Positions 1 to 64,000 of a stretch of DNA of 64,000 nt are shown in pieces. A program made the position numbers and the translations under genes. Source of the stretch: Amycolatopsis bartoniae (GTDB lineage: Bacteria > Actinomycetota > Actinomycetes > Mycobacteriales > Pseudonocardiaceae); the NCBI RefSeq assembly GCF_014191255.1, contig NZ_JACHWH010000008.1:62001-126000 (forward strand), in the 5' to 3' direction. The notes beneath the pieces are model-generated. The model saw only the letters and a list, made by a program, of their open reading frames with translations, did not search any database and was not told where the DNA came from. Each line of letters opens with the position of its first letter. Positions within the stretch are counted from its first letter, which is position 1.

Positions 1-98
1 CGACACGGGTGGCGCATGGGGTCAGGCGGGCTCACGGTCGAGCTGGGGCCGGGGATCCCGCGTCGGCGGGGGTCCCCAGCCGTCGTCCTGCGGGTTGG

Positions 99-743
99 TC
101 AGCTCTGACCGAGGATGCCGTTCATTTCGGTGATCTCGGCCTGCTGGGCGGTGATGATCTTTTGCGCCAGCGCTTTGGCTTCGGGGCTGCTGCCCTGGGT
201 GAGTTCGGTGTTGGCCATGTCGATGGCGCCCTGGTGGTGCTGGACCATCATTTGCAGCCACATTCGGTCGAACTCAGCGCCCTGCATGCCTTGCAGTTTG
301 GTCATGTCGGCGTCGCTCATCATGCCGGGCATCGGGTTGCTGCCGCTCATGCCCGGCATGGACTGGCCGTCGGTCATGCCGGGCATGTTCATGCTGCTCG
401 TTGCCGGCGCGGCACCCCAGGTGGACAGCCAGCCGGTCATCTGCTGGATCTCGGGGTCCTGGGCCTTCTGGATGCGATCGGCCAGGTCAATCACCTTGGC
501 GTTGATGGTGCGGCTGGGCACCAATTTGGCCATGGTCACGGCCTGCTGGTGGTGCGGGATCATCTCCTGGGCGAAGGCGACGTCGGCCTGGTTGTGATTG
601 CCCTGCTGGCCGGCGGGCGCGCTGGTCGAGCTGGTCATGGAGGCCATGTCGTGGTCGCTGCTGGTGTTGCCGCTGCAACCGGCGAGCACGGTACCGAGGG
701 TCAGGACGGCCAGCGCCGTCCCGACCAGGGTTTTCCTGGTCAT
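99..743 (-). CDS. DUF305 lipoprotein, Met/His-rich
   Basis: 214-residue secreted lipoprotein of the DUF305 family, whose copies are often linked to copper handling. The start is taken at MTRKTLVG rather than a longer upstream extension, because it puts a classical lipoprotein signal (basic N-terminus, hydrophobic run, lipobox LAGC with Cys about residue 23) at the N-terminus. DUF305 signatures are visible: FAQEMIPHHQQAV in the middle and MVQHHQGAIDMA near the C-terminus, each with paired histidines. Between them sits a methionine-rich stretch (repeated MPGM) that could bind Cu(I); this is inference. It lies upstream on the same strand as a DUF6153 gene and the permease, and may be the downstream end of one metal-response group. 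Confidence is high for the family and moderate for the copper role. Confidence 0.88.
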   Translation of the reverse strand: MTRKTLVGTALAVLTLGTVLAGCSGNTSSDHDMASMTSSTSAPAGQQGNHNQADVAFAQEMIPHHQQAVTMAKLVPSRTINAKVIDLADRIQKAQDPEIQQMTGWLSTWGAAPATSSMNMPGMTDGQSMPGMSGSNPMPGMMSDADMTKLQGMQGAEFDRMWLQMMVQHHQGAIDMANTELTQGSSPEAKALAQKIITAQQAEITEMNGILGQS

Positions 744-827
744 TACTAGGGTCCTCACGTTCTGTTGATGGCTGTGGCACAGGGTTCGGCGTGCCGCGCA
801 CACCGGTGGTGGGCGGTACTGGCCCTG

Positions 828-1262
828 TCACAGCCGCAGAACGCAGAGGGACAAGAGAAGACAGCTGGTCGGGCGAGCACGAGGAGGTCCGCGGCCCGCG
901 CTGGTCACTGCGGCACTCGGGGTGTGGTGTCTGGTGGTGTTCTGGCTGTGCTGCCACAGCAGCCACGCGATGGCCAGGCCCGCGAGTGCGACGAGCACGG
1001 CCAGGCACAGGTGCAGCGGGTCGTGGCTGTGGCCGGGTGAGTGGCCCGAGCCGCTGTCGACAAGGTGGTCCAGGCAGCACGCCGGTTCGGCTACCGGAAT
1101 CGCCATGGCCGGACCGGAGACCTCCGGGGAGGCGCTCACCATGGTCATCGCCTGGGCGGGTGCCGAGCCGGGGGCAACCAGGCTGTGCATGCCGATCAGG
1201 GCGAACGCGAGCGCGGACAGCAGCGCCCACCGCAGGGTTGCTGAACTCGCCGCGGACACCAT
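828..1262 (-). CDS. DUF6153-like membrane protein
   Basis: 144-residue protein with an N-terminal hydrophobic segment (about residues 10-30), a Cys/His-rich loop (ACCLDH and HSPGHSHDPLH) and a second membrane segment ending LLWQHS. This is the layout of the small actinobacterial DUF6153 proteins. The ATG start is clear. It is co-directional with the permease upstream and the DUF305 lipoprotein downstream (84 bp away). Members are often found next to copper-related genes, so a metal-binding membrane role is plausible but not shown. The family call rests on overall layout rather than a catalytic motif. Confidence 0.65.
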   Translation of the reverse strand: MVSAASSATLRWALLSALAFALIGMHSLVAPGSAPAQAMTMVSASPEVSGPAMAIPVAEPACCLDHLVDSGSGHSPGHSHDPLHLCLAVLVALAGLAIAWLLWQHSQNTTRHHTPSAAVTSAGRGPPRARPTSCLLLSLCVLRL

Positions 1263-1477
1263 GTCTCCACCGTAAGGTCAGCCTCGCCTGGCCGCTTCGG
1301 GCGGGTGATCGGTGAAGACCGGCACATCACGAGGTACGGCGCGGCCAGCCGCACGGTTCACGACTGCCTTGCGCGACATGGGGTCTGACTGCCTTTGCGA
1401 TCCACTGCACTGGATGTCGTTATGGCTGGTGATGGCCGTAGTGGGGGTGGTGGCTGTCGGGCTGCGGCTCGTGCCGG

Positions 1478-2673
1478 TCATGCCCGCCGTGCTCTTTCGT
1501 GTGCCGGCGCGTGACCGCTGTGGTGGTCGTGATCGGTCGCCGAGTCCGGTGAGCCGCCCATCATGGCGAGCATATCCCGGCCGCCGGTCCGGAAGAACCA
1601 CACGAGCAGGACGGCGGCGAGGATCAGGAAGGCGATGTTGAGCCAGGTCGTGTAGTTCCACGAGATCCCTTCCTCCATCACCATCGCGTTGCGTTCCTTC
1701 GGGATGAGACCGGCCGCGCCGAAGAGCAACTCGACGAGGTATCCGGCGCCGACCATGGCGGCGTAGAAGGTGCCGAGCAGCACCAGCGTCATGCGGGTGC
1801 CGTAGTACTTCCGGTAGATGTTGAGAATCGGCAGGATCAGCAGGTCGGCGAAGATGAACGCGACCACGCCGCCGAAGCTGATGCCGCCGTTCCACAGCAC
1901 CGCGGCCAGCGGGACGTTGCCGATCGAGCAGACGAAGGACAGGATCGCCACGATCGGGCCGATGATCGGCCCCACAGCGCCGAGGCCAGCGGGTGGTCGG
2001 TGAAGAACAAGGCGCGCCACCAGGATTCGGGCACCCACGCGCCGACGGCCCCGGCGATCAGCAGCCCGATCACCAGGTCCCGCAGGATCGCGGCCCACTC
2101 CATGACGAACACGTGCGAGACCGAGGTGAACCCCTTCGGGGAGAACAACCGCCGCCAGAACAAACCCTCGCCCGCGACGGACATGTCCATCGCGGCGTGG
2201 CCTTCCATCGACCCGGCCAGTCCCTTCTCGGCCTGCTCGCGCGCCTTCTCGATCAGCCGCTTGCGGACGAAGACCCGGAACAGCACGGCGAGCAGCACGA
2301 TCATGATCGGGCCGCCGACGAATTCGGCGGCGGTGAACTGCCAGCCCATCAGCAGCGCCATGATGATCCCGAGCTCGACCACCAGGTTGGTGGAGCCGAT
2401 CTCGAAAGCCATCGCGGCGGTGAAGTTCGCGCCCTTGCGGAACAGAGACCGCGCCAGCGCGACCGCCGCGTAGGAGCACGACGACGAGGCCGCGCCCAGC
2501 AGTGAGGCCACCGCGAGCGTGCGCGGCCGGCCATCGCCCATCAGCCGCACGATCGTGGACTTGCGGACCACCGCCTGCACCACGGCGGACAGCAGGAACC
2601 CGAGGATCAGCGCCCACAGGATCTCCCAGGTCATCGATCCTGCCAACGCCAGCGCATGCCCGAGCGCCGTCAT
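1478..2673 (-). pseudogene. ArsP-type permease, frameshifted
   Basis: Polytopic permease of the DUF318/ArsP_1 group, reading from ATG 2673 (AAGGGG Shine-Dalgarno, 8-nt spacing) to a stop at 1478 if one base is restored. The N-terminal part (MTALGHALAL through FFTDHPLASALWG) and the C-terminal part (PIIGPIVAILSF to a His-rich tail DHDHHSGHAPAH) lie in different frames. They join exactly at a GC run near 1969-1973, where one C is missing relative to the expected Trp-Gly-Pro junction. Typical family features are present: GAASSSCSYAA near the N-terminus and a long cytoplasmic loop. It may be a real null mutation or a sequencing error in a homopolymer. The substrate is unknown; the Met-rich lipoprotein downstream suggests a metal or metalloid. 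Confidence 0.8.
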
Positions 2674-2688
2674 GGACACCACCCCTTC

Positions 2689-2705
2689 ATACCCCCCATG
2701 AGTAT
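2689..2705. promoter_or_regulatory. Imperfect palindrome upstream of permease
   Basis: The 17-bp element ATACCCCCCATGAGTAT has symmetric ends (ATAC/GTAT plus one further inner pair) and sits 16 bp upstream of the permease ATG. C/G-rich boxes bounded by ATAC/GTAT are typical of CsoR-family metal sensors in actinobacteria. This is a pattern match only, and no sensor gene is present in the window. Confidence 0.35.
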
Positions 2706-2799
2706 TTATCCTGAGCAGAGGTAACTCTCATGCTCCCCGCCGTCACTGTGACCGGCACAACAGGACGTCGAGGCAGGACTGGCCCACCTCTCCGGATGT

Positions 2800-3510
2800 C
2801 TATCCGCCACAGCCACCGCCCTGCTGCGCTCCGGTTCTCGGCGGCGCCCTGCGCCATGCCACGGGACCGGACCTTCGGGGAGATCCGCCGGCGGTTCGGG
2901 GTATGCGGGTCCATGCTGCACCGCGCAGACGTGCACGCTCTGCTCACCAAGGCGCTGCGGCACACCGAGGTGCGCACTGGTCATCAGGTCGTCGACGACC
3001 GGTGGTATCGGTACGGCCACAGTGGATCTCGTGGTCGCCGCTAACGGATTGCGCTCCCGCAGTATCCGAGTCCGTCGTGTACCGGGATCGAGTTTCTCGG
3101 GGGCGGGATCAACGGTTCGGGATCGCGCCGTTGCTCGGGGGCAGGTGTACTGGTTCGCCACCCTGTCGGCACCATCCGGCCGGATGCGTTGCTGCGCCAC
3201 GACAACTATTCGCTCGAAGGGCCGCTGCCCCGTTACGTGTCTGGCCGGGCGGTGCTGCTCGGTGACGCCGCGCACGCGAGACAGGCACTGGAGGACGCGG
3301 CCACCTCTGGCCGGACTCGTCGTCGCGGAGCCCGACGTTCAGTCCGTTGTGGACGCCCCCGACTGGGCGCGGCGGGCACGGACCCAGCGTCTGGTGCGGA
3401 TGTCGGCTCTGACCAGACGGATTAGGCAACGGCAACATCCGCTGGCCGTCGCCGTCCGCGACGGGCTGGCTCGGCTCATCCCGCCCGCGGCTTACCTGCG
3501 TTGGCGGTGA
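2800..3510 (+). pseudogene. FAD-dependent monooxygenase remnant
   Basis: Fragments of a group A flavin monooxygenase can be read in order but in alternating frames. They are FGEIRRRFGV with MLHRADVHALL (about 2868-2950), VVAANGLRS (about 3030-3060), GQVYWFATLSAPSG (about 3140-3180), GRAVLLGDAAHA (about 3244-3280, the second FAD-binding GD motif), and ALTRRIRQRQHP to the C-terminal end (about 3405-3507). The N-terminal GxGxxG fold is missing. At least three frame changes are needed, so no functional protein can be made. The order and motifs make the family identification secure; the exact 5' limit is not. Confidence 0.75.
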
Positions 3511-3930
3511 CTGACACCTTCTCGCGGACCCCCGGCCCGGTGTGGCTGGTGCCCGAGTCCAGGTAGTCAGACGCGGATGTGCGGAGCCGGATTCGGGCTG
3601 ATGCGGTCGGCCACCGTGGACCGGAAGTGGGGGCAGCGGGTGAAATCCTCGTGCTCGCACTGCAGCCACGCCCTGGGCGGGGCTGGTTTCCCCGCCGGGC
3701 TGCCCGGCTCGGTTGCGGCCGACTCGCAAACGTTGGCCGCAGTTCCTCGATTTCTGCAGACAGCTGCGCCGCCGCCTCCTGGCCGAGAAGCTCTACGCGT
3801 GATAGCGACGCCAGGACAGGCGCCACCTGGTAGTCGTGACTCAGGGCTCGCAGACTGGCTGCTGGCAACACAACTACCGCAATAAGAAAGGTGCGTGGCC
3901 CGATATCAGAGGCCAAGCAGAAACAGCCGC
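3511..3930. other. Non-coding or decayed stretch
   Basis: No convincing gene. Open frames exist on both strands, but none has a start, a Shine-Dalgarno sequence and a recognisable domain together. A minus-strand stretch around 3620-3700 reads like a decayed protein C-terminus with Cys and His residues, but I cannot place it in a family. Both flanks hold broken genes, so this is most likely degraded coding DNA. Confidence 0.5.
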
Positions 3931-4132
3931 CCCAGTCGTGGTCGTCACTGGTGCCGGTTCCGGTATTGGCCGCTGGTTCGGATGGCAAGCTTACCGAACC
4001 GACCCAGTCCTGCGGGATGTGGACGACGTCAGCCCCGGCTTATCCCCGGCGGTCGTGGACATCGAGGCAGCGACGCTGAACCCTCTCAACCTGAAGATGA
4101 CCTCAGGCGCCATGCGTGAATTCTTCCCCTGA
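3931..4132 (+). pseudogene. Short-chain dehydrogenase remnant
   Basis: The peptide VVVVTGAGSGIGR is the N-terminal TGxxxGxG cofactor motif of classical short-chain dehydrogenases. The following residues do not continue the fold (no NNAG, Ser or YxxxK), and the frame closes at 4132. No Shine-Dalgarno start precedes it. It is the N-terminal scrap of a broken oxidoreductase within the graveyard between 2.8 and 4.7 kb. Confidence 0.55.
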
Positions 4133-4378
4133 CGTTCCCGTACACGCTGGACACCTACTTCGCGGGCATCATCAGCGCTGTCGGCGCCGATATTTTCCGG
4201 TTGTGCGCGGTGTGCACCCCAGGGGTTACCGAGGGCGCGGGATCGATGGCGTTGACCTCGTTGCGGCTAGCCCGGACGGCGCTGAGGCCGAATTCGACTT
4301 GCCAGTCAGGTGTGCCCGCTGTGCTGAGCGTTTCGATCTATTCCGAGTCGGTGACCGTGGTGCAGTCGATGGCTTCTG

Positions 4379-4562
4379 TGCGATTTCGGAGGGGATTTTG
4401 TCTATATCGCCCATATGCGTCGCTTCGGGGCCGATGAGCGGTGGTGTGATCCGGTACAGATGGCCTTCGTCGAGGAGAGCAATTGCGGCCCCTCGGCGAG
4501 ATCCCTGTCGGTTGTCCACGACACCGGACCGTCCTGAGGCAGGGCAATCGTTCCGGTTTCGA
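4379..4562 (-). pseudogene. NmrA-like oxidoreductase remnant
   Basis: Two minus-strand frames together read like the distal part of an NmrA/NAD(P)H-binding protein. GTIALPQDGPVSWTTDRDLAEG (about 4562-4497) continues after a frameshift as AIALLDEGHLY, ITPPLIGPEATHMGDI and a decayed C-terminus. The family has a conserved W...DLAEVAA..L segment followed by TGPEALT at this point. The scrap lies just downstream of the hxlR gene on the same strand, as if an ancestral hxlR/nmrA pair had been duplicated or replaced. Confidence 0.5.
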
Positions 4563-4672
4563 GGGCCTGACTGATCTGATACCAGACTGTGCAAGCAACT
4601 GCTGAGACGGGTACGAAGAAGCAGCCTCCGAGATGGGGGCAGGGAACTATTTCGCATAGATCTTCGGTCCAG

Positions 4673-5068
4673 TCAGCCGTCGTCTGCGTGGTCGTATTTC
4701 TGTTGCGATGTCATGACGTCGGTGAGATGTTCGATCGACCATTCCTGCAGCGCACGTAGTGGTGCCTGCAGGCTCCGTCCCGCGTCGGTGAGCGCGTATT
4801 CGACCCGGACGGGGACTTCGGGGTGGACGGTGCGGCGGACCAGGCCGTCACGTTCCAGGCCACGCAGGGTCTGGGTCAGCATTTTCTGTGATATGCCTTC
4901 GATCCGGCGGCGCAGTTCGGAGAACCGGGCATCTCCCTCGGCGAGCACGCCCACGATCAGCACGGTCCAGCGATCGCCGATGCGGTCCAGGATGCGGCGG
5001 GTGGGACAGTCGGCGCGGTACGGGCTGCCCAGGATCGTGGGTACGGAATCCGTCGATGTGGTTACCAC
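4673..5068 (-). CDS. HxlR-family transcriptional regulator
   Basis: 131-residue winged-helix regulator. HxlR signatures are clear: CPTRRILDRIGDRWTVLIV at residues 21-39, FSELRRRIEGISQKMLTQTLRGLERDGLV for the recognition helix and wing, and VEYALTDAGRSL in the C-terminal half. The GTG start is chosen as the first in frame. It is divergent from the NAD(P)-binding protein at 5162, a common pairing in which an HxlR protein with a reactive Cys (here Cys21) senses quinones or electrophiles and controls a neighbouring reductase. The operator is probably in the short intergenic gap. Confidence 0.9.
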   Translation of the reverse strand: MVTTSTDSVPTILGSPYRADCPTRRILDRIGDRWTVLIVGVLAEGDARFSELRRRIEGISQKMLTQTLRGLERDGLVRRTVHPEVPVRVEYALTDAGRSLQAPLRALQEWSIEHLTDVMTSQQKYDHADDG

Positions 5069-5069
5069 A

Positions 5070-5081
5070 AAGTGCCTACTT
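5070..5081. promoter_or_regulatory. Candidate HxlR operator
   Basis: AAGT-GCCT-ACTT, a perfect 4+4 dyad one base upstream of the hxlR GTG and within the divergent hxlR/oxidoreductase gap. The short dyad of the form AGT-N4-ACT resembles HxlR/YodB-type sites. The support is pattern and position only. Confidence 0.35.
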
Positions 5082-5161
5082 CCCGTCGGGGACCAACGCT
5101 CTTACGGTAATCCGCGTGGGGCGGCACCAGTCAACCCCCAGCAATGAAAGGAATCCCTGCC

Positions 5162-5815
5162 TTGTCTCGTATCACGGTTATCGGCGGTACCGGCTATGCC
5201 GGGTCGGCCATCGTCGAACAGGCCGCGGGTCGGGGCCACCAGGTCACCGCGCTGAGCAACAGTGCGCCCGAGGTGCCCGTCCCTTCCGTCAATTACGTCA
5301 TGGGCGATGCCACCGACGCCGCCGCCCTGGCGCCGGTCATTGCCGGAGCCGACGTGGTCGTCGCCGCGTTGGCGCCGCGCGGGCCGATGACGGGCGTGTT
5401 CCGCGCGGTCAACCGCACCATCGCCGAACTGGCCGACCAGGCCGGCGCGCGGCTGTTCGTCGTCGGCGGCTACTCCTCACTGCGACCGGCGCCCGGGGCG
5501 GACCGCTTCGTGACCGATCTGAGCGACGTCCCGGCCGCGGTGCACGACGAAGTCCTGGCCGGTGCCGCGCTCATCATCGAAGACCTGCCGGCGACCCCGG
5601 ACAGCCTGGACTGGGTATTCGTCAGCCCGGCCTTCCGTTTCGGCGCCCACGCACCGAGCGAACCACTGGGCCGCTACCAGCTCGGTGACGACGTCGCCAT
5701 CGACCCGAAAACCGGCGGCGTGATCGCGGTCGCCGACTACGCCCTCGGATTCGTCGACCTCATCGAGAAGAACCAACACCACCGCACCCACGTCAACCTC
5801 GGCAACCCCACCTGA
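5162..5815 (+). CDS. NAD(P)H-binding oxidoreductase, NmrA/YwnB-like
   Basis: 217-residue Rossmann protein of the atypical SDR group. The dinucleotide motif ITVIGGTGYAGSAIV begins at residue 3. The C-terminal part GVIAVADYALGFVDLIE matches the conserved DxA.a.vDlie ending of NAD(P)H-binding YwnB/NmrA proteins. The start is placed at TTG 5162 because AAAGGA lies 10 nt upstream, whereas the in-frame ATG at 5144 has no ribosome site. It is divergent from hxlR at 4673, so it is probably under HxlR control and involved in reductive stress or quinone detoxification. The substrate is unknown. Confidence 0.85.
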   Translation: MSRITVIGGTGYAGSAIVEQAAGRGHQVTALSNSAPEVPVPSVNYVMGDATDAAALAPVIAGADVVVAALAPRGPMTGVFRAVNRTIAELADQAGARLFVVGGYSSLRPAPGADRFVTDLSDVPAAVHDEVLAGAALIIEDLPATPDSLDWVFVSPAFRFGAHAPSEPLGRYQLGDDVAIDPKTGGVIAVADYALGFVDLIEKNQHHRTHVNLGNPT

Positions 5816-5886
5816 GCGATTACACGTCGCACCGTCTGTGGAGGCTGCGGGTGATCGGAGTGGCAAACGAAGAAGGGGTCTTGACC

Positions 5887-5997
5887 ATGCACATCTTCAT
5901 CACCAGAGCGACCGGCTGGACCGGCTCGGCCGCCGTCGACCACCTCCTCGAAGGGGGTCACGAGGTCAACTGTGCCGGTCAGCAGGGTTCGCCGTCA
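5887..5997 (+). pseudogene. Truncated NAD-dependent epimerase/SDR N-terminus
   Basis: MHIFIT-ATGWTGSAAVDHLLEGGHEV is the first beta-alpha-beta unit of an extended SDR (expected TGATGWxGS; Gly is replaced by Arg here). After about 30 residues the similarity stops and the reading frame becomes arginine-rich nonsense. It is a truncated copy, probably of a paralogue of the intact oxidoreductase just upstream. Confidence 0.6.
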
Positions 5998-5999
5998 GC

Positions 6000-6488
6000 C
6001 GGGTTTCGACACGGGAAGGACACCCGCGCTGGTCGCGTGCCTGAAAGCTTCGAGGACTTCGCGGGGAGTGTGAGCCCTGGGGCGCGATCGACTCTGGTCA
6101 GATCCCAGGTAGGTCGCACCAGGGCGAGATCTCGAAGTCGTCGTGGCCTGGTGCGAGAGTGCCCGCACCGTGGTCGGCGCGGGGCCAGGATGTCACCGCA
6201 GGCTGCCCGTGTCGTTCCGGTGAGGGGGCCTAGGCGCAGCGCGGCCGCTTCGATCGTGCCGTCGTAGCCGGCCTCCGACAGGACCGCTGTGGCGCCGGCC
6301 AGGATGCGCCGCGCGAGTTGCCCGTCCGGCAGCGGAGCCTGCCGGTCACATGAAAGTGCCTTCTTCACCGGTCGACCGTGACGCCGTTACCGTGATCTCC
6401 GAAGGCGAACCGCCCGCAGATCAGTTCGCGGCAATGCGGAAAGCAAATCCTGAGCGCTTCGAGCGCGATGTCAAGACAGGAGTTTCAG
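6000..6488. other. Decayed DNA upstream of the catabolic operon
   Basis: About 490 bases between the truncated SDR and the operon. It contains the TetR remnant given separately (6212-6335), an 8-bp inverted pair GCACCAGG/CCTGGTGC around 6116-6157, and an open frame from 6350 that runs into the methyltransferase gene without a recognisable domain. The operon promoter must lie here, but I see no convincing -35/-10 pair. Confidence 0.4.
6212..6335 (-). pseudogene. TetR-family regulator remnant
   Basis: The minus strand reads LARRILAGATAVLSEAGYDGT, the typical first helix and turn of a TetR DNA-binding domain, followed by a corrupted HTH (IEAAALRLGPLTGTT instead of the usual TIEAIAxRAGVSxxT). 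The similarity then ends. It is divergent from the catabolic operon at 6489 and may be the vestige of its former repressor; that link is inference from position. Confidence 0.5.
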
Positions 6489-7274
6489 ATGAACTACAAC
6501 ATTGGCGAAACCCGCGGCAAGGCGACACCCTGGGACTACATTCGCGCGAGAGACGTCGAAAAGATGGGTGACATTCTGCACGACCCGGACGAACAAGCAC
6601 GCTGGGCTTTGGCATTCCTGGTCGCCGGAGGTTTGCCGTACATGTGGAACGAACTCGCGTCGAACATCCAGGACATCTGCTACGCACTGCTGGAACTAGA
6701 CGAAGGTGACCGAGTCCTCATCGTTGGCGAGGAAGTCGAATCGTGCGGCTGGAAAAGGGGAGTCGAGGCCCACATCGGCTCGACCGGCTCAATAGACCTC
6801 TTCGAAATCATCGAAGAAGGCAACGCGGCCATGTACGCGGGCCGACATGGACGCAACGGCCTGCTCGCGGCCTGGGAATGGACGTACACACACGACACTC
6901 CTGACAACACCTACGACGCTATCCTGGTCGCACAAGCCGCTCAACACACCGACGACTGGGTAGAGGCCGGCCAGGAATTCCTGCGGGTCCTCAAACCAGG
7001 CAGGCGCATCGTCTCTGCCGAGTCACTTATCCCGGGCGGCGGCGGACTCACTGCCTCCATCGATACGGACATCCAGGTCCAAACATGGTTCGACCGGATC
7101 ATCAGTCCCTTGCAACTCAAGCTCTCCGAGCTCGGGGCCTACACCGCGGAAGAGATCAAGGACGCGTTCGGTGACGGAGTGGAGCGGCCCGGGACGCTCG
7201 AATGGCGAGGTGTGCACGTCTTCTGGGGGCGCAAGCCGCTGCCATCTCAAGCCTCGACCAGCACGACAGCCTGA
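6489..7274 (+). CDS. SAM-methyltransferase-like protein, first gene of operon
   Basis: 261-residue protein with the shape of a class I methyltransferase. A first strand VLIVGEEVESCGW stands where the GxGxG SAM motif is expected, then an acidic segment SIDLFEIIEEG, a strand YDAILVAQAAQHTDDW (motif II-like), and FLRVLKPGRRIVSAE (motif III, the usual LKPGG region). The glycine-rich loop is degenerate, so SAM binding is uncertain. The start is at ATG 6489 with AGGAG about 6 nt upstream, rather than an in-frame ATG 21 nt earlier. It leads eight co-directional genes, most of them overlapping, that look like an aromatic ring-cleavage pathway. Either it methylates or demethylates the substrate, or it has lost SAM chemistry and acts in another way. 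Confidence 0.65.
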   Translation: MNYNIGETRGKATPWDYIRARDVEKMGDILHDPDEQARWALAFLVAGGLPYMWNELASNIQDICYALLELDEGDRVLIVGEEVESCGWKRGVEAHIGSTGSIDLFEIIEEGNAAMYAGRHGRNGLLAAWEWTYTHDTPDNTYDAILVAQAAQHTDDWVEAGQEFLRVLKPGRRIVSAESLIPGGGGLTASIDTDIQVQTWFDRIISPLQLKLSELGAYTAEEIKDAFGDGVERPGTLEWRGVHVFWGRKPLPSQASTSTTA

Positions 7275-7306
7275 CGTCCTGGCCCGTCGCGAAAGAAGGA
7301 GAGGAC

Positions 7307-7867
7307 GTGTCAACGCCCACCAATGCACCGAAGCGGATGCAGCCGAAAGCTGTTCGTCGGGTTGTGACCGGTCACGACGCCACGGGGAAGGCAGTAGTCG
7401 TCGATGACGGTCAGTCACCGGACATTGAGGTCATCGAGGACGCGCGAATCGCGATCGCAGACATGTGGCGGATGTCGAGCGTGCCGACTTCCGTAGATGC
7501 GTGGGAAAGGCGAGATCCCAGCGCGCCCACGACTATCGTTATAACCGGCGGCCTGAACTTCGCGATCTTGCAATTCGATCCGATCCCGGAGGGCACGGCC
7601 ATCGACGGCGAGGCGGCGTTCGCAGACGCCCACGTCGAGAACGCTCGGCACCCGGCCATGCATCGGACAGAGACCGTTGATTTCGGCATCGTCATCAGCG
7701 GTTCGATCACCCTGCTCCTCGACACGGAGGACGTTACCTTATCCGCTGGTGACGTCGTGATTCAGCGCGGAACCAACCATGCCTGGGAGAACCGAGGCGA
7801 CGTGCCGTGCCAGATGGCATTTGTGATCGTGGACGCACAGTCCCTTCCGTCAGGAACGTTCAAATGA
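7307..7867 (+). CDS. Cupin-domain protein
   Basis: 186-residue protein with a C-terminal double-stranded beta-helix. HPAMHRTETVDFGIVISG, then SITLLLDTEDVTLSAGDVVIQRGTNHAW, correspond to cupin motifs 1 and 2, with metal-type His and Glu residues (H..TE...) and the final NHAW histidine. The start is GTG 7307 with GGAGAG just upstream; an ATG 105 nt earlier would overlap the methyltransferase. It could be a metal-dependent oxygenase, isomerase or decarboxylase for a pathway intermediate. Its stop overlaps the ATG of the LigA gene (ATGA), implying translational coupling. Confidence 0.75.
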   Translation: MSTPTNAPKRMQPKAVRRVVTGHDATGKAVVVDDGQSPDIEVIEDARIAIADMWRMSSVPTSVDAWERRDPSAPTTIVITGGLNFAILQFDPIPEGTAIDGEAAFADAHVENARHPAMHRTETVDFGIVISGSITLLLDTEDVTLSAGDVVIQRGTNHAWENRGDVPCQMAFVIVDAQSLPSGTFK

Positions 7868-8238
7868 TGCCGCTGCCCTCGTTCGACCTCAAGGAGCCCG
7901 GCACTGTGCAATTCACGGCTGAGCGTGCCTTCGATGGCAGGCACCTCACAGCCTTCTGTCTTTCGTTGCGCGACGAATCGAACCGAGCGGCGTACCTGAC
8001 CGACCCGGATGCCTACATGCAGCGCTACGCGCTCACCGCCGCGGACCGCGACCTCGTACGCGCCCGAGACTGGACTGCCCTGCTGCGCCGTGGCGCCCAT
8101 CTGCAGGCAGTGCTGAAGCTCTGCGCTACTCACGGCGGAAACCTGTTCGACATTGGAGCACACAACGCCGGCGTGAGCGTGACCGAACTTCTTGCCGCAT
8201 GCCCGCGGATTGTCTCCGCCGTTCCGGGAAAGGCTTGA
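7864..8238 (+). CDS. LigA-like small subunit of extradiol dioxygenase
   Basis: 124-residue protein. The segment LSLRDESNRAAYLTDPDAYMQRYALTAADRDLVRARDW, then LLRRGAHLQAVLKL, matches the all-helical LigA domain (alpha subunit of protocatechuate 4,5-dioxygenase). In LigAB enzymes this small subunit caps the active site of the catalytic LigB subunit, which is the very next gene. The start at ATG 7864 overlaps the cupin stop. The N-terminal 25 residues precede the domain and carry no motif. The subunit pairing is strongly supported by adjacency. Confidence 0.85.
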   Translation: MMPLPSFDLKEPGTVQFTAERAFDGRHLTAFCLSLRDESNRAAYLTDPDAYMQRYALTAADRDLVRARDWTALLRRGAHLQAVLKLCATHGGNLFDIGAHNAGVSVTELLAACPRIVSAVPGKA

Positions 8239-8239
8239 G

Positions 8240-9094
8240 ATGGCTCGTATCATCGGCGGACTCGGCATTTCGCATACCCCGTCCATGGGGGTCGAGTTCG
8301 ATCGAGCAGCCGACAACGGCGCTGTCGCGACCGAGTGGCAACCCTGGTTCGAGGGCACCCGGCCAGCACGGGCGCTCCTTGAACGACTGCGGCCGGATCA
8401 CCTCGTGATCGTTTACAACGATCATCTCAACCACTTCACCCTCGACGCGTACCCGACGTTCGCCATCGGCGTCGGTAACGGTTTCCCTCAGATGGACGAA
8501 GGCTGGGGACTGCGTCCCCTCCCCGAACTCCCCGGTGACCACAGGTGGGGCATCCACCTCACGGAGCAACTCATCGAGCGTGACTTCGACCTCACGGTCT
8601 GTCAAGGGCTGGGAGTCGACCACGGCATCTTTTCGTGGCTGCCCTACCTGCTTGAGCCACCGTGGACGGTGCCGATCACTCCGATCGCGGTCAACATGAT
8701 CCGAGAACCACTGCCACGCCCTCAGCGGCTGGCCGACCTCGGCCTGGCTCTGCGTGCGGCGGTCGAGGCTCATCCGTCCGAAGAGCGCGTACTCATTGTC
8801 GCTACGGGCGGTATGTCCCATCAGATCAGCGGAGCAAGATTCGGCATCGCCAACGCTGACTTGGACAAGTGGTTCCTTCAGCAGCTGCCCGCGCATCTCG
8901 ACGATCTGCTCAAGATCGAGGTGCGGGAACTTCAGCGGCTCGGAGGGACAGAAGCCTCTGAGCTCGCCCTCTGGTATGCCATGCGTGCGGCACTGGGACC
9001 GCAGGCGGGAGTCGAGTATTCCTTCTCCAGCTTCCCAAAGATCACCGGTTGTGGGGTGCTGGTGATGACTGAGCCCGAAGAGGCGATCCGATGA
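8240..9094 (+). CDS. LigB-like class III extradiol ring-cleavage dioxygenase
   Basis: 284-residue catalytic subunit of a type II/class III extradiol dioxygenase. Conserved residues are visible: SHTPSM with His12, NDHLNHF around residues 60-66, a VDHG His at 127, GGMSHQ with His194 (the usual catalytic base) and GTEASEL with Glu238. In Sphingobium LigB, His12, His61 and Glu242 bind Fe(II) and His195 is catalytic, so the constellation is complete. It should cleave a catechol-type ring next to a hydroxyl with O2. The substrate could be protocatechuate, gallate, a methylated derivative or something else, because the accompanying genes are not the standard lig or gal set. Confidence 0.88.
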   Translation: MARIIGGLGISHTPSMGVEFDRAADNGAVATEWQPWFEGTRPARALLERLRPDHLVIVYNDHLNHFTLDAYPTFAIGVGNGFPQMDEGWGLRPLPELPGDHRWGIHLTEQLIERDFDLTVCQGLGVDHGIFSWLPYLLEPPWTVPITPIAVNMIREPLPRPQRLADLGLALRAAVEAHPSEERVLIVATGGMSHQISGARFGIANADLDKWFLQQLPAHLDDLLKIEVRELQRLGGTEASELALWYAMRAALGPQAGVEYSFSSFPKITGCGVLVMTEPEEAIR

Positions 9095-10014
9095 GAATCG
9101 GTACCGCCTTGCTGAACGGACAACCCGCCGTGGTCGCCGCCGCCAGCGACGACATGGCCGCGGCCGTGCATGCCTTCGACTCGATGGAGACACTCCTGGC
9201 CGCGCCCCGCGAGACGGCAAACGCCATCGTCGAAGAGGCGACCGCCTCCGCCCCGCGATTCGCGGTCGCTGAGCTCACCTGGCTCCCTCCCGTCCCTCGC
9301 CCTGGAAAGGTTCTCTGCGTCGCGCTGAACAACAGCGCCAACCCGGACCGGATCATCTCTGGCCCCCCGACACCGGCGCTGTTCACGAAGCCCACCACGA
9401 GCCTCACCGGGCATGACACTCCGCTGCGACTACGCGCTTCCTACGGGCGCGTGCACCCCGAGCCGGAGTTGGCGGTGGTCATCGGCATCGGCGGGTCCGA
9501 TATCCCACACGACCGCGCCCTGCGGCATGTGTACGGCTACACGGTGTTCAACGACCTCACCTCACCGACCCTCCGCGCCGAGGACACCTTTCACTACCGC
9601 GCCATCCATCCGTCGGATAGCGAACCGGACGGTGTCCGATACGTTGAAAGCTGGGTAACCTACCCGGCGCGTTACAAGGGCTCGGACACATTCGGCCCAA
9701 CCGGCCCGTGGATCGTCACGGCGGACGAAGTCGCGGACCCACACGCCCTGCGTATTGTCTGTCGGCACAACGGTCAGATCATCACCGATGACAACACCGC
9801 TAATCTGCGATTCAGCGTCGCTGAGGTGATCGCATTCGTTTCGTCGTACATGACCCTCGAGACTGGCGACGTCATCGCTATGGGCACCGCGTTGCGCCGC
9901 GCGAACTCGGGCGGTGGGGCCGTGCAGAATCTCGACCTCGTCGCGCGCGGCGGAACCGTCGAAGTCGAGATCGAGGGCCTCGGAGTGCTGCGCAACCATG
10001 TGGAGCACCGGTGA
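9091..10014 (+). CDS. Fumarylacetoacetate hydrolase-family protein
   Basis: 307-residue FAH-fold protein. The C-terminal catalytic domain shows YGRVHPEPELAVVIG (metal-binding Glu-x-Glu), YGYTVFNDLTSPTLR, a TGPWIVTADEV segment and the ending MGTALRRANSGGGAVQ plus GGTVEVEIEGLGVLRN, all characteristic of 2-hydroxyhepta-2,4-diene-1,7-dioate isomerase/acylpyruvase relatives. The Mg-dependent enzyme would hydrolyse, isomerise or decarboxylate a ring-cleavage product. It overlaps the dioxygenase stop by 4 nt. The exact reaction cannot be read from sequence. Confidence 0.88.
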   Translation: MRIGTALLNGQPAVVAAASDDMAAAVHAFDSMETLLAAPRETANAIVEEATASAPRFAVAELTWLPPVPRPGKVLCVALNNSANPDRIISGPPTPALFTKPTTSLTGHDTPLRLRASYGRVHPEPELAVVIGIGGSDIPHDRALRHVYGYTVFNDLTSPTLRAEDTFHYRAIHPSDSEPDGVRYVESWVTYPARYKGSDTFGPTGPWIVTADEVADPHALRIVCRHNGQIITDDNTANLRFSVAEVIAFVSSYMTLETGDVIAMGTALRRANSGGGAVQNLDLVARGGTVEVEIEGLGVLRNHVEHR

Positions 10015-10445
10015 CAGCCAGGTGTGTACCGCCCGCGGAACGCGCAGCGATCGAGGAACTCAATGCTCGCTTCGCCTGGGCTCTCGACCTAGGCGAGTTC
10101 GACAACTTGCGACAGGTGTTCACTTCCGAGGCGCGATACGTCAGCGGGGAAAGGATCTATGCGGGTGTCGACGCCATTGTCTCCAGATTCACGGCACGGA
10201 CAGGACCTCGCACGACCCGGCACGGCTGGAGTAGCCTGACGCTGCAGGCCACGGGCGACAAGATCTACGGCCTCAGCAGCTGGTATACCTTCGCCGCGAA
10301 CCAGGACGCGCCAATATCGGGAACCGGCGTCTATCTGGTGGCTGATTTCGTCGACATCTACGTCTCCATCGCCGACGTTGGTTGGCGCATTGCCGAGCGG
10401 ACAATTCACCCTGTATTCAAAGATGAGCGGTTGGCTCCAACATGA
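10011..10445 (+). CDS. SnoaL/NTF2-like protein
   Basis: 144-residue single-domain protein of the NTF2/SnoaL_4 group. IEELNARFAWALDLGEFDNLRQVFTSEARYV at the N-terminus and the closing strand VGWRIAERTI are typical. Members act as dehydratases, cyclases, isomerases or small oxygenase subunits. The start is GTG 10011, overlapping the preceding stop. In this operon it may dehydrate or isomerise an intermediate; that is inference from context. Confidence 0.75.
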   Translation: MTARCVPPAERAAIEELNARFAWALDLGEFDNLRQVFTSEARYVSGERIYAGVDAIVSRFTARTGPRTTRHGWSSLTLQATGDKIYGLSSWYTFAANQDAPISGTGVYLVADFVDIYVSIADVGWRIAERTIHPVFKDERLAPT

Positions 10446-11071
10446 ATTCGTTCCCTGACCAAGCTGAGGACTCCTTGGCTCGCCTGCGCGACGTGCCCAA
10501 GGCGCCGGGTCCGGCGCGCACTGCACTCCTGGGGCCCGAGGAACTGACCGCGGAGCAGGCCGAACTGCACGCCACAATCGCTCACGGTCCCAGAGCCGAA
10601 CAGACATCGGTCCCCCTGATCGACTGCGAAGGTAGGCTGCTTGGCCCATTCGCTTTGATGCTGCTCGCTCCCGCCGTCGGAGCAGCTGTCCAGCAAGTCG
10701 GTGCCGTCCTCCGCACCAGGACTGAGCTCTCACCCCGTTCACGGGAACTTGCGATACTCACCGTGGCGGCGCACCGTCGGTCGAGGTTCGAGTGGGAAGC
10801 CCATCAAGGCGCGGCCCTCGAGGCAGGGCTAGAGGTGGCGCAATTACAACAGATTCTGGACGGTGTGATTCCGGACGACCTGAGCGAGGAGGACCGCTGC
10901 GTCGTCAGCACCGCGAACGAACTGTTGACGCAAGGCTCACTCGGGGACGCTGACTACGAATCAGCCCTACGCATACTCGGCGAGAAACGGCTCGCCGAAC
11001 TGATCTGGTTGGTCGGCTACTACAGCATGCTCGCGGTAGCTCTCGCTACGCTGCGGCCGGAATCGTCATGA
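10442..11071 (+). CDS. Carboxymuconolactone decarboxylase-like protein
   Basis: 209-residue all-helical protein. LSPRSRELAILTVAAHRRSRFEWEAHQGAALEAGLEVAQLQQI is the CMD core, with the conserved Glu-Trp-x-x-His (EWEAH) arrangement of PcaC relatives and no CxxC, so it is not an AhpD-type peroxidase. A second half-domain (DRCVVSTANELLTQGSL to LIWLVGYYSMLAVAL) completes the fold. In the beta-ketoadipate route PcaC decarboxylates a lactone, followed by enol-lactone hydrolase PcaD; here the next gene is also an alpha/beta hydrolase. The overlap with both neighbours is 4 nt. Confidence 0.85.
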   Translation: MNSFPDQAEDSLARLRDVPKAPGPARTALLGPEELTAEQAELHATIAHGPRAEQTSVPLIDCEGRLLGPFALMLLAPAVGAAVQQVGAVLRTRTELSPRSRELAILTVAAHRRSRFEWEAHQGAALEAGLEVAQLQQILDGVIPDDLSEEDRCVVSTANELLTQGSLGDADYESALRILGEKRLAELIWLVGYYSMLAVALATLRPESS

Positions 11072-11847
11072 CGGCCTTCGTCGCTCGGGCCGGCACCGGG
11101 CTCCTTCGAGGAGACGATGTCGGCGAAGGAGACCCCCTCGTTTTCCTGCACGGCTTCTCACTTGACCGGCGCATGTGGGTTCACCAGACCAGCGCATTGT
11201 CGGAGTCCAGGCGAGTCGTGACATACGACCTGCGAGGATTCGGCGAGTCCTCGCCGCCGGAGCCGGTCCGACATCATGCAGACGACCTTATCGAACTGCT
11301 GGAGTACCAACAGTTCGATAGACCAGTCGATCTGGTGGGGCTATCGCTGGGAGCGAATGTCGCGCTGGCAGTCGCGGTCATGAGTCCGGAACGCGTACGC
11401 CGGCTTGTGCTGGCCTCACCCGGGCTCACCGGCCACAGATGGAGTGAAACTCGTCCCCCGGACGCCGCACTTGCGTATGCGCGCGTGCACAGCGTCGAAG
11501 AGACCAAGGAATATTGGCTCCGACATCCGATCTTCGCATCGTTGAATCAGCATCCGGACGCCAGTGACCGGGTTCGTCAGATGATTACTGACTACAGCGG
11601 CGAGCATTGGCGGGGCAGACACGTTACGGCCCCTCTGCCATCTGTGATGAGCAGACTCGCCGACACTGCCCTGCCGGTCCTGATCATCAATGGCGAATGG
11701 GACGTGCCAGGCTACCTGGACATTGGCAACGTTCTCGTAGAGTCGATTGCGGGCGCCGAGCGAGTAGTTCTCGCGCAGTGCGGTCACATGGCACCGCTGG
11801 AACAACCGGAAAAGTTCAATGAGCTTCTCCGGCGATTTCTTGCATAG
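11068..11847 (+). CDS. Alpha/beta hydrolase, PcaD-like
   Basis: 259-residue alpha/beta hydrolase. The oxyanion-hole segment FLHGFSLDRRMW, nucleophile elbow GLSLGAN (Ser), acid region INGEWD (Asp) and CGHMAPLEQPEKFN (His) form a full catalytic triad. Length and motif spacing resemble 3-oxoadipate enol-lactonases and meta-cleavage product hydrolases. It is the last gene of the operon; the next 350 bases hold only decayed DNA. It probably hydrolyses an enol-lactone or a C-C bond in a ring-cleavage product. Confidence 0.88.
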   Translation: MTAFVARAGTGLLRGDDVGEGDPLVFLHGFSLDRRMWVHQTSALSESRRVVTYDLRGFGESSPPEPVRHHADDLIELLEYQQFDRPVDLVGLSLGANVALAVAVMSPERVRRLVLASPGLTGHRWSETRPPDAALAYARVHSVEETKEYWLRHPIFASLNQHPDASDRVRQMITDYSGEHWRGRHVTAPLPSVMSRLADTALPVLIINGEWDVPGYLDIGNVLVESIAGAERVVLAQCGHMAPLEQPEKFNELLRRFLA

Positions 11848-11885
11848 CAGCGAGACGGGTCGAAGCGCTGCCGTGAGCCGACTGC

Positions 11886-12043
11886 CGGTCGTACCTCGCG
11901 CGGGCCGCCTGAAGATTCCCTCGATGCGTGGCTGCCCAGGCGGCGAGTACCTCCAATGGAACGAGCAACGTGCGACCGAACTCCGTCAGTTCGTACTCGA
12001 CGCGCGGCGGCAACGTGGCGCAGACGGTACTCCACCCCGACCG
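11886..12043 (-). pseudogene. HxlR regulator C-terminal remnant
   Basis: The minus strand reads PPRVEYELTEFGRTLLVPLE, then VLAAWAATHRGNLQAARARYD, the unmistakable second half of an HxlR-family protein. Its N-terminal half is missing: upstream (higher coordinates) the same DNA becomes a DNA methyltransferase fragment. The junction lies around 12035-12043. No start codon or promoter is retained. Confidence 0.7.
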
Positions 12044-12196
12044 CGCGCCGCCCGAGCCGGACGGCTTCCACCAGGATCGTGCCGACACCGCACATCGGAT
12101 CGAGCACCAGCTCGCCGGGAGGCGTGTAGCGGACAACGGCTGGCGGACGACCTCCGGCAGCATCTTCGCCGGATGCGCGGTCGAGGTCGGCACGTA
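12034..12196 (-). pseudogene. DNA methyltransferase C-terminal remnant
   Basis: The minus strand reads PTSTAHPAKMLPEVV and, after a frame change, LVLDPMCGVGTILVEAVRLGRRAVGVEY. HPAKM followed by the DPMxGxGT SAM motif and a VGVEY segment is typical of site-specific DNA methylases of the N4/N6 (TRM11-like/D12) groups carried on mobile elements. Only about 50 codons remain, fused end-on to the HxlR remnant. Confidence 0.65.
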
Positions 12197-12928
12197 GTTG
12201 TTCTTACGCTGCGTTGCTGGCGAGGACTGCTCGCTGTTCTGTGGGCGCTGCAAGCGAGCGGGCATCACCCAGCGGCTCATCGTCCAGCACACCGTCAACT
12301 CCCGAGGCAGCGAATACACCTACTTCTTCTGCCGCAACAAGCAGAACGGCAGCTGCGAAGCCCCGCACATCAACGTCGCCCTCATCGAAGACGCGGTGGA
12401 GAACCACTACGCGACGATCCGCTTCAGTGCCCAGTTCGTCGCCACCGTCCGCGCCGAGGTCGCCCGCGCCATCGACGAGCAAGAAGCCTCCGAGCGACTG
12501 CTCCACAAACAACCCACCACCGAGTTGAAGTCGCTGGACACCCGCGAAGAGAACCTCATCGAACTGGCGGCCGATTCCACCATCGGACAGGAGAAGATCA
12601 GGACCAAGCTCCGCGAGATCGCCCGCCAACGACGACGCCTGACCGAACGGCTCACCACCACGACCGAGAACCTTTCCGACAGCGCCCGGCTCATCGAGGC
12701 CGCGCTCACCCTGCTGGAGAACCCCCAAGAGCTCTACCGCCGCTGCGACGAGCAGCAACGTCGGATGCTCAACCAGGCGATCTTCCATAGTCTCTACGTC
12801 GATGACGACCAGATCGCCGACCACGGTCTCCGGGAGCCCTTCGCCCAACTGCACGCCGTCCAGAGCGACTGGCAGAGCACCGACGTGACCCTGCCGGAGC
12901 CACGAACCGACACTCGGCCCCGACATGC

Positions 12929-12966
12929 CAACAGGGCCACCTCCCGAAAGGGAGGCAGCCCTGTTG
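12929..12966 (-). terminator. Hairpin downstream of tRNA-Ala
   Basis: Perfect arms CAACAGGGC (12929-12937) and GCCCTGTTG (12958-12966) enclose an inner CTCCC-gaaa-GGGAG stem. On the minus strand it lies about 70 nt past the tRNA-Ala 3' end and is its probable terminator. There is no long U-tract. Confidence 0.7.
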
Positions 12967-13035
12967 CTACCGACGGTGTCCAGGTCCTACTAGGCAGCGT
13001 TGTTTCGGTGCCGTGTTCTGGTAAGACCCCTAAGG

Positions 13036-13108
13036 TGGAGCTAAGGGGACTCGAACCCCTGACCCCCTCACTGCCAGTGAGGTGCGCTACCAGCTGCGCC
13101 ATAGCCCC
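13036..13108 (-). tRNA. tRNA-Ala (GGC)
   Basis: 73-nt tRNA on the minus strand. The acceptor stem GGGGCTA pairs with TAGCTCC, followed by discriminator A; CCA is not encoded. The anticodon arm is CCTCA-CTGGCAG-TGAGG with anticodon GGC (alanine codons GCC/GCU). The T-arm contains the GTTCGAGTC core. It lies at the junction between the decayed island and normal high-GC chromosome, and the serine recombinase frame runs into its antisense strand. Confidence 0.95.
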
Positions 13109-13195
13109 GTGTTGTTGCTGAGAAGTACTCTACAAGAACCCTGCACGAACCTTGCACGGGGGGTCCACAACCACGGGACCCCCCGTGCGGCGAGG

Positions 13196-13972
13196 TCAGG
13201 ACTGGCCCACCAGGTTGGTCAGCCAGTTCGCGTCGCTCCAGTTCAGTTGTGTCGTGCCGTGCAGGATGGTCGGCGTGCCCTGGAAGCTCGGGTCCGCCGA
13301 GATCTTCGTCAGCGCGTCGTTCAGCTGCTGGTTGTACGTTCCGTTGTTCACGCAGGTGGCGAACTCGGGGGCGGTGATCCCCAGGTCCTTGCCCAGCTGG
13401 ATGAGCTGCGTGTTGTCGTACCCGCGCTGGCCCTCTTCCGGCTGCTTGGCGAACAGGCTGTCGTGGTAGGCGGTGAACTTGCCCTGGTCCGCGGCGCACA
13501 GCGAGGCGTTCTCCGACGCCAGCGAGTAGCCCGGCGGGTCCGAGCGGCTGTTGAGCAGCGGGATCATGTGGTACGTGACCTGCAGGTTCCCCGCCTCGAT
13601 CTGCTGCTCGATCTGCTGTCCGTAGGCCTTCTGCAACTGCCCGCAGTACGGGCACAGGAAGTCGGCGTAGATGTCGATCTTCGCTTTGGCGTCGTCGCGG
13701 CCCGAGACCACCGTGGCGTCGTGGCGCTCGTTCGCCGAGTCCAGTGCGGCGTTCGTCGTCACCGGCGGGATCGCCTGGCCCGCCGTCTGGTTCTTCGACG
13801 AGTTCGTCCAGATCACGCCGCCGATGACGAGGGCGGCCAGAACCACCACGGCGACGACCACGACGATCGTCCTCCGGTTGCCGCCCGACGATCCGCGCGC
13901 CTGCGCCACCGCCCGTGCGCCCGCCGTCTGCGACTGGCGGCGTTTGCGTGCGGCCCGCTCCGCTCCACCCAC
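13196..13972 (-). CDS. Membrane-anchored DsbA-like thioredoxin-fold protein
   Basis: Approximately 258-residue protein with a basic N-terminus, one membrane segment (IVVVVAVVVLAALVIGGVIW, about residues 36-55) and an extracytoplasmic thioredoxin fold with active site FLCPYCGQL. The C-terminal cis-Pro region is GTPTILHG. The family is DsbA/thioredoxin_4 (DSBA oxidoreductase). The start is taken at GTG 13972, 10 nt after AAAGGA; a TTG at 13981 would sit too close to that site. It is in an operon with the MauE/DoxX-like protein immediately upstream, a pairing used for extracytoplasmic disulfide exchange. Confidence 0.88.
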   Translation of the reverse strand: MGGAERAARKRRQSQTAGARAVAQARGSSGGNRRTIVVVVAVVVLAALVIGGVIWTNSSKNQTAGQAIPPVTTNAALDSANERHDATVVSGRDDAKAKIDIYADFLCPYCGQLQKAYGQQIEQQIEAGNLQVTYHMIPLLNSRSDPPGYSLASENASLCAADQGKFTAYHDSLFAKQPEEGQRGYDNTQLIQLGKDLGITAPEFATCVNNGTYNQQLNDALTKISADPSFQGTPTILHGTTQLNWSDANWLTNLVGQS

Positions 13973-13977
13973 TTCTT

Positions 13978-14487
13978 TCAAATCCTTTCTGCTTCTTGCG
14001 CCGGGACCGGCTGCTGCCCGGACCGCAGCCAGCCGTCGACCGCGAACTTCGTCCGGGAACGCGCGATCAGCCAGCCGGCGAGCACGAGGAAGCCCACGTC
14101 ACGCGCTATTTCCTGGGGGTACTGCGTCTGCCCCGCCGCCACCTGGCCACCGCCACCGAAACAGCCGCAGTCGATGGTGAGCCCGCGGGCCCACGACTGC
14201 GACACCCCGGCGATGAACAGCACCAGCAGCACGGCGGAACCGACCGCCGCCGCCCTGGTGAGCAGGCCGGCGAGCAGCAGCACGCCGAGCGCCAGCTCGA
14301 ACAGCGGCAGCGCGGTGGCCACGGGGTGCACGACGGCGTCGGGCAGCAGCTGGTACGCCTTGACCGCGAGGTACGTCTGACCGGGGTCGGCGAGCTTGAT
14401 CGACCCCGACGTGAGCCACACCGCGGACAGGCCCAGCCGGACCACCGTCCCGACGGCGTCGAGTACGGGTTGGGAAGGCCGGAACAC
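13978..14487 (-). CDS. MauE/DoxX-family membrane protein
   Basis: 169-residue protein with four hydrophobic segments and a Cys pair in DCGCFGGGG between helices 3 and 4. It begins with LGLSAVWLTSGSIKLADP, the typical DoxX/MauE entry. MauE-type proteins shuttle electrons to periplasmic thioredoxin-like partners, and the next gene is exactly such a partner with a few bases of overlap or spacing. The GTG start is the first in frame. It is divergent from the solute-binding protein at 14557. Confidence 0.85.
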   Translation of the reverse strand: MFRPSQPVLDAVGTVVRLGLSAVWLTSGSIKLADPGQTYLAVKAYQLLPDAVVHPVATALPLFELALGVLLLAGLLTRAAAVGSAVLLVLFIAGVSQSWARGLTIDCGCFGGGGQVAAGQTQYPQEIARDVGFLVLAGWLIARSRTKFAVDGWLRSGQQPVPAQEAERI

Positions 14488-14556
14488 GCGCTTAGGCTAT
14501 CGGCGAGTCCTGAGAAACTTGTGAGGTCACGCCGCACGCGCGGGAAGGAGCAGCAG

Positions 14557-15375
14557 GTGCCGCTCGTTCGGGTGATACTCGCGCTCCTCCTGCTCACCGG
14601 CCTCACGGCCTGTTCCTCCGCCGATCCGAACACCCTCCTCGGCAAGGCCGACGACGGGCACCTCACCATCGGCATCCGCTTCGACCAGCCAGGACTCGCC
14701 GAGCACACCCTCGACGGCCGGTTCACCGGCTTCGACGTGGACGTCGCCGAGTTCGTCGCCGAGCAGCTCGGCGTGCACCCCTCGGGCATCACCTGGCGCG
14801 AGACCACGTCCGCGACCCGGGAGACCGACCTCACGTCCGGCACGGTCGACCTGGTCGTCGCCACCTACTCCATCACCGACCAGCGCAAGCAGGTCATCGC
14901 GTTCGCCGGGCCGTACTTCGAGACGGGCCAGGACCTGCTCGTCCGCCGGTCCGACACCGCGATCACCGGGCCGGAGACGCTCAACGGCCGCCGCCTGTGC
15001 TCGGTCACCGGCTCCACGCCCGCGCAGGAGGTCAAGAAGCGGTTCGCGCAGGCCGTGCAGCTGGTCGAGTACCCGCGTTACCCGGACTGCGTGACCGCGC
15101 TACTCGCCGGACAGGTGGACGCCGTGACCACCGATGGGGTGATCCTCGCCGGTTACGTGACGCAGAACCCCGAGCTGCTCAAGGTCGTCGGCAGGCCGTT
15201 CTCCACCGAGCGCTACGGCATCGGCCTGCGCCAGGGCGACCCCCAGGGCCAGGCCGCGCTCGACGACGCGATCCGCAAGATGATCGACACCGGCCGCTGG
15301 GCGGAGTCGCTGCGCGTGAACATCGGCCCGTCCGGTTATCCGCTGCCCGCCCCGCCCGCCGTGACCGAACGATGA
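14557..15375 (+). CDS. Extracellular solute-binding lipoprotein (glutamate-type)
   Basis: 272-residue family 3 solute-binding protein. The start is GTG 14557 with GGAAGGAG 6 nt upstream; the signal ends at lipobox LTAC. FTGFDVDVAEFVAEQLGV, DLVVATYSITDQRKQVIAFAGPYFETGQDLLV and GQVDAVTTDGVILAGY are hallmarks of amino-acid-binding GluB/GlnH proteins. No ABC permease or ATPase gene is adjacent, so it either serves a transporter encoded elsewhere or senses amino acids. Its stop overlaps the ATG of the hrpB helicase (ATGA), an odd functional partner. Confidence 0.88.
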   Translation: MPLVRVILALLLLTGLTACSSADPNTLLGKADDGHLTIGIRFDQPGLAEHTLDGRFTGFDVDVAEFVAEQLGVHPSGITWRETTSATRETDLTSGTVDLVVATYSITDQRKQVIAFAGPYFETGQDLLVRRSDTAITGPETLNGRRLCSVTGSTPAQEVKKRFAQAVQLVEYPRYPDCVTALLAGQVDAVTTDGVILAGYVTQNPELLKVVGRPFSTERYGIGLRQGDPQGQAALDDAIRKMIDTGRWAESLRVNIGPSGYPLPAPPAVTER

Positions 15376-17732
15376 AGCTGCCCGACCTGCCCGTCCGCGA
15401 GGTGCTGGACGAGCTGCACGACGCGCTGACCGCGCACGGCACCGCCGTGCTCGTCGCCCCGCCCGGCACGGGCAAGACCACCGTGGTGCCGCTCTCGCTC
15501 GCCGAACGCACCGAAGGCCGGATCGTCGTCGCCGAACCCCGCCGACTCGCCGCGCGGGCGGCGGCGTCGAGGATGGCCGCACTGCTCGGCGAGCGGGTGG
15601 GCGAAACCGTCGGCTACAGCGTGCGCGGCGACCGCAAGGTTTCCCAGCGGACGCGCATCGAAGTGGTCACGTCGGGCCTGCTCGTGCGGCGTCTGCAAGG
15701 TGATCCGGAGCTGCCGGGGACGAGCACGGTGCTGCTCGACGAGTGCCACGAACGGCACCTCGACGCCGACCTGCTGCTGGCGCTGCTGCTCGACGTGCGC
15801 GGCGGGCTGCGGGACGACCTGCGCCTGCTCGCCACGTCCGCCACCGTCGCTTCGGGCCGGCTCGCGGAACTGCTCGGCGACGCGCCCGTGGTCACCGCCC
15901 ACGCGCGGACGTTTCCCGTCGAGGTCAGTTACCAGCCACCGGCGCGCAACGAGCGCGTCGAGGCGACCGTCGCGAGAGCTGTCCGCACGGCGTTGTCCGA
16001 AGTAGACGGTGACGTACTCGCGTTCCTTCCTGGTGCGGGCGAAATCGCGCGGACCGCAGCGTTGCTCGGTGACCTGAACGTCCTGCCGCTGCACGGGCGC
16101 CTCTCCCCCGCGCGCCAGGACGCCGCGCTCAGTGCCGGGCCGGAGCGGCGCGTCGTGCTCGCCACAGCGGTCGCCGAATCGAGCCTCACCGTGCCCGGTG
16201 TGCGCGCGGTAGTCGACTCCGGGCTGGCCCGCGTGCCGCGCGTGGACCACCGCCGCGGGCTGCCGGGCCTGGCCACCGTCCGCGTGTCGGCCGCCGTCGC
16301 CGAACAACGTGCCGGACGCGCGGGCCGCGAGGCGCCGGGCCGGGTGTACCGCTGCTGGGCGCAGTACGAGCAGGCGAGCCTGCCCGCCTATCCCGAACCG
16401 GAGATCCGCACCGCGGACCTCGCGCGGCTCACCCTCGAACTCGCCTGCTGGTCCACATCGGACGGTGCCGGACTGTCGTGGTGGGACCCGCCGCCCGTGG
16501 GTCCGCTCGAAGCCGGGCAACAACTCCTGCACACGCTCGGCGCGCTGGAAGACGGCAAGGTGACCGAGCGAGGCCGGCGGATGGCCGCGCTCGGCCTGCA
16601 CCCCCGCCTCGCGCGGGCCCTGCTCGACGGCGCGGAGCGGGTCGGCCCGCAGTCCGCGGCGGAAGTCGTGGCGCTGCTGGACAACGGCGGCACGCTCACG
16701 GACGTCGACGCGGAGCTGCGCCGGTTGCGCGACACGCGCGACGAACGCTGGCGCACGGAGGTCCGGCGCCTCTCCCGGCTCGTCCCCGGCGCACCCGAGG
16801 CGCCCGACCCCGCGCTGGTCGTTGCCCTGGCGCATCCCGAACGGCTGGCGCGCCGCCGCGAACCGGGCTCTCCGGTGTACCTGATGGCCGGCGGCACGGC
16901 AGCGGAACTGCCTCATGGCAGCGGTCTCGGCGACGTGGAATGGCTTGCCGTCGCCGAGGCCACCCGCGATCCCGGCCGCGCGCAGGGTCTCATCCGCCTC
17001 GCCGCCCGGGCCGACGCCGAGCTCGCCGTCACGGCCGCACCGAACCTCGTGTCCGAAGTGGACGAAGTACTCTGGGCCGGCGATGTGGTCGCACGCAGGG
17101 TCCGCAGGCTCGGCGCGATCGTGCTCAGCGAACGCCCGCTGCGGAACCCGGACCCCGAACTGGTCCGTCAAGCGCTCGCCGACGGACTGCGCAAGGAAGG
17201 GCTGAACCTCCTGCCGTGGCCGCCCGAAGCGGTGCGACTGCGTGCACGCCTCGCGTTCCTGCACCACGTCCACGGCGAGCCGTGGCCCAGCATGGCGGAC
17301 GAGGACCTGCTCGCCACGGCGGAGAACTGGCTCGGCACCGCCCGCCGTCGCGCGGACCTCGCCCGCATCGACACCGTGCAGGCGCTACGAACCCTCCTGC
17401 CCTGGCCGGAAGCGGCCCGGCTCGACCAGCTCGCGCCCGACCGGCTCGAAGTCCCGACCGGCTCCCGGATCCGCGTCGACTACGCGGGCGGCGAGCCCGT
17501 GCTCGCCGTGAAGCTGCAGGAAACCTTCGGCTGGCTCGCCACCCCACGCGTGTCCGGCGTGCCGGTGGTGCTGCACCTGCTCTCCCCCGCCGGCCGCCCG
17601 GCGGCGGTCACGAGCGACCTGGAGTCGTTCTGGCGCAACGGATATCCGTCGGTGCGGGCCGAGCTGCGCGGCCGTTACCCCAAGCACTCCTGGCCGGAGA
17701 ACCCGCTCACCGCGGCGCCGACCCGGCGCTGA
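15372..17732 (+). CDS. hrpB: ATP-dependent RNA helicase HrpB
   Basis: 786-residue DEAH/RHA helicase. Walker A APPGTGKTT is near residue 33, motif Ia AEPRRLAARAAA, motif II is LLDECHERH (DECH rather than DEAH, usual for HrpB), motif III TSATV, and motif VI AEQRAGRAGREAPG. The winged-helix and HrpB C-terminal domains follow (LEALGALEDGKVTERGRRMAALGLHPRLARALL) and the ending GRYPKHSWPENPLTAAP is the conserved HrpB tail. It is full length. The start ATG 15372 overlaps the preceding lipoprotein stop. Its function in actinobacteria is not settled; an RNA-processing role is inferred from the family. Confidence 0.93.
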   Translation: MKLPDLPVREVLDELHDALTAHGTAVLVAPPGTGKTTVVPLSLAERTEGRIVVAEPRRLAARAAASRMAALLGERVGETVGYSVRGDRKVSQRTRIEVVTSGLLVRRLQGDPELPGTSTVLLDECHERHLDADLLLALLLDVRGGLRDDLRLLATSATVASGRLAELLGDAPVVTAHARTFPVEVSYQPPARNERVEATVARAVRTALSEVDGDVLAFLPGAGEIARTAALLGDLNVLPLHGRLSPARQDAALSAGPERRVVLATAVAESSLTVPGVRAVVDSGLARVPRVDHRRGLPGLATVRVSAAVAEQRAGRAGREAPGRVYRCWAQYEQASLPAYPEPEIRTADLARLTLELACWSTSDGAGLSWWDPPPVGPLEAGQQLLHTLGALEDGKVTERGRRMAALGLHPRLARALLDGAERVGPQSAAEVVALLDNGGTLTDVDAELRRLRDTRDERWRTEVRRLSRLVPGAPEAPDPALVVALAHPERLARRREPGSPVYLMAGGTAAELPHGSGLGDVEWLAVAEATRDPGRAQGLIRLAARADAELAVTAAPNLVSEVDEVLWAGDVVARRVRRLGAIVLSERPLRNPDPELVRQALADGLRKEGLNLLPWPPEAVRLRARLAFLHHVHGEPWPSMADEDLLATAENWLGTARRRADLARIDTVQALRTLLPWPEAARLDQLAPDRLEVPTGSRIRVDYAGGEPVLAVKLQETFGWLATPRVSGVPVVLHLLSPAGRPAAVTSDLESFWRNGYPSVRAELRGRYPKHSWPENPLTAAPTRR

Positions 17733-17752
17733 CCGGGTCCTCCTCGCAGCCG

Positions 17753-18466
17753 TCAGCGCGTCGTGGCCGCCGCGAACTCCAGCGCCTGGGGCCACGACAC
17801 CGCGAACGCCTCGGCGTTGACCGGGTTCCCGTGCCGCCGCCGGTCGGTGTACCCGTGCTCGGCCTGTGGGTAGACGTGCACGATGCTGGCGGCCTCCGCG
17901 CGCGTCTGCAACGCGCTCTGCAGGCGTTGGAAGCTTTCGGCCGGCACCAGGTCGTCCTTGCCGGGGTAGCACATCATCACCGGCGCCTTGATGCGCGCGG
18001 TGTGCTCGACGGCGTCGGCGGTGTGGTTCGGCGCGGGCGTGCCGGGCACGGTGGGGTGGAAGGCGATGACGTTCGCGAGCCGCTCGTCCCGGCCGCCCAG
18101 GATCAGCGCGAACCGGCCGCCGAGGCACCAGCCGACGACGCCGGCCCTGGCGCAGCCCAGCTCGCCGAGCAGGTGGTCGAGCAGCCGGCGCTGCTCGTCG
18201 AGGCAGGTCTCGTCGTCGAGCTTCGTCATGCGCTCGTGCAGCTCCTCGAACGAGGTGTCGTCGCTGCTCACGCCGTGCCACGGGTCCCAGGTGAGCGCCG
18301 TGATGCCGCGGCGGGCGACCTCGTCGGCCCACTCCCGGATCTGCGCCCCGATTCCCGTGATCATCGGCAGCAGGAGCATGCCCTGCGCGGAGCCGCCCGC
18401 GGGCCGGGCGAGGTAGGCGCCGAGCCCGTCGACGGTGGTGGTGGAGGTCTCGATCTCTTTTGCCAT
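17753..18466 (-). CDS. Dienelactone hydrolase-family protein
   Basis: 237-residue alpha/beta hydrolase of the DLH family. The nucleophile elbow GWCLGGR carries Cys instead of Ser, as in carboxymethylenebutenolidase, with Asp in CYPGKDDLVP and His in QAEHGYTDRRRHGNPVNAEA. The start ATG 18466 gives MAKEIETST; a longer in-frame extension lacks a ribosome site. It is convergent with hrpB and divergent from the small protein at 18501. The substrate is unknown. Confidence 0.88.
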   Translation of the reverse strand: MAKEIETSTTTVDGLGAYLARPAGGSAQGMLLLPMITGIGAQIREWADEVARRGITALTWDPWHGVSSDDTSFEELHERMTKLDDETCLDEQRRLLDHLLGELGCARAGVVGWCLGGRFALILGGRDERLANVIAFHPTVPGTPAPNHTADAVEHTARIKAPVMMCYPGKDDLVPAESFQRLQSALQTRAEAASIVHVYPQAEHGYTDRRRHGNPVNAEAFAVSWPQALEFAAATTR

Positions 18467-18500
18467 GCAGACAACGGTAGTCAGATGAGATGATCGGGAG

Positions 18501-18707
18501 ATGGACGACCGCACGCTCGCCGGGCAGCTCGGCAGCCTGCCGGAGGGCGTCGCCGCGCTCCCGCAGGCGCACCAGCAGGACCTAGCGGACGCGCTGCGGG
18601 AGGCCAGACGGCGTCAGGGGCGGGCGCTGGCGCAGGCGGGCAACGACGCGCTGCGGTTCATCCCGGCGCTGCTGCGGCCCGCCGTCCGCCGCGCCATGGG
18701 GCTGTAG
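18501..18707 (+). CDS. Small hypothetical protein
   Basis: 68 residues, mostly helical and Ala/Arg/Gln-rich (DLADALREARRRQGRALAQAG), with no recognised domain. GGGAG precedes the ATG. It ends one base before the next ATG, so the two genes are translationally coupled and probably function together. Unknown function. Confidence 0.6.
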   Translation: MDDRTLAGQLGSLPEGVAALPQAHQQDLADALREARRRQGRALAQAGNDALRFIPALLRPAVRRAMGL

Positions 18708-19277
18708 ATGTCGTCCGACGTGGAGATCCGCAAGCTCGCGCGCGTCCTCGGCGCGCCGCCGGAGCGGTTCGCGTACCTGCGGGACGTGCCGGTCGCCGAC
18801 CTGCGCCTGCTGCGGGACCAGGTGACGAGCGCGTTGTTCGACGCCCACCTCGGCGCGCTGGAACGGATGGCGGGCGCCAGCAAGCTGCTGCCGAGCCCGC
18901 TGCTGGCGAAGCTGGCGGAGAAGGTGTTCGGGCCGCTGCTGTCCGCGCGGATCGCGGGGCTGGTCGACGTGAGCCGCGGGGTGGACATCGCGAAGCGGCT
19001 GTCGCCGGGGTTCCTCGCGGACGTGGCCGCGGAGCTGGATCCGCGCCGGGCGGCGGGGATCATCGCGGGAATGCCGGCGCCGGTGGTGGTGCGGGTGGCG
19101 CGTGAGCTGGCGCGGCGGCAGGACTGGATCACCATCGCGCGCTTCGTGGACACCCTCCCGGAGGCGACGATCGTCGCGAGCCTGGAGGTCATCCCCGAGG
19201 GCGCGCTGCCCCGGGTCGCCGAAATGCTCGACGACCCGGCGCGCGTGCACTACATCGAGGACCTGAAGGCCCGCTAA
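18708..19277 (+). CDS. Hypothetical protein with MgtE-N-like helical repeats
   Basis: 189-residue cytoplasmic protein. The second half (FLADVAAELDPRRAAGIIAGMPAPVVVRVARELARRQDW, then VDTLPEATIVASLEVIPEGALPRVAEMLD) has the short helical L..L.P..AA.il..mp..... pattern seen in the N-terminal domain of MgtE and in FliG. There is no membrane segment or catalytic motif. It follows the 68-residue gene without a gap. The resemblance is weak and I do not assign a function. Confidence 0.7.
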   Translation: MSSDVEIRKLARVLGAPPERFAYLRDVPVADLRLLRDQVTSALFDAHLGALERMAGASKLLPSPLLAKLAEKVFGPLLSARIAGLVDVSRGVDIAKRLSPGFLADVAAELDPRRAAGIIAGMPAPVVVRVARELARRQDWITIARFVDTLPEATIVASLEVIPEGALPRVAEMLDDPARVHYIEDLKAR

Positions 19278-19295
19278 GGGTGTTTCCGAAGCGGC

Positions 19296-19423
19296 GGAGC
19301 CGCTTGCTGTGGGCCGTCAACCGGCACCGCCGCGGGTTCTGAGGCGGTTCCTGGCGAGGACAGCTCCGAAGTGGTGACCTGGCGGTCATGATGAGGAGAT
19401 CCCGGAGTCAGGGACCGCCTCAG
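19296..19423. repeat. Palindromic intergenic element, copy 1
   Basis: The first part (19296-19330) contains the perfect hairpin AAGCGGC-GGA-GCCGCTT followed by a conserved flank ending GTCAACCGG. It is almost identical, in inverted orientation, to 28588-28622. The second part has long imperfect arms CTGAGGCGGTTCCTGGC (19339-19355) and GTCAGGGACCGCCTCAG (19407-19423), 15 of 17 positions complementary. It lies between convergent genes. It may be a REP/MITE-like element or a shared terminator. Confidence 0.65.
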
Positions 19424-19468
19424 GTTCCGCTACCCGCACCGCCACGCAAGCCACTTTCCACAACATCT

Positions 19469-19693
19469 CTAAGCGGCGACGATGAGGTAGATGCCGTATC
19501 CGACGACGGCGACGCAGATCGCGAAGCACACCACCGCCGTGGTCAGCCCGCTGCCGCCACTCGTTCCACCTTCCCGGGCCGTCGTGCGGGCCGCGAGGCC
19601 GCGCACGCCGACGGCGAACAGGCTGGTGAGCACGGCGACCGCGACCAGCGCGATCAGGAACACGCTGCCGAGGGCAGCCCAGTCGATCTTCAT
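19469..19693 (-). CDS. Small two-helix membrane protein
   Basis: 74-residue protein with two transmembrane segments (about residues 8-32 and 50-72) and a short basic loop rich in Arg and Gly between them. It starts 8 nt downstream of the Pit transporter stop on the same strand, so the two genes form an operon. It may be a small accessory to the phosphate transporter. No named family is recognised. Confidence 0.7.
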   Translation of the reverse strand: MKIDWAALGSVFLIALVAVAVLTSLFAVGVRGLAARTTAREGGTSGGSGLTTAVVCFAICVAVVGYGIYLIVAA

Positions 19694-19701
19694 GACGCTC
19701 C

Positions 19702-20826
19702 TCAGGCGGCGGCCGGAGCCGGCTCGGGGGCAGGGCCGTTGACGTTGCTCGCGGTCACCGGGTTGCGCCGCGACCACAGGTAGATGACGACCGCCACGAC
19801 GACCCCGGCCACGCCGACCAGCACGGTGCCGATGCTGCCGCTGCCGGCGACCTCGGCCGCGATCGCACCAACGATGGCGGCCGCGGGCAGCGTGAACAGC
19901 CACGCCAGCGCCATCCGGCCCGCGACGCCCCACCGGACCTCGGCGAGCTTCCGGCCGACGCCCGAGCCGATGATCCCGCCCGAGCACACGTGCGTGGTGG
20001 ACAGCGCGAACCCGAGGTGCGAGGACGCGAGGATCGTCACCGCGGCACTGGTCTCGGCCGCGAAGCCCTGGGGTGTCTGGATTTCGGTGATCTTCTTGCC
20101 CATCGTCTGGATGATGCGCCAGCCACCCAGGTAGGTGCCGAGCGCGATCGCGGTGCCGGAGCACAGGATGACCCAGATCGGCGGGGACGACCCGGCCGAG
20201 AGCGAGCCGGACGCGATGAGCGTCAGCGTGATCACGCCCATCGTCTTCTGCGCGTCGTTGGTGCCGTGCGCGAGCGAGACCAGCGACGCCGACAGCGCCT
20301 GCGCGGTCTTGAACGTCTTGCCCACCACGTCCTGGCGCGCCGACGCGGTGATCCGGTAGACGAGGAACGTACCGACGACCGCGACGACACCGGCGACCAG
20401 CGGTGACGCGACGGCGGGGATCAGAATCTTCTCGACCACCGCGGTGAAGTGCACCGCGTCGGCTCCCGACGCGATCCACGTCGCGCCGATCAGGCCGCCG
20501 AACAGCGCGTGGGACGAGCTCGACGGCAAACCGAACAGCCAGGTCAGCAGGTTCCAGATGATCGCGCCGACGAGTCCGGCGAACACGACCGTCGGGGTCA
20601 CCTTCGTGTCGTCGACGATGCCGCCGGAGATGGTCTTGGCCACTTCGATGGACAGGAAGGCGCCCACGAGGTTGAGCACCGCGGAGATGCCGACCGCGAC
20701 CTTGGGTTTGAGGGCGCCGGTGGCGATGGACGTCGCCATCGCGTTGGCGGTGTCGTGGAAGCCGTTGGTGAAGTCGAAGGCGAGTGCCGCGACGACCACC
20801 ACGATGACGATGAGTGAGGGGTCCAC
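19702..20826 (-). CDS. PiT-family inorganic phosphate transporter
   Basis: 374-residue polytopic membrane protein. The duplicated PiT signature is clear: FDFTNGFHDTANAMATSI near the N-terminus and SLAHGTNDAQKTMGVI in the middle (GxNDxxN/k motifs), plus GLPSSSSHALFGGLIGA and LSTTHVCSGGIIGSGVG. It uses H+ or metal-phosphate symport. The GTG start is preceded by AAGGA. Length is normal for the short actinobacterial Pit type, and there is no PhoU-like gene alongside. Confidence 0.93.
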   Translation of the reverse strand: MDPSLIVIVVVVAALAFDFTNGFHDTANAMATSIATGALKPKVAVGISAVLNLVGAFLSIEVAKTISGGIVDDTKVTPTVVFAGLVGAIIWNLLTWLFGLPSSSSHALFGGLIGATWIASGADAVHFTAVVEKILIPAVASPLVAGVVAVVGTFLVYRITASARQDVVGKTFKTAQALSASLVSLAHGTNDAQKTMGVITLTLIASGSLSAGSSPPIWVILCSGTAIALGTYLGGWRIIQTMGKKITEIQTPQGFAAETSAAVTILASSHLGFALSTTHVCSGGIIGSGVGRKLAEVRWGVAGRMALAWLFTLPAAAIVGAIAAEVAGSGSIGTVLVGVAGVVVAVVIYLWSRRNPVTASNVNGPAPEPAPAAA

Positions 20827-20853
20827 GTTCCTTGAGGTTACCGACCGAGTGAA

Positions 20854-22020
20854 TCACGAATCCCGTTCGGAGCTGAACATCGGATGAACGCCACACCTCC
20901 AAACCGCCCACGTCAGCGGGACTCCTGGGCGATATGCGAGGTTTGTGACCGACGGTGCGTCCAGTACGTGCACGTCTGCCCGGGCGCCCGGCCGGAGGTG
21001 ACCGACGTCATCCCGTCGTAACGCTCTGGCACCACCCGCCGTCGCCGCCCAGACGGCCTCCTCGACGCTCATCCCCATTTGGAGTACTGCCGTCGCCACG
21101 CAGAAGGCCATGGAGGTGGTGTACGAGCTGCCCGGGTTGGCGTTGGTCGCGAGCGCGACGACGGCTCCCGCGTCGAGGAGCCGGCGAGCCGGGGCGAGGG
21201 GCTGGCGGGTGGACAGGTCGCAGGCGGGGAGCAGGGTCGCGACGGTGCCGGAGCTCGCGAGCGCGTCCACGTCCGCGTCGGTGAGGTACGTGCAGTGATC
21301 GACGCTCGCCGCGCCGTTCCGGACGGCGAGCTGCACGCCCGGCCCCGGGCCGAGCTGGTTGCCGTGCACGCGGAGCCCGAGGCCCTTGTCGCGTGCCGCG
21401 CGCAGGACGCGCTCGGACTGGGCCTCGTCGAAGGCACCTTCCTCGCAGAAGACGTCCACCCAGCGCACGGAGTCCCTGACCGCGTCGAGCATCTCGCCGC
21501 AGACGAGGTCCACATAGGACTTCCGTTCGGCACCCGGCGGGACCAGGTGCGCGCCCAGGAACGTGACCTCGTCGACGACCTCCGCCGCGATCCGGGCCGA
21601 CCGTTGTTCGTCCACAACGGACAGTCCGTAGCCGGTCTTGGTCTCCAGGCACGTCGTGCCCTGCCGTGCGGCCTCCTCGACGTGCCGTCGCAGGTTGGCG
21701 GCCAGCTCCTCGTCCGACGCGGCCCGCGTGGCCTCGACCGTGACCGCGATTCCTCCGGCGGTGTAAGGCTTTCCGGCCATCCGGGCGGCGAACTCGGCCG
21801 TGCGGTCTCCGGCGAAGACGAGGTGCGTGTGGCTGTCCACCCAGCCGGGCAACGCCGCCCGCCCACCGACGTCGACCCGTTCGTCGGCGACAGGAGCACG
21901 TCGCGAGTACCCCACCCACGCGACCTGCGTGCCGTCGAGCACCAGCGCCGCATCGCGCAGCGTGCCCAACTCGGGATCGTTGGTGGTCAGCTCGCCGATG
22001 CCGTCGATCAGGATCGCCAC
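20854..22020 (-). CDS. hutI: Imidazolonepropionase
   Basis: 388-residue amidohydrolase-fold enzyme that opens 4-imidazolone-5-propionate to N-formimino-glutamate, the third step of histidine catabolism. Motifs: [14 protein letters not shown] (metal-binding HxH), the substrate-binding [13 protein letters not shown] segment, HGNQLGPG with a metal His, VDHCTYL, and ATNANPGSS with the final Asn/Asp region. The start is GTG 22020, which overlaps the end of hutF by 13 nt. It is the last gene of the hutH-hutU-amidohydrolase-hutF-hutI run. Confidence 0.93.
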
Positions 22021-23300
22021 AGCGCCTCGATTTCTCCCGCCAGTACGGCTTCCGGCCGTTCCACCAGCTGGTGCACCCGGTCGCGGACGACCTCCCGCCC
22101 GGCGACGAGCACGTCCGTCACGTCCGCCGCGCTCGCACACAGCAACACGGCCTCGGGTTCGGCACCGGCCGTGCGCACCGAGTTCAGGTCGACTGCCACC
22201 AGATCCGCGGGCGCGCCGGGGAACAGGCCCACTTCGCCCCAGCCGAGCGCGTCGTGGTCGGTCGCGGCGGCCAGCAGTTCCGCGCCGGTGAAGCGGCCCC
22301 GCGACCGCGCGGCCAGCCGGTCGTTCATCTCCAGTGCTCGCGCCTCCTCGAACGCGTCGACCACCGCCTGGCTGTCGCTGCCGAGGCACAGGCCCACCCC
22401 GGCGTCGGCCAGCTGCCGCGCCGGGCCGAGGCCGTCGCCGAGGTCGCGTTCCGTCGTCGGGCAGAAGCACACGCGGGTGCCGGTGCGGGCGAGCGTGCGG
22501 ATGTCGGCGTCGTCCAGGTGTGTCCCGTGCACGGCGACCGTCCGCGGGCCCAGCACCCCGGTGTCGGCCAGCACCTGCACGGGGCCGCGGCCGTAGTGCG
22601 CCACGCAGTCCTGGTTCTCCGCCCGCTGCTCGGACACGTGGACGTGCAGTGGTCCGGACCTTTCCGCCACCGTTGGCAGCTGGTCGGCGGGCACGGCACG
22701 CACCGAGTGCACCGCCGCGCCGACGTGCACGAGCCCCTCCGGCCGGAAGCCGTCGACCCGGTTCGCCCACGCCTCGGCGTCGACGTCGCCGAAGCGTTTC
22801 TGCCGGTCGTCGAGGGGACGGCCGAAACCGCCGGTGAGGTAGCAGGTGTCGAGCAGCGTCAGGCGGATCCCGGCGTCCGCCGCGGCGCGGGCGAGCGCGT
22901 GCCCCATCTCGTTGGGATCGTCGTACGGGCGGCCGGCGGGGCCGTGGTGCAGGTAGTGGAACTCGCCGACGCTCGTGTAGCCGGAAAGCGCCATCTCGGC
23001 GTAGACGCCACGCGCGAGGCGGTAGTAGGAGTCGGGGTCGAGCCGGTCGGCGAGGTCGTACATCCGCTCGCGCCAGGTCCAAAACGTTCCGCGCTCGCCC
23101 TGCGTCCGCCCGCGCATCGCCCGGTGGAAGGCGTGCGAGTGCCCGTTGGCGAAACCGGGCAGCACGAGTCCACTGAGGACTGTTCCGGTGCGTGGCCGGC
23201 CCGGCACCACCTGCGTGAAGGTTCCGTCGACGACCTCCAGCCGGACGGCGTCCACGACCCCGTCCGGCAGCCAGGCCCGCTCGGCCCAGTACGTCGTCAT
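22008..23300 (-). CDS. hutF: Formimidoylglutamate deiminase
   Basis: 430-residue amidohydrolase that converts N-formimino-L-glutamate to N-formyl-L-glutamate plus ammonia. It shows [21 protein letters not shown] (HxH with the HutF-specific FHRAMRG), [21 protein letters not shown] (metal His), VAVHGTHL, and [15 protein letters not shown] (catalytic Asp). It occupies the branch-determining step: with HutF the pathway releases two ammonia molecules and needs an N-formylglutamate hydrolase. The ATG overlaps the stop of the upstream M20 amidohydrolase by 4 nt. Confidence 0.93.
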
Positions 23301-24475
23301 GTCGACAGGTGCCTGAGGACGTCGGCGAGGGCGCGCGCTCCGCGTTCGACGTCGTCGTCCTCCGCGAACTCCTCCGGCGCGTGGCTCACACCGGTCGGGT
23401 TGCGGACGTAGAGCATCCCGGCGGGCACGTGCGCGGCGAGGATCGCCGCGTCGTGACCCGCGCCGGTCGGCAGCTCGGGCGCGCCGCCGAGCAGGTCGCG
23501 CAACTGCTCGCGGAGGCCGGTGTCGAAGGTCGCCGTGCGGCTGTAGGACTCCTCGGAGATCTTCACCTCGCACCCCTCCTCCGCCGCGGCCCGGCTCGCG
23601 GCCTCGGCGATCTCGTCGACGAGCGGGCGCACCCGGTCGTCGCTGGGCACCCGGGCGTCGAGCCAGAGGTCCACAGTGGACGCGATGACGTTGGTGCCGC
23701 CGGGTTTCGGGACCAGCCTGCCCACGGTTGCGCGGGCCCCCTCGACCTTCGACGCGAGCCGCCGCGCGGCCGCCACGACAGCCGCGGCGGGCAGCATCGG
23801 GTCGTGGCGGTCGGTGATCCGCGTGGCTCCGGCGTGGTTTCCCTGCCCGGTGAACGTGAACCGCCAGCGGCCGTGCGCGATCACGGTGCTGCCGACGGCG
23901 AGGGGCGAGCCCAAGTCGACGAGCCCCCGCCCCTGCTCGACGTGCAGTTCGAGGAACGTGCCGATCCGCCCGAGCGCCTCGTCGTCCCGTCCGGGTTCCA
24001 GGCCCGCCTGCGCGGTGACCTCGGCGAAGGTCACGCCGTCGGGGTCGCGCAGGGCGAGCGCTCTCGCCGGGTCGATGGCGCCGGTGAGCAGCTGCGAACC
24101 GAGGCAGGGCACGCCGAACCGCCCGCCCTCCTCCTCGGCGAACGCGATCACCGCGACCGGGCGGTTCGGCTTTTCGAGCGCTGTCACGGCATCGAGCGCG
24201 CTGACCACCCCGAGCGGCCCGTCGAACGCGCCCCCGCCGGGCACGGAGTCGAGGTGGCTACCGGTGACGAACGCGTTCGGCCCCGGTTCGCCGAGCCAGG
24301 CCCAGAGGTTGCCGTTGCGGTCGGTCTCGACGTCGAGGCCGCGTCGCCGGGCCTGCTCGGTGAACCACTCCCGCAACTCCCGCTCGGCCGGGTCGAAGAG
24401 GTGCCGCGAGTAGCCACCACGCACCCGGTCCCGCCCGACGTCCGCGATCTCACCCAGCAAGCTGACGGCGCTCAT
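23297..24475 (-). CDS. M20-family amidohydrolase (allantoate/carbamoyl-amino-acid type) in hut cluster
   Basis: 392-residue M20/M28-type dinuclear metallohydrolase. The features are [20 protein letters not shown] (metal His/Asp), [16 protein letters not shown] (Glu-Glu), [27 protein letters not shown] for the dimerisation domain, and [10 protein letters not shown] with the last metal ligand, as in allantoate amidohydrolases and N-carbamoyl-L-amino acid hydrolases. No hutG (N-formylglutamate deformylase) is present in the cluster, and this gene sits between hutU and hutF with a 4-nt overlap. By position it probably hydrolyses N-formylglutamate. That substrate assignment is inference. Confidence 0.85.
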
Positions 24476-24557
24476 CCGACCTCCCTGGCCTCGGTCCCCA
24501 CGACCACACTCCTGCACACGACCACCACCCACAAGGCCCGCACACCGCCGCGAGCCA

Positions 24558-26198
24558 TCACTCCCCCATCGGCACCCGCAACCCGCGCTCCCGCGCCACC
24601 GCACCGGCCCGCTCGTACCCCGCGTCGACGTGCCGCAACACGCCCATCGCCGGGTCGTTCGTCAGCACTCGCTCGATCTTCCGGCCCGCGAGCGCCGTGC
24701 CGTCGGCGACGCACACCTGCCCGGCGTGGATCGACCGCCCCATCCCGACCCCGCCGCCGTGGTGGATCGACACCCAGCTCGCCCCGGAAGCCGTGTTCAC
24801 GAGCGCGTTCAGCAGCGGCCAGTCGGCGATCGCGTCGGACCCGTCGGCCATCGCCTCCGTCTCGCGGTACGGCGACGCCACGCTGCCCGCGTCGAGGTGG
24901 TCCCGCCCGATGACCACCGGCGCCGACAGCTCCCCGCTCGCCACCATCTCGTTGAACCGCAACCCCGCGAGGTGCCGTTCCCCGTAGCCGAGCCAGCAGA
25001 TCCGCGCCGGCAGACCCTGGAACGCCACCCGCTCCCCGGCGAGCCGGATCCACCGCGCGAGCGACTCGTTCTCCGGGAACAGCTCCAGGATCGCGCGATC
25101 GGTCGCAGCGATGTCGGCCGGATCACCGGACAGCGCCGCCCACCGGAACGGCCCCTTGCCCTCGCAGAACAACGGCCGGATGTACGCGGGCACGAACCCC
25201 GGGAAGTCGAACGCCCGCTCGCAGCCGCCCAGTTTCGCCTCGCCCCGCAACGAGTTGCCGTAGTCGAACACCTCCGCGCCCGCGTCGAGGAAGCCCAGCA
25301 TCGCGTCCACGTGCTCGGCCATCGACTCGCGCGAACGGTCGGTGAACTCGTCGGGTTTGCGCGCCGCGTAGTCGTGCCAGTCCGCGATGTCCACGCCGAC
25401 CGGCAGGTACGCGAGCGGGTCGTGTGCCGACGTCTGGTCCGTCACGATGTCGACCTCGACGCCTCTGCGCAACAGCTCGGGCAGGACCTCGGCGGCGTTG
25501 CCGATGACGCCGACAGAAAGGGCTTTCCCTTCCTTCTTCGCCTCCGCCACCCGGCGCACCGCATCGTCCACATCGGACGCCAGCTCGTCCAGGTACCGCG
25601 TCTCCAGCCGCCGCTTCGCGCGATCCGGGTCGCACTCCACGACCAGCGCGACCCCGTCGTTCATCGTCACCGCCAGCGGCTGCGCGCCGCCCATCCCGCC
25701 GAGCCCGGCTGTCACGGTGAGCGTCCCCCGCAGCGATCCGCCGAACCGCTTCGCCGCCACTGCCGCGAAAGTTTCGTACGTGCCCTGCAGAATGCCCTGT
25801 GTGCCGATGTAGATCCACGAACCCGCGGTCATCTGCCCGTACATCGTCAGGCCGAGCCGCTCCAGCCGCCGGAACTCCGGCCACGTGGCCCAGTCGCCGA
25901 CGAGGTTCGAGTTCGCGAGCAGCACCCGCGGCGCCCACTCGTGCGTCCGCAGCACCCCGACCGGCTTGCCGGACTGGACGAGCAGCGTCTCGTCTTCGTC
26001 CAAAGTGGTCAAACACCGGGTGATCGCCTCGAAGCTCGCCTGGTTCCGCGCGGCCTTGCCGGTGCCGCCGTACACGACGAGGTCCTCGGGCCGCTCGGCC
26101 ACGTCGGGGTCGAGGTTGTTGTGGAACATCCGCAGCGCGGCCTCGGTCTGCCAGTTCTTCGCGGTCAGCGTGGACCCGCGGGCAGCTCGCACGATCAT
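24558..26198 (-). CDS. hutU: Urocanate hydratase
   Basis: 546-residue urocanase with tightly bound NAD. Conserved blocks: [14 protein letters not shown] near residue 40, [15 protein letters not shown]-like segment ([18 protein letters not shown]), [10 protein letters not shown] (NAD-binding), [11 protein letters not shown], and the catalytic-region [14 protein letters not shown] with the essential Cys. It converts urocanate to imidazolonepropionate. The ATG has GGAGGAAG upstream and overlaps the hutH stop by 4 nt. An 82-bp gap separates it from the M20 gene downstream. Confidence 0.96.
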
Positions 26199-27721
26199 GC
26201 TTCCTCCAGTGCCTCGAGAACGACCCCTGTCCTGACGAGCTCTTCGACCGCGGCGATTTCCGGCGCCAGATGGCGGTCCGGCCCCGGCCCGCCGACCCTT
26301 TCCCGCACGAGGTCGCGCACCGCGGCGGTCACCGGCGCGGGCCGCAGCGGCGCGCGGAGATCCAGTGCCCGTGCCGCGGTCAGCAGCTCGACGGCCAGCA
26401 CCGTGGTCAGCCCGTCGACGGCGCGGCGCAGCTTCCGCGCGGCCGACCACCCCATCGACACGTGGTCCTCCTGCATGGCGCTGCTGGGAATCGAGTCCAC
26501 CGACGACGGCACCGCGAGCCGTTTCAGCTCGCTGACCACGGCGGCCTGCGTGTACTGGGCGATCATGTAGCCGGAGTCGACGCCCGGATCGTGCGCGAGG
26601 AACGCGGGCAGCCCCTGCGAGCGCGTGATGTCGAGCATCCGGTCGGTGCGACGCTCGGCGATGCTCGCGACGTCGGCGACCGGGATCGCAAGGAAGTCGA
26701 GCACGTACGCGAGCGGGGCGCCGTGGAAGTTGCCGTTCGACTCGACCCGGCCATCGGCGAGCACCACCGGGTTGTCGATCGCGGCCGCGAGCTCCCGGTC
26801 CGCGACCAGCTCGGCGTGGCTCACGGTGTCGCGCGCCGCGCCGTGCACCTGCGGGGCGCAGCGCAGGGAGTAGGCGTCCTGCACCCGCGTGCAGTCCGGC
26901 CCGCGGTGGCTCGCCACGATGCCAGAACCCTGGAGCGCGGCGAACATCCGGCGCGCGGACAGTGCCTGCCCGGGGTGCGGCCGCAGGGCCTGGAGGTCCG
27001 GCGCGAACGCGCGGTCGGTGCCCAGCAGGGCTTCCACGCTCATCGCACCGGTGAGGTCGGCGGTGTCGAGCAGCCGGTGCAGGTCGGCGATCGCGAGCAC
27101 CAGCATGCCGAGCATGCCGTCGGTGCCGTTGGTGAGGGCGAGACCCTCCTTTTCGGCCAGTGTCACCGGTGCGAGTCCGTTGACCCGCAATGCTTCCGCA
27201 GCAGGCAGACGATGACCGTCGCGATCGGACACTTCGCCCTCGCCCATCAGCGCGAGCGCGACGGCGGCCAGTGGTGCGAGGTCTCCGGAGCAACCGAGTG
27301 AGCCGTACTCGTGCACCACCGGGACCAGTCCCGCGTCGAGCAGCCCCGCCAGCGCGGCCGCGGTCTCGGGCCGCACGCCCGTGTAGCCGGTCGCGAGCGT
27401 CCGCAGCCGCAACAGCATCATGGCCCGCACCACCTCGGGTTCCACGGCGGGCCCGGCGCCCGCGGCGTGCGAGCGGATCAACGAGCGTTGCAGCGCGGTG
27501 CGGCGATCCGGCGGAATGTGCCGGATGGCGAGCGCGCCGAACCCCGTCGACACGCCGTACACCGGGTCCGCCGCCTCCGCGAGCGAGTCGATGTGCTGCC
27601 GGGTCGCGGCGAGGTTCTTCAGCACGGTCTCGCCCAGTTCGACCCGCGCACCCCCGCGCGCGACCGCCACCACCTGTTCCCGGCTCAACGTGCCCGAGTC
27701 CACCCGCACCGTGCTTTCCAT
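26195..27721 (-). CDS. hutH: Histidine ammonia-lyase
   Basis: 508-residue first enzyme of histidine degradation (histidine to urocanate plus ammonia). The autocatalytic MIO cofactor motif reads [13 protein letters not shown], i.e. Cys144-Ser145-Gly146 in place of the usual Ala-Ser-Gly. Other family blocks are YGVSTGFG (catalytic Tyr), [25 protein letters not shown] and [12 protein letters not shown]. It is full length. It is first in the hut operon, 53 bp from the palindrome shared with the divergent IclR gene. Confidence 0.96.
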
Positions 27722-27774
27722 CCGCCCATTGCACCCGCCGCGGCGGTGGGAAGCACCTCGCGACGGACCGGTTG

Positions 27775-27792
27775 TGTCTGGTATGCCAGACA
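27775..27792. promoter_or_regulatory. Palindromic operator between hutH and iclR-type regulator
   Basis: TGTCTGGTATGCCAGACA has perfect 7-bp arms (TGTCTGG/CCAGACA) around a 4-bp centre. It ends one base before the regulator ATG and lies 53 bp upstream of hutH, ideal for autoregulation plus control of the hut operon. Confidence 0.7.
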
Positions 27793-27793
27793 G

Positions 27794-28636
27794 ATGGGCG
27801 TGAGCAGCGATGTGCCCGCGCTGCGGCGTGGGCTGGCGGTGCTGGGTGCGCTGGCGCGGCGGCCGGGCCCGGCGTCCGCCGCGACGATCGCGCGCGAGCT
27901 GGGCCTGCCGCGGTCGACGACGTACCACCTGCTCAGTGAGCTGGAGGCCGCCGGGTTCGTCGTGCACCTGCCCGCGGAGCGCCGCTACGGCCTCGGCATC
28001 GCGGCGTTCGAGCTGGGTTCGGCGTACCTGCGGCACGACCCGCTGGAGCGGCTCGCGGGCCCGCTGCTGCGCAGGCTCGTCGACCGCCTCGGGCATCCGG
28101 CGCAGCTCGGCGTGCTGCACGGGCACGAGCTGCTGTACCTGCTGAAGGAGCGTCCGGCGCAGCCGGAGACGCTGGTGACCGACGTGGGGGTGCGGCTGCC
28201 CGCGCACCTGCCGGCGTCCGGGCGGGCGATGCTGGCGTACCTGCCGCCCGCGCACGTGCGGGCGCTGTTCCCGGGCGCGTTCGTCGACCGGACCGGGCGC
28301 GGCCCGCGGACTCTGGCCGAGCTGCGCAAGCTGCTCGCGGCGGAGCGGCGGCGGGGCTGGGCGGTGGAGGACGGGTTCGTGACCGCCGGGTTCGCGTCGG
28401 TGGCGCACCCGGTGTTCGACCACGGCGGCCGCCCGATGGCGGCGATCAGCGTGACACTACGGCACCACTGCCCCGACGAGGGCGTGGTGTGCGGGGAGGA
28501 CTGGCCGGAGATCGCCACCCAGGTGGGTCTCGCGGCCGACGAGCTGACGACCCGGATCGGCGGTCGCCGGGTTCGGGTGGCGGAGCCGGTTGACGGCCCA
28601 CGGCAAGCGGCTCCGCCGCTCAGTAACCCGATCTAG
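27794..28636 (+). CDS. IclR-family regulator of the hut cluster
   Basis: 280-residue regulator. The N-terminal winged helix [29 protein letters not shown] is at about residues 27-55, and the C-terminal effector domain contains [18 protein letters not shown] and [30 protein letters not shown], typical of IclR proteins. It is divergent from hutH, with the perfect dyad just before its start. The effector is probably urocanate or histidine. The last 16 residues (from [10 protein letters not shown]) are encoded by the repeat element found at 28588-28622, so the C-terminal tail may be an accident of element insertion. Confidence 0.9.
28588..28622. repeat. Palindromic element, copy 2
   Basis: A 35-bp block beginning CCGGTTGACGGCCCACGGC and ending in the hairpin AGCGGC-TCC-GCCGCT. 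It is the inverted counterpart of 19296-19330 with a single mismatch by eye. It overlaps the last codons of the IclR gene. Confidence 0.65.
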
Positions 28637-28842
28637 ACGAGGTTCTTGCCCTGCTCCGGCTGGAGGCCGAGCATCTCGAGCAGTTCCGCGCACTCGATCG
28701 CGTCGGTCGAGTGCCCCGCCACCGTGCGGGCCGCCTTGCTCTCCTGGACGTCACGGTGGACCTTCTCCTCGGCGCGGACCCCTGCCAGCCAGCCCCGTTC
28801 CATGGTGTCCTGGGAGCTTCTTGCATGGCTTACCCGGGCCAT
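28633..28842 (-). CDS. Small hypothetical protein (69 aa)
   Basis: 69 residues, charged and helical, with no recognised domain (ends [22 protein letters not shown]). The ATG at 28842 has AGAAGG about 7 nt upstream. It converges on the IclR gene, and both stop codons sit in the same palindromic CTAG at 28633-28636. It is divergent from the TetR gene at 29038, so it may be that regulator's target. The support is start context and amino-acid composition. Confidence 0.55.
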   Translation of the reverse strand: MARVSHARSSQDTMERGWLAGVRAEEKVHRDVQESKAARTVAGHSTDAIECAELLEMLGLQPEQGKNLV

Positions 28843-29004
28843 CTGGCACCTTCTTCCGACTTCGCGACGCGGTGGCGAATTCACCACACGCACACACAGC
28901 ATCGCAGGACTTCGCGGAGGCGTCCAGCTGCACTTCGCTCTGTCACAAGAAGGCAACACGGCGGAAAAAACGCGAGCCACGCGCATTGTGGACACGGATC
29001 GCGA

Positions 29005-29016
29005 ATCCGATCGGAT
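29005..29016. promoter_or_regulatory. Candidate TetR operator
   Basis: ATCCGATCGGAT is a perfect 12-bp palindrome 22 bp upstream of the TetR gene, in the gap shared with the 69-residue protein. The assignment is by position. Confidence 0.4.
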
Positions 29017-29037
29017 AGCGGTTCCGCATAACGTAGG

Positions 29038-29616
29038 ATGCCCGCCGTGACATCACGGGGAGAAATGCCACGCCGCGCCGATGCGGCACGCAACCGCGAA
29101 CACGTGCTCGGAACAGCGAGGGCACAACTCGCGGCGGGGGACGACTCGCTGCAGCTCAACACCATCGCGCGACTGGCCGGAGTCGGGGTCGGCACGGTGT
29201 ACCGCCATTTTCCGACCCGTCAGTCACTGCTGGAGGCATTGGCCGCGGAACCGCTGGAAGACCTGGTCGAACGCGCGCACGCCGCAGCCTCGCACGGTGA
29301 TTTCCTGACCGCGCTGCACGACCTCTTACGCTATGCGCTCACTCGAATACTGAGGGAACCGTCGCTGGGCCCGGTGCTCGAAAGTTCAACGAACGACGAT
29401 CCGGCAGTGGAAAACCTGCGGAACGATTTCGACAAATCGCTGGCCACCCTGCTACGCGGCGCCAAACGCGAAAACCTGGTCCGCAAGGACGTCCGCCCTG
29501 CCGACGTCCGCCTCCTCCTGTGCGGCGTCGCCCACGCCCTGCACACAGCCCCACACACCCCAAAACAAACCCGCACCTACCTGCAAATCCTACAATCAGG
29601 CCTAACCCCAGCCTGA
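29038..29616 (+). CDS. TetR-family transcriptional regulator
   Basis: 192-residue regulator. The HTH LNTIARLAGVGVGTVYRHFPTRQSLLEALAAE spans about residues 37-68, followed by an all-helical ligand domain ending ILQSGLTPA. The ATG at 29038 is used; a GTG at 29047 with AGGA 8 nt upstream, or ATG 29065 after GGGGAG, are also possible. It probably controls itself and the divergent 69-residue gene. The ligand is unknown. Base composition is somewhat lower in GC than its neighbours. Confidence 0.88.
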   Translation: MPAVTSRGEMPRRADAARNREHVLGTARAQLAAGDDSLQLNTIARLAGVGVGTVYRHFPTRQSLLEALAAEPLEDLVERAHAAASHGDFLTALHDLLRYALTRILREPSLGPVLESSTNDDPAVENLRNDFDKSLATLLRGAKRENLVRKDVRPADVRLLLCGVAHALHTAPHTPKQTRTYLQILQSGLTPA

Positions 29617-29675
29617 ACAAACCAACCACCACACAACCGGTACCCCACCACCGAACGCAACCACGGCAGGGGGGT

Positions 29676-29719
29676 CCGGGGGGTTCCCCCCGGCCGGGGT
29701 GTGGGGGCTGGGCCCCCAC
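29676..29719 (-). terminator. Tandem GC hairpins after tmRNA
   Basis: Two consecutive perfect hairpins: CCGGGGGG-TT-CCCCCCGG (29676-29693) and GTGGGGGC-TGG-GCCCCCAC (29701-29719). They lie 58-100 nt past the tmRNA 3' end and also downstream of the convergent TetR gene. There is no U-tract. Confidence 0.6.
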
Positions 29720-29776
29720 AGGACGCCCGAGAACAAGAACGGCGAGCGCTCTGCGCGAGCACTCGCCGCCCACTTG

Positions 29777-30147
29777 TGGAGGTGCCGGGAATTGAACCCG
29801 GGTCCTCTGGCGCCTCACCAAGGCTTCTCCGTGCGCAGTCCGCTATGCCTCTACTCGGCCCCATCGGTCACGCGAACAAGCCGATGTGACGGGCCCAGCC
29901 GCTGTTTGCTTCCCTTCCGGATCCCGCGGCCGGATCCGGAAGGTGAGCCTCCTAGCTGATGCCGGCGAACCGGGACGGAGGCACTCCCGGGCCGACAGAC
30001 ACGCACTCGCTCAGGCGGCGAGGGCGTAGTCGCGCTGACTATTAGTCTTGGCGCTTATTTGGTTACGGCGACGCTTAACGGTGGTCTCTCGCCTGCACCG
30101 GCACGCTTCCCTTGAATCAACGTCCAGAGTCGAAACCGTTCACCCCC
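29777..30147 (-). ncRNA. ssrA: tmRNA (ssrA)
   Basis: 371-nt transfer-messenger RNA on the minus strand. The tRNA-like ends pair as GGGGGTG (30147-30141) with CACCTCC before an encoded CCA (29777-29779), and the T-arm GTTCAATTCCCGGC is intact. The mRNA-like part (30011-30052) encodes the tag AKTNSQRDYALAA followed by TGA, ending in the YALAA degron recognised by ClpXP. With SmpB (gene at 35367) it rescues stalled ribosomes. smpB is 5 kb away rather than adjacent. Confidence 0.95.
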
Positions 30148-30301
30148 TTGTCGGTGTTCCACCCAGTCTAACGCCTCCGGCAACTCGGATTGTTCCCCTG
30201 GGGTAGGGCGGCCCCCACCTCGGGAACGGCCGGGTTCCCCATGGTCGGGACCACCTGCGGCGGCACATGCTGGTACCCGTCGGAACGCGGGAAGGAACAC
30301 C

Positions 30302-30973
30302 ATGACGGTCCACGACGGGCGCCGGCCCCATCCCTCGGTCGGGGGAGCCCTGCTCTACCTGCTGCTGAACCTGCCACTGGGCATCGCGGGCTTCACCGCC
30401 GTGGTCACGCTCGCCGCGGTCGGGCTGGGCACCGTCGTCGTGTGGGCGGGCCTGCCGGTGCTGGCCCTGCTGGTCCTGGGCGCCCGCGCCGCGGGGAGGT
30501 TCGAGCGCGCCCGGGTGCACGCGCTGCTCGGCGCCTACGTCGTCACCCCGTACCGCCCACTGCCGTCGGCGAACTGGCGGCTGCGGTGGCGGGCCCGCGT
30601 GCTGGACGGCGCGACCTGGCGGGACATGGGTTACTTCGTGCTGTTGCTGCCGATCGGGCTGGCCGAGTTCGTCATCGTCGTCACGTCCTGGTCCGTCGGG
30701 CTCGGCCTGGCCGGCCTGCCGGTGTACTACCGCTGGCTGCCCGGCCACGTGTTCGTCGTGGTCGACGACCACCCGTGGGTCGTGGTCGACTCCGTGGTGA
30801 AGGCCCTGCCGTGGGCCGCGGCCGGGCTCGTGGTGCTCGCGCTGGCGGTCGTGCTCACCAGGGCGCTGGGCGCGGGGCACGCGCGCTTCGCCCGGCTGGT
30901 GCTCGGCCCGGGGCCGAGGGCGCGGCGGCTGGCCGAGGAAAGCGACGAACAGCCCGTCGGCGCGGTGGCATGA
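30302..30973 (+). CDS. Membrane sensor-domain protein paired with histidine kinase
   Basis: 223-residue protein with about four membrane segments (around residues 17-66 and 111-190). It is homologous to the N-terminal sensor module of the histidine kinase encoded next: both have the segment TWRDxGY...LP...EF.I followed by a hydrophobic stretch. It lacks a kinase domain. It is coupled to the kinase by an ATGA overlap and may modulate signal input. AAGGA precedes the ATG. Confidence 0.78.
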   Translation: MTVHDGRRPHPSVGGALLYLLLNLPLGIAGFTAVVTLAAVGLGTVVVWAGLPVLALLVLGARAAGRFERARVHALLGAYVVTPYRPLPSANWRLRWRARVLDGATWRDMGYFVLLLPIGLAEFVIVVTSWSVGLGLAGLPVYYRWLPGHVFVVVDDHPWVVVDSVVKALPWAAAGLVVLALAVVLTRALGAGHARFARLVLGPGPRARRLAEESDEQPVGAVA

Positions 30974-32106
30974 TGACCGGTATGGATCGGGTGCCGCTGG
31001 AGCAGCCGCGACCCCGGGCCGTCCGCACCATCGTCTACCAGGTCACGGCGGCCGCGCTGCACCTCGCGGAGTTCGTGCTGATCGTCACGGCGCTGCTGGT
31101 CGGGCTCGGCACGGTGGTCATCTGGGTGGGTATCCCCATCCTCATGGCCACCACCAGCCTCGTGCGGGGAGCGGGGAACCTGGAGCGCCGGTACGTGCGC
31201 CGGATGCTCGACACTCCGCTGCCCCCGGCCGAGCGCGCGCCCGTCGACGGCGGGGTCCTGCGCCGCTGGCGGTACCGGCTGGTCGACCCGACCACCTGGC
31301 GCGACCTCGGCTACCTGCTGGTCTCGCTCCCGCTGAGCGTCGTCGAGTTCGCGATCGGCCTGGCGTCGGTGATCCTGCTGCCGATGGCGATCTGGGTCGC
31401 GCCGTGGGTCGGCTGGGCGCGGGGTTCGCTCGCGCTCGCCCTGCTGGGGCCGAACCGCGCGAAGCGGCTCGAAGTGAAGGCGCAGCACCTGCAGGCGTCG
31501 CGGGCGCGCGGCGTCGACGCGGCCGAAGCGGAGCGGCGGCGCATCGAGCGCGACCTGCACGACGGCGCGCAGCAGCGGCTGGTGTCCGTCGCGATGAGCC
31601 TGGGCCGGGCACGCACGAAGTTCGACCGGGACCCGGACGCGGTGCGGGAGCTGATCGCCGAGGCCCACACCGACGCCAAGCTCGCCGTGTCCGAGCTGCG
31701 CGACCTGGCCCGCGGGATCTACCCGGCGGTGCTGGGCGACCGCGGTCTCGACGCGGCGTTGTCCGCGCAGGCGGCGAAATCCCCGGTCAAGGTGGACGTG
31801 CGGGTCGACGTCGACCCGCGCCCGCCCGCCGCGGTCGAGTCCACCGCGTATTTCATCGTCGGCGAGACGCTGACGAACGTCGCGAAGCACTCCGGCGCCA
31901 CCGAGGCCGCGGTCAAGGTGTGGCGGGCGGACGAGAAGGTGATCGTCGAGATCACCGACAACGGGCACGGCGGCGCGGAGCTGCGGCCGGGCGGCGGACT
32001 GGCCGGGCTCGCCGACCGAGCCGCGACGATCGACGGCGTGCTCACCGTGGTGAGCCCCGCCGGCGGCCCGACCGTGGTCAGGGCCGACCTGCCCTGTGCG
32101 TGGTGA
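30970..32106 (+). CDS. Sensor histidine kinase, NarL/DesK type
   Basis: 378-residue membrane kinase. The N-terminal sensor module has two pairs of membrane segments (residues about 20-65 and 110-150). It is followed by a HisKA_3 dimerisation box ERRRIERDLHDGAQQRLV with the phospho-accepting His at about 197, and a HATPase_c domain with FIVGETLTNVAKHSGA (N box), VEITDNGHGGA (G1) and GGGLAGLADRA (G2). The start is ATG 30970, overlapping the previous stop. The cognate response regulator follows 53 nt downstream. The stimulus is unknown, possibly envelope stress. Confidence 0.92.
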   Translation: MMTGMDRVPLEQPRPRAVRTIVYQVTAAALHLAEFVLIVTALLVGLGTVVIWVGIPILMATTSLVRGAGNLERRYVRRMLDTPLPPAERAPVDGGVLRRWRYRLVDPTTWRDLGYLLVSLPLSVVEFAIGLASVILLPMAIWVAPWVGWARGSLALALLGPNRAKRLEVKAQHLQASRARGVDAAEAERRRIERDLHDGAQQRLVSVAMSLGRARTKFDRDPDAVRELIAEAHTDAKLAVSELRDLARGIYPAVLGDRGLDAALSAQAAKSPVKVDVRVDVDPRPPAAVESTAYFIVGETLTNVAKHSGATEAAVKVWRADEKVIVEITDNGHGGAELRPGGGLAGLADRAATIDGVLTVVSPAGGPTVVRADLPCAW

Positions 32107-32159
32107 ACCCCTTGTGAGTGAATAGCCCCCGGAAGGTTTCCGGACTGCTGGGGGTTCGC

Positions 32160-32804
32160 ATGCGGGTGGTGCTCGCCGAGGACGCCGTCCTCCTGCGCGC
32201 GGGGGTGCAGCGCCTGCTCGCCGACGAGGACATCGAGACGGCCGCGGCCGTGGACAACGGCGACGACCTGGTGAAGGCGGTCACCGAGCACAAGCCCGAC
32301 CTGGCGATCGTGGACGTGCGGATGCCGCCGACGTTCACCGACGAGGGCCTGCGGGCCGCGCTCGCCGCGCGGCAAGCCGTGCCCGGGCTGCCCGTGCTGG
32401 TGCTGTCGCAGTACGTCGAGGAGAGCTACGCCGTCGAGCTGCTCTCCGGTGGCGCCGGCGGGGTCGGCTACCTGCTCAAGGAGCGGGTCGCGGACGTCGC
32501 CGAGTTCCTCGACGCGGTGCGGCGCGTGGCGCGTGGCGGCACCGCGATCGACCCGGAGGTCATCGCCCAGCTGATGGCTCGCGGCCGCCGGAACCCGCTC
32601 GACGCGCTGACCCCGCGCGAGTCGGAGGTGCTGGGCCTGATGGCGCAGGGCCTGTCGAACACCGCGATCGGCGGCAAGCTCGTGGTCTCGCAGGGCGCCG
32701 TCGAGAAGCACATCGGCAACATCTTCGCGAAGCTCGGCCTGGAGGCCAGCGCCGAGGAACACCGGCGCGTTCGCGCGGTGCTCACCTACCTCGGTCGCGT
32801 CTGA
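32160..32804 (+). CDS. NarL/LuxR-type response regulator
   Basis: 214-residue response regulator. The receiver domain has acidic AED at 6-8, phospho-acceptor Asp52 in DLAIVDVRMPP, a conserved SQYVE switch Ser, and Lys in YLLKERV. The C-terminal LuxR HTH is LTPRESEVLGLMAQGLSNTAIGGKLVVSQGAVEKHIGNIFAKL. The start ATG 32160 (MRVVLAED) has a G-rich Shine-Dalgarno; an upstream in-frame GTG at 32118 would add residues before the first beta-strand. It is the partner of the kinase just upstream. Confidence 0.92.
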   Translation: MRVVLAEDAVLLRAGVQRLLADEDIETAAAVDNGDDLVKAVTEHKPDLAIVDVRMPPTFTDEGLRAALAARQAVPGLPVLVLSQYVEESYAVELLSGGAGGVGYLLKERVADVAEFLDAVRRVARGGTAIDPEVIAQLMARGRRNPLDALTPRESEVLGLMAQGLSNTAIGGKLVVSQGAVEKHIGNIFAKLGLEASAEEHRRVRAVLTYLGRV

Positions 32805-32914
32805 AACGGCTACTCCGGGTGTGCCGAACTCACCCGATCCGACGGCGGCGAACCCCCTTCCGCTCCCCTACCATGGGCGGACGTCGCCCGAAAACGACCA
32901 GAGGAAGGGGCACG

Positions 32915-33127
32915 ATGACCGAGGTGAGCGTGCGCTTCTTCGGCGGTCCCCTGGACGGCCGGGTCCAGACGCTCGGTGACGCCGAGCCCGTGTCGGGCAC
33001 CCTGATGCGGCACGTGCACCTGCACGACGGGCCCAAGATCGAGACCCACTACCGCCTCGGCTACACGCCGGAGTCCGGCTGGGAGTACCGGCTGTGCGGC
33101 CTGGCCACCGAGGTCGACGAGACGTAG
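32915..33127 (+). CDS. Small conserved hypothetical protein
   Basis: 70-residue protein beginning MTEVSVRFFGGPLDGRVQTL, with the GGPxDG and Y.L......W.Y..CG pattern common to small actinobacterial beta-rich proteins of unknown function. A strong Shine-Dalgarno (GAGGAAGGGG) precedes ATG 32915. It is probably a monocistronic gene between the response regulator and the acyltransferase. Confidence 0.72.
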   Translation: MTEVSVRFFGGPLDGRVQTLGDAEPVSGTLMRHVHLHDGPKIETHYRLGYTPESGWEYRLCGLATEVDET

Positions 33128-33221
33128 GGGCGGCCCTACCCCCGCCGCTGGCCCGCGCCCGACCCGAAGACGGCGGCTGACCTGGCTGTTCCCGTGCGTC
33201 CGCGCGAGCAGGCTCCAGTGC

Positions 33222-34487
33222 ATGCGAACAACCCCCCAGCGGGACACCTTCCTCGACGTCGTGCGCGCCGGCGCGATCATCGCGGTGATCTCCCAGCACT
33301 GGCTCATGCCCGTGCTCAGCTACTCCGGCGGGCACCTGGCGACCGGCAACGCACTGGCCACTCCCGGCTGGGCGCCGATCACCTGGCTGTCGAACGTGAT
33401 GCCGCTCGTGTTCTTCACCGGCGGCGCGGCGAACCTGCTCTCCTTCGACCGGACGACCTCCGCGCGGACGTGGCTCGCCGGGCGCCTCGGCCGCCTGCTG
33501 CTGCCGGTGCTGCCGCTGGCCGCGATCTGGCTGGCCGCCCCGGCACTGCTGCGGGACTTCGGCGCGCCGGAACAGCCGGTCGAGGTCGCGGGTGCCATCG
33601 CCGGGCAGCTGCTGTGGTTCCTCGGCGTGTACCTGCTGACCGTGCTCGCCACCCCGCTCATGGCCGCTGCCCACCGGCGCTGGGGCCTGGCGGTGCCCGC
33701 GGTGCTCGGGCTGGCCGCGGTCGGGGTCGACGTCGTGCGGTTCACCGGCTTCGGGCTGGCCGGTTACGTCAACGCGGTCTTCGTGTGGCTGGCCGTGCAC
33801 CAGCTCGGGTTCGCCTACGCCGACGGACGGCTGGGTGCGTTGTCCCGGCGGCGGGCCCTGGGCCTCGCGGGAGCCGGGTTCGGGGTCACCGCGCTGGCGG
33901 TCGCGTTCGGCCCGTACCCGGTGAGCATGATCGGGATGCCCGGCGCGCCGGTGTCCAACATGAGCCCGCCGTCGGCCGTCCTGCTGAGCCTCGCCGTGGG
34001 GCAGATCGGGCTCGCCCTCGCACTGCGCCCGCAGCTGCGCGCGCTCGCCGCCCGTCCGGCGGCCGCCGTCGCCCTGCGTGAGATCGGCCCGCGGTTCATG
34101 AGCATCTACCTGTGGCACATGCCGGCGCTGGTGATCGTCACGGGGGTGAGCGTGCTCGGCTTCGGCTACGCCACGCCCGAACCGGGCACGCTGCGCTGGC
34201 TGGCCGCCGCGCCGCTGTGGTTCGCCGCCGCCGCGGCCCTGCTCGTCCTGCTGTTGCGGGTGTTCGGCCGGTTCGAGACGCAGAGCAGGCCCGCGGGTCC
34301 GCCCGCGCCGACGGCACAGCTCGTCGTGGCCGCCCTGCTGGGCTCGACGGGTCTGCTGGGGCTCGCGGCCCACGGGTTCACCACTCCACCGGGTGGCGGC
34401 GTGCTGCAGAGCGCGGTCCCGTGGGCCGTCCTGGTCGGCGTGGGCGCCCTGCTGGCGACGCGGACCCGCGCGGCCGTCAGAGCCTGA
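33222..34487 (+). CDS. Acyltransferase-3-like membrane protein
   Basis: 421-residue polytopic membrane protein. TFLDVVRAGAIIAVISQHW with the R...H acyltransferase-3 entry motif is followed by about ten hydrophobic segments, including SIYLWHMPALVIV near the C-terminus (the typical ylxH motif). Such enzymes acylate sugars, lipids or secondary metabolites from a cytoplasmic acyl donor. No biosynthetic genes flank it. The 3' end overlaps the convergent amidohydrolase by 11 nt. Confidence 0.85.
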   Translation: MRTTPQRDTFLDVVRAGAIIAVISQHWLMPVLSYSGGHLATGNALATPGWAPITWLSNVMPLVFFTGGAANLLSFDRTTSARTWLAGRLGRLLLPVLPLAAIWLAAPALLRDFGAPEQPVEVAGAIAGQLLWFLGVYLLTVLATPLMAAAHRRWGLAVPAVLGLAAVGVDVVRFTGFGLAGYVNAVFVWLAVHQLGFAYADGRLGALSRRRALGLAGAGFGVTALAVAFGPYPVSMIGMPGAPVSNMSPPSAVLLSLAVGQIGLALALRPQLRALAARPAAAVALREIGPRFMSIYLWHMPALVIVTGVSVLGFGYATPEPGTLRWLAAAPLWFAAAAALLVLLLRVFGRFETQSRPAGPPAPTAQLVVAALLGSTGLLGLAAHGFTTPPGGGVLQSAVPWAVLVGVGALLATRTRAAVRA

Positions 34488-35370
34488 GCAGCCGGGCGGG
34501 GGTGTCGTGCAGGACGGCACGCAGGAAGTCCTCGCCGAGGCGATCGTCGGCCGCCCAGCCGGCGATCGCCCGCAGCTGTGTGGCGTAGGAGTACGGGATG
34601 TTCGGGAAGTCGGTGCCCAGTGCCACGCGGTCGGCGATGCCGGCGAGCCGGTCGGTCCAGTTCGCGGGCAGGGCCATCAGCTTCTCGGTGAACGGCACGC
34701 CGACCATCGTGGTGTCGATGTGGACCCGCGGATAGCGCTCGACCAGCTCCAGCGCCACCTCGTAGTCGGGCATCCCGGCGTGTGCGAGCACGGCGACCAG
34801 CCGCGGGTGCCGCGCCAGCACCTCACCGAAGACGTCGAGCCCGGTGAACGGCCCCCGCTCCGGCCCGTGCCCGGCGTGCACGACGACAGGCACCCCCGCG
34901 TCGGCGATCGCACCCCACACCGGGTCCAGCAGCTCGTCCCTCGGGTCGTACGCGCCGACCTGGACGTGCGACTTGAAGGAGCGGACGTCCGCCCGCAGCA
35001 GATCGTCCACATAGGATGCGGCCGACGGCTCGGGGTAGAACGTCCCCGTGCGCACGGCGGCCGGGACCCGCTGCGCGAACTCACCGAGCCAGCCGTTGAG
35101 CCACTCCGCCATGCCCGGCTTGTGCGGGTACGCCAGCGGCGCGTAGCGCTGCACGCCGAACGACTCCAGCAACGCGATCCGGTCGTCCTCCTGCTGCCGG
35201 TACCAGACCGGCCAGGACACCCCGATCCGCTCCTCGACCTGGTCGAAGTAGGCCCAGACCTTGGTCAGCATCCGCTCGGGCAGGAAGTGCAGGTGCAGGT
35301 CGACCAGGCCGTCGAGGCCCAGCGACCGCACCCACTCCGCGATGTCCTCGTCGCGCTGCGGCCCGGTCAA
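34477..35370 (-). CDS. Amidohydrolase-family (ACMSD-like TIM barrel) protein
   Basis: 297-residue metal-dependent hydrolase. The N-terminal metal motif is [11 protein letters not shown], followed by [30 protein letters not shown] and a final [10 protein letters not shown] containing the conserved Asp. This is the amidohydrolase-2/ACMSD type (hydrolase or decarboxylase). The start is TTG 35370, overlapping the smpB stop (TTGA), so translation is coupled to smpB. Earlier in-frame ATGs would lie inside smpB. The substrate is unknown. Confidence 0.85.
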
Positions 35371-35843
35371 CGGCGGCCCTTGAGCGCCCGTCCCATCGCC
35401 CGGCCGATCTCGCGCTGGGCGTCCCGCTTCGCGAGCGCCTGGCGCTTGTCGTAGGCCCGCTTGCCCTTCGCGAGCGCGAGCTCGACCTTGACCTTGCCGT
35501 CCTTGAAGTACATCGACAGCGGGACCAGGCTCAGCCCGCTCTCCTTGGTCTTGCCGATGAGCTTCTCGATCTCGCCGCGGTGCAGCAGCAGCTTCCGGTG
35601 CCTGCGCGCCTCGTGGTTGGTCCACGTGCCGTGCTCGTACTCCGGGATGTGCAGGTTGCGCAGCCAGACCTCGCCGTCGTCGACCGTGGCGAACGAGTCC
35701 ACCAGAGACGCGCGGCCCGCCCGCAGGCTCTTCACCTCGGTGCCCATCAGCGCGATCCCGGCCTCGTAGGTGTCCAGCACCTCGTAGTCGTGCCGAGCCT
35801 TGCGGTTCGACACGATCACCTTCTGACCACGTTCTTTGGGCAT
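35367..35843 (-). CDS. smpB: SsrA-binding protein SmpB
   Basis: 158 residues, full length. It shows [44 protein letters not shown] at the N-terminus, the central IPEYEHGTW and [11 protein letters not shown] blocks, [24 protein letters not shown], and the basic C-terminal tail needed for decoding-centre insertion. It delivers tmRNA to stalled ribosomes. It lies immediately downstream of ftsX on the same strand, with an amidohydrolase gene coupled to its end, as in mycobacteria where smpB follows ftsEX. Confidence 0.97.
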
Positions 35844-35859
35844 GACGACCAGTCTAATG

Positions 35860-36756
35860 TCAGTGTCGAACGTAAAGCCGCAACGTCACATACCCCGTGG
35901 TGGCGGAGATGATGATCGACGCCAGCAGCAGCCACGGCGCGGTGACGATGATGTCGAGCACCTCGATCTTCGGGATGATGCCCGAGGTGACGCCGAGGAT
36001 CTTGTCGAGGAACGCGAACTTCAGCGCGATCAGCCCGGCGATGGCGAGCACCCAGCCGACGATGCCGGTCATCACCGCCTCCAGCAGGAACGGCAGCTGC
36101 GTGTACCAGCGGGTGGCGCCGACCAGCCGCATGATGCCGACCTCCGTGCGGCGCGTGAACGCCGAGATCTGCACCGTGTTGGAGATCAGCAGCAGCGCGG
36201 CGAGCGCCTGGATCAACGCGATCACGAACGTGCCGTCCCGGACGGCGCCGAGCAGGCCGAAGAACCGGTCGAGGAACTGCTTCTGGTCCTCCACGCGGTC
36301 CACGCCGGGGAGCTTGCCGTACTGCTGGACGATGATGTCGCTGCGGCTCGGGTCGTGCAGCTTGATCTGCAGTGACGCGGGCAGCGCCTCGGGGCGCGCG
36401 GACTGCACCAGGATCGGGTTGTCCTGGAAGATCTTCTTGAACCGCTCGTAGGCCTGGTCGCGGTTCTCGAACACCACCGACTCGACCGCGGGGTTGTTCT
36501 GGACCTGCTGGCGCAGGCTGCGGCACGGGTCCTGCGAGCAGTCCTTGTCGTTCGCGCTGACGTCCTGCGTCAGGTAGATCGACACCTCGACGTCGGCCAT
36601 GTAGTCGACCTGCATCTTGTCGATCGTCCGCACGATCAGCAGACCGCCGCCGAGCATGCCGAGCGAGACCGCCGTGGTGATGATCATGGCGATGGTCATC
36701 GTGACGTTCCGGCGCAGACCGGTGAAGACCTCGCTGAAGACGAAACTTGCGCGCAT
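35860..36756 (-). CDS. ftsX: Cell division protein FtsX
   Basis: 298-residue permease-like protein with an N-terminal membrane segment (about 20-45), a large extracellular domain (residues about 50-165, with two Cys in KDCSQDPC) and three C-terminal membrane segments including [26 protein letters not shown], the conserved FtsX motif. With FtsE it activates peptidoglycan hydrolases such as RipC at the septum. It is in an ftsE-ftsX-smpB order. Confidence 0.96.
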
Positions 36757-36817
36757 CGGGGGTGGGTTCCTTGGGTCGGGGGAAGTACCGGGGGCGGGGA
36801 CTCGGGTAGCGGGGGAA

Positions 36818-37507
36818 CTACCGGCCCACGCCGTAAACGCCGCGGGCGTCGTCGCGGATCACCCGGCCGTACTGCAGCTCGACCACGCGCCGGCGCATCG
36901 AGTCCACGATGGAGTGGTCGTGGGTGGCCATGAGCACGGTCGTGCCGGTGCGGTTGATGCGTTCGAGCAGCAGCATGATGTCCTGGCTGGTGTCCGGGTC
37001 GAGGTTCCCGGTGGGCTCGTCGGCCAGCAGCACCAGCGGCCGGTTCACGAAGGCCCGCGCGATGGCGACGCGCTGCTGTTCACCACCGGAGAGCTCGTTG
37101 GGCATGCGGTCGGCCTTGCCGTCGAGGCCCACCAGCTCTAGCACCTCGGGCACCACCTTGCGGATGGTGTGCTTGGGCTTGCCGATGACCTCGAGCGCGA
37201 ACGCGACGTTGCCCGCCACGGTCTTGTTGCCGAGCAGCCGGAAGTCCTGGAACACGCAGCCGATGGTCTGCCGCAGCCGGGGGATCCGGCGGCGGGCCAT
37301 CTTGGCGACGTCGAAGTTGGACACGAACACCCGGCCCTTGGTGGGCACCTCCTCCCGCAGCAGCAGCCGCAGGAAGGTCGACTTCCCGGACCCCGAGGGG
37401 CCGATGAGGAAGACGAACTCACCCTTGTCCACGTCGACGGACACGTTCTCGAGTGCGGGACGTGTCGATGTCTTGTACACCTTGGAGACACTGTCGAGCC
37501 GGATCAC
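36818..37507 (-). CDS. ftsE: Cell division ATP-binding protein FtsE
   Basis: 229-residue ABC ATPase. It contains Walker [10 protein letters not shown] at about 36-44, Q-loop FQDFRLL, signature [15 protein letters not shown], Walker [10 protein letters not shown] and switch TMATHDH. It starts [15 protein letters not shown] (GTG). It is the partner of FtsX 61 bp downstream. It follows prfB across a 93-bp gap containing a hairpin, as is usual in actinobacteria. Confidence 0.97.
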
Positions 37508-37575
37508 GGTGGGCCATCCTACTGGCAGGCACCGTTAAGCCCGGGTAGGCATCTGTCCCCGGTTCGGAGCAGAGA

Positions 37576-37594
37576 AGATCACGCGGAGTGATCT
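37576..37594 (-). terminator. Hairpin between prfB and ftsE
   Basis: AGATCAC (37576-37582) and GTGATCT (37588-37594) form a perfect 7-bp stem just after the prfB stop. It is a short attenuator or terminator candidate before ftsE, with no clear U-tract. Confidence 0.45.
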
Positions 37595-37600
37595 CCGGCC

Positions 37601-38704
37601 TTAAGCGGTGGCGGCCTGCTTGCGCCAGCGGATGCCGGCCTCGAGGAACCCGTCGATCTCGCCGTCGAGGACCGCCGTCGGGTTGCCGACCTCGTACTCG
37701 GTGCGCAGGTCCTTGACCATCTGGTACGGGTGCAGCACGTAGGAGCGCATCTGGTTGCCCCAGCTGGAGCCGCCGTCCTTGAGGGCGTCGAGCTCGGCGC
37801 GCTCCTCCTCCTTCTTGCGCTGCAGCAGCTTGGCCTGGAGCACCTTCATCGCGGCGGCCTTGTTCTGCAGCTGCGACTTCTCGTTCTGGCACGAGACGAC
37901 GATGTTGGTGGGCAGGTGCGTGATGCGCACGGCGGAGTCGGTGGTGTTGACGCTCTGGCCGCCGGGGCCGGAGGAGCGGTACACGTCGACGCGGATGTCC
38001 TTTTCGGGGATGTCGACGTGGTCGACCTCTTCCACTTCGGGCAGTACCTCGACGTGCGCGAACGACGTCTGGCGGCGGCTCTGGTTGTCGAACGGCGAGA
38101 TGCGCACGAGCCGGTGGGTGCCCTGTTCCACCGAGAGGGTGCCGTAGACGTACGGCGCGCTCACCTTAAAGGTGGCCGACTTGATGCCGGCCTCTTCGGC
38201 GTAGGAGATGTCGTAGACGTCGGTGGGGTAGCCGTGCCGCTCGGCCCAGCGCAGGTACATGCGCATGAGCATCTCGGCCCAGTCGGCGGCGTCGACGCCA
38301 CCCGCCTCGGACCGGATGGTGACGACGGCGTTGCGGTCGTCGTACTCGCCGGACAGCAGGGTGCGGACCTCGAGCGCGTCGACGTCCTTGGCGAGCTGCG
38401 CGAGGTCGGCCTCGGCCTCGCTGCGGCTACCCGCGTCGCCCTCGTCCTCGGCGAGCTCCCAGAGCACTTCGAGGTCGTCGAGGCGCTGGCGCAGCTCGGT
38501 GACGCGGCGGAGCTCGGCCTGCTTGTGGGAGAGCTGGCTGGTGACCTTCTGCGCGGCCTCCGGGTCGTCCCACAGGTTGGGCGCCGAGGCCTGCTGCTCC
38601 AGGTCGGCGACCTGGGCCCGCAGCGCGTCCAGGTCCATGACGGCCTCGACCTGCGCCAGTTTGCCGGCGAGGTCTTTCAGGTCGGTTTCGAAGTCAGCAC
38701 TCAC
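37601..38704 (-). CDS. prfB: Peptide chain release factor 2
   Basis: 367-residue class I release factor recognising UGA/UAA. The catalytic loop is [24 protein letters not shown], with GGQ. The decoding SPF-type motif is in [16 protein letters not shown]. The start is GTG 38704 (VSADFETD) with GAGGG upstream. There is no internal UGA frameshift at the N-terminus, in line with actinobacteria, which lack the E. coli-type autoregulatory frameshift. It is upstream of ftsE. Confidence 0.97.
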
Positions 38705-38774
38705 AACCCTCAAGGTTACGGCAAGCGCCACGGCCGGTTACGCGGAACCGGCCGTGGCGGGCCGTGCCCGGGGG

Positions 38775-39275
38775 TCAGGCCTGCGGGATCGCGTCGACCA
38801 GCTTGAGCGCGGCCCGCGCGTGCGCCTGGCCGAACTCGGCGACGGCCTTGACGTACGGGTCGTCGGCGGACTTGACCGCGGCCTTGGCGTCGTCGAGCTC
38901 CTGGGTGTAGGTCGCCCTGGCCTTGTCGATCAGCGCCGTGCGCTGCTTCGCCGTCAGCGAACCGGCGTGCACGAGCCGCAGGATGAGCGGACTGCGCAGG
39001 TGGTCGGGTGCGGCCTCGGAGCCGAGCCACGCCTTGAAGGCCTTCTTGCCCGCGGCGGTGATCGCGTACTGCTGGCTGGAGCGGGGTCCCTGCTTGCCGA
39101 GCCGGACGAGCCCTTCTTTGGCGAGCGCGGGCAGCTCCCGGTAGACCTGGCTGCGCGTCACGCTGAAGAAGGCACCGAAGCGCTCCTCGGCGCTCGCGAC
39201 CAACTGTCCCCCGGTCGCCGGACCGTCCTGGAGCAGACCAAGCAAAGCCGCTGCTGTCGCATTCAGTTCAGACAC
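38775..39275 (-). CDS. PadR-family transcriptional regulator
   Basis: 166-residue regulator. The N-terminal winged helix ATAAALLGLLQDGPATGGQLVASAEERFGAFFSVTRSQVYRELPALAKEGLVRLG matches PadR (LLGLL...GYdL and the SQVYReL...GLV wing). A helical C-terminal dimerisation domain follows. The start is GTG 39275 (VSELNATA); the upstream frame extends toward the tRNA gene without a ribosome site. The target is not apparent. Confidence 0.88.
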   Translation of the reverse strand: MSELNATAAALLGLLQDGPATGGQLVASAEERFGAFFSVTRSQVYRELPALAKEGLVRLGKQGPRSSQQYAITAAGKKAFKAWLGSEAAPDHLRSPLILRLVHAGSLTAKQRTALIDKARATYTQELDDAKAAVKSADDPYVKAVAEFGQAHARAALKLVDAIPQA

Positions 39276-39388
39276 ACGACAACAGTCCCACTTTTCGCCG
39301 GATCTGTCCACAGTGGCCTCACGGTCCGTCCACAATGGCCACCGAAATCCGCCATCCGGCCCAACAGCGGATGGTCCACCCGCACGAA

Positions 39389-39421
39389 ACGAGAAAGACC
39401 CGGCCCTTCCGGACCGGGTCT
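39389..39421 (-). terminator. Terminator after first initiator tRNA
   Basis: AGACCCGG (39396-39403) and CCGGGTCT (39414-39421) form a stem. On the minus strand it is followed by TTTCTCG, a short U-run. It begins 7 nt past the encoded CCA of the tRNA at 39428. Confidence 0.7.
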
Positions 39422-39427
39422 CCCTGG

Positions 39428-39504
39428 TGGTAGCGGGGACAGGATTTGAACCTGCGACCTCTGGGTTATGAGCCCAGCGAGCTACCGAGCTGCTCCACCC
39501 CGCG
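39428..39504 (-). tRNA. tRNA-fMet (CAT), initiator, copy 1
   Basis: 77 nt including an encoded 3' CCA. The acceptor CGCGGGG pairs with CCCCGC, leaving an unpaired C1:U72, the actinobacterial version of the initiator mismatch. The anticodon stem has three consecutive G-C pairs (CTGGG-CTCATAA-CCCAG), the hallmark of initiator tRNA. The sequence body is identical to that of copy 2 at 39735. Confidence 0.95.
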
Positions 39505-39608
39505 CTGCAAGAACAACTATACACACCCCACTCACCCCCTCACACACACCCCCTCCGTCCACACCAGACCGTCCCACTCAACGCGACCAGCACGCCGCCG
39601 GGGGGCAA

Positions 39609-39724
39609 GGGGGCGGAGCCCCCCAGGGGGTGCAGGGGGCTCGCCCCCTGCCGGGGGTCTGGGGGTTCGACCCCAGGAAATGCGAAGGAGCCCTGCATCC
39701 GCGCTTTCTGCGGATACAGGGCTC
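39609..39724 (-). terminator. Four stacked hairpins between the two initiator tRNAs
   Basis: Consecutive perfect or near-perfect hairpins lie at 39609-39623 (GGGGGC-GGA-GCCCCC), 39632-39651 (GCAGGGGGC-TC-GCCCCCTGC), 39659-39676 (CTGGGG/CCCCAG) and 39688-39724 (GAGCCCTG/CAGGGCTC with an inner ATCCGC/GCGGAT). On the minus strand the last one starts 11 nt after tRNA copy 2 and is its probable terminator. The others may back it up. Confidence 0.65.
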
Positions 39725-39734
39725 CCAAGCTCCG

Positions 39735-39808
39735 TAGCGGGGACAGGATTTGAACCTGCGACCTCTGGGTTATGAGCCCAGCGAGCTACCGAGCTGCTCC
39801 ACCCCGCG
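39735..39808 (-). tRNA. tRNA-fMet (CAT), initiator, copy 2
   Basis: 74 nt, with body identical to the tRNA at 39428 but no encoded CCA (the bases after the discriminator A read CGG). It has the same C1:U72 mismatch and three G-C pairs in the anticodon stem. The two copies are 230 bp apart in tandem. Confidence 0.95.
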
Positions 39809-39864
39809 TTGTGGTGACCAGCTTACGCCCCGGTTGCGCCCGGGTGCACGCGGGGTGCCGAACG

Positions 39865-42852
39865 TCAGCGGCCGGGCACCGACGACGTGGTGGGCGGGGC
39901 GCTCGCCTGTGCCGCGTCGTACTCCTTCGCGGCGGCGTCGAGCGCGGCCAGCGCCTCGCCCTGAGCAGCGAAGTTGCCGCTCTGCTGCGCCGCGCGCAGC
40001 TGGCTGATGGCGGCCTGGATGTCGGCCACGGCCTTGTCGAGCGCCGGGTTGTCGCCGGTGCCGCCCGCCGGCGCCGACGGGGTGGTCGGCGTGGTCGGCG
40101 CGGTGCTCGACGGCGTGCTCGGCGGGCTGGTCGTCGGCTGGGTCGGTGAGGTCGCCGCCTGGTTGGCGCCGTCCCCGAACACCTGTTTCAGCGCGTCGCC
40201 GAGGGTGGAGGCGAAGCCGATCTTGGAGCCGTAGGACACCAGTACCCGCGCCAGCTGCGGGTAGCTGTTCTGGTTGCGTTGCTGGATGTAGACGGGTTCG
40301 ACGTAGAGGAACCCGCCCTCCAGTGGCAGCGTGATCAGGTTGCCGAAGATGACGGTGACGCTCTGGTTGCTGAACAGGGTCCGTTCCTGGGCGAATCGCG
40401 AGTCGCTCTGGAACTTGTTCTGCACCTGTACCGGACCGTCGACCTGGCTGTTGCCCGCCGCGGTCGTGGGTAGTCGCAGCACCCGGATGGTGCCGTAGTC
40501 CTTCGGGTCGGACGAGACGGACATCCAGGCGGCCAGGTACTGCCGCTGCAGCGCGGTGAGCGAGCTGGTCAGCTGGAACGTCGGGTTGGCCTCCCCCGGC
40601 GCCTCCGCGAGCACGTAGTAGCCGGGCTGGTTGGCCAGGCCCGCCGCGTCGAGGTTGGTGCCGCCCTCCTGGGTCGGGTCCTGGGGGACGTTCCAGAAGG
40701 TGTTGGTGGTGTAGAACTCCTGCGGGTCGCTCACGTGGTAGCGGGCGAGCAGCTCGCGCTGGACCTTGAACAGGTCCTCCGGGTAGCGGAAGTGCGCGCG
40801 CAGGTCGGGCGAGATCTGGGAGCTGGGCTGCACGGTGCCGGGGAAAACGCTTTCCCAGGCCTTCAGCACCGGGTCCTTGTCGTCGACCGAGTACAGCGTG
40901 ACGGTGCCGTCGAACGCGTCGACGGTGGCCTTCACGGAGTTGCGGATGTAGTTGATGCTGCTGTTGGCCTGCCGCGCGACGCCGGTGAGCGAGTCCTCCG
41001 TGGCCTCGCCGAGCTGCGTCTGCTGCGCGTACGGGTAGTTGTTCAGCGTGGTGTAGCCGTCGACGATCCACTCGATCTTGCCGTCCACGACCGCCGGGTA
41101 CGGGTCGCCGTCGACGGTGAGCCACGGCGCGACCTTCTGCACGCGGTCGCGCGGGTCGCGGTTGTACATGATCTTCGAGCCGTTGCTGATGGCGTCGGAG
41201 AACAGGATGTTCCGCTCGCCGTACTTGGCGGCGAAGGCCAGCCGGTTGAACCAGTTGTCGATGGGCACACCGCCGGCGCCGTCGTAGTGGTAGTTGCTGC
41301 TGGTGGCGCTGTCGTACTCCGCGGCCTGGCCGCCGACGATCGCGTAGTCGTTGGTGAGCTCGCCGTAGTAGACGCGGGGCTGGGACACGAAGATGCCGGG
41401 TGCGTTCGGGTTCGCCGGGTCCAGACCCTTGCCGGTCGGGTTCTGGGTGTCGCTGATCGCCGCGATCGGGTAGCCGCCGTCGCTGTTCGCGTTGCTGACC
41501 GCGCGGTCGATGGTGTTCGCCGGCGCGGCGACGAACCCGTTGCCGTGGGTGTAGAAGGTGTGCTTGTTGATCCAGTTGGTCTGGTTGCCGGTCAGGTTCG
41601 CGGTGTTGATCTCGCGGGCGGCGACGATGTAGTCCTGCGTCTTGCCGTTCACGTCGTACCGGTCGATGTCCAGCTTCTGGGGGAAGCCGTAGAAGTTCTC
41701 CCGGCCCACGCGCTGCGTGAACGTCGGCGCCAGCACGTTCGGGTCGAGCAGCCGGATGTTGGGCACCGTCGTGGTGTCGGCGCTGATCTGCGCCGCGCTG
41801 GCCTGCCCGGTGCCGCTGTAGTCCTCGTACTGCACGTTGTTGAGGCCGAACGCGTCCTTCGTGGCCGCCATGTTGCGGCTGATGGAAAGCGCTTCCTTCT
41901 GGTTGGCGTTGGGCTTGACCGAGAACTGCTCCAGTACCGCGGGCCACGCCGCGCCGACCAGCACACCGGACAGGATCAGCAGCACGAGCGCGATCGCCGG
42001 CAGCTGGATGTTGCGCAGGAACGCGCCCGCGAAGAACGCGACGGCGCAGATCGCCGAGATGCACAGCAGGATCAGCTTGGCGGGCAGCACCGCGTTCAGG
42101 TCCGTGTACGTGGCGCCGTCGAACAGCGGGTTGCGGTCGGAGAACAGCAGGTTGTAGCGGTCGAAGAAGTACTCGATGGCCTTGAGCAGCACGAAGATGC
42201 CCGCCGTGACCGCCAGCTGCACCCGGGCGGGCCCGGCGAGCTGACCGCCGCGCCCGGCGAGCCGGATGCCGCCGAACAGGTAGTGCGAGATCAGCGCGGC
42301 GATGAACGAGATCGTGGTGGCGACGAACAGCCAGCCGAGCAGCCACTGGTAGAAGGGCAGGCTGAACGCGTAGAAGCCGATGTCCTTGCCGAACTCCGGG
42401 TCGGTCTGCCCGAAGCTGGTGCCGTGCAGGAACAGCTGCACGCGCTGCCAGTCGCCCTCGCCCGAGGCACCCGCGATGAGGCCGGTGATCACCGGGAGGC
42501 CGATGCCGAACAGCCGGATGCGGCCGACGATCGCCGAGCGGTAGCGCGAGAGCGGGTCGTCGGTGCCGGACACGGGCACGAACACCGGGCGGCTGCGGTA
42601 GGCGACCCACAGCGTCAGCGCGAGCGTGCCCCCGACCAGGATGCCGATCGCGAAGAACAGCACGATGCGGGTCAGCACCACCGTGCTGAAGACCTCGCGG
42701 GCGTGGACCTCGCCGAACCACAGCCAGTTGACGTACGTGTCCAGCAGTCTCGCGCCGAGGAGCAGCGCCAGGATGATCACGGCGGCGAGGATGAGCAGGA
42801 TCCGGCTGCGGCGGGACAGCTTCGGCAAGCTCACAGGGGGCCGGTTGGCCAC
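39865..42852 (-). CDS. UPF0182 large membrane protein
   Basis: 995-residue protein of the UPF0182 family (M. tuberculosis Rv3193c type). The N-terminal third has about seven membrane segments (from RILLILAAVIILALLLGARLL at residue 17 to about 330). A long extracellular domain follows with conserved blocks (DPEFGKDIGFYAFSLPFY, YYGELTNDYAIVGG, THGNGFVAAPANTIDR), and a Thr/Ser/Pro-rich linker and helix end the C-terminus. The start is GTG 42852 (VANRPPVS) with AGGAG 8 nt upstream. Function is unknown. It is divergent from the PPA1309 gene, as in related genomes. Confidence 0.93.
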   Translation of the reverse strand: MANRPPVSLPKLSRRSRILLILAAVIILALLLGARLLDTYVNWLWFGEVHAREVFSTVVLTRIVLFFAIGILVGGTLALTLWVAYRSRPVFVPVSGTDDPLSRYRSAIVGRIRLFGIGLPVITGLIAGASGEGDWQRVQLFLHGTSFGQTDPEFGKDIGFYAFSLPFYQWLLGWLFVATTISFIAALISHYLFGGIRLAGRGGQLAGPARVQLAVTAGIFVLLKAIEYFFDRYNLLFSDRNPLFDGATYTDLNAVLPAKLILLCISAICAVAFFAGAFLRNIQLPAIALVLLILSGVLVGAAWPAVLEQFSVKPNANQKEALSISRNMAATKDAFGLNNVQYEDYSGTGQASAAQISADTTTVPNIRLLDPNVLAPTFTQRVGRENFYGFPQKLDIDRYDVNGKTQDYIVAAREINTANLTGNQTNWINKHTFYTHGNGFVAAPANTIDRAVSNANSDGGYPIAAISDTQNPTGKGLDPANPNAPGIFVSQPRVYYGELTNDYAIVGGQAAEYDSATSSNYHYDGAGGVPIDNWFNRLAFAAKYGERNILFSDAISNGSKIMYNRDPRDRVQKVAPWLTVDGDPYPAVVDGKIEWIVDGYTTLNNYPYAQQTQLGEATEDSLTGVARQANSSINYIRNSVKATVDAFDGTVTLYSVDDKDPVLKAWESVFPGTVQPSSQISPDLRAHFRYPEDLFKVQRELLARYHVSDPQEFYTTNTFWNVPQDPTQEGGTNLDAAGLANQPGYYVLAEAPGEANPTFQLTSSLTALQRQYLAAWMSVSSDPKDYGTIRVLRLPTTAAGNSQVDGPVQVQNKFQSDSRFAQERTLFSNQSVTVIFGNLITLPLEGGFLYVEPVYIQQRNQNSYPQLARVLVSYGSKIGFASTLGDALKQVFGDGANQAATSPTQPTTSPPSTPSSTAPTTPTTPSAPAGGTGDNPALDKAVADIQAAISQLRAAQQSGNFAAQGEALAALDAAAKEYDAAQASAPPTTSSVPGR

Positions 42853-43000
42853 TGCACACGCTCCTGTTGTCGCGAGGTCGGTCCGGGAGCGCACGGCGCC
42901 CCTGGTCACCTAACTCTACGGAGGGCGTGCTCGGTTCCCCACGCGCCCCGAATCGGACACCGATCGACCGGTCCGGGCTGTTCTTTGACACGATGACCGG

Positions 43001-43555
43001 ATGGTGACACCTGAGAACGGGACCGCCGGGGTGGCGGCGGTGGCCCGTGAGGTCGAGGAGTTCGTGGCGGCCGCGGGCTGGGACCAGCCGGCGCAGCTGT
43101 TCGCGCTGGTGCCCACCGAGGAACTGCTGCGGCAGGAGCCGGACCTGGCTGGCCAGCTGGACGCGGCGAGCCCGCTGACGCCGGTCGCGCAGGACGAGCT
43201 GCCCGACGGGGACCTGGCCGAGGCGCTGGGCCGGATCGCGTGGCCCGAGGCCGTGGTGGGCTGCGCCGTCGCGCAGGAGATCATCGTGTTGCCGCCGAGC
43301 GCGGAGGCCGAGCTGCCGGGCGGCGAGACGACGGACGTCGAGCGGCTGCGCCAGGCCGCGGCCGACCACCCGGACCGCACCGAGGCGCGGCTGGTGGCGG
43401 CGGTGCTCCGCGACGGGCCCGCGGCGTGCGTGATGCGCCTGCGCGGTTACGCGGTCTCGCCGGACGACTCGGGCGAAGCGGTCGACGAGGTCATCGAGCA
43501 CCCCGACCTGGCGCCGAACCTCCTGGAAGCCCTACGGGCGACGCTGGTGCCGTAG
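43001..43555 (+). CDS. PPA1309-family protein
   Basis: 184-residue acidic cytoplasmic protein. VAAVAREVEEFVAAAGWDQPAQLFALVPTEELLRQEP, then WPEAVVGCAVAQEIIVLPPSAEAELP, AARLVAAVLRDGPAACVMRLR and a C-terminal EVIEHPDLAPNLLEALRATL are conserved in this actinobacterial family of unknown function. It occupies the usual position between UPF0182 and the PDZ protease gene, converging on the latter. Confidence 0.85.
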   Translation: MVTPENGTAGVAAVAREVEEFVAAAGWDQPAQLFALVPTEELLRQEPDLAGQLDAASPLTPVAQDELPDGDLAEALGRIAWPEAVVGCAVAQEIIVLPPSAEAELPGGETTDVERLRQAAADHPDRTEARLVAAVLRDGPAACVMRLRGYAVSPDDSGEAVDEVIEHPDLAPNLLEALRATLVP

Positions 43556-43561
43556 CGCCGG

Positions 43562-44719
43562 TCAGCAGGACGGCGCCGGGCGGCCGGCCTTGAGGTCGTC
43601 GAGCGCGGTGAGGGCCGAGTCGAGGGTGGTGACCTTCACGAGCTTGAGCCCGTCGGGCACGGCGGCGGCGGCCTCGGCGCAGTTCTGCGCCGGCGTGAGG
43701 AACACGGTCGCCCCGGCCTCGCGGGCTCCGACGACCTTGAAGGAGATGCCGCCGATCGCGCCGACGTTGCCCTTCTCGTCGATCTCCCCGGTGCCCGCGA
43801 CGTGCTCGCCGGGGACCAGTTCGCCGGGGGTGAGCCGGTCGACGATGGCGAGCGCGAACATCAGCCCTGCCGACGGGCCGCCGACGTCCTGCAGTGACAC
43901 CTTCACGTCGAACGGCACGTCCGCCCGGTCGACCGGCTGCAGTCCCATGAAGCCCTGCGGCGTGTTCGGGTCGGGGTTCGGGGCGAGCGCGAGGGTGCTC
44001 GTGCGGGGCGCGTCGGTGCCGTGCTGGAAGGTGATCGAGACCGTCTGCCCGGGCTTGGTGCCGACGAGCGCGGCGCGCACATCGTCCTCCTGGGTGACCT
44101 GCTTGCCGTTGACCGTCAGCAGCCGGTCGCCCGCGGCGAGCACCTTGTCGGCGGGGCTGCCCGCGACGACGTCCTGGGCGAGCACCTTGATCGGGTAGCC
44201 GAGGTGGCGCAGGGCCGCGACCTCGGCGTTGCTCTGGGAGTCCTGGAACTCCTTGACGTTCTCCTGCTGGACCTGCTCGTCGCTCTCCCCCGGCTTGAAG
44301 TACTCCTCCCGGGGCGCGAGCGCGTAGCGGCCGCTGGCCCAGAGGCCGAGCGCGCCGAACAGGGTGATCTGGTCGTTGAGCGAGACCGTGGTCATGCGCA
44401 GCTCGCCGCCCGTGGGGTAGGTCTGCTGGCCACTGATCTGGATGACGGGGGCGCCGTTGACGTCACCGAGGGTGTCGTAGGTGGGGCCGGGGCCGATCGC
44501 GACGTAGGGCACGCGGACGAACGCGCCGGTGAGCCCGAAGGCGACGACGAGGAGCGCGCTCAGCAGCACTGTCCAGCCGCGGCGGGTGAGGCGTTTGTTC
44601 CCGGTGGTGGCGGGTGTCCGCCGCGTCCGCTTCGCGCTGTCGTCCTCGGCTGTGGCCGGGCCGGCCGCGCTCGCCGGGGTCGCACCTCGACCTGTGGTTT
44701 CCTCGCGGGACTCGCTCAC
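43562..44719 (-). CDS. YlbL-like PDZ/Lon-fold membrane protease
   Basis: 385-residue protein with a Pro/Thr-rich cytoplasmic N-terminus and one membrane segment (WTVLLSALLVVAFGLTGAFV, about 49-68). A PDZ domain follows (VLAQDVVAGSPADKVLAAGDRLLTVNGKQVT, about 188-220), then a Lon-type S16 protease domain with catalytic Ser in GGPSAGLMFALAI and Lys in GGISFKVVGAREAGA. It is the homologue of Rv3194c. GTG start. It is probably an extracytoplasmic regulatory protease. Confidence 0.93.
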   Translation of the reverse strand: MSESREETTGRGATPASAAGPATAEDDSAKRTRRTPATTGNKRLTRRGWTVLLSALLVVAFGLTGAFVRVPYVAIGPGPTYDTLGDVNGAPVIQISGQQTYPTGGELRMTTVSLNDQITLFGALGLWASGRYALAPREEYFKPGESDEQVQQENVKEFQDSQSNAEVAALRHLGYPIKVLAQDVVAGSPADKVLAAGDRLLTVNGKQVTQEDDVRAALVGTKPGQTVSITFQHGTDAPRTSTLALAPNPDPNTPQGFMGLQPVDRADVPFDVKVSLQDVGGPSAGLMFALAIVDRLTPGELVPGEHVAGTGEIDEKGNVGAIGGISFKVVGAREAGATVFLTPAQNCAEAAAAVPDGLKLVKVTTLDSALTALDDLKAGRPAPSC

Positions 44720-44822
44720 GCGGGACAGCGTACGGTGACGGGCACCGGCCGCGGATCACCAGCCCTCGCCGGGCGTGTGCGGTAGTGGCGTGCACCGGGG
44801 GTCGGCCGCGTACGGTGGTGTT

Positions 44823-46232
44823 ATGAGCAACCTCCCCTTCGGCTTCGGACTCCCCGATCCGGACAAGCGTGGTGAAAACGAGCCCGGGGGTGGCGGCCAG
44901 TCCGGGGCCGACGCCTTCAACCAGCTGGGACAGATGCTCAGCCAGCTGGGTCAGATGCTCAGCCAGGCCGGCAACTCCAGCGGGCCGGTGAACTACGACC
45001 TGGCGAAGCAGATCGCGCTGCAGAAGCTGGGCTCGTCCGGCGGTGGCCAGATCGGTTTCACGTCGGGTGGGGACGCCGACACCGCGGTGCGCGACGCCGC
45101 GCACCTGGCGGAGCTGTGGCTCGACGCGGCGACCATCCTGCCCGCGGGCGCGAACACCACGGTGGCCTGGGCGCCGCGGGACTGGGTGCAGAAGACGTTG
45201 CCCACGTGGCAGCGGTTGTGCGACCCGGTGGCGCAGCAGGTGTCCGGCGCATGGGTGGAGGCGCTGCCCGCGGAGGCGAAGCAGGCGGCGGGGCCGCTGC
45301 TGTCGATGGTCGGGCAGATGGGTGGCATGGCGTTCGGCTCGCAGCTGGGCAACGCGCTCGCGCAGCTGGCGTCGGAGGTGCTGACGTCCACCGAGGTGGG
45401 GCTGCCGCTCGGCCCGGACGCGACGTCGGCGTTGCTGCCCGCGAACATCGAGAAGTTCACCGAGGGCCTGGAGCTGCCCAACAGCGAAGTGCTGGTGTTC
45501 CTCGCCGCGCGGGAGGCCGCGCACCAGCGGCTGTTCACGCACGTGCCGTGGCTGCGGCAGCGGTTGCTGGCGACGGTCGAGGAGTTCGCGCACGGCATCA
45601 AGGTGGACACCTCGGCGCTGGAGCAGCTGGCGGGCCAGGTGGACCCGAGCAACCCGGCCAGCATCGAAGAGGCGATGTCCTCGGGTCTGCTGGAGCCGAA
45701 GACGACGCCCGAGCAGCAGGCGGCGCTGAGCAGGTTGGAGACGCTGCTCGCGCTGGTCGAGGGCTGGGTGGACGTGGTGGTCGCCGAGGCGGTCGGTGAC
45801 AGGCTGCCGGGCGCGGGCGCACTGCGCGAGACGCTGCGCCGCAGGCGCGCGACGGGCGGCCCGGCGGAGCAGACCTTCGCGACGCTCGTCGGGCTGGAGC
45901 TGAGGCCCCGCCGGATGCGCGCGGCGTCCTCGCTGTGGAAGCTCGTGGGCGACCAGCACGGCACCGAAAAGCGCGACGGCCTCTGGTCGCACCCGGACCT
46001 CATGCCGACGGCCGAGGACTTGGACGACCCGCTGGAGTTCAGCGAGCGCCTGGGCGGCCGCTCCGAGATCGACGACTTGGACCCGATCGCCGAGCTGGAG
46101 CGCACGGAGCAGGACGAGAAGTCCGCTGAGGCCGCAGGCTCGGCTTCGGGGTCGGACACGGCTTCCGACACCGGCTCGGCTCCCGACTCGGAGCAGGACT
46201 CCGACCAGGACGAGGACGGCAAGTCCCACTGA
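44823..46232 (+). CDS. DUF2342 zinc-dependent metalloprotease-like protein
   Basis: 469-residue protein, homologue of Rv3195. A Gly/Gln-rich N-terminus contains a duplicated QLGQMLSQ. The conserved DUF2342 core has ELPNSEVLVFLAAREAAHQRLFTHVPWLRQRL, in which the REAAHxRLF helix is the presumed metal-binding segment, and LVEGWVDVVVAEA. The tail is Ser/Asp-rich and disordered (GSDTASDTGSAPDSEQDSDQDED). Its proteolytic activity is a family prediction. The ATG at 44823 is well placed, and it is divergent from the YlbL-like gene. Confidence 0.9.
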   Translation: MSNLPFGFGLPDPDKRGENEPGGGGQSGADAFNQLGQMLSQLGQMLSQAGNSSGPVNYDLAKQIALQKLGSSGGGQIGFTSGGDADTAVRDAAHLAELWLDAATILPAGANTTVAWAPRDWVQKTLPTWQRLCDPVAQQVSGAWVEALPAEAKQAAGPLLSMVGQMGGMAFGSQLGNALAQLASEVLTSTEVGLPLGPDATSALLPANIEKFTEGLELPNSEVLVFLAAREAAHQRLFTHVPWLRQRLLATVEEFAHGIKVDTSALEQLAGQVDPSNPASIEEAMSSGLLEPKTTPEQQAALSRLETLLALVEGWVDVVVAEAVGDRLPGAGALRETLRRRRATGGPAEQTFATLVGLELRPRRMRAASSLWKLVGDQHGTEKRDGLWSHPDLMPTAEDLDDPLEFSERLGGRSEIDDLDPIAELERTEQDEKSAEAAGSASGSDTASDTGSAPDSEQDSDQDEDGKSH

Positions 46233-46239
46233 CCTGAGC

Positions 46240-46273
46240 CTCCCTCACGTGGCCGACCCGCCACGTGAGGGAG
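46240..46273 (+). terminator. Terminator after DUF2342 gene
   Basis: Perfect 13-bp arms CTCCCTCACGTGG (46240-46252) and CCACGTGAGGGAG (46261-46273) with an 8-nt loop, beginning 8 bp after the stop codon. There is no U-tract, as is usual in high-GC actinobacteria. Confidence 0.75.
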
Positions 46274-47050
46274 CCATCCAGGTCCCAGCGGCCAACCACC
46301 CCAGCGGCCAACCACCCCGGCGGCCGGCACCCGCCGCCAGACCGGCGACCGACACCAGACGGGTACTCAGCTCACGGCTGCCTAGCGCGACCAAGCGTCT
46401 CCCCCTGCCGCAGCTGCTCAGCCCGCACGCATCACTCCATCGCACAACCCGCCCCGGACCCCACTGGCGCTCGATCGACTCCTCGCGCCCGGAGATCCGG
46501 CACCTGATCACGCTTCTCGCGGAACCCCGAGCCCACGCGAGGCATCCGGCATACGACCGCCTGATCTCCTGCCAGCGGGACTTCCGGCCCCGCCCCAACC
46601 AAAGCCACCCGCGGCGGTCGCGCCAAGGTCACGCCGCAGCCACGTCCGCTCCTCCCGCCTACCCGTCCCAGCCACCGGGCCCTGCTCCTCCCCCGCGCCC
46701 CCGGCCACCCGGCCCCGCTCCTCCCACGACGCGTCCGCCGCTACGGCGCGCCCGCCGCTACCGCGCGCCCGCTCCTCCCACACCCCGTCCCGGCCACCAG
46801 GACCCGCTCCTCCCCCGCGCCTTCCCAGCCACCAGCACCAGCTGCCCGCCACCCTCACCCGGACAACCAAAGCCGCCCCAAACCTCCGGCCATGAACCAC
46901 CCTCACCCGGCGCCAGCCAGGCACCCACCCCTCGTCCCGGCCCGAGCCTCCAATCACCGCACCGATCACCCGGCCCCAACCGCCAGCTCCAGCCCCCACC
47001 CCCCTGACCGGGCGCGAACCAGAGCCATCCCAGCGCTCACCCCCTACCCA
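46274..47050. other. Gene-free C-rich region with degenerate repeats
   Basis: About 780 bases between convergent genes. Open frames on both strands are low-complexity (Pro/Arg or Gly/Arg) without start context or domains. From about 46645 to 46850 the word GCTCCTCCC recurs at least five times, often followed by CCGGCCACC-like sequence at roughly 34-36-bp intervals, resembling a decayed minisatellite. I see no RNA gene. Confidence 0.5.
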
Positions 47051-47647
47051 TCACTCCTCCCCGTCTGTCTCGCTGATCCCCCAGCCCGCGGCCGCCGACA
47101 GCCCCTCCAGGTAGCCCATCGCCCGTTCCGTCTTGGGGTACCGGCGGACCAGCGCCCAGAACTCCGCGTCGTGCCCCGGGACGCGCAGGTGGGCCAGCTC
47201 GTGCACGAGCACGTAGTCCAGCACCCACGACGGCACGTCCCGCAGGCGTTCACTCACCCGGATGGTCGCGTCCGCCGGCGTGCACGACGCCCACCGCGTG
47301 CGCATCGGCGGCACCCAGCGCACGCTCTTCGGCAGCGCGTCCCGGTCCAGGTACCGCGCCGACAACTGTGCGCACCGCGCCAGCAGCGCCGCGTCGCCCT
47401 CGCGCGCCGGCGACGCCCGTCTCGACTCCGCGCGCTGCAGCTTGCGCTCCATCTCCGCGACCCAGTGCCTCTCCTCCGCTCGGCTCATCCTGGCCGGGAT
47501 GAGCACCACCAACGTGTCCCCGTCGCGGTACGCGGAGACCGTGCTCCGCCGCCGCGCACTCCGCCTGACTTCGACCTTCTGCTGCGGGTTTCTCACCTGC
47601 TCGGTGTTGTCCCGTCCCCTCAGCGAGGGCACCCGTGCGTTCGCCAC
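47051..47647 (-). CDS. YgjP/DUF45-type zinc metallopeptidase
   Basis: 198-residue protein. The metal-binding motif is YVLVHELAHLRVPGHDAEFW (HExxH plus a downstream His), preceded by MRTRWASCTPADATIRVSERLRDVPSWVLDYV, the conserved DUF45 (WLM-related) block. The start is uncertain: GTG 47647 (VANARVPS) is used. It is convergent with the DUF2342 gene and divergent from the ThiF-like gene. Such peptidases are often near DNA-repair or stress genes; the substrate is unknown. Confidence 0.85.
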   Translation of the reverse strand: MANARVPSLRGRDNTEQVRNPQQKVEVRRSARRRSTVSAYRDGDTLVVLIPARMSRAEERHWVAEMERKLQRAESRRASPAREGDAALLARCAQLSARYLDRDALPKSVRWVPPMRTRWASCTPADATIRVSERLRDVPSWVLDYVLVHELAHLRVPGHDAEFWALVRRYPKTERAMGYLEGLSAAAGWGISETDGEE

Positions 47648-47788
47648 GAGAACCAAGGTAGAGGCACCCACCGACAACTCGGGAGTGTTCGGGCCCAGAC
47701 AACCGGGGTTGTCCACAATGAATTCTTCCTGTGGATAACTCCTGTGTTCAGCTGGCGATCGCGTAGCCGACCCCTCACTGTGTGTGCC

Positions 47789-48820
47789 ATGACCGACCAA
47801 GCGACACGGCTGCCACGCCGTCCCCGCCTGCGGCCTGGCCTGGAGGTATTCGACCGCAGGCCCGGCGAGGTGCAGATCGGGCTGGACCCCCGCCACGCGA
47901 TGGTGGCGAGCGGCCTGCCGCCCGACCTGGTGCGGATCCTGCACCGCCTCGACGGGCGGCACCGCACCGACGAGCTGTTCGCACTCGCCGACAGCGAACA
48001 CGGCGACGACCTGCGTCAGCTGCTCACCTCGCTGACCAAGCTCGGGCTCGTCGAGGAGGCGTGGAACCCGGCGGGCCAGCAGCGGACAGCGGGTGAAGTC
48101 GGCCTGTGGTCGCTGCGGGGCCGCCAGCCGGGCCACGACGCGTTCACCCGCCGCGCCCACAGCGCGGTCGTCCTGCGCGGCAACGGGCGGCTCACCATCG
48201 CGATGGCCACGCTCCTCGCCGCCTCCGGCGTCGGGCACGTCGGGGTCGAGGCCGACGGCGTGGTGACGGAGCAGGACACGGGGAGCGGCTACCTGGAGTC
48301 CGACATCGGCAGGCAGCGCCGGGCGGCCGCGGTGGACGCCGTCCGGCGAGCCAACCCGGCGGGCAGGCACGCGCGCCTGCGCCGCGACCGCCAGCCGGAG
48401 CTGGTCGTCCTCGCCGACTCGATCGTGCCTGCCCCGGAGGTCATCCAGCTGCTGGTCCACGAGGGTGTTCCGCACCTGCCGGTCCGCGTCCGCGAGGGCC
48501 TCGGCATCGTGGGCCCGCTCGTCTACCCGGGCCGCAGCACGTGCATGAGCTGCGCCGACCTGCACCGCAAGTCGATGGACTCCCGGTGGCCGATGGTCGC
48601 GGGGCAGCTCGCGGGCCGGAGCCAGAGCGCCGACCTGTGCAGCGTGCAGGCCACCGCGGGCGTCGCCGTGAGCCAGATCCTCCGCGTCCTCGGGCAGGAG
48701 GACGGTCCGCCACCCGTCTGGAACGCCACGATCGAGATCGACACGTACGAGGGCACGGTCCAGCACCGCCCGTGGCCGCCGAACCCGGACTGCGCCTGCG
48801 GAGCGAGACCGAGCGGGTAG
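47789..48820 (+). CDS. ThiF/cyclodehydratase-like protein (Rv3196 type)
   Basis: 343-residue protein with an N-terminal winged-helix-like part (VEVFDRRPGEVQIGLDPRHA, then LVRILHRLDGRHRTDELFAL), then a degenerate E1-like Rossmann region (SAVVLRGNGRLTIAMATLLAASGVGHVGVE) and four Cys in two pairs (CMSCAD about residues 251-256, CACG near the C-terminus) that could bind zinc. This resembles the ThiF-fold proteins annotated as leader-peptide-binding or cyclodehydratase subunits of azol(in)e RiPP systems. No precursor peptide or other RiPP gene is nearby, and the same gene sits in the same place in mycobacteria, so a housekeeping role is likely. Confidence 0.75.
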   Translation: MTDQATRLPRRPRLRPGLEVFDRRPGEVQIGLDPRHAMVASGLPPDLVRILHRLDGRHRTDELFALADSEHGDDLRQLLTSLTKLGLVEEAWNPAGQQRTAGEVGLWSLRGRQPGHDAFTRRAHSAVVLRGNGRLTIAMATLLAASGVGHVGVEADGVVTEQDTGSGYLESDIGRQRRAAAVDAVRRANPAGRHARLRRDRQPELVVLADSIVPAPEVIQLLVHEGVPHLPVRVREGLGIVGPLVYPGRSTCMSCADLHRKSMDSRWPMVAGQLAGRSQSADLCSVQATAGVAVSQILRVLGQEDGPPPVWNATIEIDTYEGTVQHRPWPPNPDCACGARPSG

Positions 48821-48868
48821 CCCGCCCGACGGCTGCGAGGAGGTTCGATCACGGGGCACAATCGTGCG

Positions 48869-50212
48869 GTGACGGACTTCGACGACAGCGCCGACCAGGA
48901 CGGCACCGGCATCCCCCGCCGGACCGCCGCGAGAACAGCGAAACTGGCCAGCCTTCCGCTCGGCATCGCCGGGCGCGCCGTGGGCGGCTGGGGACGCAGG
49001 CTGACCGGCCAGAGCGCCGAGGAGGTCAACGCGACGCTGTCCGCCAAGGCCGCCGAGCAGCTGTTCGAGGTGCTGGGCGCGCTCAAGGGCGGCGCGATGA
49101 AGTTCGGCCAGGCGCTGAGCGTGTTCGAAGCCGCGGTGCCCGACGAGATGGCGGCGCCCTACCGCGACGCCCTGACCAGGCTGCAGGCCGCCGCGCCCCC
49201 GATGTCGAGCAGGCAGACCCACCGGGTGCTGGCGGAGCAGCTGGGCCGTTCGTGGCGCGGCCGGTTCCAGGAGTTCGACGACGAGCCGACGGCCTCGGCG
49301 AGCATCGGGCAGGTGCACCGTGCGGTCTGGCACGACGGCCGCGAGGTCGCCGTCAAGGTGCAGTACCCCGGCGCCGACGAGGCGCTGCGCAGCGATCTCC
49401 GGCAGCTGCAGCGGTTCAGCAGGCTGTTCCAGGCGTTCGTGCCCGGAACCGACGTCAAGCCCCTGCTGGCGGAGCTCGCGGCGCGGATGGACGAGGAACT
49501 GGACTACCGCGGCGAGGCCGACAACCAGCGCGCGTTCGCGAAGGCGTTCGAGGGCGACGACGAGGTCCGCATCCCGCGGGTCGTGGCGAGCGCGCCGAAG
49601 ACGCTGGTCACAGAGTGGCTCACAGGCACCCCGCTGGCCAAGATCATCGCCGGCGGCGACACCGCGACGCGGAACTCGGTGGGGACCGTGCTTGCCGAGT
49701 TCCACTACTCCTCTCCCGCGCGGGCGGGGCTGCTGCACTCCGATCCACACCCCGGCAATTTCCTCCTGCTCGACGACGGGCGGCTCGGGGTGATCGATTT
49801 CGGCGCGGTGGCGCGGTTGCCACACGGAATTCCGCGCCAGCTCGGCGAAATGACGCGACTGGCGCTCGAAGGCCGTTCCCAGGAGTTGATGAAGCTGCTG
49901 CGGGAAGCGGGCTTCGTGCGGCCGGGCACGGATTTACGGGCCGAGGACGTGCTCGCTTATTTGGCGCCGTTCACCGAGCCATTAGCGAACGAACGATTTC
50001 ATTTCACCCGCCGGTGGATGCAGCGGCAGGCGCTGCGCCTCGGCGATTCCCGCGGTCAGGACTTCCGCGTCGGCCGCTCGCTGAACCTGCCGCCGGAATA
50101 CCTCATGATTCACCGCGTCACCGCGGGTTCGACGGGCATCCTTTGTCAACTCGACGCCGAAATACCGGCCCGCGGGATTGTGGAACGGTGGCAACCGGGG
50201 TTCGCGGACTGA
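48869..50212 (+). CDS. ABC1/UbiB-family atypical kinase
   Basis: 447-residue protein of the ADCK/UbiB family, homologue of Rv3197. It has the KxGQ motif in LKGGAMKFGQALSVFE, ASIGQVHRAV with Ala-rich loop, AVKVQYPG (VAIK Lys), ExD in MDEELDYRGEADNQ, HSDPHPGNFLL (catalytic loop) and VIDFGAVARL (DFG). GTG start. It lies just upstream of the whiB7 neighbourhood; the mycobacterial homologue has been linked to macrolide tolerance with whiB7. It may regulate lipid or quinone metabolism through ATPase activity. Confidence 0.92.
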   Translation: MTDFDDSADQDGTGIPRRTAARTAKLASLPLGIAGRAVGGWGRRLTGQSAEEVNATLSAKAAEQLFEVLGALKGGAMKFGQALSVFEAAVPDEMAAPYRDALTRLQAAAPPMSSRQTHRVLAEQLGRSWRGRFQEFDDEPTASASIGQVHRAVWHDGREVAVKVQYPGADEALRSDLRQLQRFSRLFQAFVPGTDVKPLLAELAARMDEELDYRGEADNQRAFAKAFEGDDEVRIPRVVASAPKTLVTEWLTGTPLAKIIAGGDTATRNSVGTVLAEFHYSSPARAGLLHSDPHPGNFLLLDDGRLGVIDFGAVARLPHGIPRQLGEMTRLALEGRSQELMKLLREAGFVRPGTDLRAEDVLAYLAPFTEPLANERFHFTRRWMQRQALRLGDSRGQDFRVGRSLNLPPEYLMIHRVTAGSTGILCQLDAEIPARGIVERWQPGFAD

Positions 50213-50328
50213 ACCAGTTGTCCACAGGCGCCGCGTTTTCGAACGAAAGCGACCATTCGCTCCGGGGAGTTGTCCACAATTCCCGGATTCGGGTTCCCTG
50301 ACAGTCGCCGTGCCGTCACGCTGGTGGC

Positions 50329-51279
50329 ATGGCCCGAATGACTTCAGCGGAGCTCTCGGCTCTGGGCGCGGCGGAAACGGACGACGTCACCACGATCGCC
50401 CGCCTGCACGCCCAGGGCGTGAGTCCGCACGCCATCGCCTCGCGTTGCCGCGCGGGCGGTCCCTGGCGGCGGCTGCTGCCCGGTGTCGTCCTGCTCGACG
50501 AGGGGGAGCCGTCGCGGCGCCAGCAACTGCGCGCCGCCGCGTTCTACGCGGGTGCGGGCGCGCTGGTGAGCGGTATCGACTCGCTGCGCGCGCACGGCAT
50601 CCGCGTCGCACCGCGGCACCAGGTGCACATGCTCGTGCCGGCCCATCGGCGCATCCACTCCCAGGACTTCGTCCGCCTGGAGCGCACCTCGCGCCTGCCG
50701 GAGCCGAACGTGCTGCAGGGGCTGGCCTTCGCTCCGCCGGTCCGCGCCACGCTCGACGTCGCGCGCCGGGAGCGTGACGCGCAGCGCCTTCGCCGCCTGC
50801 TGGCCCTGCCGGTCTACTACGGGTTGTGCACGGCGGAGGAGCTGCGGACGGAGCTGGACGCCGGCAACCAGCGCGGGAGCGCGTCGGTGCGGGAGATGCT
50901 GCGGAACCTCGGGTCGATGGGTGAGACGTACTTGCAAGGTCTGGCACGCGAGCTGCTCGAAGTGGTGCCGCTGCCGCCCCCGGTGTGGAACGTGACGGTG
51001 TGCGACGCGCAGGGCCGCCCCATCGGCGTGGTCGACGCGTGGTGGGACGAGGTGGCGCTGGGCTGGCAGTTCGGTGCGGAGGTCCAGGAAAGCGACCGGC
51101 CGAAGCTGAACCACCTGGCGCTCACCGCCGCCGGGGTGGTGCTGGTGCGCACGGCGCCGGACCAGCTGCGCGAACAAGTCCGGCGGATCGCACAGGAACT
51201 GACCAGCGCTTTCGCCAACGCGGCGCGAAGACGCCGCCCGAAAGTACGAGCACTGGGTTCCGTCCCGGCGACGGTTTAG
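50329..51279 (+). CDS. AbiEi/DUF559-like hypothetical protein
   Basis: 316-residue protein. The N-terminal third (TIARLHAQGVSPHAIASRCRAGGPWRRLLPGVVLL) resembles the winged-helix of type IV antitoxin AbiEi-type proteins, and the C-terminal third (PIGVVDAWWDEVALGWQFGAEVQES) has the layout of the DUF559/Vsr endonuclease-like fold but with an altered D...E.E pattern. These proteins are abundant and uncharacterised in actinobacteria. No toxin gene is adjacent. Function is unknown. Confidence 0.7.
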   Translation: MARMTSAELSALGAAETDDVTTIARLHAQGVSPHAIASRCRAGGPWRRLLPGVVLLDEGEPSRRQQLRAAAFYAGAGALVSGIDSLRAHGIRVAPRHQVHMLVPAHRRIHSQDFVRLERTSRLPEPNVLQGLAFAPPVRATLDVARRERDAQRLRRLLALPVYYGLCTAEELRTELDAGNQRGSASVREMLRNLGSMGETYLQGLARELLEVVPLPPPVWNVTVCDAQGRPIGVVDAWWDEVALGWQFGAEVQESDRPKLNHLALTAAGVVLVRTAPDQLREQVRRIAQELTSAFANAARRRRPKVRALGSVPATV

Positions 51280-51308
51280 GGCGGACGCATGTACCTGTGG
51301 TTTCAGAC

Positions 51309-51327
51309 GCCCGGCCTCACGCCGGGC
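51309..51327. terminator. Hairpin between convergent genes
   Basis: GCCCGGC-CTCAC-GCCGGGC forms a perfect 7-bp stem overlapping the stop of the small zinc-ribbon gene, 30 bp after the end of the gene on the plus strand. It can act in both directions. Confidence 0.55.
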
Positions 51328-51511
51328 CCGGTCCAGACCAGTACTCGGTCGGCAGCTTGCTCTCGATGTCGCGCACGTGGTCCCGGGCGCAGCGCGGACA
51401 GAGCCAGCGCTGCGCGCCATCCTCTCGTTCGGACACCCACGCGAGCAGCACGGCCGGATCCCTTTCCGCCGCCCGCTGCGCGCCGCAGCGGCCGCACGCC
51501 TCGGCTGTCAC
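51317..51511 (-). CDS. Small zinc-ribbon protein
   Basis: 64-residue protein with two CxxC pairs (CGRCG at residues 6-10, CPRC at about 38-41), typical of a small zinc ribbon, and a conserved-looking C-terminus DIESKLPTEYW. It starts at GTG 51511, overlapping the stop of the methyltransferase gene by 4 nt, so the two are translationally coupled. Unknown function; zinc binding is inferred. Confidence 0.7.
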   Translation of the reverse strand: MTAEACGRCGAQRAAERDPAVLLAWVSEREDGAQRWLCPRCARDHVRDIESKLPTEYWSGPGPA

Positions 51512-53082
51512 CTGCGTCCCGTGTGGACAGTCCGCGTGCCGAGGACGTAGAGATCGTCACGGTCACCGAGGTAGCCGGCGCCTTCGCTGTCCAGCAGCCG
51601 GCGTGCGGCCTCCCGGTCGTCGTCGCTGATGCGCTCCTCGAGCGCCTCGACGAGCCGGGCCACGTGCCTGACCACGAAGCGACGGACGGTTTCCGTGGTG
51701 GGCGCAGGGTGTTCCACCAGAGCGCTGAACGACCCGATCTCCCGCAGCCCGGCGCGGCTCAGCGCGGTGGTCCAGCCGTACGGCATGCGGACGCTGCCCT
51801 CCATCCCCGCCCGCATCTCGCCGAACCACTGTTCACGAGCGGCCAACAGGCGCCGCTCCAGCCCGGGCGCGCCGACGCCCAGATCCCACGGCAGGGTCTG
51901 CAGTTCGAGCCCACCCTCGGCGACGGCCAACACCCCACCAGGCTTCAGCGCGGAAGCGAGGCCGTCGATACCGGCCTGCTGGTCCGGCAGGTGGTGAACC
52001 ATCGAGGCGGCCCACACCAGATCCGCCTGGGGTACCACCTCCGCCAACGGCTGGGCTGCGACATCAGCAAGCACGGTTTCGATCCGCACCACGGCATTCC
52101 CGGGCTCCGACGTGCCACCGCCGCCCTGCGGGCTGCTATCGCAAGAGCCGGAAGGCGCCTCCGTGCCCTGCTGCCCGGAACCCCCACTCGCGGCGGCTCC
52201 GTGCCGAGCGCCGGGCAGCGCCTCATCCCCGGCCTGCTGCCGACCCCCGCCTGCTACGTCGGCGGCATCAGTCTCCTGCCGCAAGCTGCCAGCCGCCCCA
52301 CCACCGCTGACCTCACGCCGAGCACCGCCACTCACCTCAGTGACAGCGCCCTCCTGCCGCAGTCCACCGGCCTCCCGCAAGTCGTCACCAGCCGCACCAC
52401 CGACGACCTCCCGCCGTCCTCCACCCGCCATCTCAGGGGCAGCAGCCTCCCGCCGCCGCAAGTCGTCGATCGCAGCCTTACTGCCTTCGGCCTCCCGGCG
52501 AGCATCATCCGGTACCTCAGTGACAGCAGCTTCCCGCCGCAAGCCGTCAGGCAGCACCTCGCCACCGGCTTCCCGCCGCAAGCCATCGGCCGCTCCACCG
52601 CCAACGGCCTCCCGCCCAGCAACGCCACTCACCTCAGTGACAACGCCCTCCCGCCGCGGGTCACCGGCCTCTCGCCCTCGCAAGCTTCCATCCGTCGCAC
52701 CACCGGCGGCCTCCGGCCAAGCACCGCCCGCCACACCGGCATCCCGCCCCCGCGAGCGGGCAGCCCCCGCACCACCGGCCTCCCCCCGGCCGCCCACCCC
52801 AGCCACAGCGGCCGCAGCCGCCTCGGCGGCGACGGTCAGCAGCTCCGGCACAGCGTCCACCAGTACGAGCCTGCCGCCCCCTCGGGAGGCGAGCGCTGCG
52901 GCCAGCGCGGCGCTCATGCCGCCCGCTCCCGAGCCGGCGTCGACGATCGTCGCACCGGGTGGGAGTGGCGTGGTCAGGCGGTGGGCGATCTCGGCGAACG
53001 CCGCGGCGTGCAACGCGTCGCCGCGACGCAGGTCCGGGATCCTCGCGGCCCAGTCGATGTGGTCATGCGTGTGTGCCGCCAT
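51508..53082 (-). CDS. SAM-dependent methyltransferase interrupted by a repetitive insert
   Basis: 524-residue protein. The methyltransferase fold is present in two blocks: residues 1-90 (SAM motif I TIVDAGSGAGGMSAALAAAL, then RLVLVDAVPELL) and residues 331-524 (VRIETVLADVA, ADLVWAASMVHHL, LASALKPGGVLAVAEGG). Together these make a normal class I enzyme of about 285 residues. Between them lie about 235 residues of low-complexity Gly/Ala/Arg/Glu sequence with recurring words such as VTEVSG, ARREV and GLRREA. The frame is kept open throughout, so the protein is probably made. The insert falls after the second beta-strand, where a surface loop is expected. The substrate is unknown. Confidence 0.8.
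   Translation of the reverse strand: MAAHTHDHIDWAARIPDLRRGDALHAAAFAEIAHRLTTPLPPGATIVDAGSGAGGMSAALAAALASRGGGRLVLVDAVPELLTVAAEAAAAAVAGVGGRGEAGGAGAARSRGRDAGVAGGAWPEAAGGATDGSLRGREAGDPRREGVVTEVSGVAGREAVGGGAADGLRREAGGEVLPDGLRREAAVTEVPDDARREAEGSKAAIDDLRRREAAAPEMAGGGRREVVGGAAGDDLREAGGLRQEGAVTEVSGGARREVSGGGAAGSLRQETDAADVAGGGRQQAGDEALPGARHGAAASGGSGQQGTEAPSGSCDSSPQGGGGTSEPGNAVVRIETVLADVAAQPLAEVVPQADLVWAASMVHHLPDQQAGIDGLASALKPGGVLAVAEGGLELQTLPWDLGVGAPGLERRLLAAREQWFGEMRAGMEGSVRMPYGWTTALSRAGLREIGSFSALVEHPAPTTETVRRFVVRHVARLVEALEERISDDDREAARRLLDSEGAGYLGDRDDLYVLGTRTVHTGRR
52093..52800. repeat. Degenerate coding repeats inside methyltransferase gene
   Basis: The region carries recurrent words, e.g. the 12-mer ACCTCAGTGACA at 52334, 52514 and 52631 (plus strand), each followed by a similar GCCCTCC-GCCGC-type stretch. 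At protein level units of about 20-27 residues share VTEVSG..ARREV..GGAA..LRRE. The copies are diverged and unevenly spaced (180 and 117 bp). It keeps one open frame. Confidence 0.7.
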
Positions 53083-53115
53083 GCGCCCATTCAACACGAA
53101 CCCACGACGGCGAAC

Positions 53116-53155
53116 GGGGGTGTTCGCCACGAGCATTTCCGTGGCGAACACCCCC
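53116..53155 (-). terminator. Terminator between whiB7 operon and methyltransferase
   Basis: Perfect 15-bp arms GGGGGTGTTCGCCAC (53116-53130) and GTGGCGAACACCCCC (53141-53155) with a 10-nt loop, starting 9 bp past the stop of the 80-residue gene downstream of whiB7. Confidence 0.8.
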
Positions 53156-53163
53156 GCCGGCAC

Positions 53164-53406
53164 TCAGGAACGGTGGCGGTCGGCGCGCCGGGCCGCCCAG
53201 CGGGCCACGCGGTCCCACCGGCGGAATGACCGGTCGCGCCCGCGCGCCTGGTGGGCGCGCATCTCCTGGTGCATCTCCTGTATTCGGACTCTGGCCAGTT
53301 CTTCTTGCATCAACATCTCGATGATCTCCTTGGTCTGCACGGGCGTCGAGCTGGGCCGGACGCGCGCCGTGCGCGGCTGTTCGAAGGTGATGGGCTGGGC
53401 ACTCAT
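53164..53406 (-). CDS. Small basic protein coupled to whiB7
   Basis: 80-residue protein (MSAQPITFEQ...), with a central acidic helix KEIIEMLMQEELARVRIQEMHQEM and a strongly basic C-terminus (RAHQARGRDRSFRRWDRVARWAARRADRHRS). Its ATG overlaps the whiB7 stop by 4 nt, so it should be co-expressed whenever WhiB7 is induced. No known domain. It may bind RNA or ribosomes given its charge, but that is speculation. A strong hairpin terminator follows. Confidence 0.7.
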   Translation of the reverse strand: MSAQPITFEQPRTARVRPSSTPVQTKEIIEMLMQEELARVRIQEMHQEMRAHQARGRDRSFRRWDRVARWAARRADRHRS

Positions 53407-53813
53407 GCGGCAGCGCTCCGCTGCTCGCCCGAGTCGCTCCGCTGAAGGGGCTGCTGCTCGGTCGCGGGCTGGTCCACGACCGGGTGCTTCCGCGGACGTC
53501 CCCTGGGCCGCTTCCGCGCGACGATCACGCCGCGCTCGAAGATCTCGCCACCCCAGACACCCCACGGCTCCCGCCGGTCGAGCGCACCCGCCAGGCACGA
53601 CTGCCGGATGGGGCAGTCCGCGCACAGGCGCTTCGCCCGCTCCAGGTCCGCGGGTGACTCCGCGAACCACAGGTCGGCGTCCCCGGACCGGCAGGGCAGG
53701 TCCAGACCCGGCGAGACGGCCACGTCGAGCAGGTCACCGACTCCCACTGTGGTGGGTGCGGCGAACTCGGCGGGTAACGCCCCCTCTGACACGAAGGCGA
53801 TTGCCGATGACAT
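53403..53813 (-). CDS. whiB7: Transcriptional regulator WhiB7
   Basis: 136-residue Wbl protein. The four [4Fe-4S] ligands are Cys41, Cys64, Cys67 and Cys73 (C...CADCPIRQSC), followed by the Wbl turn GVWGGE and a C-terminal AT-hook RGRPRKH, which distinguishes WhiB7 from other Wbl proteins. WhiB7 partners with the primary sigma factor and activates intrinsic antibiotic-resistance genes in response to ribosome inhibitors. It is preceded by a leader of about 470 nt with a WhiB7-type promoter, an upstream ORF and a terminator hairpin. It overlaps an 80-residue gene downstream. Confidence 0.95.
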   Translation of the reverse strand: MSSAIAFVSEGALPAEFAAPTTVGVGDLLDVAVSPGLDLPCRSGDADLWFAESPADLERAKRLCADCPIRQSCLAGALDRREPWGVWGGEIFERGVIVARKRPRGRPRKHPVVDQPATEQQPLQRSDSGEQRSAAA

Positions 53814-53854
53814 CCCGTTCTCCTTTGTGTAGTAACGGTTTTCGGTTGTGGTGC

Positions 53855-53902
53855 AAAAACACGAAGGCCGCGGATCCGTGTAACGGTTCCGCGGCCTTCG
53901 TG
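53855..53902 (-). terminator. whiB7 leader attenuator
   Basis: On the minus strand CACGAAGGCCGCGGA and TCCGCGGCCTTCGTG form a perfect 15-bp stem with a 13-nt loop, followed at once by TTTTTG: a canonical intrinsic terminator 42 bp upstream of the whiB7 start. It should stop leader transcription unless the hairpin is prevented from forming. Confidence 0.85.
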
Positions 53903-53923
53903 AGCCTCATCCCTGAACGGGTG

Positions 53924-54187
53924 TCAGGGGCTTCGCTCTCGTCGAGGGGGCGGAACGTGAATCTTCGGCTGCTTGGTGGTCGGCAGATCGGCAGTGCGGA
54001 CGGCGGCGTTCGTCGCGACGACGACACCGAACACGTCCGTACGCACGAGGGCGAGGTGGCGCAGCCGCGCGGGAGTCCCCGCGGACAGCACACACGCCAT
54101 GGCCCGGCGCACACCGGTACCGTGCTCTGCCTGAGCGCCCATCGGAGCTGCGCTGGACAGCGTGGTGCCGCGGTTGCCGATCGTCAT
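53924..54187 (-). CDS. whiB7 leader upstream ORF
   Basis: 87-codon frame starting at ATG 54187 (GGAGA 5 nt upstream) and ending 22 nt before the attenuator stem. The peptide (MTIGNRGTTLSS... ending PPPRRERSP) has no known domain. In whiB7/wblC leaders, stalled translation of an upstream ORF prevents terminator formation, and the position here fits that model. An alternative start at 54199 is in frame. Whether the peptide itself is functional is unknown. Confidence 0.6.
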   Translation of the reverse strand: MTIGNRGTTLSSAAPMGAQAEHGTGVRRAMACVLSAGTPARLRHLALVRTDVFGVVVATNAAVRTADLPTTKQPKIHVPPPRRERSP

Positions 54188-54284
54188 GTAGATCTCCATC
54201 TCCCGGGGCACCTCCTTCCGCTGTCCGCTCATCGCTCGCGACGACGGGCGTTGTCCTTCCGGGCGTTGCTCACCCGGCCTGTGC

Positions 54285-54322
54285 AGGCTATTGCTCCTGG
54301 CCAGGCGGCGGCAACTCATTTT
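54285..54322 (-). promoter_or_regulatory. WhiB7-type promoter of whiB7
   Basis: On the minus strand: the AT-rich box AAAAT (54322-54318), then GAG, a -35 TTGCCG (54314-54309), an 18-bp spacer and a -10 TAGCCT (54290-54285). WhiB7-dependent promoters have exactly this AT box 3 bp upstream of the -35 element, so positive autoregulation is likely. Confidence 0.7.
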
Positions 54323-54398
54323 CCCGAGGAATCACCGAACCGACGAAGATCCCGCTCCGCACGGCGGTTCCGCCGCACGAATCACGCCCTCCACGCGG

Positions 54399-56486
54399 TC
54401 AACGCTCACCCTGGATGACGGCGAGGACGTCATCGCCGTACTTCGTCACCTTGCCCGGCCCGATCCCGGAGATCGACACCAGCCCGCCGCGGTCCACCGG
54501 CTGCTGCTCGGCGATCGCGAGCAGCGTCGCGTCGGTGAACACCACGAACGGCGGCACCTTCAGCTCTTTCGCCCGCTCCTGGCGCCATTCCTTCAGCCGC
54601 TCGAACAGCTCGATGTCCACATTGGACGGACACCGTCGGCAGCGGCCGAGCTTGATCTCCATCGTGTCCAGCAGCGGCCGGTCGCACAACCGGCACCGCG
54701 GCTTCGGCCCGCTCTTGCCCGCCTGCGCACGCGGAACCCGCGCCGCCGGGTGTTGCTCCGGCAACAACCCGTACAGGAAACGGCTGCGGCGGCGGTTGCG
54801 CCGCCCGCCCGGGTGCCGCGACAACGACCACGACAGCCACAGGTGCTCGCGCGCCCGCGTGACGCCGACGTAGAACAGCCGCCGCTCCTCCTCGATCGCG
54901 TTGTCGTCCCCGTCCGCGTGCAGGATCGGCATGGTGCCCTCGGACAACCCGACGAGGAACACCGCGTCCCACTCCAGGCCCTTCGCCGCGTGCAGCGACG
55001 CCAGCGTGACGCCCTCGACCGTCGGCGGGTGCTGGGCCGACGCGCGCTGCTCCAGCTCGGCCACGTACCGCGGCAGGTCCGCGCCCTCGACCGTGGCGGC
55101 GAGCTCCTCCGCGACCTCGACCAGCGACAGCAGCGCGTCCCACCGCTCCTTCGCCGCGCCACCGGCCGGCGGCTGGTCCGTCAGCCCCACCCGCGAGAGC
55201 ACCGACCGGACGGCGGTGACCAGCTCGGTCGGCGGCGGATCGGCAGCCGCCGTGCGCAGCGAGACCATCGCCTGGCGCACCTCGCGCCGGTCGAAGAACC
55301 GCTCCCCGCCCCGTACCAGGTACGGGACCCCCACCTGGGCCAGCGCCTGCTCGTACCCCTCCGACTGCGCGTTGATCCGGTACAGGATCGCGATCTCGCT
55401 CGCGGCCACCCCGGCGTCGAGCAGCGTGCGCACACGGGCCGCGACGGCCGCCGCCTCGGTGGGCTCGTCCTCGAACTCCGCGAACCTCGGCTCCGGCCCC
55501 GGCGGCCGCTGCCCGACCAGCCGCAGCCGCGAGCCCGCCGGGCGGTTGCGCGCCGCACCGATCACCTTGTTGGCCAGCTCCACCACCTGCGGCGTCGAGC
55601 GGTAGTCGCGTTCGAGCCGCACCACCGTCGCCTCGGGGAAGCGCCGGGTGAACTCCAGCAGCGGGCGCGGGGAGGCGCCGCCGAACGAGTAGATCGTCTG
55701 GTTCGCGTCGCCGACCACCGTCAGGTCGTCCCGCCCGCCGAGCCACGCGTCGAGCAGGCGCTGCTGCAGCGGGGTGACGTCCTGGTACTCGTCGACGATG
55801 AAGCAGCGGTACCGGTCGCGGAACTCGCGGGCGACCTCCGCGTTCTCCTCCAGCACCGCCGTGGTGTGCAGCAGGAGGTCGTCGAAGTCGAGGACCTGCG
55901 CGGAGTTCTTCAGCTTCTCGTACGCCCGGTAGACCTCGGCGACCTGCTGCGGCGCCGCCGGGCTGTCCCGCTGCACCCGCACGGCCGTTGCCGGATAGTC
56001 GTCCGGGCTGATGAGCGAAGCCTTGGCCCACTCGATCTCGCTCGCCAGGTCCCGCAGCAGCTCCGCGTCGGTGCCCAGCCCGGCGCGCTGCGCGGCCTGC
56101 CCCACCAGGCGCAGCTTGCCTTCGAGCAGGTCCCACAGCCTGTCCCCGACCACCCGCGGCCAGAAGTACCGCAGCTGCCGCCGGGCCGCCGCGTGGAACG
56201 TGAGCGCCTGCGCGCCCTCCACGCCGAGCGCCCGCAGCCGGGTGCGCATCTCCCCCGCCGCCCGCGTGGTGAAGGTGACCGCGAGCACCTGTCCCGGCGC
56301 GACGTGACCCGAGCTGATCAGGTGCGCGATGCGATGCGTGATCGTGCGCGTCTTCCCCGTGCCCGCGCCCGCGAGCACGCACACCGGCCCCCGCGGGGCG
56401 ACGGCGGCGGCGCGTTGTTCGGGGTCGAGCCCGTCCAGCAGGCCCGGCCTGTTCGTGCGAGGAGGTGCGTCAACCACGACAGGCAT
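54399..56486 (-). CDS. uvrD2: ATP-dependent DNA helicase UvrD2
   Basis: 695-residue superfamily 1 helicase. It contains Q-motif LDPEQRAAA, Walker A AGAGTGKTRTI near residue 39-48, Ia VTFTTRAAGEMRTRL, Walker B VDEYQD, motif III GDANQTIYSFGGA, IV RLERDYRSTPQV, V TLASLHAAKGLEWDAVFLVG and VI RRLFYVGVTRAREHL. The C-terminal tetracysteine (CRLCDRP, GRCRRCPS) precedes an HRDC domain (FVVFTDATLLAIAEQQP), the UvrD2 architecture. It is divergent from the DUF4191 gene. It is essential as a repair helicase in mycobacteria. Confidence 0.96.
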   Translation of the reverse strand: MPVVVDAPPRTNRPGLLDGLDPEQRAAAVAPRGPVCVLAGAGTGKTRTITHRIAHLISSGHVAPGQVLAVTFTTRAAGEMRTRLRALGVEGAQALTFHAAARRQLRYFWPRVVGDRLWDLLEGKLRLVGQAAQRAGLGTDAELLRDLASEIEWAKASLISPDDYPATAVRVQRDSPAAPQQVAEVYRAYEKLKNSAQVLDFDDLLLHTTAVLEENAEVAREFRDRYRCFIVDEYQDVTPLQQRLLDAWLGGRDDLTVVGDANQTIYSFGGASPRPLLEFTRRFPEATVVRLERDYRSTPQVVELANKVIGAARNRPAGSRLRLVGQRPPGPEPRFAEFEDEPTEAAAVAARVRTLLDAGVAASEIAILYRINAQSEGYEQALAQVGVPYLVRGGERFFDRREVRQAMVSLRTAAADPPPTELVTAVRSVLSRVGLTDQPPAGGAAKERWDALLSLVEVAEELAATVEGADLPRYVAELEQRASAQHPPTVEGVTLASLHAAKGLEWDAVFLVGLSEGTMPILHADGDDNAIEEERRLFYVGVTRAREHLWLSWSLSRHPGGRRNRRRSRFLYGLLPEQHPAARVPRAQAGKSGPKPRCRLCDRPLLDTMEIKLGRCRRCPSNVDIELFERLKEWRQERAKELKVPPFVVFTDATLLAIAEQQPVDRGGLVSISGIGPGKVTKYGDDVLAVIQGER

Positions 56487-56543
56487 CCTCGCAGAGGGGG
56501 CCGACAGATTCCGCGAAGCCCACCCGCCCGTATCCTGGGTCAT

Positions 56544-57272
56544 ATGGCGGGAAAGCAGGACAAAGAAGCTGCCAAGCAGGCCAAGCGGGAGAAGCGCGCG
56601 GCAGGCAAGGCGCGGCGCGGGCAGATCTTCGAGGCGTTCAAGATGCAGCGCCGGGAGGACAAGGCGCTCATCCCCTGGATGCTCGGCTCCATCCTGGTGG
56701 TGGCCGGTGTCGTGTTCGGCATCGGGTTCATCTTCAACCTGCAGTGGGTCCTGCTGCCGCTCGGGATCGTGCTCGGCATCCTGGCCGCGGTGATCATCTT
56801 CGGCCGCCGCGTGCAGAAGACGGTCTACACGAAGGCCGAGGGGCAGCCCGGTGCGGCAGGCTGGGCGCTGGACAACATGCGCGGCCGCTGGCGAGTGACG
56901 CAGACCGTCGCCGCCACCACGCAGCTCGACGCCGTGCACCGGGTGCTCGGCGCACCCGGCGTCGTCCTCGTCGGCGAGGGCGCTCCGCACCGGGTGCGCA
57001 ACCTCGTGCAGCAGGAGAAGAAGCGCGTCGCCCGGCTGGTCGGCGACACCCCGATCTACGACATCATCGTGGGCAACGACGAGGGCCAGGTCCCGCTGCG
57101 CCGCCTCGGGCCGCACCTGATGAAGCTGCCGCGCAACCTCCGGCCCGCCCAGGTGGACGCGCTCGAGGCCAAGCTCGCGGCGCTCGGCAACCGCGGCGCC
57201 GCGATGCCCAAGGGCCCGATGCCGCAGGGCGCGAAGATGCGCAACGTGCAGCGCGCCGCCCGCCGCCGCTGA
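56544..57272 (+). CDS. DUF4191 membrane protein
   Basis: 242-residue protein with a highly charged N-terminus (KQDKEAAKQAKREKRAAGKARRGQIFEAFKMQRREDK), two adjacent membrane segments (about 46-88) and a cytoplasmic or external domain with RGRWRVTQTVAATTQLDAVHRVLGAPGVVLVGEG and KKRVARLVGDTPIYDIIVG, all typical of DUF4191 (Rv2219). It converges on the RDD gene and precedes glnA, as in mycobacteria. Confidence 0.9.
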   Translation: MAGKQDKEAAKQAKREKRAAGKARRGQIFEAFKMQRREDKALIPWMLGSILVVAGVVFGIGFIFNLQWVLLPLGIVLGILAAVIIFGRRVQKTVYTKAEGQPGAAGWALDNMRGRWRVTQTVAATTQLDAVHRVLGAPGVVLVGEGAPHRVRNLVQQEKKRVARLVGDTPIYDIIVGNDEGQVPLRRLGPHLMKLPRNLRPAQVDALEAKLAALGNRGAAMPKGPMPQGAKMRNVQRAARRR

Positions 57273-57322
57273 CAGCACACGCGAAGAAGAGGGGACGCCG
57301 CCCGGCGTCCCCTCTTCTTCGT

Positions 57323-57808
57323 TCAGCGCATTCGCACCACGACGGTGCCGGTCAGCCGGTCCAGCCAGCTGCGGCCGTCGACGTTGCGCACCACCGCCGG
57401 GATGATCAGGCAGGTCAGCGCGGCCCGCACGACCGCCCGCCACAGCCCCACGATCGCCCCGCCGTCTAGTCGCGCAACCCGGATGCCGGTCACCGCCATG
57501 CCGGGCGTGAACCCGGAGAACGACACCGGGACCAGCGTGAGCACCGCCCACACGACGCCGGACCACAGGTTGTAGTTCTCCATCACCTGGGGGTTCTGCC
57601 ACTCCGGGTGGATGAACAACGACGTCACGAGCGACGCGAGCACCAGGTCGAGCACCAGCGCCAGCAGCCGCGAACCGCCCCCCGCCACCGACCGCGGGCC
57701 GCTTTCGGGCAGGCCCAGGCGCTCTCCGCGCCAGCGCGGTGGCTCCTGGTCACCGGTCCCGAGGCCGGTAGGGGAGCCCGACAACCACTCTCCGGTCCAT
57801 CTCGCCAC
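57323..57808 (-). CDS. RDD-family membrane protein
   Basis: 161-residue protein with an N-terminal disordered part and three membrane segments. The RDD block is SRLLALVLDLVLASLVTSLF, and FSGFTPGMAVTGIRVARLDGG is the conserved G.tpGk...gl.v segment. The start is GTG 57808. It is divergent from glnA (spacing 173 bp), matching Rv2219A next to glnA1. Confidence 0.85.
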   Translation of the reverse strand: MARWTGEWLSGSPTGLGTGDQEPPRWRGERLGLPESGPRSVAGGGSRLLALVLDLVLASLVTSLFIHPEWQNPQVMENYNLWSGVVWAVLTLVPVSFSGFTPGMAVTGIRVARLDGGAIVGLWRAVVRAALTCLIIPAVVRNVDGRSWLDRLTGTVVVRMR

Positions 57809-57876
57809 ACCATCAGGGTATGCCACCTGCGGAAATCGGCTCCCTCGCGGGCGGGCGCCCGGATTCGCACCGCCCG

Positions 57877-57914
57877 TTAACATCCGCGAAACATACGGGT
57901 GACGGTCGGGCAAC
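57877..57914 (+). promoter_or_regulatory. GlnR box upstream of glnA
   Basis: TTAAC-n6-GAAAC-n6-GTGAC-n6-GCAAC: four boxes with exact 6-bp spacers, matching the actinobacterial GlnR consensus of alternating GTnAC and GAAAC sites. It ends 67 bp before the glnA start. A -10-like TAGCTT lies at 57926-57931. It indicates nitrogen-dependent control of glnA. Confidence 0.85.
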
Positions 57915-57981
57915 ACCGCACTCCTAGCTTGAACCGAAGAGAGTACTGCCCCCGGCAATACAGTTGAAGGAGTTACAGAGG

Positions 57982-59406
57982 GTGTCCACTACTCCAGAAG
58001 ATATCCAACGTCTCATCACTGATGAGAACGTGCAGTTTGTCGATGTCAGGTTCTGCGACCTGCCGGGCGTCATGCAGCACTTCACCGTTCCCGCGAAGGC
58101 GTTCGACCTGGACGCGTTCGAGGAGGGCCTCGCGTTCGACGGCTCGTCCGTGCGCGGCTTCCAGTCGATCCACGAGTCGGACATGCTCCTGCTGCCCGAC
58201 CCGGAGACCGCGCGGATCGACCCGTTCCGCAAGGAGAAGACTCTCGCCCTCAACTTCTTCGTGCACGACCCCTTCACCCGCGAGGCGTACAGCCGCGACC
58301 CGCGCAACATCGCGCGCAAGGCCGAGCAGTACATCGCCGAGTCGGGCGTGGCGGACACCGTGTTCTTCGGCCCCGAGGCCGAGTTCTACATCTTCGACTC
58401 CGTGCGCTTCAACTCCGCCGAGAACGGCACCTTCCACGAGATCGACTCGGTCGAGGGCTGGTGGAACACCGGCCGCGAGGAAGAGGGCGGCAACCGCGGG
58501 TACAAGACCAAGTTCAAGGGCGGCTACTTCCCCGTCCCGCCGGTCGACCACTACGCCGACCTGCGTGACGAGATCAGCCTGAACCTGATCAACTCCGGCT
58601 TCGAGCTCGAGCGCGCGCACCACGAGGTGGGCACCGCCGGCCAGGCCGAGATCAACTACAAGTTCAACACGCTGCTGCACGCGGCCGACGACCTGATGCT
58701 CTTCAAGTACATCGTGAAGAACACCGCGTGGAACGCCGGCAAGACCGCGACCTTCATGCCGAAGCCCCTCTTCGGCGACAACGGCTCGGGTATGCACTGC
58801 CACCAGTCGCTGTGGAAGGACGGCCAGCCGCTGTTCTACGACGAGTCCGGTTACGCCGGCCTGTCGGACACCGCGCGTCACTACATCGGCGGCATCCTGG
58901 CCCACGCGCCGAGCCTGCTCGCGTTCACCAACCCGACGGTGAACTCGTACCACCGCCTGGTGCCGGGCTACGAGGCGCCGGTCAGCCTGGTGTACTCGCA
59001 GCGCAACCGCTCCGCCTGCGTGCGTATCCCGATCACGGGCACCAACGCCAAGGCCAAGCGCATCGAGTTCCGCTGCCCCGACTCGTCGGGCAACCCGTAC
59101 CTGGCCTTCGCCGCCATGATGATGGCCGGCCTGGACGGCATCAAGAACAAGATCGAGCCTGCGGAGCCGATCGACAAGGACCTGTACGAGCTGCCGCCCG
59201 AGGAGGCCAAGGACGTCAAGCAGGTCCCGGCCGACCTGGGCACGGTGCTCGACACCCTCGAAGCCGACCACGACTTCCTCACCGAGGGCGGCGTGTTCAC
59301 GCCCGACCTGATCGAGACGTGGATCTCGATCAAGCGGGAGACGGAGATCGACCCGCTGCGGCTGCGCCCGCACCCGTACGAGTTCGCGCTTTACTACGAC
59401 GTGTAA
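57982..59406 (+). CDS. glnA: Glutamine synthetase type I
   Basis: 474-residue GlnA1-type enzyme. It shows [17 protein letters not shown] near residue 52, [12 protein letters not shown] (metal Glu), [13 protein letters not shown], the ATP-binding [32 protein letters not shown] and the adenylylation site DLYELPPEE with Tyr about 402. The start is GTG 57982 with GAAGGAG upstream; TTG 57964 is less likely. Activity is controlled by GlnE (end of this window) through that Tyr, and transcription by the GlnR box. Confidence 0.97.
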
Positions 59407-59446
59407 GTCGTAGCGCACCCCGGGACACGCCGGCGGTGAGGAGCGG

Positions 59447-59470
59447 AAAACGCCCTCGCCGTCGGCGTTT
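59447..59470. terminator. Terminator after glnA
   Basis: AAAACGCC (59447-59454) and GGCGTTT (59464-59470) form a stem followed by CTTATTT, with A-runs on the other side, so it can serve both glnA and the convergent TetR gene whose stop is at 59472. Confidence 0.7.
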
Positions 59471-59471
59471 C

Positions 59472-60158
59472 TTATTTCTCCGGAAGACGACGACGGACGG
59501 TTTCGATGCCGGCGAGGAAGAGGTCGACGCCGGCCAGGAACTGCCGGCGGTCGTCGTGCTCGCGCAACCGCGCCGCGGCCTTGTGCAACCGCGGGTACCT
59601 GGCGGGGTCGAGCTGCGCCCACTGCACCGCGACCGCCGCGAGGGAAGCCGTCCGGTCCACGTCCTTGGCGGCGCGGGCATTCGCGGCGTTCTGGCCCGCG
59701 ACGCCGAGGATGTAGTTCACGAGCGCGCCCGCCGAATCGAACAGCGCGTACTCGGGAACGCCGAGCGCTTCGAGTTGCTCGCCAACGCTCTCGTAGATCT
59801 CCAGCAGCGCGGGCCGCCACGGTCCGCGGCTGAGCTGCGCCCCGAGCCAGGGGTGCGCGTTTATCGCGTCGAACAGGCTGAGCGCGATCGCGCGCAGCGT
59901 CTCCCGCGGCTCGCCCTCCGCGGTCACGTCCGTCATGGCGCGGGCGATGACGGCGTCGGCGGCCGCCGCGAGCAGGTCGTCCTTGTTCGCGACGTGGTGG
60001 TAGAGCGCGCCGTACCCGGTGCTCAGCCGGACGGTGAGCGCGCGCAGGGTCAGCGCCTCCTCGCCGCCGGTGTCGAGGATCTGCGTCGCGGCCTCGACGA
60101 TGACCTCTCTGGACAGGGCGTCGGTGCGCCGCGGGGCCCGCCGAGCCTTGGTCGCCAT
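59472..60158 (-). CDS. TetR-family repressor
   Basis: 228-residue regulator with an HTH of the TetR(B)-like subgroup: EVIVEAATQILDTGGEEALTLRALTVRLSTGYGALYHHVANKDDLLAAAAD (residues about 18-68), where the GALYHHVANKDDLL ending is diagnostic, and a TetR_C-like ligand domain. It is divergent from the flavin monooxygenase at 60252, with two copies of one operator in between. It probably derepresses the monooxygenase in response to a xenobiotic. Confidence 0.9.
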   Translation of the reverse strand: MATKARRAPRRTDALSREVIVEAATQILDTGGEEALTLRALTVRLSTGYGALYHHVANKDDLLAAAADAVIARAMTDVTAEGEPRETLRAIALSLFDAINAHPWLGAQLSRGPWRPALLEIYESVGEQLEALGVPEYALFDSAGALVNYILGVAGQNAANARAAKDVDRTASLAAVAVQWAQLDPARYPRLHKAAARLREHDDRRQFLAGVDLFLAGIETVRRRLPEK

Positions 60159-60183
60159 GAGTCCCAGTCTCGCACGCGCTGTT

Positions 60184-60232
60184 TTGGATTGACGCTCCAA
60201 ACTTGTGCTAGCTTGTTGGAGTGCCAATCCAA
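60184..60232. promoter_or_regulatory. Double TetR operator
   Basis: Two inverted copies of a 17-bp dyad: TTGGATTGACGCTCCAA (60184-60200) and TTGGAGTGCCAATCCAA (60216-60232). The second, read on the other strand, matches the first at 15 of 17 positions. They fill the gap between the TetR gene and the monooxygenase and overlap a possible -35 TTGACG. Confidence 0.75.
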
Positions 60233-60251
60233 TCCGGTTGGAAGCAAGGTC

Positions 60252-61370
60252 ATGGCGACATCGGTCACGGTCATCGGTGCCGGCCTCGGCGGTCTGGTGC
60301 TGGCTCGGGTGCTGCACGTCCGGGGCGTTCCGGTCACGGTCTACGAGGCTGAGCCCTCGCCGACCTCACGCGCGCAGGGCGGGCTGCTCGACATCCACCC
60401 CTGGAACGGTCAGCCGGCGCTCGAAGCCGCCGGTCTGATCGAGGAGTTCCGCGGCCTCGTTCTGCCGGGCCGGGAGTCCTACCGGGTTCTCGACCGCGAG
60501 GGCACCGTGTGGCTCGACCACCCGGACGAGGGAACGGGCGACCGGCCTGAGGTGCCGCGCGGCGACCTGCGCCGGCTCCTGCTCGACTCGCTTCCGCCCG
60601 GCACCGTGCGCTGGGGGCACAAGGTCGGCGGCGTGCGGACCCTCGGCGAAGGCCGCCACGAGGTCGCCTTCGCGGACGGCACCACTGTCACCACGAGCCT
60701 GCTGGTCGGCGCGGACGGCGCGTGGTCACGAGTCCGTCCGCTGCTGTCCGGCGCCACTCCCGAGTACGCGGGCGTCTCGACGGTCGAGACCTTCCTGCTC
60801 GACAGCGACAGCCGCCATCCCGCGGAGGCCGAGCTGGTGGGCGGCGGGTCACTGATGGCGCTCGCGCCCGGCCGGGTAATCCTGGCGCACCGGGAAAGCG
60901 GCGGAACCCTGCACGTGTACGCCCAGCTCGTCGAGCCGGAGAACTGGCTCGACGGTATCGACTTCACCGACCCCGCGACCGCGGCGGCTCGGGTTGTCGA
61001 GGAGTTCGACGGCTGGGCTCCCGAGCTCACCGCCTTGATCACCGACGGCGACACTCCGCTGGTCCCGCGCCCGATCTACACCCTGCCGCCCGAACACCGC
61101 TGGGGCCGGGTGCCGGGAGTCACCCTGCTCGGCGACGCCGCCCACCTCGCGCCTCCCAACGGCGAAGGCGCCAATTTAGCGATGTACGACGGCGCCGAAC
61201 TCGGGCGAGCCATCGCCGCGCACCCCGGCGACACCGAAACCGCGCTCGCCGAGTACGAAAAGGCCCTGTTCCCGCGCGCCGCCGCAGCAGCCGCGGAAGG
61301 CGCCGACTTCCAGTTGATGTTCGCCGACGACGCACCCCACGGCGTGATCGCGCTGTGGACCGGCGCCTGA
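60252..61370 (+). CDS. TetX-like FAD-dependent monooxygenase
   Basis: 372-residue group A flavoprotein monooxygenase. It shows VTVIGAGLGGLVLARVLHVRG at the N-terminus (FAD Rossmann), YEAEPSPTSRAQGGLLDIH with Arg of the NADPH-binding region, LLVGADGAWSRVRPLL (DG motif) and LLGDAAHLAPPNGEGANLAMYDGAELG (GD motif). The overall pattern is that of TetX and related small tetracycline- or xenobiotic-hydroxylating enzymes. ATG 60252 follows AGCAAGG. Its control by the adjacent TetR is supported by the operator pair. The substrate is unknown. Confidence 0.9.
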   Translation: MATSVTVIGAGLGGLVLARVLHVRGVPVTVYEAEPSPTSRAQGGLLDIHPWNGQPALEAAGLIEEFRGLVLPGRESYRVLDREGTVWLDHPDEGTGDRPEVPRGDLRRLLLDSLPPGTVRWGHKVGGVRTLGEGRHEVAFADGTTVTTSLLVGADGAWSRVRPLLSGATPEYAGVSTVETFLLDSDSRHPAEAELVGGGSLMALAPGRVILAHRESGGTLHVYAQLVEPENWLDGIDFTDPATAAARVVEEFDGWAPELTALITDGDTPLVPRPIYTLPPEHRWGRVPGVTLLGDAAHLAPPNGEGANLAMYDGAELGRAIAAHPGDTETALAEYEKALFPRAAAAAAEGADFQLMFADDAPHGVIALWTGA

Positions 61371-61374
61371 CCGG

Positions 61375-61809
61375 TTATTCCGAAGTGGACAGCAGCTTCA
61401 GGTCGAACCCCGCGCGCTCGAAGCGGCCACGCGGGTCGTCCACCAGCTTGCGGCGCTCCAGGTCCATCAGGCCGACCGTGACGAGCAGCTCGGCCGACAG
61501 CGTGCCATCGAGCTTCACGATCTGCTGCTCCATCTGGAACGTCTTGCCGGTGCCGAACTTGACGTCACACGTGACCTCGACCGTCTCACCGCGCCGGATC
61601 TCGCGGCGGTAGCTGATGTTGGACGCGAGCAGCACCGCGGCGATCTTCTGCTCCTCCAAGGCCTTGCTGCCGCGCGCCGCGCGCTCGAATGCCTCCAGGC
61701 GGGCCACCTCCGCGTACGAGTGGTACACCGCGTGGTTCAGGTGGCCCAGCGGGTCCAGCTCGTACAGCCGCACCTTGATCTGCATCCGGAAGGGTTCGCG
61801 CTCAGTCAC
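61375..61809 (-). CDS. 4-hydroxybenzoyl-CoA thioesterase-family protein
   Basis: 144-residue hotdog-fold protein. VRLYELDPLGHLNHAVYHSYAEVARLEAF is the 4HBT catalytic helix region with Asp (ELDPLGHLNH). RREIRRGETVEVTCDV and a C-terminal helix complete the fold. GTG start. It probably hydrolyses acyl-CoA thioesters. It lies 42 bp downstream of glnE on the same strand and may be co-transcribed with it. Confidence 0.88.
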   Translation of the reverse strand: MTEREPFRMQIKVRLYELDPLGHLNHAVYHSYAEVARLEAFERAARGSKALEEQKIAAVLLASNISYRREIRRGETVEVTCDVKFGTGKTFQMEQQIVKLDGTLSAELLVTVGLMDLERRKLVDDPRGRFERAGFDLKLLSTSE

Positions 61810-61851
61810 CGATCCACTGTAAGTCGAGCATCCGACATTTCGGTTGTGACG

Positions 61852-64000
61852 TCAGTCCGCGAAGAAGACCCGCTCGACGACGACGTGGGCGCGGCGGGTG
61901 GTCCGGCGGTAGAAGTCGAGGAACTCCCCCGGGTCGTCCTCGTCGCTGTAGCCCAGCACGCGCGCGACGGCGGCCAGGTCACGGCCGCTGCTCGGCACCT
62001 GGTCGGACGCCTTGCCACGCACGAGCATCGTCGCGTTGCGAACCCGTGTCGCCAGCAGCCACGCCTCCGTCAGGGACTCGGCGTCTTCCGCCGCGACGAG
62101 GTCCGCCTCGGCGGCCGCGGCCAGCGCGTTGACCGTCGACGTCGTGCGCAGGGACGGGACCGCGTGCGCGTGCCGCAGCTGCAACAGCTGCACGGCCCAC
62201 TCGACGTCGGCGAGACCGCCACGGCCCAGCTTCGTGTTCAGCGTCGGGTCGGTCCCGCGCGGAATGCGCTCGGTCTGGACCCTGGCCTTCATCCGCCGCA
62301 CCTCGCGGACGCGTCCGGCGTCGAGGCCGCCGTCCGGATAGCGGATGGGGTTGATCATCTCGATGAACCGCTCGCCCAGTGCGTCGTCTCCCGCGATGTA
62401 GCGGGCCCGGAGCAGGGCCTGCGCTTCCCAGACCTCGCTCCACCTCGCGTAGTACGCGCGGTACGACTCCAGCGTCCGCACCAGCGGACCGCCGCGGCCC
62501 TCCGGCCGGAGATCCGCGTCGACCTGCAGCGGCGGGTCCGCACTGGGCTGGCCGAGCATCTGGCGCACGTTCTCCGCGACCGAAGAAGCGAAACGCACCG
62601 CTTCACCGTCGTCGACGCCGTCGTTCGCTTCGCACACGAAGAGCACGTCGGCGTCCGAGCCGTACCCGAGCTCCGCGCCGCCCAGCCGCCCCATGCCGAT
62701 GACGGCGATGTTCGCGGGCTTGCGGCCCAGCTCGGCTTCACGCTTGCGGATGGCCGCGGCGAGCGCGCTCTGCAGGACTGCGACCCACACCCGCGACAGC
62801 GCTTCGCACACCCGGCGGACGTCCATCAGTCCCAGGAGGTCCGCGGCCGCGACGCGCAGCATCTCGTGGCGCCGCAATGATCTGGCGGCAGCGACCGCGG
62901 CCTTGATCCCCGGCTGACGACGGACCGTGGCGCGCAGCGACTTCGCCACCTCGTCGGGGTCCCGCCCGGCGAGCCGCTCGGGGTCGCCCAGCAGCTGCAG
63001 CACCTCCGGCGCCCGGACGAGCAGGTCGGGCACCAGCTTCGACGTGCCGAGCAGAAACGCGAGCCGCTCGACCACGGCTCCTTCGTCCCGCAGCACCCGC
63101 AGGTACCAGGGCGTGTCCTCAAGTGCCTCCGACACCTTCCGGTACGCGAGCAGGGCGCCGTCCGGATCGGCGGTGTCGGCGAACAGGTCCAGCAGCACGG
63201 GCAGCAGGGCGTGCTGGATGGAGGCCCGGCGGGACACTCCCGCCGTGAGTGCCTTGATGTGCTGGAGCGCGCCGTCCGGCGCCGCGTACCCGAGGGCGGC
63301 GAGCCGCCGGGCGGCCTGCTTGGTGGTGAGGCGCAGGGCCTCGGTTGGCACGCTCGCGACGGACTGGAGCAGCGGCCGGTAGAACAGTTTCTCGTGCAAC
63401 CGGCGGATGCGCTGGGCACAGCGCCGGAAGTCGCCGAGCAGCACGTCGGCTTCGCCGCGGCCGCGCTCGGGGCGCACGCCGATCGATCGCGCCAGTATCC
63501 GCAGTTCGGCCGTCTCGGACGCTTCGGGGAACAGGTGGGTGCGGCGCAGCCGCCTCAGCTGGAGCCGGTGCTCGACGGTCCGGAGGAACTCGTAGGCGGT
63601 TTCGAGCTCGGCTGCGTCCGCCAGGCCCACGTACCCGCCGGCACCGAGCGCTTCCAGTGCGTCCATTGTGGACGCCGAGCGGAGCTTGGTGTCCACGCGG
63701 CCGTGGACGAGCTGCAGGAGCTGCACGGCGAACTCGACGTCACGCAGGCCCCCGCGGCCGAGCTTGAGCTCGCGCTCGGCCAGCTCGGACGGCACGTGCT
63801 TCTCCACGCGCCGGCGCATCTGCTGCACGTCCTCGACGAAGTTCTCCCGCTCCGCGGCGGACCACACGACGTCGTCGGCCATCTCGACGTACTGGCGCCC
63901 CAGTTCGGCGTCGCCCGCGACCGCGCGCGCCTTGAGCAGGGCCTGGAACTCCCAGGTGCGCGCCCACTTCTGGTAGTAGGCCGTGTGCCCGTCGAGCGTC
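61852..64000 (-). CDS. glnE: Glutamine synthetase adenylyltransferase (partial, N-terminus beyond window)
   Basis: About 716 codons are present; the 5' end is cut by the right edge of the window. Two nucleotidyltransferase halves are visible. The first includes LGRGGLRDVEFAVQLLQLVHGR (about 63770-63700) and the GlnD_UR_UTase helices. The second has IAVIGMGRLGGAELGYGSDADVLFV (the GS-x10-DxD active site, about 62720-62640) and KLGRGGLADVEWAVQLLQLRHA. This two-domain layout deadenylylates and adenylylates glnA Tyr. In M. tuberculosis it directly follows glnA1 in the opposite orientation; here a TetR/monooxygenase pair and a thioesterase gene intervene. Confidence 0.96.
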   Translation of the reverse strand, partial: TLDGHTAYYQKWARTWEFQALLKARAVAGDAELGRQYVEMADDVVWSAAERENFVEDVQQMRRRVEKHVPSELAERELKLGRGGLRDVEFAVQLLQLVHGRVDTKLRSASTMDALEALGAGGYVGLADAAELETAYEFLRTVEHRLQLRRLRRTHLFPEASETAELRILARSIGVRPERGRGEADVLLGDFRRCAQRIRRLHEKLFYRPLLQSVASVPTEALRLTTKQAARRLAALGYAAPDGALQHIKALTAGVSRRASIQHALLPVLLDLFADTADPDGALLAYRKVSEALEDTPWYLRVLRDEGAVVERLAFLLGTSKLVPDLLVRAPEVLQLLGDPERLAGRDPDEVAKSLRATVRRQPGIKAAVAAARSLRRHEMLRVAAADLLGLMDVRRVCEALSRVWVAVLQSALAAAIRKREAELGRKPANIAVIGMGRLGGAELGYGSDADVLFVCEANDGVDDGEAVRFASSVAENVRQMLGQPSADPPLQVDADLRPEGRGGPLVRTLESYRAYYARWSEVWEAQALLRARYIAGDDALGERFIEMINPIRYPDGGLDAGRVREVRRMKARVQTERIPRGTDPTLNTKLGRGGLADVEWAVQLLQLRHAHAVPSLRTTSTVNALAAAAEADLVAAEDAESLTEAWLLATRVRNATMLVRGKASDQVPSSGRDLAAVARVLGYSDEDDPGEFLDFYRRTTRRAHVVVERVFFAD

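Follow-up and report, generated by a model that had tools for sequence, protein, structure and literature searches.

Gene content of the locus

The window analysed here is a 64,000-nt stretch of Amycolatopsis bartoniae DNA (assembly GCF_014191255.1, contig NZ_JACHWH010000008.1, positions 62,001-126,000, forward strand). Eight open reading frames, each uninterrupted in the ORF list of the window, follow one another on its plus strand, and domain searches matched every one of them to the family, at the coordinates, given in the original prediction. They encode a methyltransferase-like protein of 261 aa (6489..7274, Methyltransf_11 match), a Cupin_2 protein with a GTG start (7307..7867, Pfam family match), the LigA-type alpha subunit of an extradiol dioxygenase (7864..8238, LigA match), a LigB-type catalytic subunit (8240..9094, LigB match), an FAH-family enzyme (9091..10014, FAA_hydrolase match), a SnoaL-like protein of the NTF2 fold with a GTG start (10011..10445, SnoaL_4 match), a CMD-family protein (10442..11071, CMD match), and an alpha/beta hydrolase (11068..11847, Abhydrolase match). 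Read 5' to 3', the seven junctions are a 32-bp gap, a 4-bp overlap, a 1-bp gap, and four more 4-bp overlaps; the last seven genes thus overlap or nearly touch, as predicted, through five 4-bp overlaps and the single 1-bp gap. A promoter scan of the operon returned no hits, with 1.1 expected by chance. The SnoaL-like and CMD genes of the window, as well as the CMD gene of one related locus (L005), were missed by the simple gene caller and were taken from the ORF list, tblastn, and annotation.

Base composition and surroundings

The operon has a GC content of 62.8%, compared with 71.2% for positions 13109-64000, and the third-position GC of its eight genes is 66.9-80.5%, whereas the 34 called genes longer than 150 aa to the right of the neighboring tRNA gene average 91.6%, with a minimum of 72.3%. 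Because GC3 is 67-80% in the operon against that mean of 91.6%, horizontal acquisition of the operon, already proposed from its composition, is supported, although the 55-60% GC read at the time from single lines was too extreme.

To the right of the operon lies a large-serine-recombinase frame with a zinc-ribbon end (12198..13121, plus strand), in which no resolvase domain was found. It is a mobile-element relic that forms the context of the pathway genes rather than part of them, and it extends into a tRNA-Ala(ggc) gene (13034..13108, minus strand), close to where the low-GC segment ends on the right. That an element inserted at this tRNA gene is our guess. As an attachment site the tRNA gene was rejected, with no second genome copy of a 45-bp tRNA stretch at up to 3 mismatches; no 14-mers common to 12990-13130 and contig positions 22001-126000 were found. 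Called genes are sparse around the operon, and gene fragments were noted by eye at 5851-6368 and 11784-12319.

The predicted ring-opening enzyme

In an alignment of three proteins, H12, H62, H128, H194, and E238 of LigB are invariant and align with the catalytic residues of the solved DesB and LigB, which bears out the earlier reading of a complete active site. With both LigA and LigB domains, the residues that we take to be the Fe ligands, and the catalytic His pair present, the enzyme has the features of a type II (LigAB) extradiol dioxygenase. By residue counting on the alignment, Thr13 and Thr269 of the window LigB correspond to Thr13 and Thr267 of DesB, which are ligands of the substrate carboxyl group; in locus L005, Ser takes the place of Thr13. 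Two further DesB residues are Glu377', which recognises the third hydroxyl, OH(5), of gallate, and Tyr391', which is part of the carboxyl site. The window LigA replaces them with Leu84, a Leu shared by loci L004 and L005, and with Gly98, so that the Glu expected at 377' in a gallate dioxygenase (DesB/GalA) is absent. Leu94 and Gly98 occupy the positions of Phe103 and Ala107 in SYK-6 LigA.

Phylogenetically, the window LigB belongs to a separate clade of 8 members (support 0.999) that leaves out the gallate and protocatechuate enzymes; DesB, LigB, and the ordinary LigB proteins of order-level relatives all fall in other clades. The tree omits five of the 78 loci (L002, L003, L097, L110, and L124), which gave no LigB match of sufficient length, and the pairs L121/L126 and L122/L127 each represent one set of genes counted twice among the loci. 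Identity to LigB genes sampled in other genomes is 31-44%. For none of the NCBIfam models that it matched does LigB reach the cut-off, and the protocatechuate 4,5-dioxygenase equivalogs are not reached by either subunit (LigA 56 against 108.6 bits for TIGR02792; LigB 172 against 837 bits for a fused model).

Proteins encoded downstream of the dioxygenase

The FAH protein belongs to a distinct subfamily characterized by the stretches ALNNSAN and RVHPEPEL. It keeps E124, E126, and D155, presumably the metal site by homology. The NYxxHxxE motif is catalytic in the FAH family, and the corresponding stretch is altered here, reading NNSANPDR against NYADHASE in 1gtt, and thus lacks the His-Glu dyad of an FAH C-C hydrolase or decarboxylase. 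Its best solved relatives are 1gtt and 1wzo (HpaG/HpcE), and it scores 132 bits against a cut-off of 276 for the HpaG/HpcE equivalog. ALNNSAN is present in 42 of 43 FAH proteins, a count with some circularity, since the two search patterns included CVALNNSA; 21 proteins without CVALNNSA still have ALNNSAN, but these contain the other pattern.

The SnoaL-like protein is predicted to be a tautomerase or isomerase and the CMD-family protein a decarboxylase or isomerase. A CxxC motif is the mark of AhpD-type peroxidases in the CMD superfamily, and it is missing from all 12 CMD proteins, including that of the window, which also retrieved no NCBIfam model at E <= 0.01. The alpha/beta hydrolase has Ser93, Asp212, and His240 in place and is a predicted (methyl) ester hydrolase. 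The CMD protein and hydrolase had been proposed to mimic PcaC and PcaD, a likeness that did not hold: the hydrolase scores 100-102 bits against PcaD-type models with cut-offs of 256-430 (101.6 against 255.85 for PcaD itself), and with neither curated equivalog cut-off reached, PcaC/PcaD (beta-ketoadipate) identity was rejected. MgaC of Pseudomonas sp. NGC7, discussed below, appears to be the better analogue for the hydrolase, and MgaD of the same strain is the analogue of the SnoaL-like protein.

The upstream pair

The Methyltransf_11 match of the methyltransferase-like protein is limited to residues 143-180 (26.2 bits, cut-off 21.2), and its glycine-rich SAM loop appears altered by eye. Relatives were found on one Streptomyces plasmid and in two genomes of the same class. 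In L085 and L137 a relative adjoins an FAH-family match and a gene read as VOC, which weakens the idea that the gene is a mere chance neighbor; L136 gave hits to VOC remnants only and no FAH match. For the cupin, a role as decarboxylase or isomerase is a guess; an FAH-family gene adjoins the cupin in the two annotated cupin relatives examined.

Recurrence in other genomes

Two Rhodococcus plasmids carry the last six genes, from LigA through LigB, FAH, SnoaL, and CMD to the hydrolase, in an unchanged order with 38-71% protein identity, and the grouping is therefore more than chance. LigA-LigB-FAH together with the hydrolase was found in five further genomes, and the core occurs on plasmids and chromosomes of distant bacteria; Rhodococcus opacus DSM 44186 is one of its carriers. 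The original prediction of an eight-gene unit thus stands as regards the genes and fails as regards the unit, since five or six genes recur and the methyltransferase-like and cupin genes are present in none of 42 related loci. Their position in relatives is often filled by a P450 system or a VanA_C-type Rieske oxygenase. Loci were found with an FAH alignment search, whereas a search with one LigB sequence found no relatives. Near the other LigB genes sampled, SnoaL, FAH, and CMD were unmatched, which says little because the flanks extend only about 1.5 kb; hydrolase matches beside LigB are partial in L028 and L033 (34-37% over 109-124 aa) and full in L121 and L122.

All 7 related LigAB-type loci have a hydrolase of the window type, and an in-line CMD gene was seen in only 3 of 8 LigAB-type loci. 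Four of the 7 have a P450 upstream, and these P450s are 54-73% alike; in L004 and L005 the ferredoxin reductase gene of the P450 system overlaps LigA by 4 bp. Among 264 P450 sequences, the nearest solved relative is 6g71 (E 6e-114), and the aromatic O-demethylase GcoA also matches (about 5e-47). In Pusillimonas (L058), by our own gene calls, LigA is preceded at a distance of 9 bp by the end of a VanA_C/Rieske oxygenase. Its single NCBIfam match at E <= 1e-20 is to a 4beta-methylsterol monooxygenase (94.8 against a cut-off of 600), and with a match so far below cut-off, O-demethylation at L058 is not established. An L004 protein annotated as a ring-hydroxylating dioxygenase alpha subunit shares a protein cluster with the L058 VanA_C protein. 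No P450 or Rieske gene was found within the window operon, and three P450 genes 25-29 kb upstream of it are 24-31% like the L004 enzyme.

The FAH subfamily also occurs in 13 loci with a catechol 2,3-dioxygenase (VOC)-type ring opener unrelated to LigAB; FAH-SnoaL-VOC(-CMD) loci include those of Microbacterium sp. BR1, Nesterenkonia, Kutzneria, and Umezawaea. CMD is present in 7 of the 13, plus a fragment at a contig edge (L054), and TRAP transporter, ABC ATPase, and aldehyde dehydrogenase genes in 3, 3, and 4, respectively. None has the upstream P450 or the window-type hydrolase, with a 28% alpha/beta hydrolase match on the opposite strand of L047. That the LigAB and VOC versions swap hydrolase for aldehyde dehydrogenase is only half supported, because the dehydrogenase also occurs in 3 of 7 LigAB loci.

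Proposed pathway

We favor, at somewhat under an even chance, an operon for the breakdown of an ortho-dihydroxylated aromatic acid, most likely with a methoxy or other small substituent beside the catechol, and perhaps a methoxylated plant acid. VanAB of Rhodococcus ruber R1 is reported to convert syringate to 3-O-methylgallate and no further, meaning that hosts of this kind can form such an acid. We infer that LigAB, as an Fe(II) type-II extradiol dioxygenase, would open the ring. A methoxy group on the cut carbon would yield a methyl-ester product, from which the alpha/beta hydrolase would release the free carboxy-hydroxymuconate for tautomerisation by the SnoaL-like protein. Our guess is that the FAH and CMD proteins would take over from there, by decarboxylation, isomerisation, or hydration, and would either replace or feed a GalB/GalC/GalD route. 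Elsewhere in the genome, on another contig (L132), a 4-oxalomesaconate (OMA) tautomerase of GalD type (503.4 bits, cut-off 440) adjoins a GalC-/LigK-type CHA aldolase (334.9 bits, cut-off 179); the standard LigC/LigI/LigJ/LigK and GalB/C/D sets are indeed absent beside the operon, as the original prediction had it, but GalD- and GalC-type genes are not absent from the genome. The methyltransferase-like protein and the cupin may, again as a guess, prepare the substrate.

Several observations count against this pathway: Gly98 in place of Tyr391', the Ser of L005 at Thr13, the patchy occurrence of CMD among LigAB-type loci, the lack of a P450 or Rieske gene in the window operon, the doubtful O-demethylation at L058, the L047 hydrolase match, and the use of GalB/C/D by NGC7, with no FAH or CMD step named in the portion of that work available.

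If the pathway is right, it would be an actinobacterial route for methoxylated aromatics that relies neither on the PDC (LigI) set already known nor on a complete gal set, its enzymes could find use in lignin conversion, and an FAH subfamily, a SnoaL_4 group, and a CMD group named in databases by fold alone would gain a testable function. More tentatively, and on balance doubtful, the FAH subfamily and SnoaL-like tautomerase, often with CMD, may form a previously undescribed lower module that finishes hydroxymuconate-type products. Across actinobacteria and proteobacteria, evolution would have combined it with two unrelated ring openers (LigAB with an ester hydrolase, or an enzyme of catechol 2,3-dioxygenase type) and with several systems that prepare the substrate (P450, Rieske, or a methyltransferase-like protein and cupin that may remove a methyl). 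Two unrelated dioxygenases on one lower module would be a clean case of modular pathway evolution.

Alternative explanations

An ordinary meta-cleavage pathway is unlikely. In such a pathway LigAB would act on a catechol whose side chain is alkyl, acyl, or longer, the hydrolase would break a C-C bond of the meta-cleavage product, and FAH would be a hydratase. The hydrolase does match HsaD (60 bits) and BphD (37 bits), and Leu94 and Gly98 of LigA, for Phe103 and Ala107 of SYK-6, could give a roomier pocket; however, those scores are far below the cut-offs (400 and 462), the two carboxyl-binding threonines of DesB are conserved, the upstream oxygenases of relatives are P450 or VanA_C-type, and SnoaL and CMD have no place in such a scheme.

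We give still less credence to a conventional operon for the 4,5-cleavage of gallate or protocatechuate. LigB matches the gallate dioxygenase model at 217 bits and scores as high as 260 bits with class III extradiol models, and the GalD- and GalC-type genes would fit, but against this stand the cut-offs missed and the separate clade of LigB, the Leu at the gallate-specific Glu377', and the different partner genes.

It is improbable that the operon serves to break down a nitrogen heterocycle, for example a dihydroxypyridine, using the hydrolase for deformylation and FAH to hydrolyse formylpyruvate. Arthrobacter IN13 is reported to catabolise 4-hydroxypyridine with an alpha/beta hydrolase (KpiB) and a proposed FAH protein (KpiD), and PydA-type dioxygenases are placed in the extradiol-3B-like superfamily, but ring opening in IN13 falls to KpiC, which belongs to the amidohydrolase family and is not LigB. 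Of the 13 VOC-type loci, 3 (L045, L047, and L051) have amidase-family genes of one cluster, but this cluster, the one searched, is in none of 7 LigAB-type loci, and the separate LigA subunit and conserved threonines point to benzoate-type substrates.

That the genes arrived together and have since lost a working pathway is equally improbable, for although the truncated recombinase, the gene fragments, and the few called genes nearby would suit a decaying import, the eight frames are intact with conserved active-site residues and start-stop overlaps.

Comparison with known systems

No assigned pathway for the operon was found in the open-licence literature searched, in line with the original prediction. 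The LigAB and PcmA protocatechuate pathways share with the window operon the LigA and LigB folds and the Fe site; however, LigC, LigI, LigJ, and LigK are not among the eight genes, and LigB is in another clade. DesB and GalA share the catalytic histidines and the Thr13 and Thr267 positions but not the separate subunits of the window enzyme, nor its Leu and Gly at Glu377' and Tyr391'. The HpaG/HpcE decarboxylase-isomerase is of the same FAH family and provides the best solved relatives, yet the window protein is far below the equivalog cut-off and its NYxxHxxE reads NNxxNxxR. The FAH-SnoaL-VOC(-CMD) clusters share the FAH subfamily and SnoaL family with the window and differ in their VOC ring opener and in lacking the hydrolase.

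The closest experimentally studied set appears to be mgaABCD of Pseudomonas sp. NGC7, for 3-O-methylgallate. In the part of that report available (PMC12314914), LigAB-like MgaAB, the alpha/beta hydrolase MgaC, and the SnoaL-like (pfam13577) MgaD act after the VanA1B1 O-demethylase, and MgaC was inferred to hydrolyse a methyl ester; an mgaC mutant converts syringate to PDC and does not grow on syringate. The same part has the route employ GalB/C/D and names no FAH or CMD step. The window has the Mga-type gene set of LigAB, alpha/beta hydrolase, and SnoaL_4, a similarity of kind only that rests on fold, role, and gene company rather than alignment, and the same genome holds the OMA tautomerase and CHA aldolase. 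As far as described, both systems combine a two-subunit LigAB, an alpha/beta (MenH-type) hydrolase, and a SnoaL-like pfam13577 protein after ring opening, and the VanAB O-demethylase near the NGC7 genes is paralleled by the VanA_C-type gene of L058. In contrast to the NGC7 set, the window cluster has FAH and CMD built in and the methyltransferase-like and cupin genes upstream, with GalB/C/D not adjoining.

Operon structure and transcription

ORF calling placed eight intact genes on one strand between 6489 and 11847, with Pfam families in the order methyltransferase-like (MT-like), cupin, LigA, LigB, FAA_hydrolase, SnoaL_4, CMD and alpha/beta hydrolase. At five of the seven junctions the stop and start codons of neighbouring genes overlap by 4 bp; of the other two, one leaves a 1-bp gap and the first a gap of 32 bp. 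When 6200-12200 was scanned for sigma-70-like promoters, no matches were returned against 1.1 expected by chance, and the single terminator-like match in the same interval (3.2 expected) lies on the opposite strand. Co-transcription is predicted from the gene spacing. Two divergent genes at 4673-5815 encode an RrpB-like regulator of the MarR/HxlR type, scoring 82 bits against a cut-off of 175, and an NmrA-like NAD(P)-binding protein.

Evidence for import

A foreign origin of the operon is supported by its composition and its rarity among related genomes. Its GC content is 62.8% as compared to 71.2% for 13109-64000, and the GC3 of its genes ranges from 66.9 to 80.5% as compared to a mean of 91.6% over 34 genes called on the right-hand side of a tRNA-Ala gene (13034-13108), near which the lower-GC stretch stops. 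The FAH protein was found at E <= 1e-70 in 1 of 394 class-sample genomes, in a search that scored at most about five candidates per genome, and in 1 of 19 genus genomes, both times the window's own genome. LigB matches at E <= 1e-40 occur in 42 of 397 order-sample genomes, the best besides the window's own genome having 42% identity.

A frame at 12198-13121 that matches the zinc-ribbon end of a large serine recombinase (Pfam) runs into the tRNA-Ala gene. No resolvase domain was found in this frame, and a 45-bp stretch from the tRNA-Ala gene occurs only once in the genome. Judged by eye, gene fragments flank the operon on both sides (5851-6368 and 11784-12319), as in a worn island; these include the start of an epimerase-like gene and parts resembling an HxlR-type regulator and an RNA methylase.

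Recurrence of the core with two types of ring opener

Searching with LigB by tblastn, we found matches in 149 of 72,556 plasmid records, the two best being in Rhodococcus opacus DSM 44186 (72%) and R. pyridinivorans 4-4 (55%). Both plasmids carry genes for a P450, a ferredoxin and a ferredoxin reductase followed by LigA-LigB-FAH-SnoaL-CMD-hydrolase in the order of the window, with respective identities to the window of 64 and 42% (LigA), 71 and 54% (LigB), 67 and 54% (FAH), 54 and 38% (SnoaL), 54 and 45% (CMD) and 50 and 40% (hydrolase).

A pattern scan based on the FAH alignment over 84,980 species genomes yielded 40 loci, which with the two plasmids makes 42, several being short contigs. Window-type LigAB is present in seven: the two plasmid loci (L004 and L005) and loci from Chitinasiproducens (L052), Phytohabitans (L053), Trebonia (L055), Desertimonas (L056) and Pusillimonas (L058). 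All seven have the alpha/beta hydrolase, and in six SnoaL comes after FAH; in the seventh, L052, it is upstream and on the opposite strand. For CMD, two loci have it in line, two have it elsewhere in the locus, and in three it was not found. The MT-like and cupin genes had matches in none of the 42 loci. P450-system genes lie upstream of LigA in four of the seven, the P450s being 54-73% alike and having as their nearest solved structure 6g71, which we take to be CYP1232A24 of a papaverine-degrading Arthrobacter. In L058 a VanA_C Rieske oxygenase gene precedes LigA, and the sole NCBIfam match of its product at E <= 1e-20 is a weak one to 4beta-methylsterol monooxygenase; neither system was recognised before LigA in L052 and L055.

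We built a midpoint-rooted FastTree phylogeny of 76 LigB sequences, drawn from 73 of 78 loci plus the window and two enzymes of solved structure, with two genes entered twice. The window and the seven LigAB-type loci form one clade (support 0.999), which is separate from DesB, from LigB and from the order sample's ordinary LigB proteins.

In 13 of the 42 loci, the gene after FAH-SnoaL encodes about 320 aa. Its product in L040 has matches to the Glyoxalase (VOC) family and, at 257 bits against a cut-off of 320, to a catechol 2,3-dioxygenase model; those of L060 and L064 are only about 25% like the L040 protein. CMD is present in 7 of these 13 VOC-type loci, with L054 having a CMD fragment at the contig edge. 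None of the 13 has the P450, the Rieske cluster or a hydrolase of the window's cluster; in L047 a hydrolase match of 28% lies on the opposite strand. Two unrelated ring openers, LigAB and VOC, thus share the FAH-SnoaL pair and often CMD as well.

Among the remaining 22 loci, a cluster represented in L070 by an IclR regulator has members in 15, one resembling Bug-type binding proteins (by eye) in 13, and one represented in L070 by a tannase-family protein in 5. LigB-family matches lie near the FAH gene in L061 (37%), L062 (26%) and L063 (26%), and no ring opener was recognised in the rest of the 22. In L067-L075, from Pigmentiphaga and relatives, the FAH subfamily is accompanied by the IclR-type cluster, Bug-like proteins (by eye) and a class II aldolase family cluster, with no ring-opening enzyme recognised beside the FAH gene; the cluster with the tannase-family member is found in L068 and L070-L073.

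The MT-like and cupin genes

Relatives of the MT-like protein turned up in a single plasmid, that of Streptomyces sp. NBC_01340, among 72,556 plasmid records, in 2 of 393 other class-sample genomes, one having a protein 93% like a Streptomyces one, and at E <= 1e-20 in none of 396 other order-sample genomes. An FAH-family match and a gene judged to be VOC lie beside the MT-like relative in two of three loci. The MT-like protein may belong to ring catabolism, and our guess is that it removes rather than adds a methyl group. Cupin relatives occur in 122 plasmid records, and in the two examined (L086 and L087) an annotated FAH-family gene adjoins the cupin.

By eye, the cluster seen in L085, L136 and L137 comprises an FAD monooxygenase, VOC, FAH, MT-like, a cupin-like protein and an alcohol dehydrogenase. 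Its cupin-like protein has no Pfam match at E <= 1e-8. The VOC and FAH part is seemingly lost in L136, and the FAH match in L085 is in a different frame from the ORF at 7051-7770.

Active sites and substrate

In the alignment, LigB retains H12, H62 and E238, presumably the Fe ligands by homology, as well as H128 and H194, which align with His124 and His192 of DesB. The latter two are described as catalytic in DesB, in which the gallate carboxyl is bound by Thr13, Thr267, Tyr391' and Tyr412', and Glu377' contacts OH(5) (PMC3962378). In the window, Thr13 is kept, Thr269 stands for Thr267 (by residue counting on the alignment) and Gly98 for Tyr391', the alignment ending before Tyr412'; the position of Glu377' is Leu84 of LigA. 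Retention of the carboxyl-site Thr13/Thr269 together with the change of Glu377' to Leu84 favours an aromatic acid other than gallate as the substrate.

Candidate active-site residues are retained in the hydrolase (Ser93, Asp212 and His240 in 8/8 proteins), SnoaL (D26, R67, R70, H71 and D112 in 18/18) and CMD (E102, E117 and H121 in 12/12, with a CxxC motif in 0/12). FAH has LNNSANPDR at the position of LNYADHASE in 1gtt, and with this altered motif its chemistry may differ from that of known FAH hydrolases.

Comparison with gal-type and mga genes

In a sample of the Pusillimonas phylum, an alpha/beta hydrolase 24-27% like that of the window adjoins LigA-LigB in two of the 30 LigA loci fetched; one of these two, L127, has an OMA tautomerase nearby. 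SnoaL, FAH and CMD were not found in either at E <= 0.01. The window's own genome has, in locus L132 (8371-11059; contig C1, about 1.502-1.505 Mb), adjoining genes for a catechol 2,3-dioxygenase (over cut-off), an OMA tautomerase and a CHA aldolase, which looks like a second ring-cleavage locus with a VOC opener and a gal-gene finish. Its VOC protein is 42% like that of L040 and 60% like one in L127. About 3 kb from this trio lies a QuiC-like gene (569 bits, cut-off 1200). On contig C3, L083 (9981-11197) has another, distant LigB-like gene that scores 131 bits against a cut-off of 290. A small gene that resembles LigA and matched no NCBIfam model comes after it, and a CoA-transferase-like gene lies alongside.

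For Pseudomonas sp. NGC7, O-demethylation of syringate to 3-O-methylgallate by VanAB is described, followed by ring opening by the two-subunit MgaAB, hydrolysis of the methyl ester by the alpha/beta hydrolase MgaC (an mgaC mutant produced PDC at 95% mol/mol), tautomerisation as proposed for the SnoaL_4 protein MgaD, and then GalD, GalB and GalC, with the Mga roles termed putative in a figure legend (PMC12314914). Likened by protein kind rather than by sequence alignment, the window resembles the NGC7 mga genes in having the same four kinds of protein.
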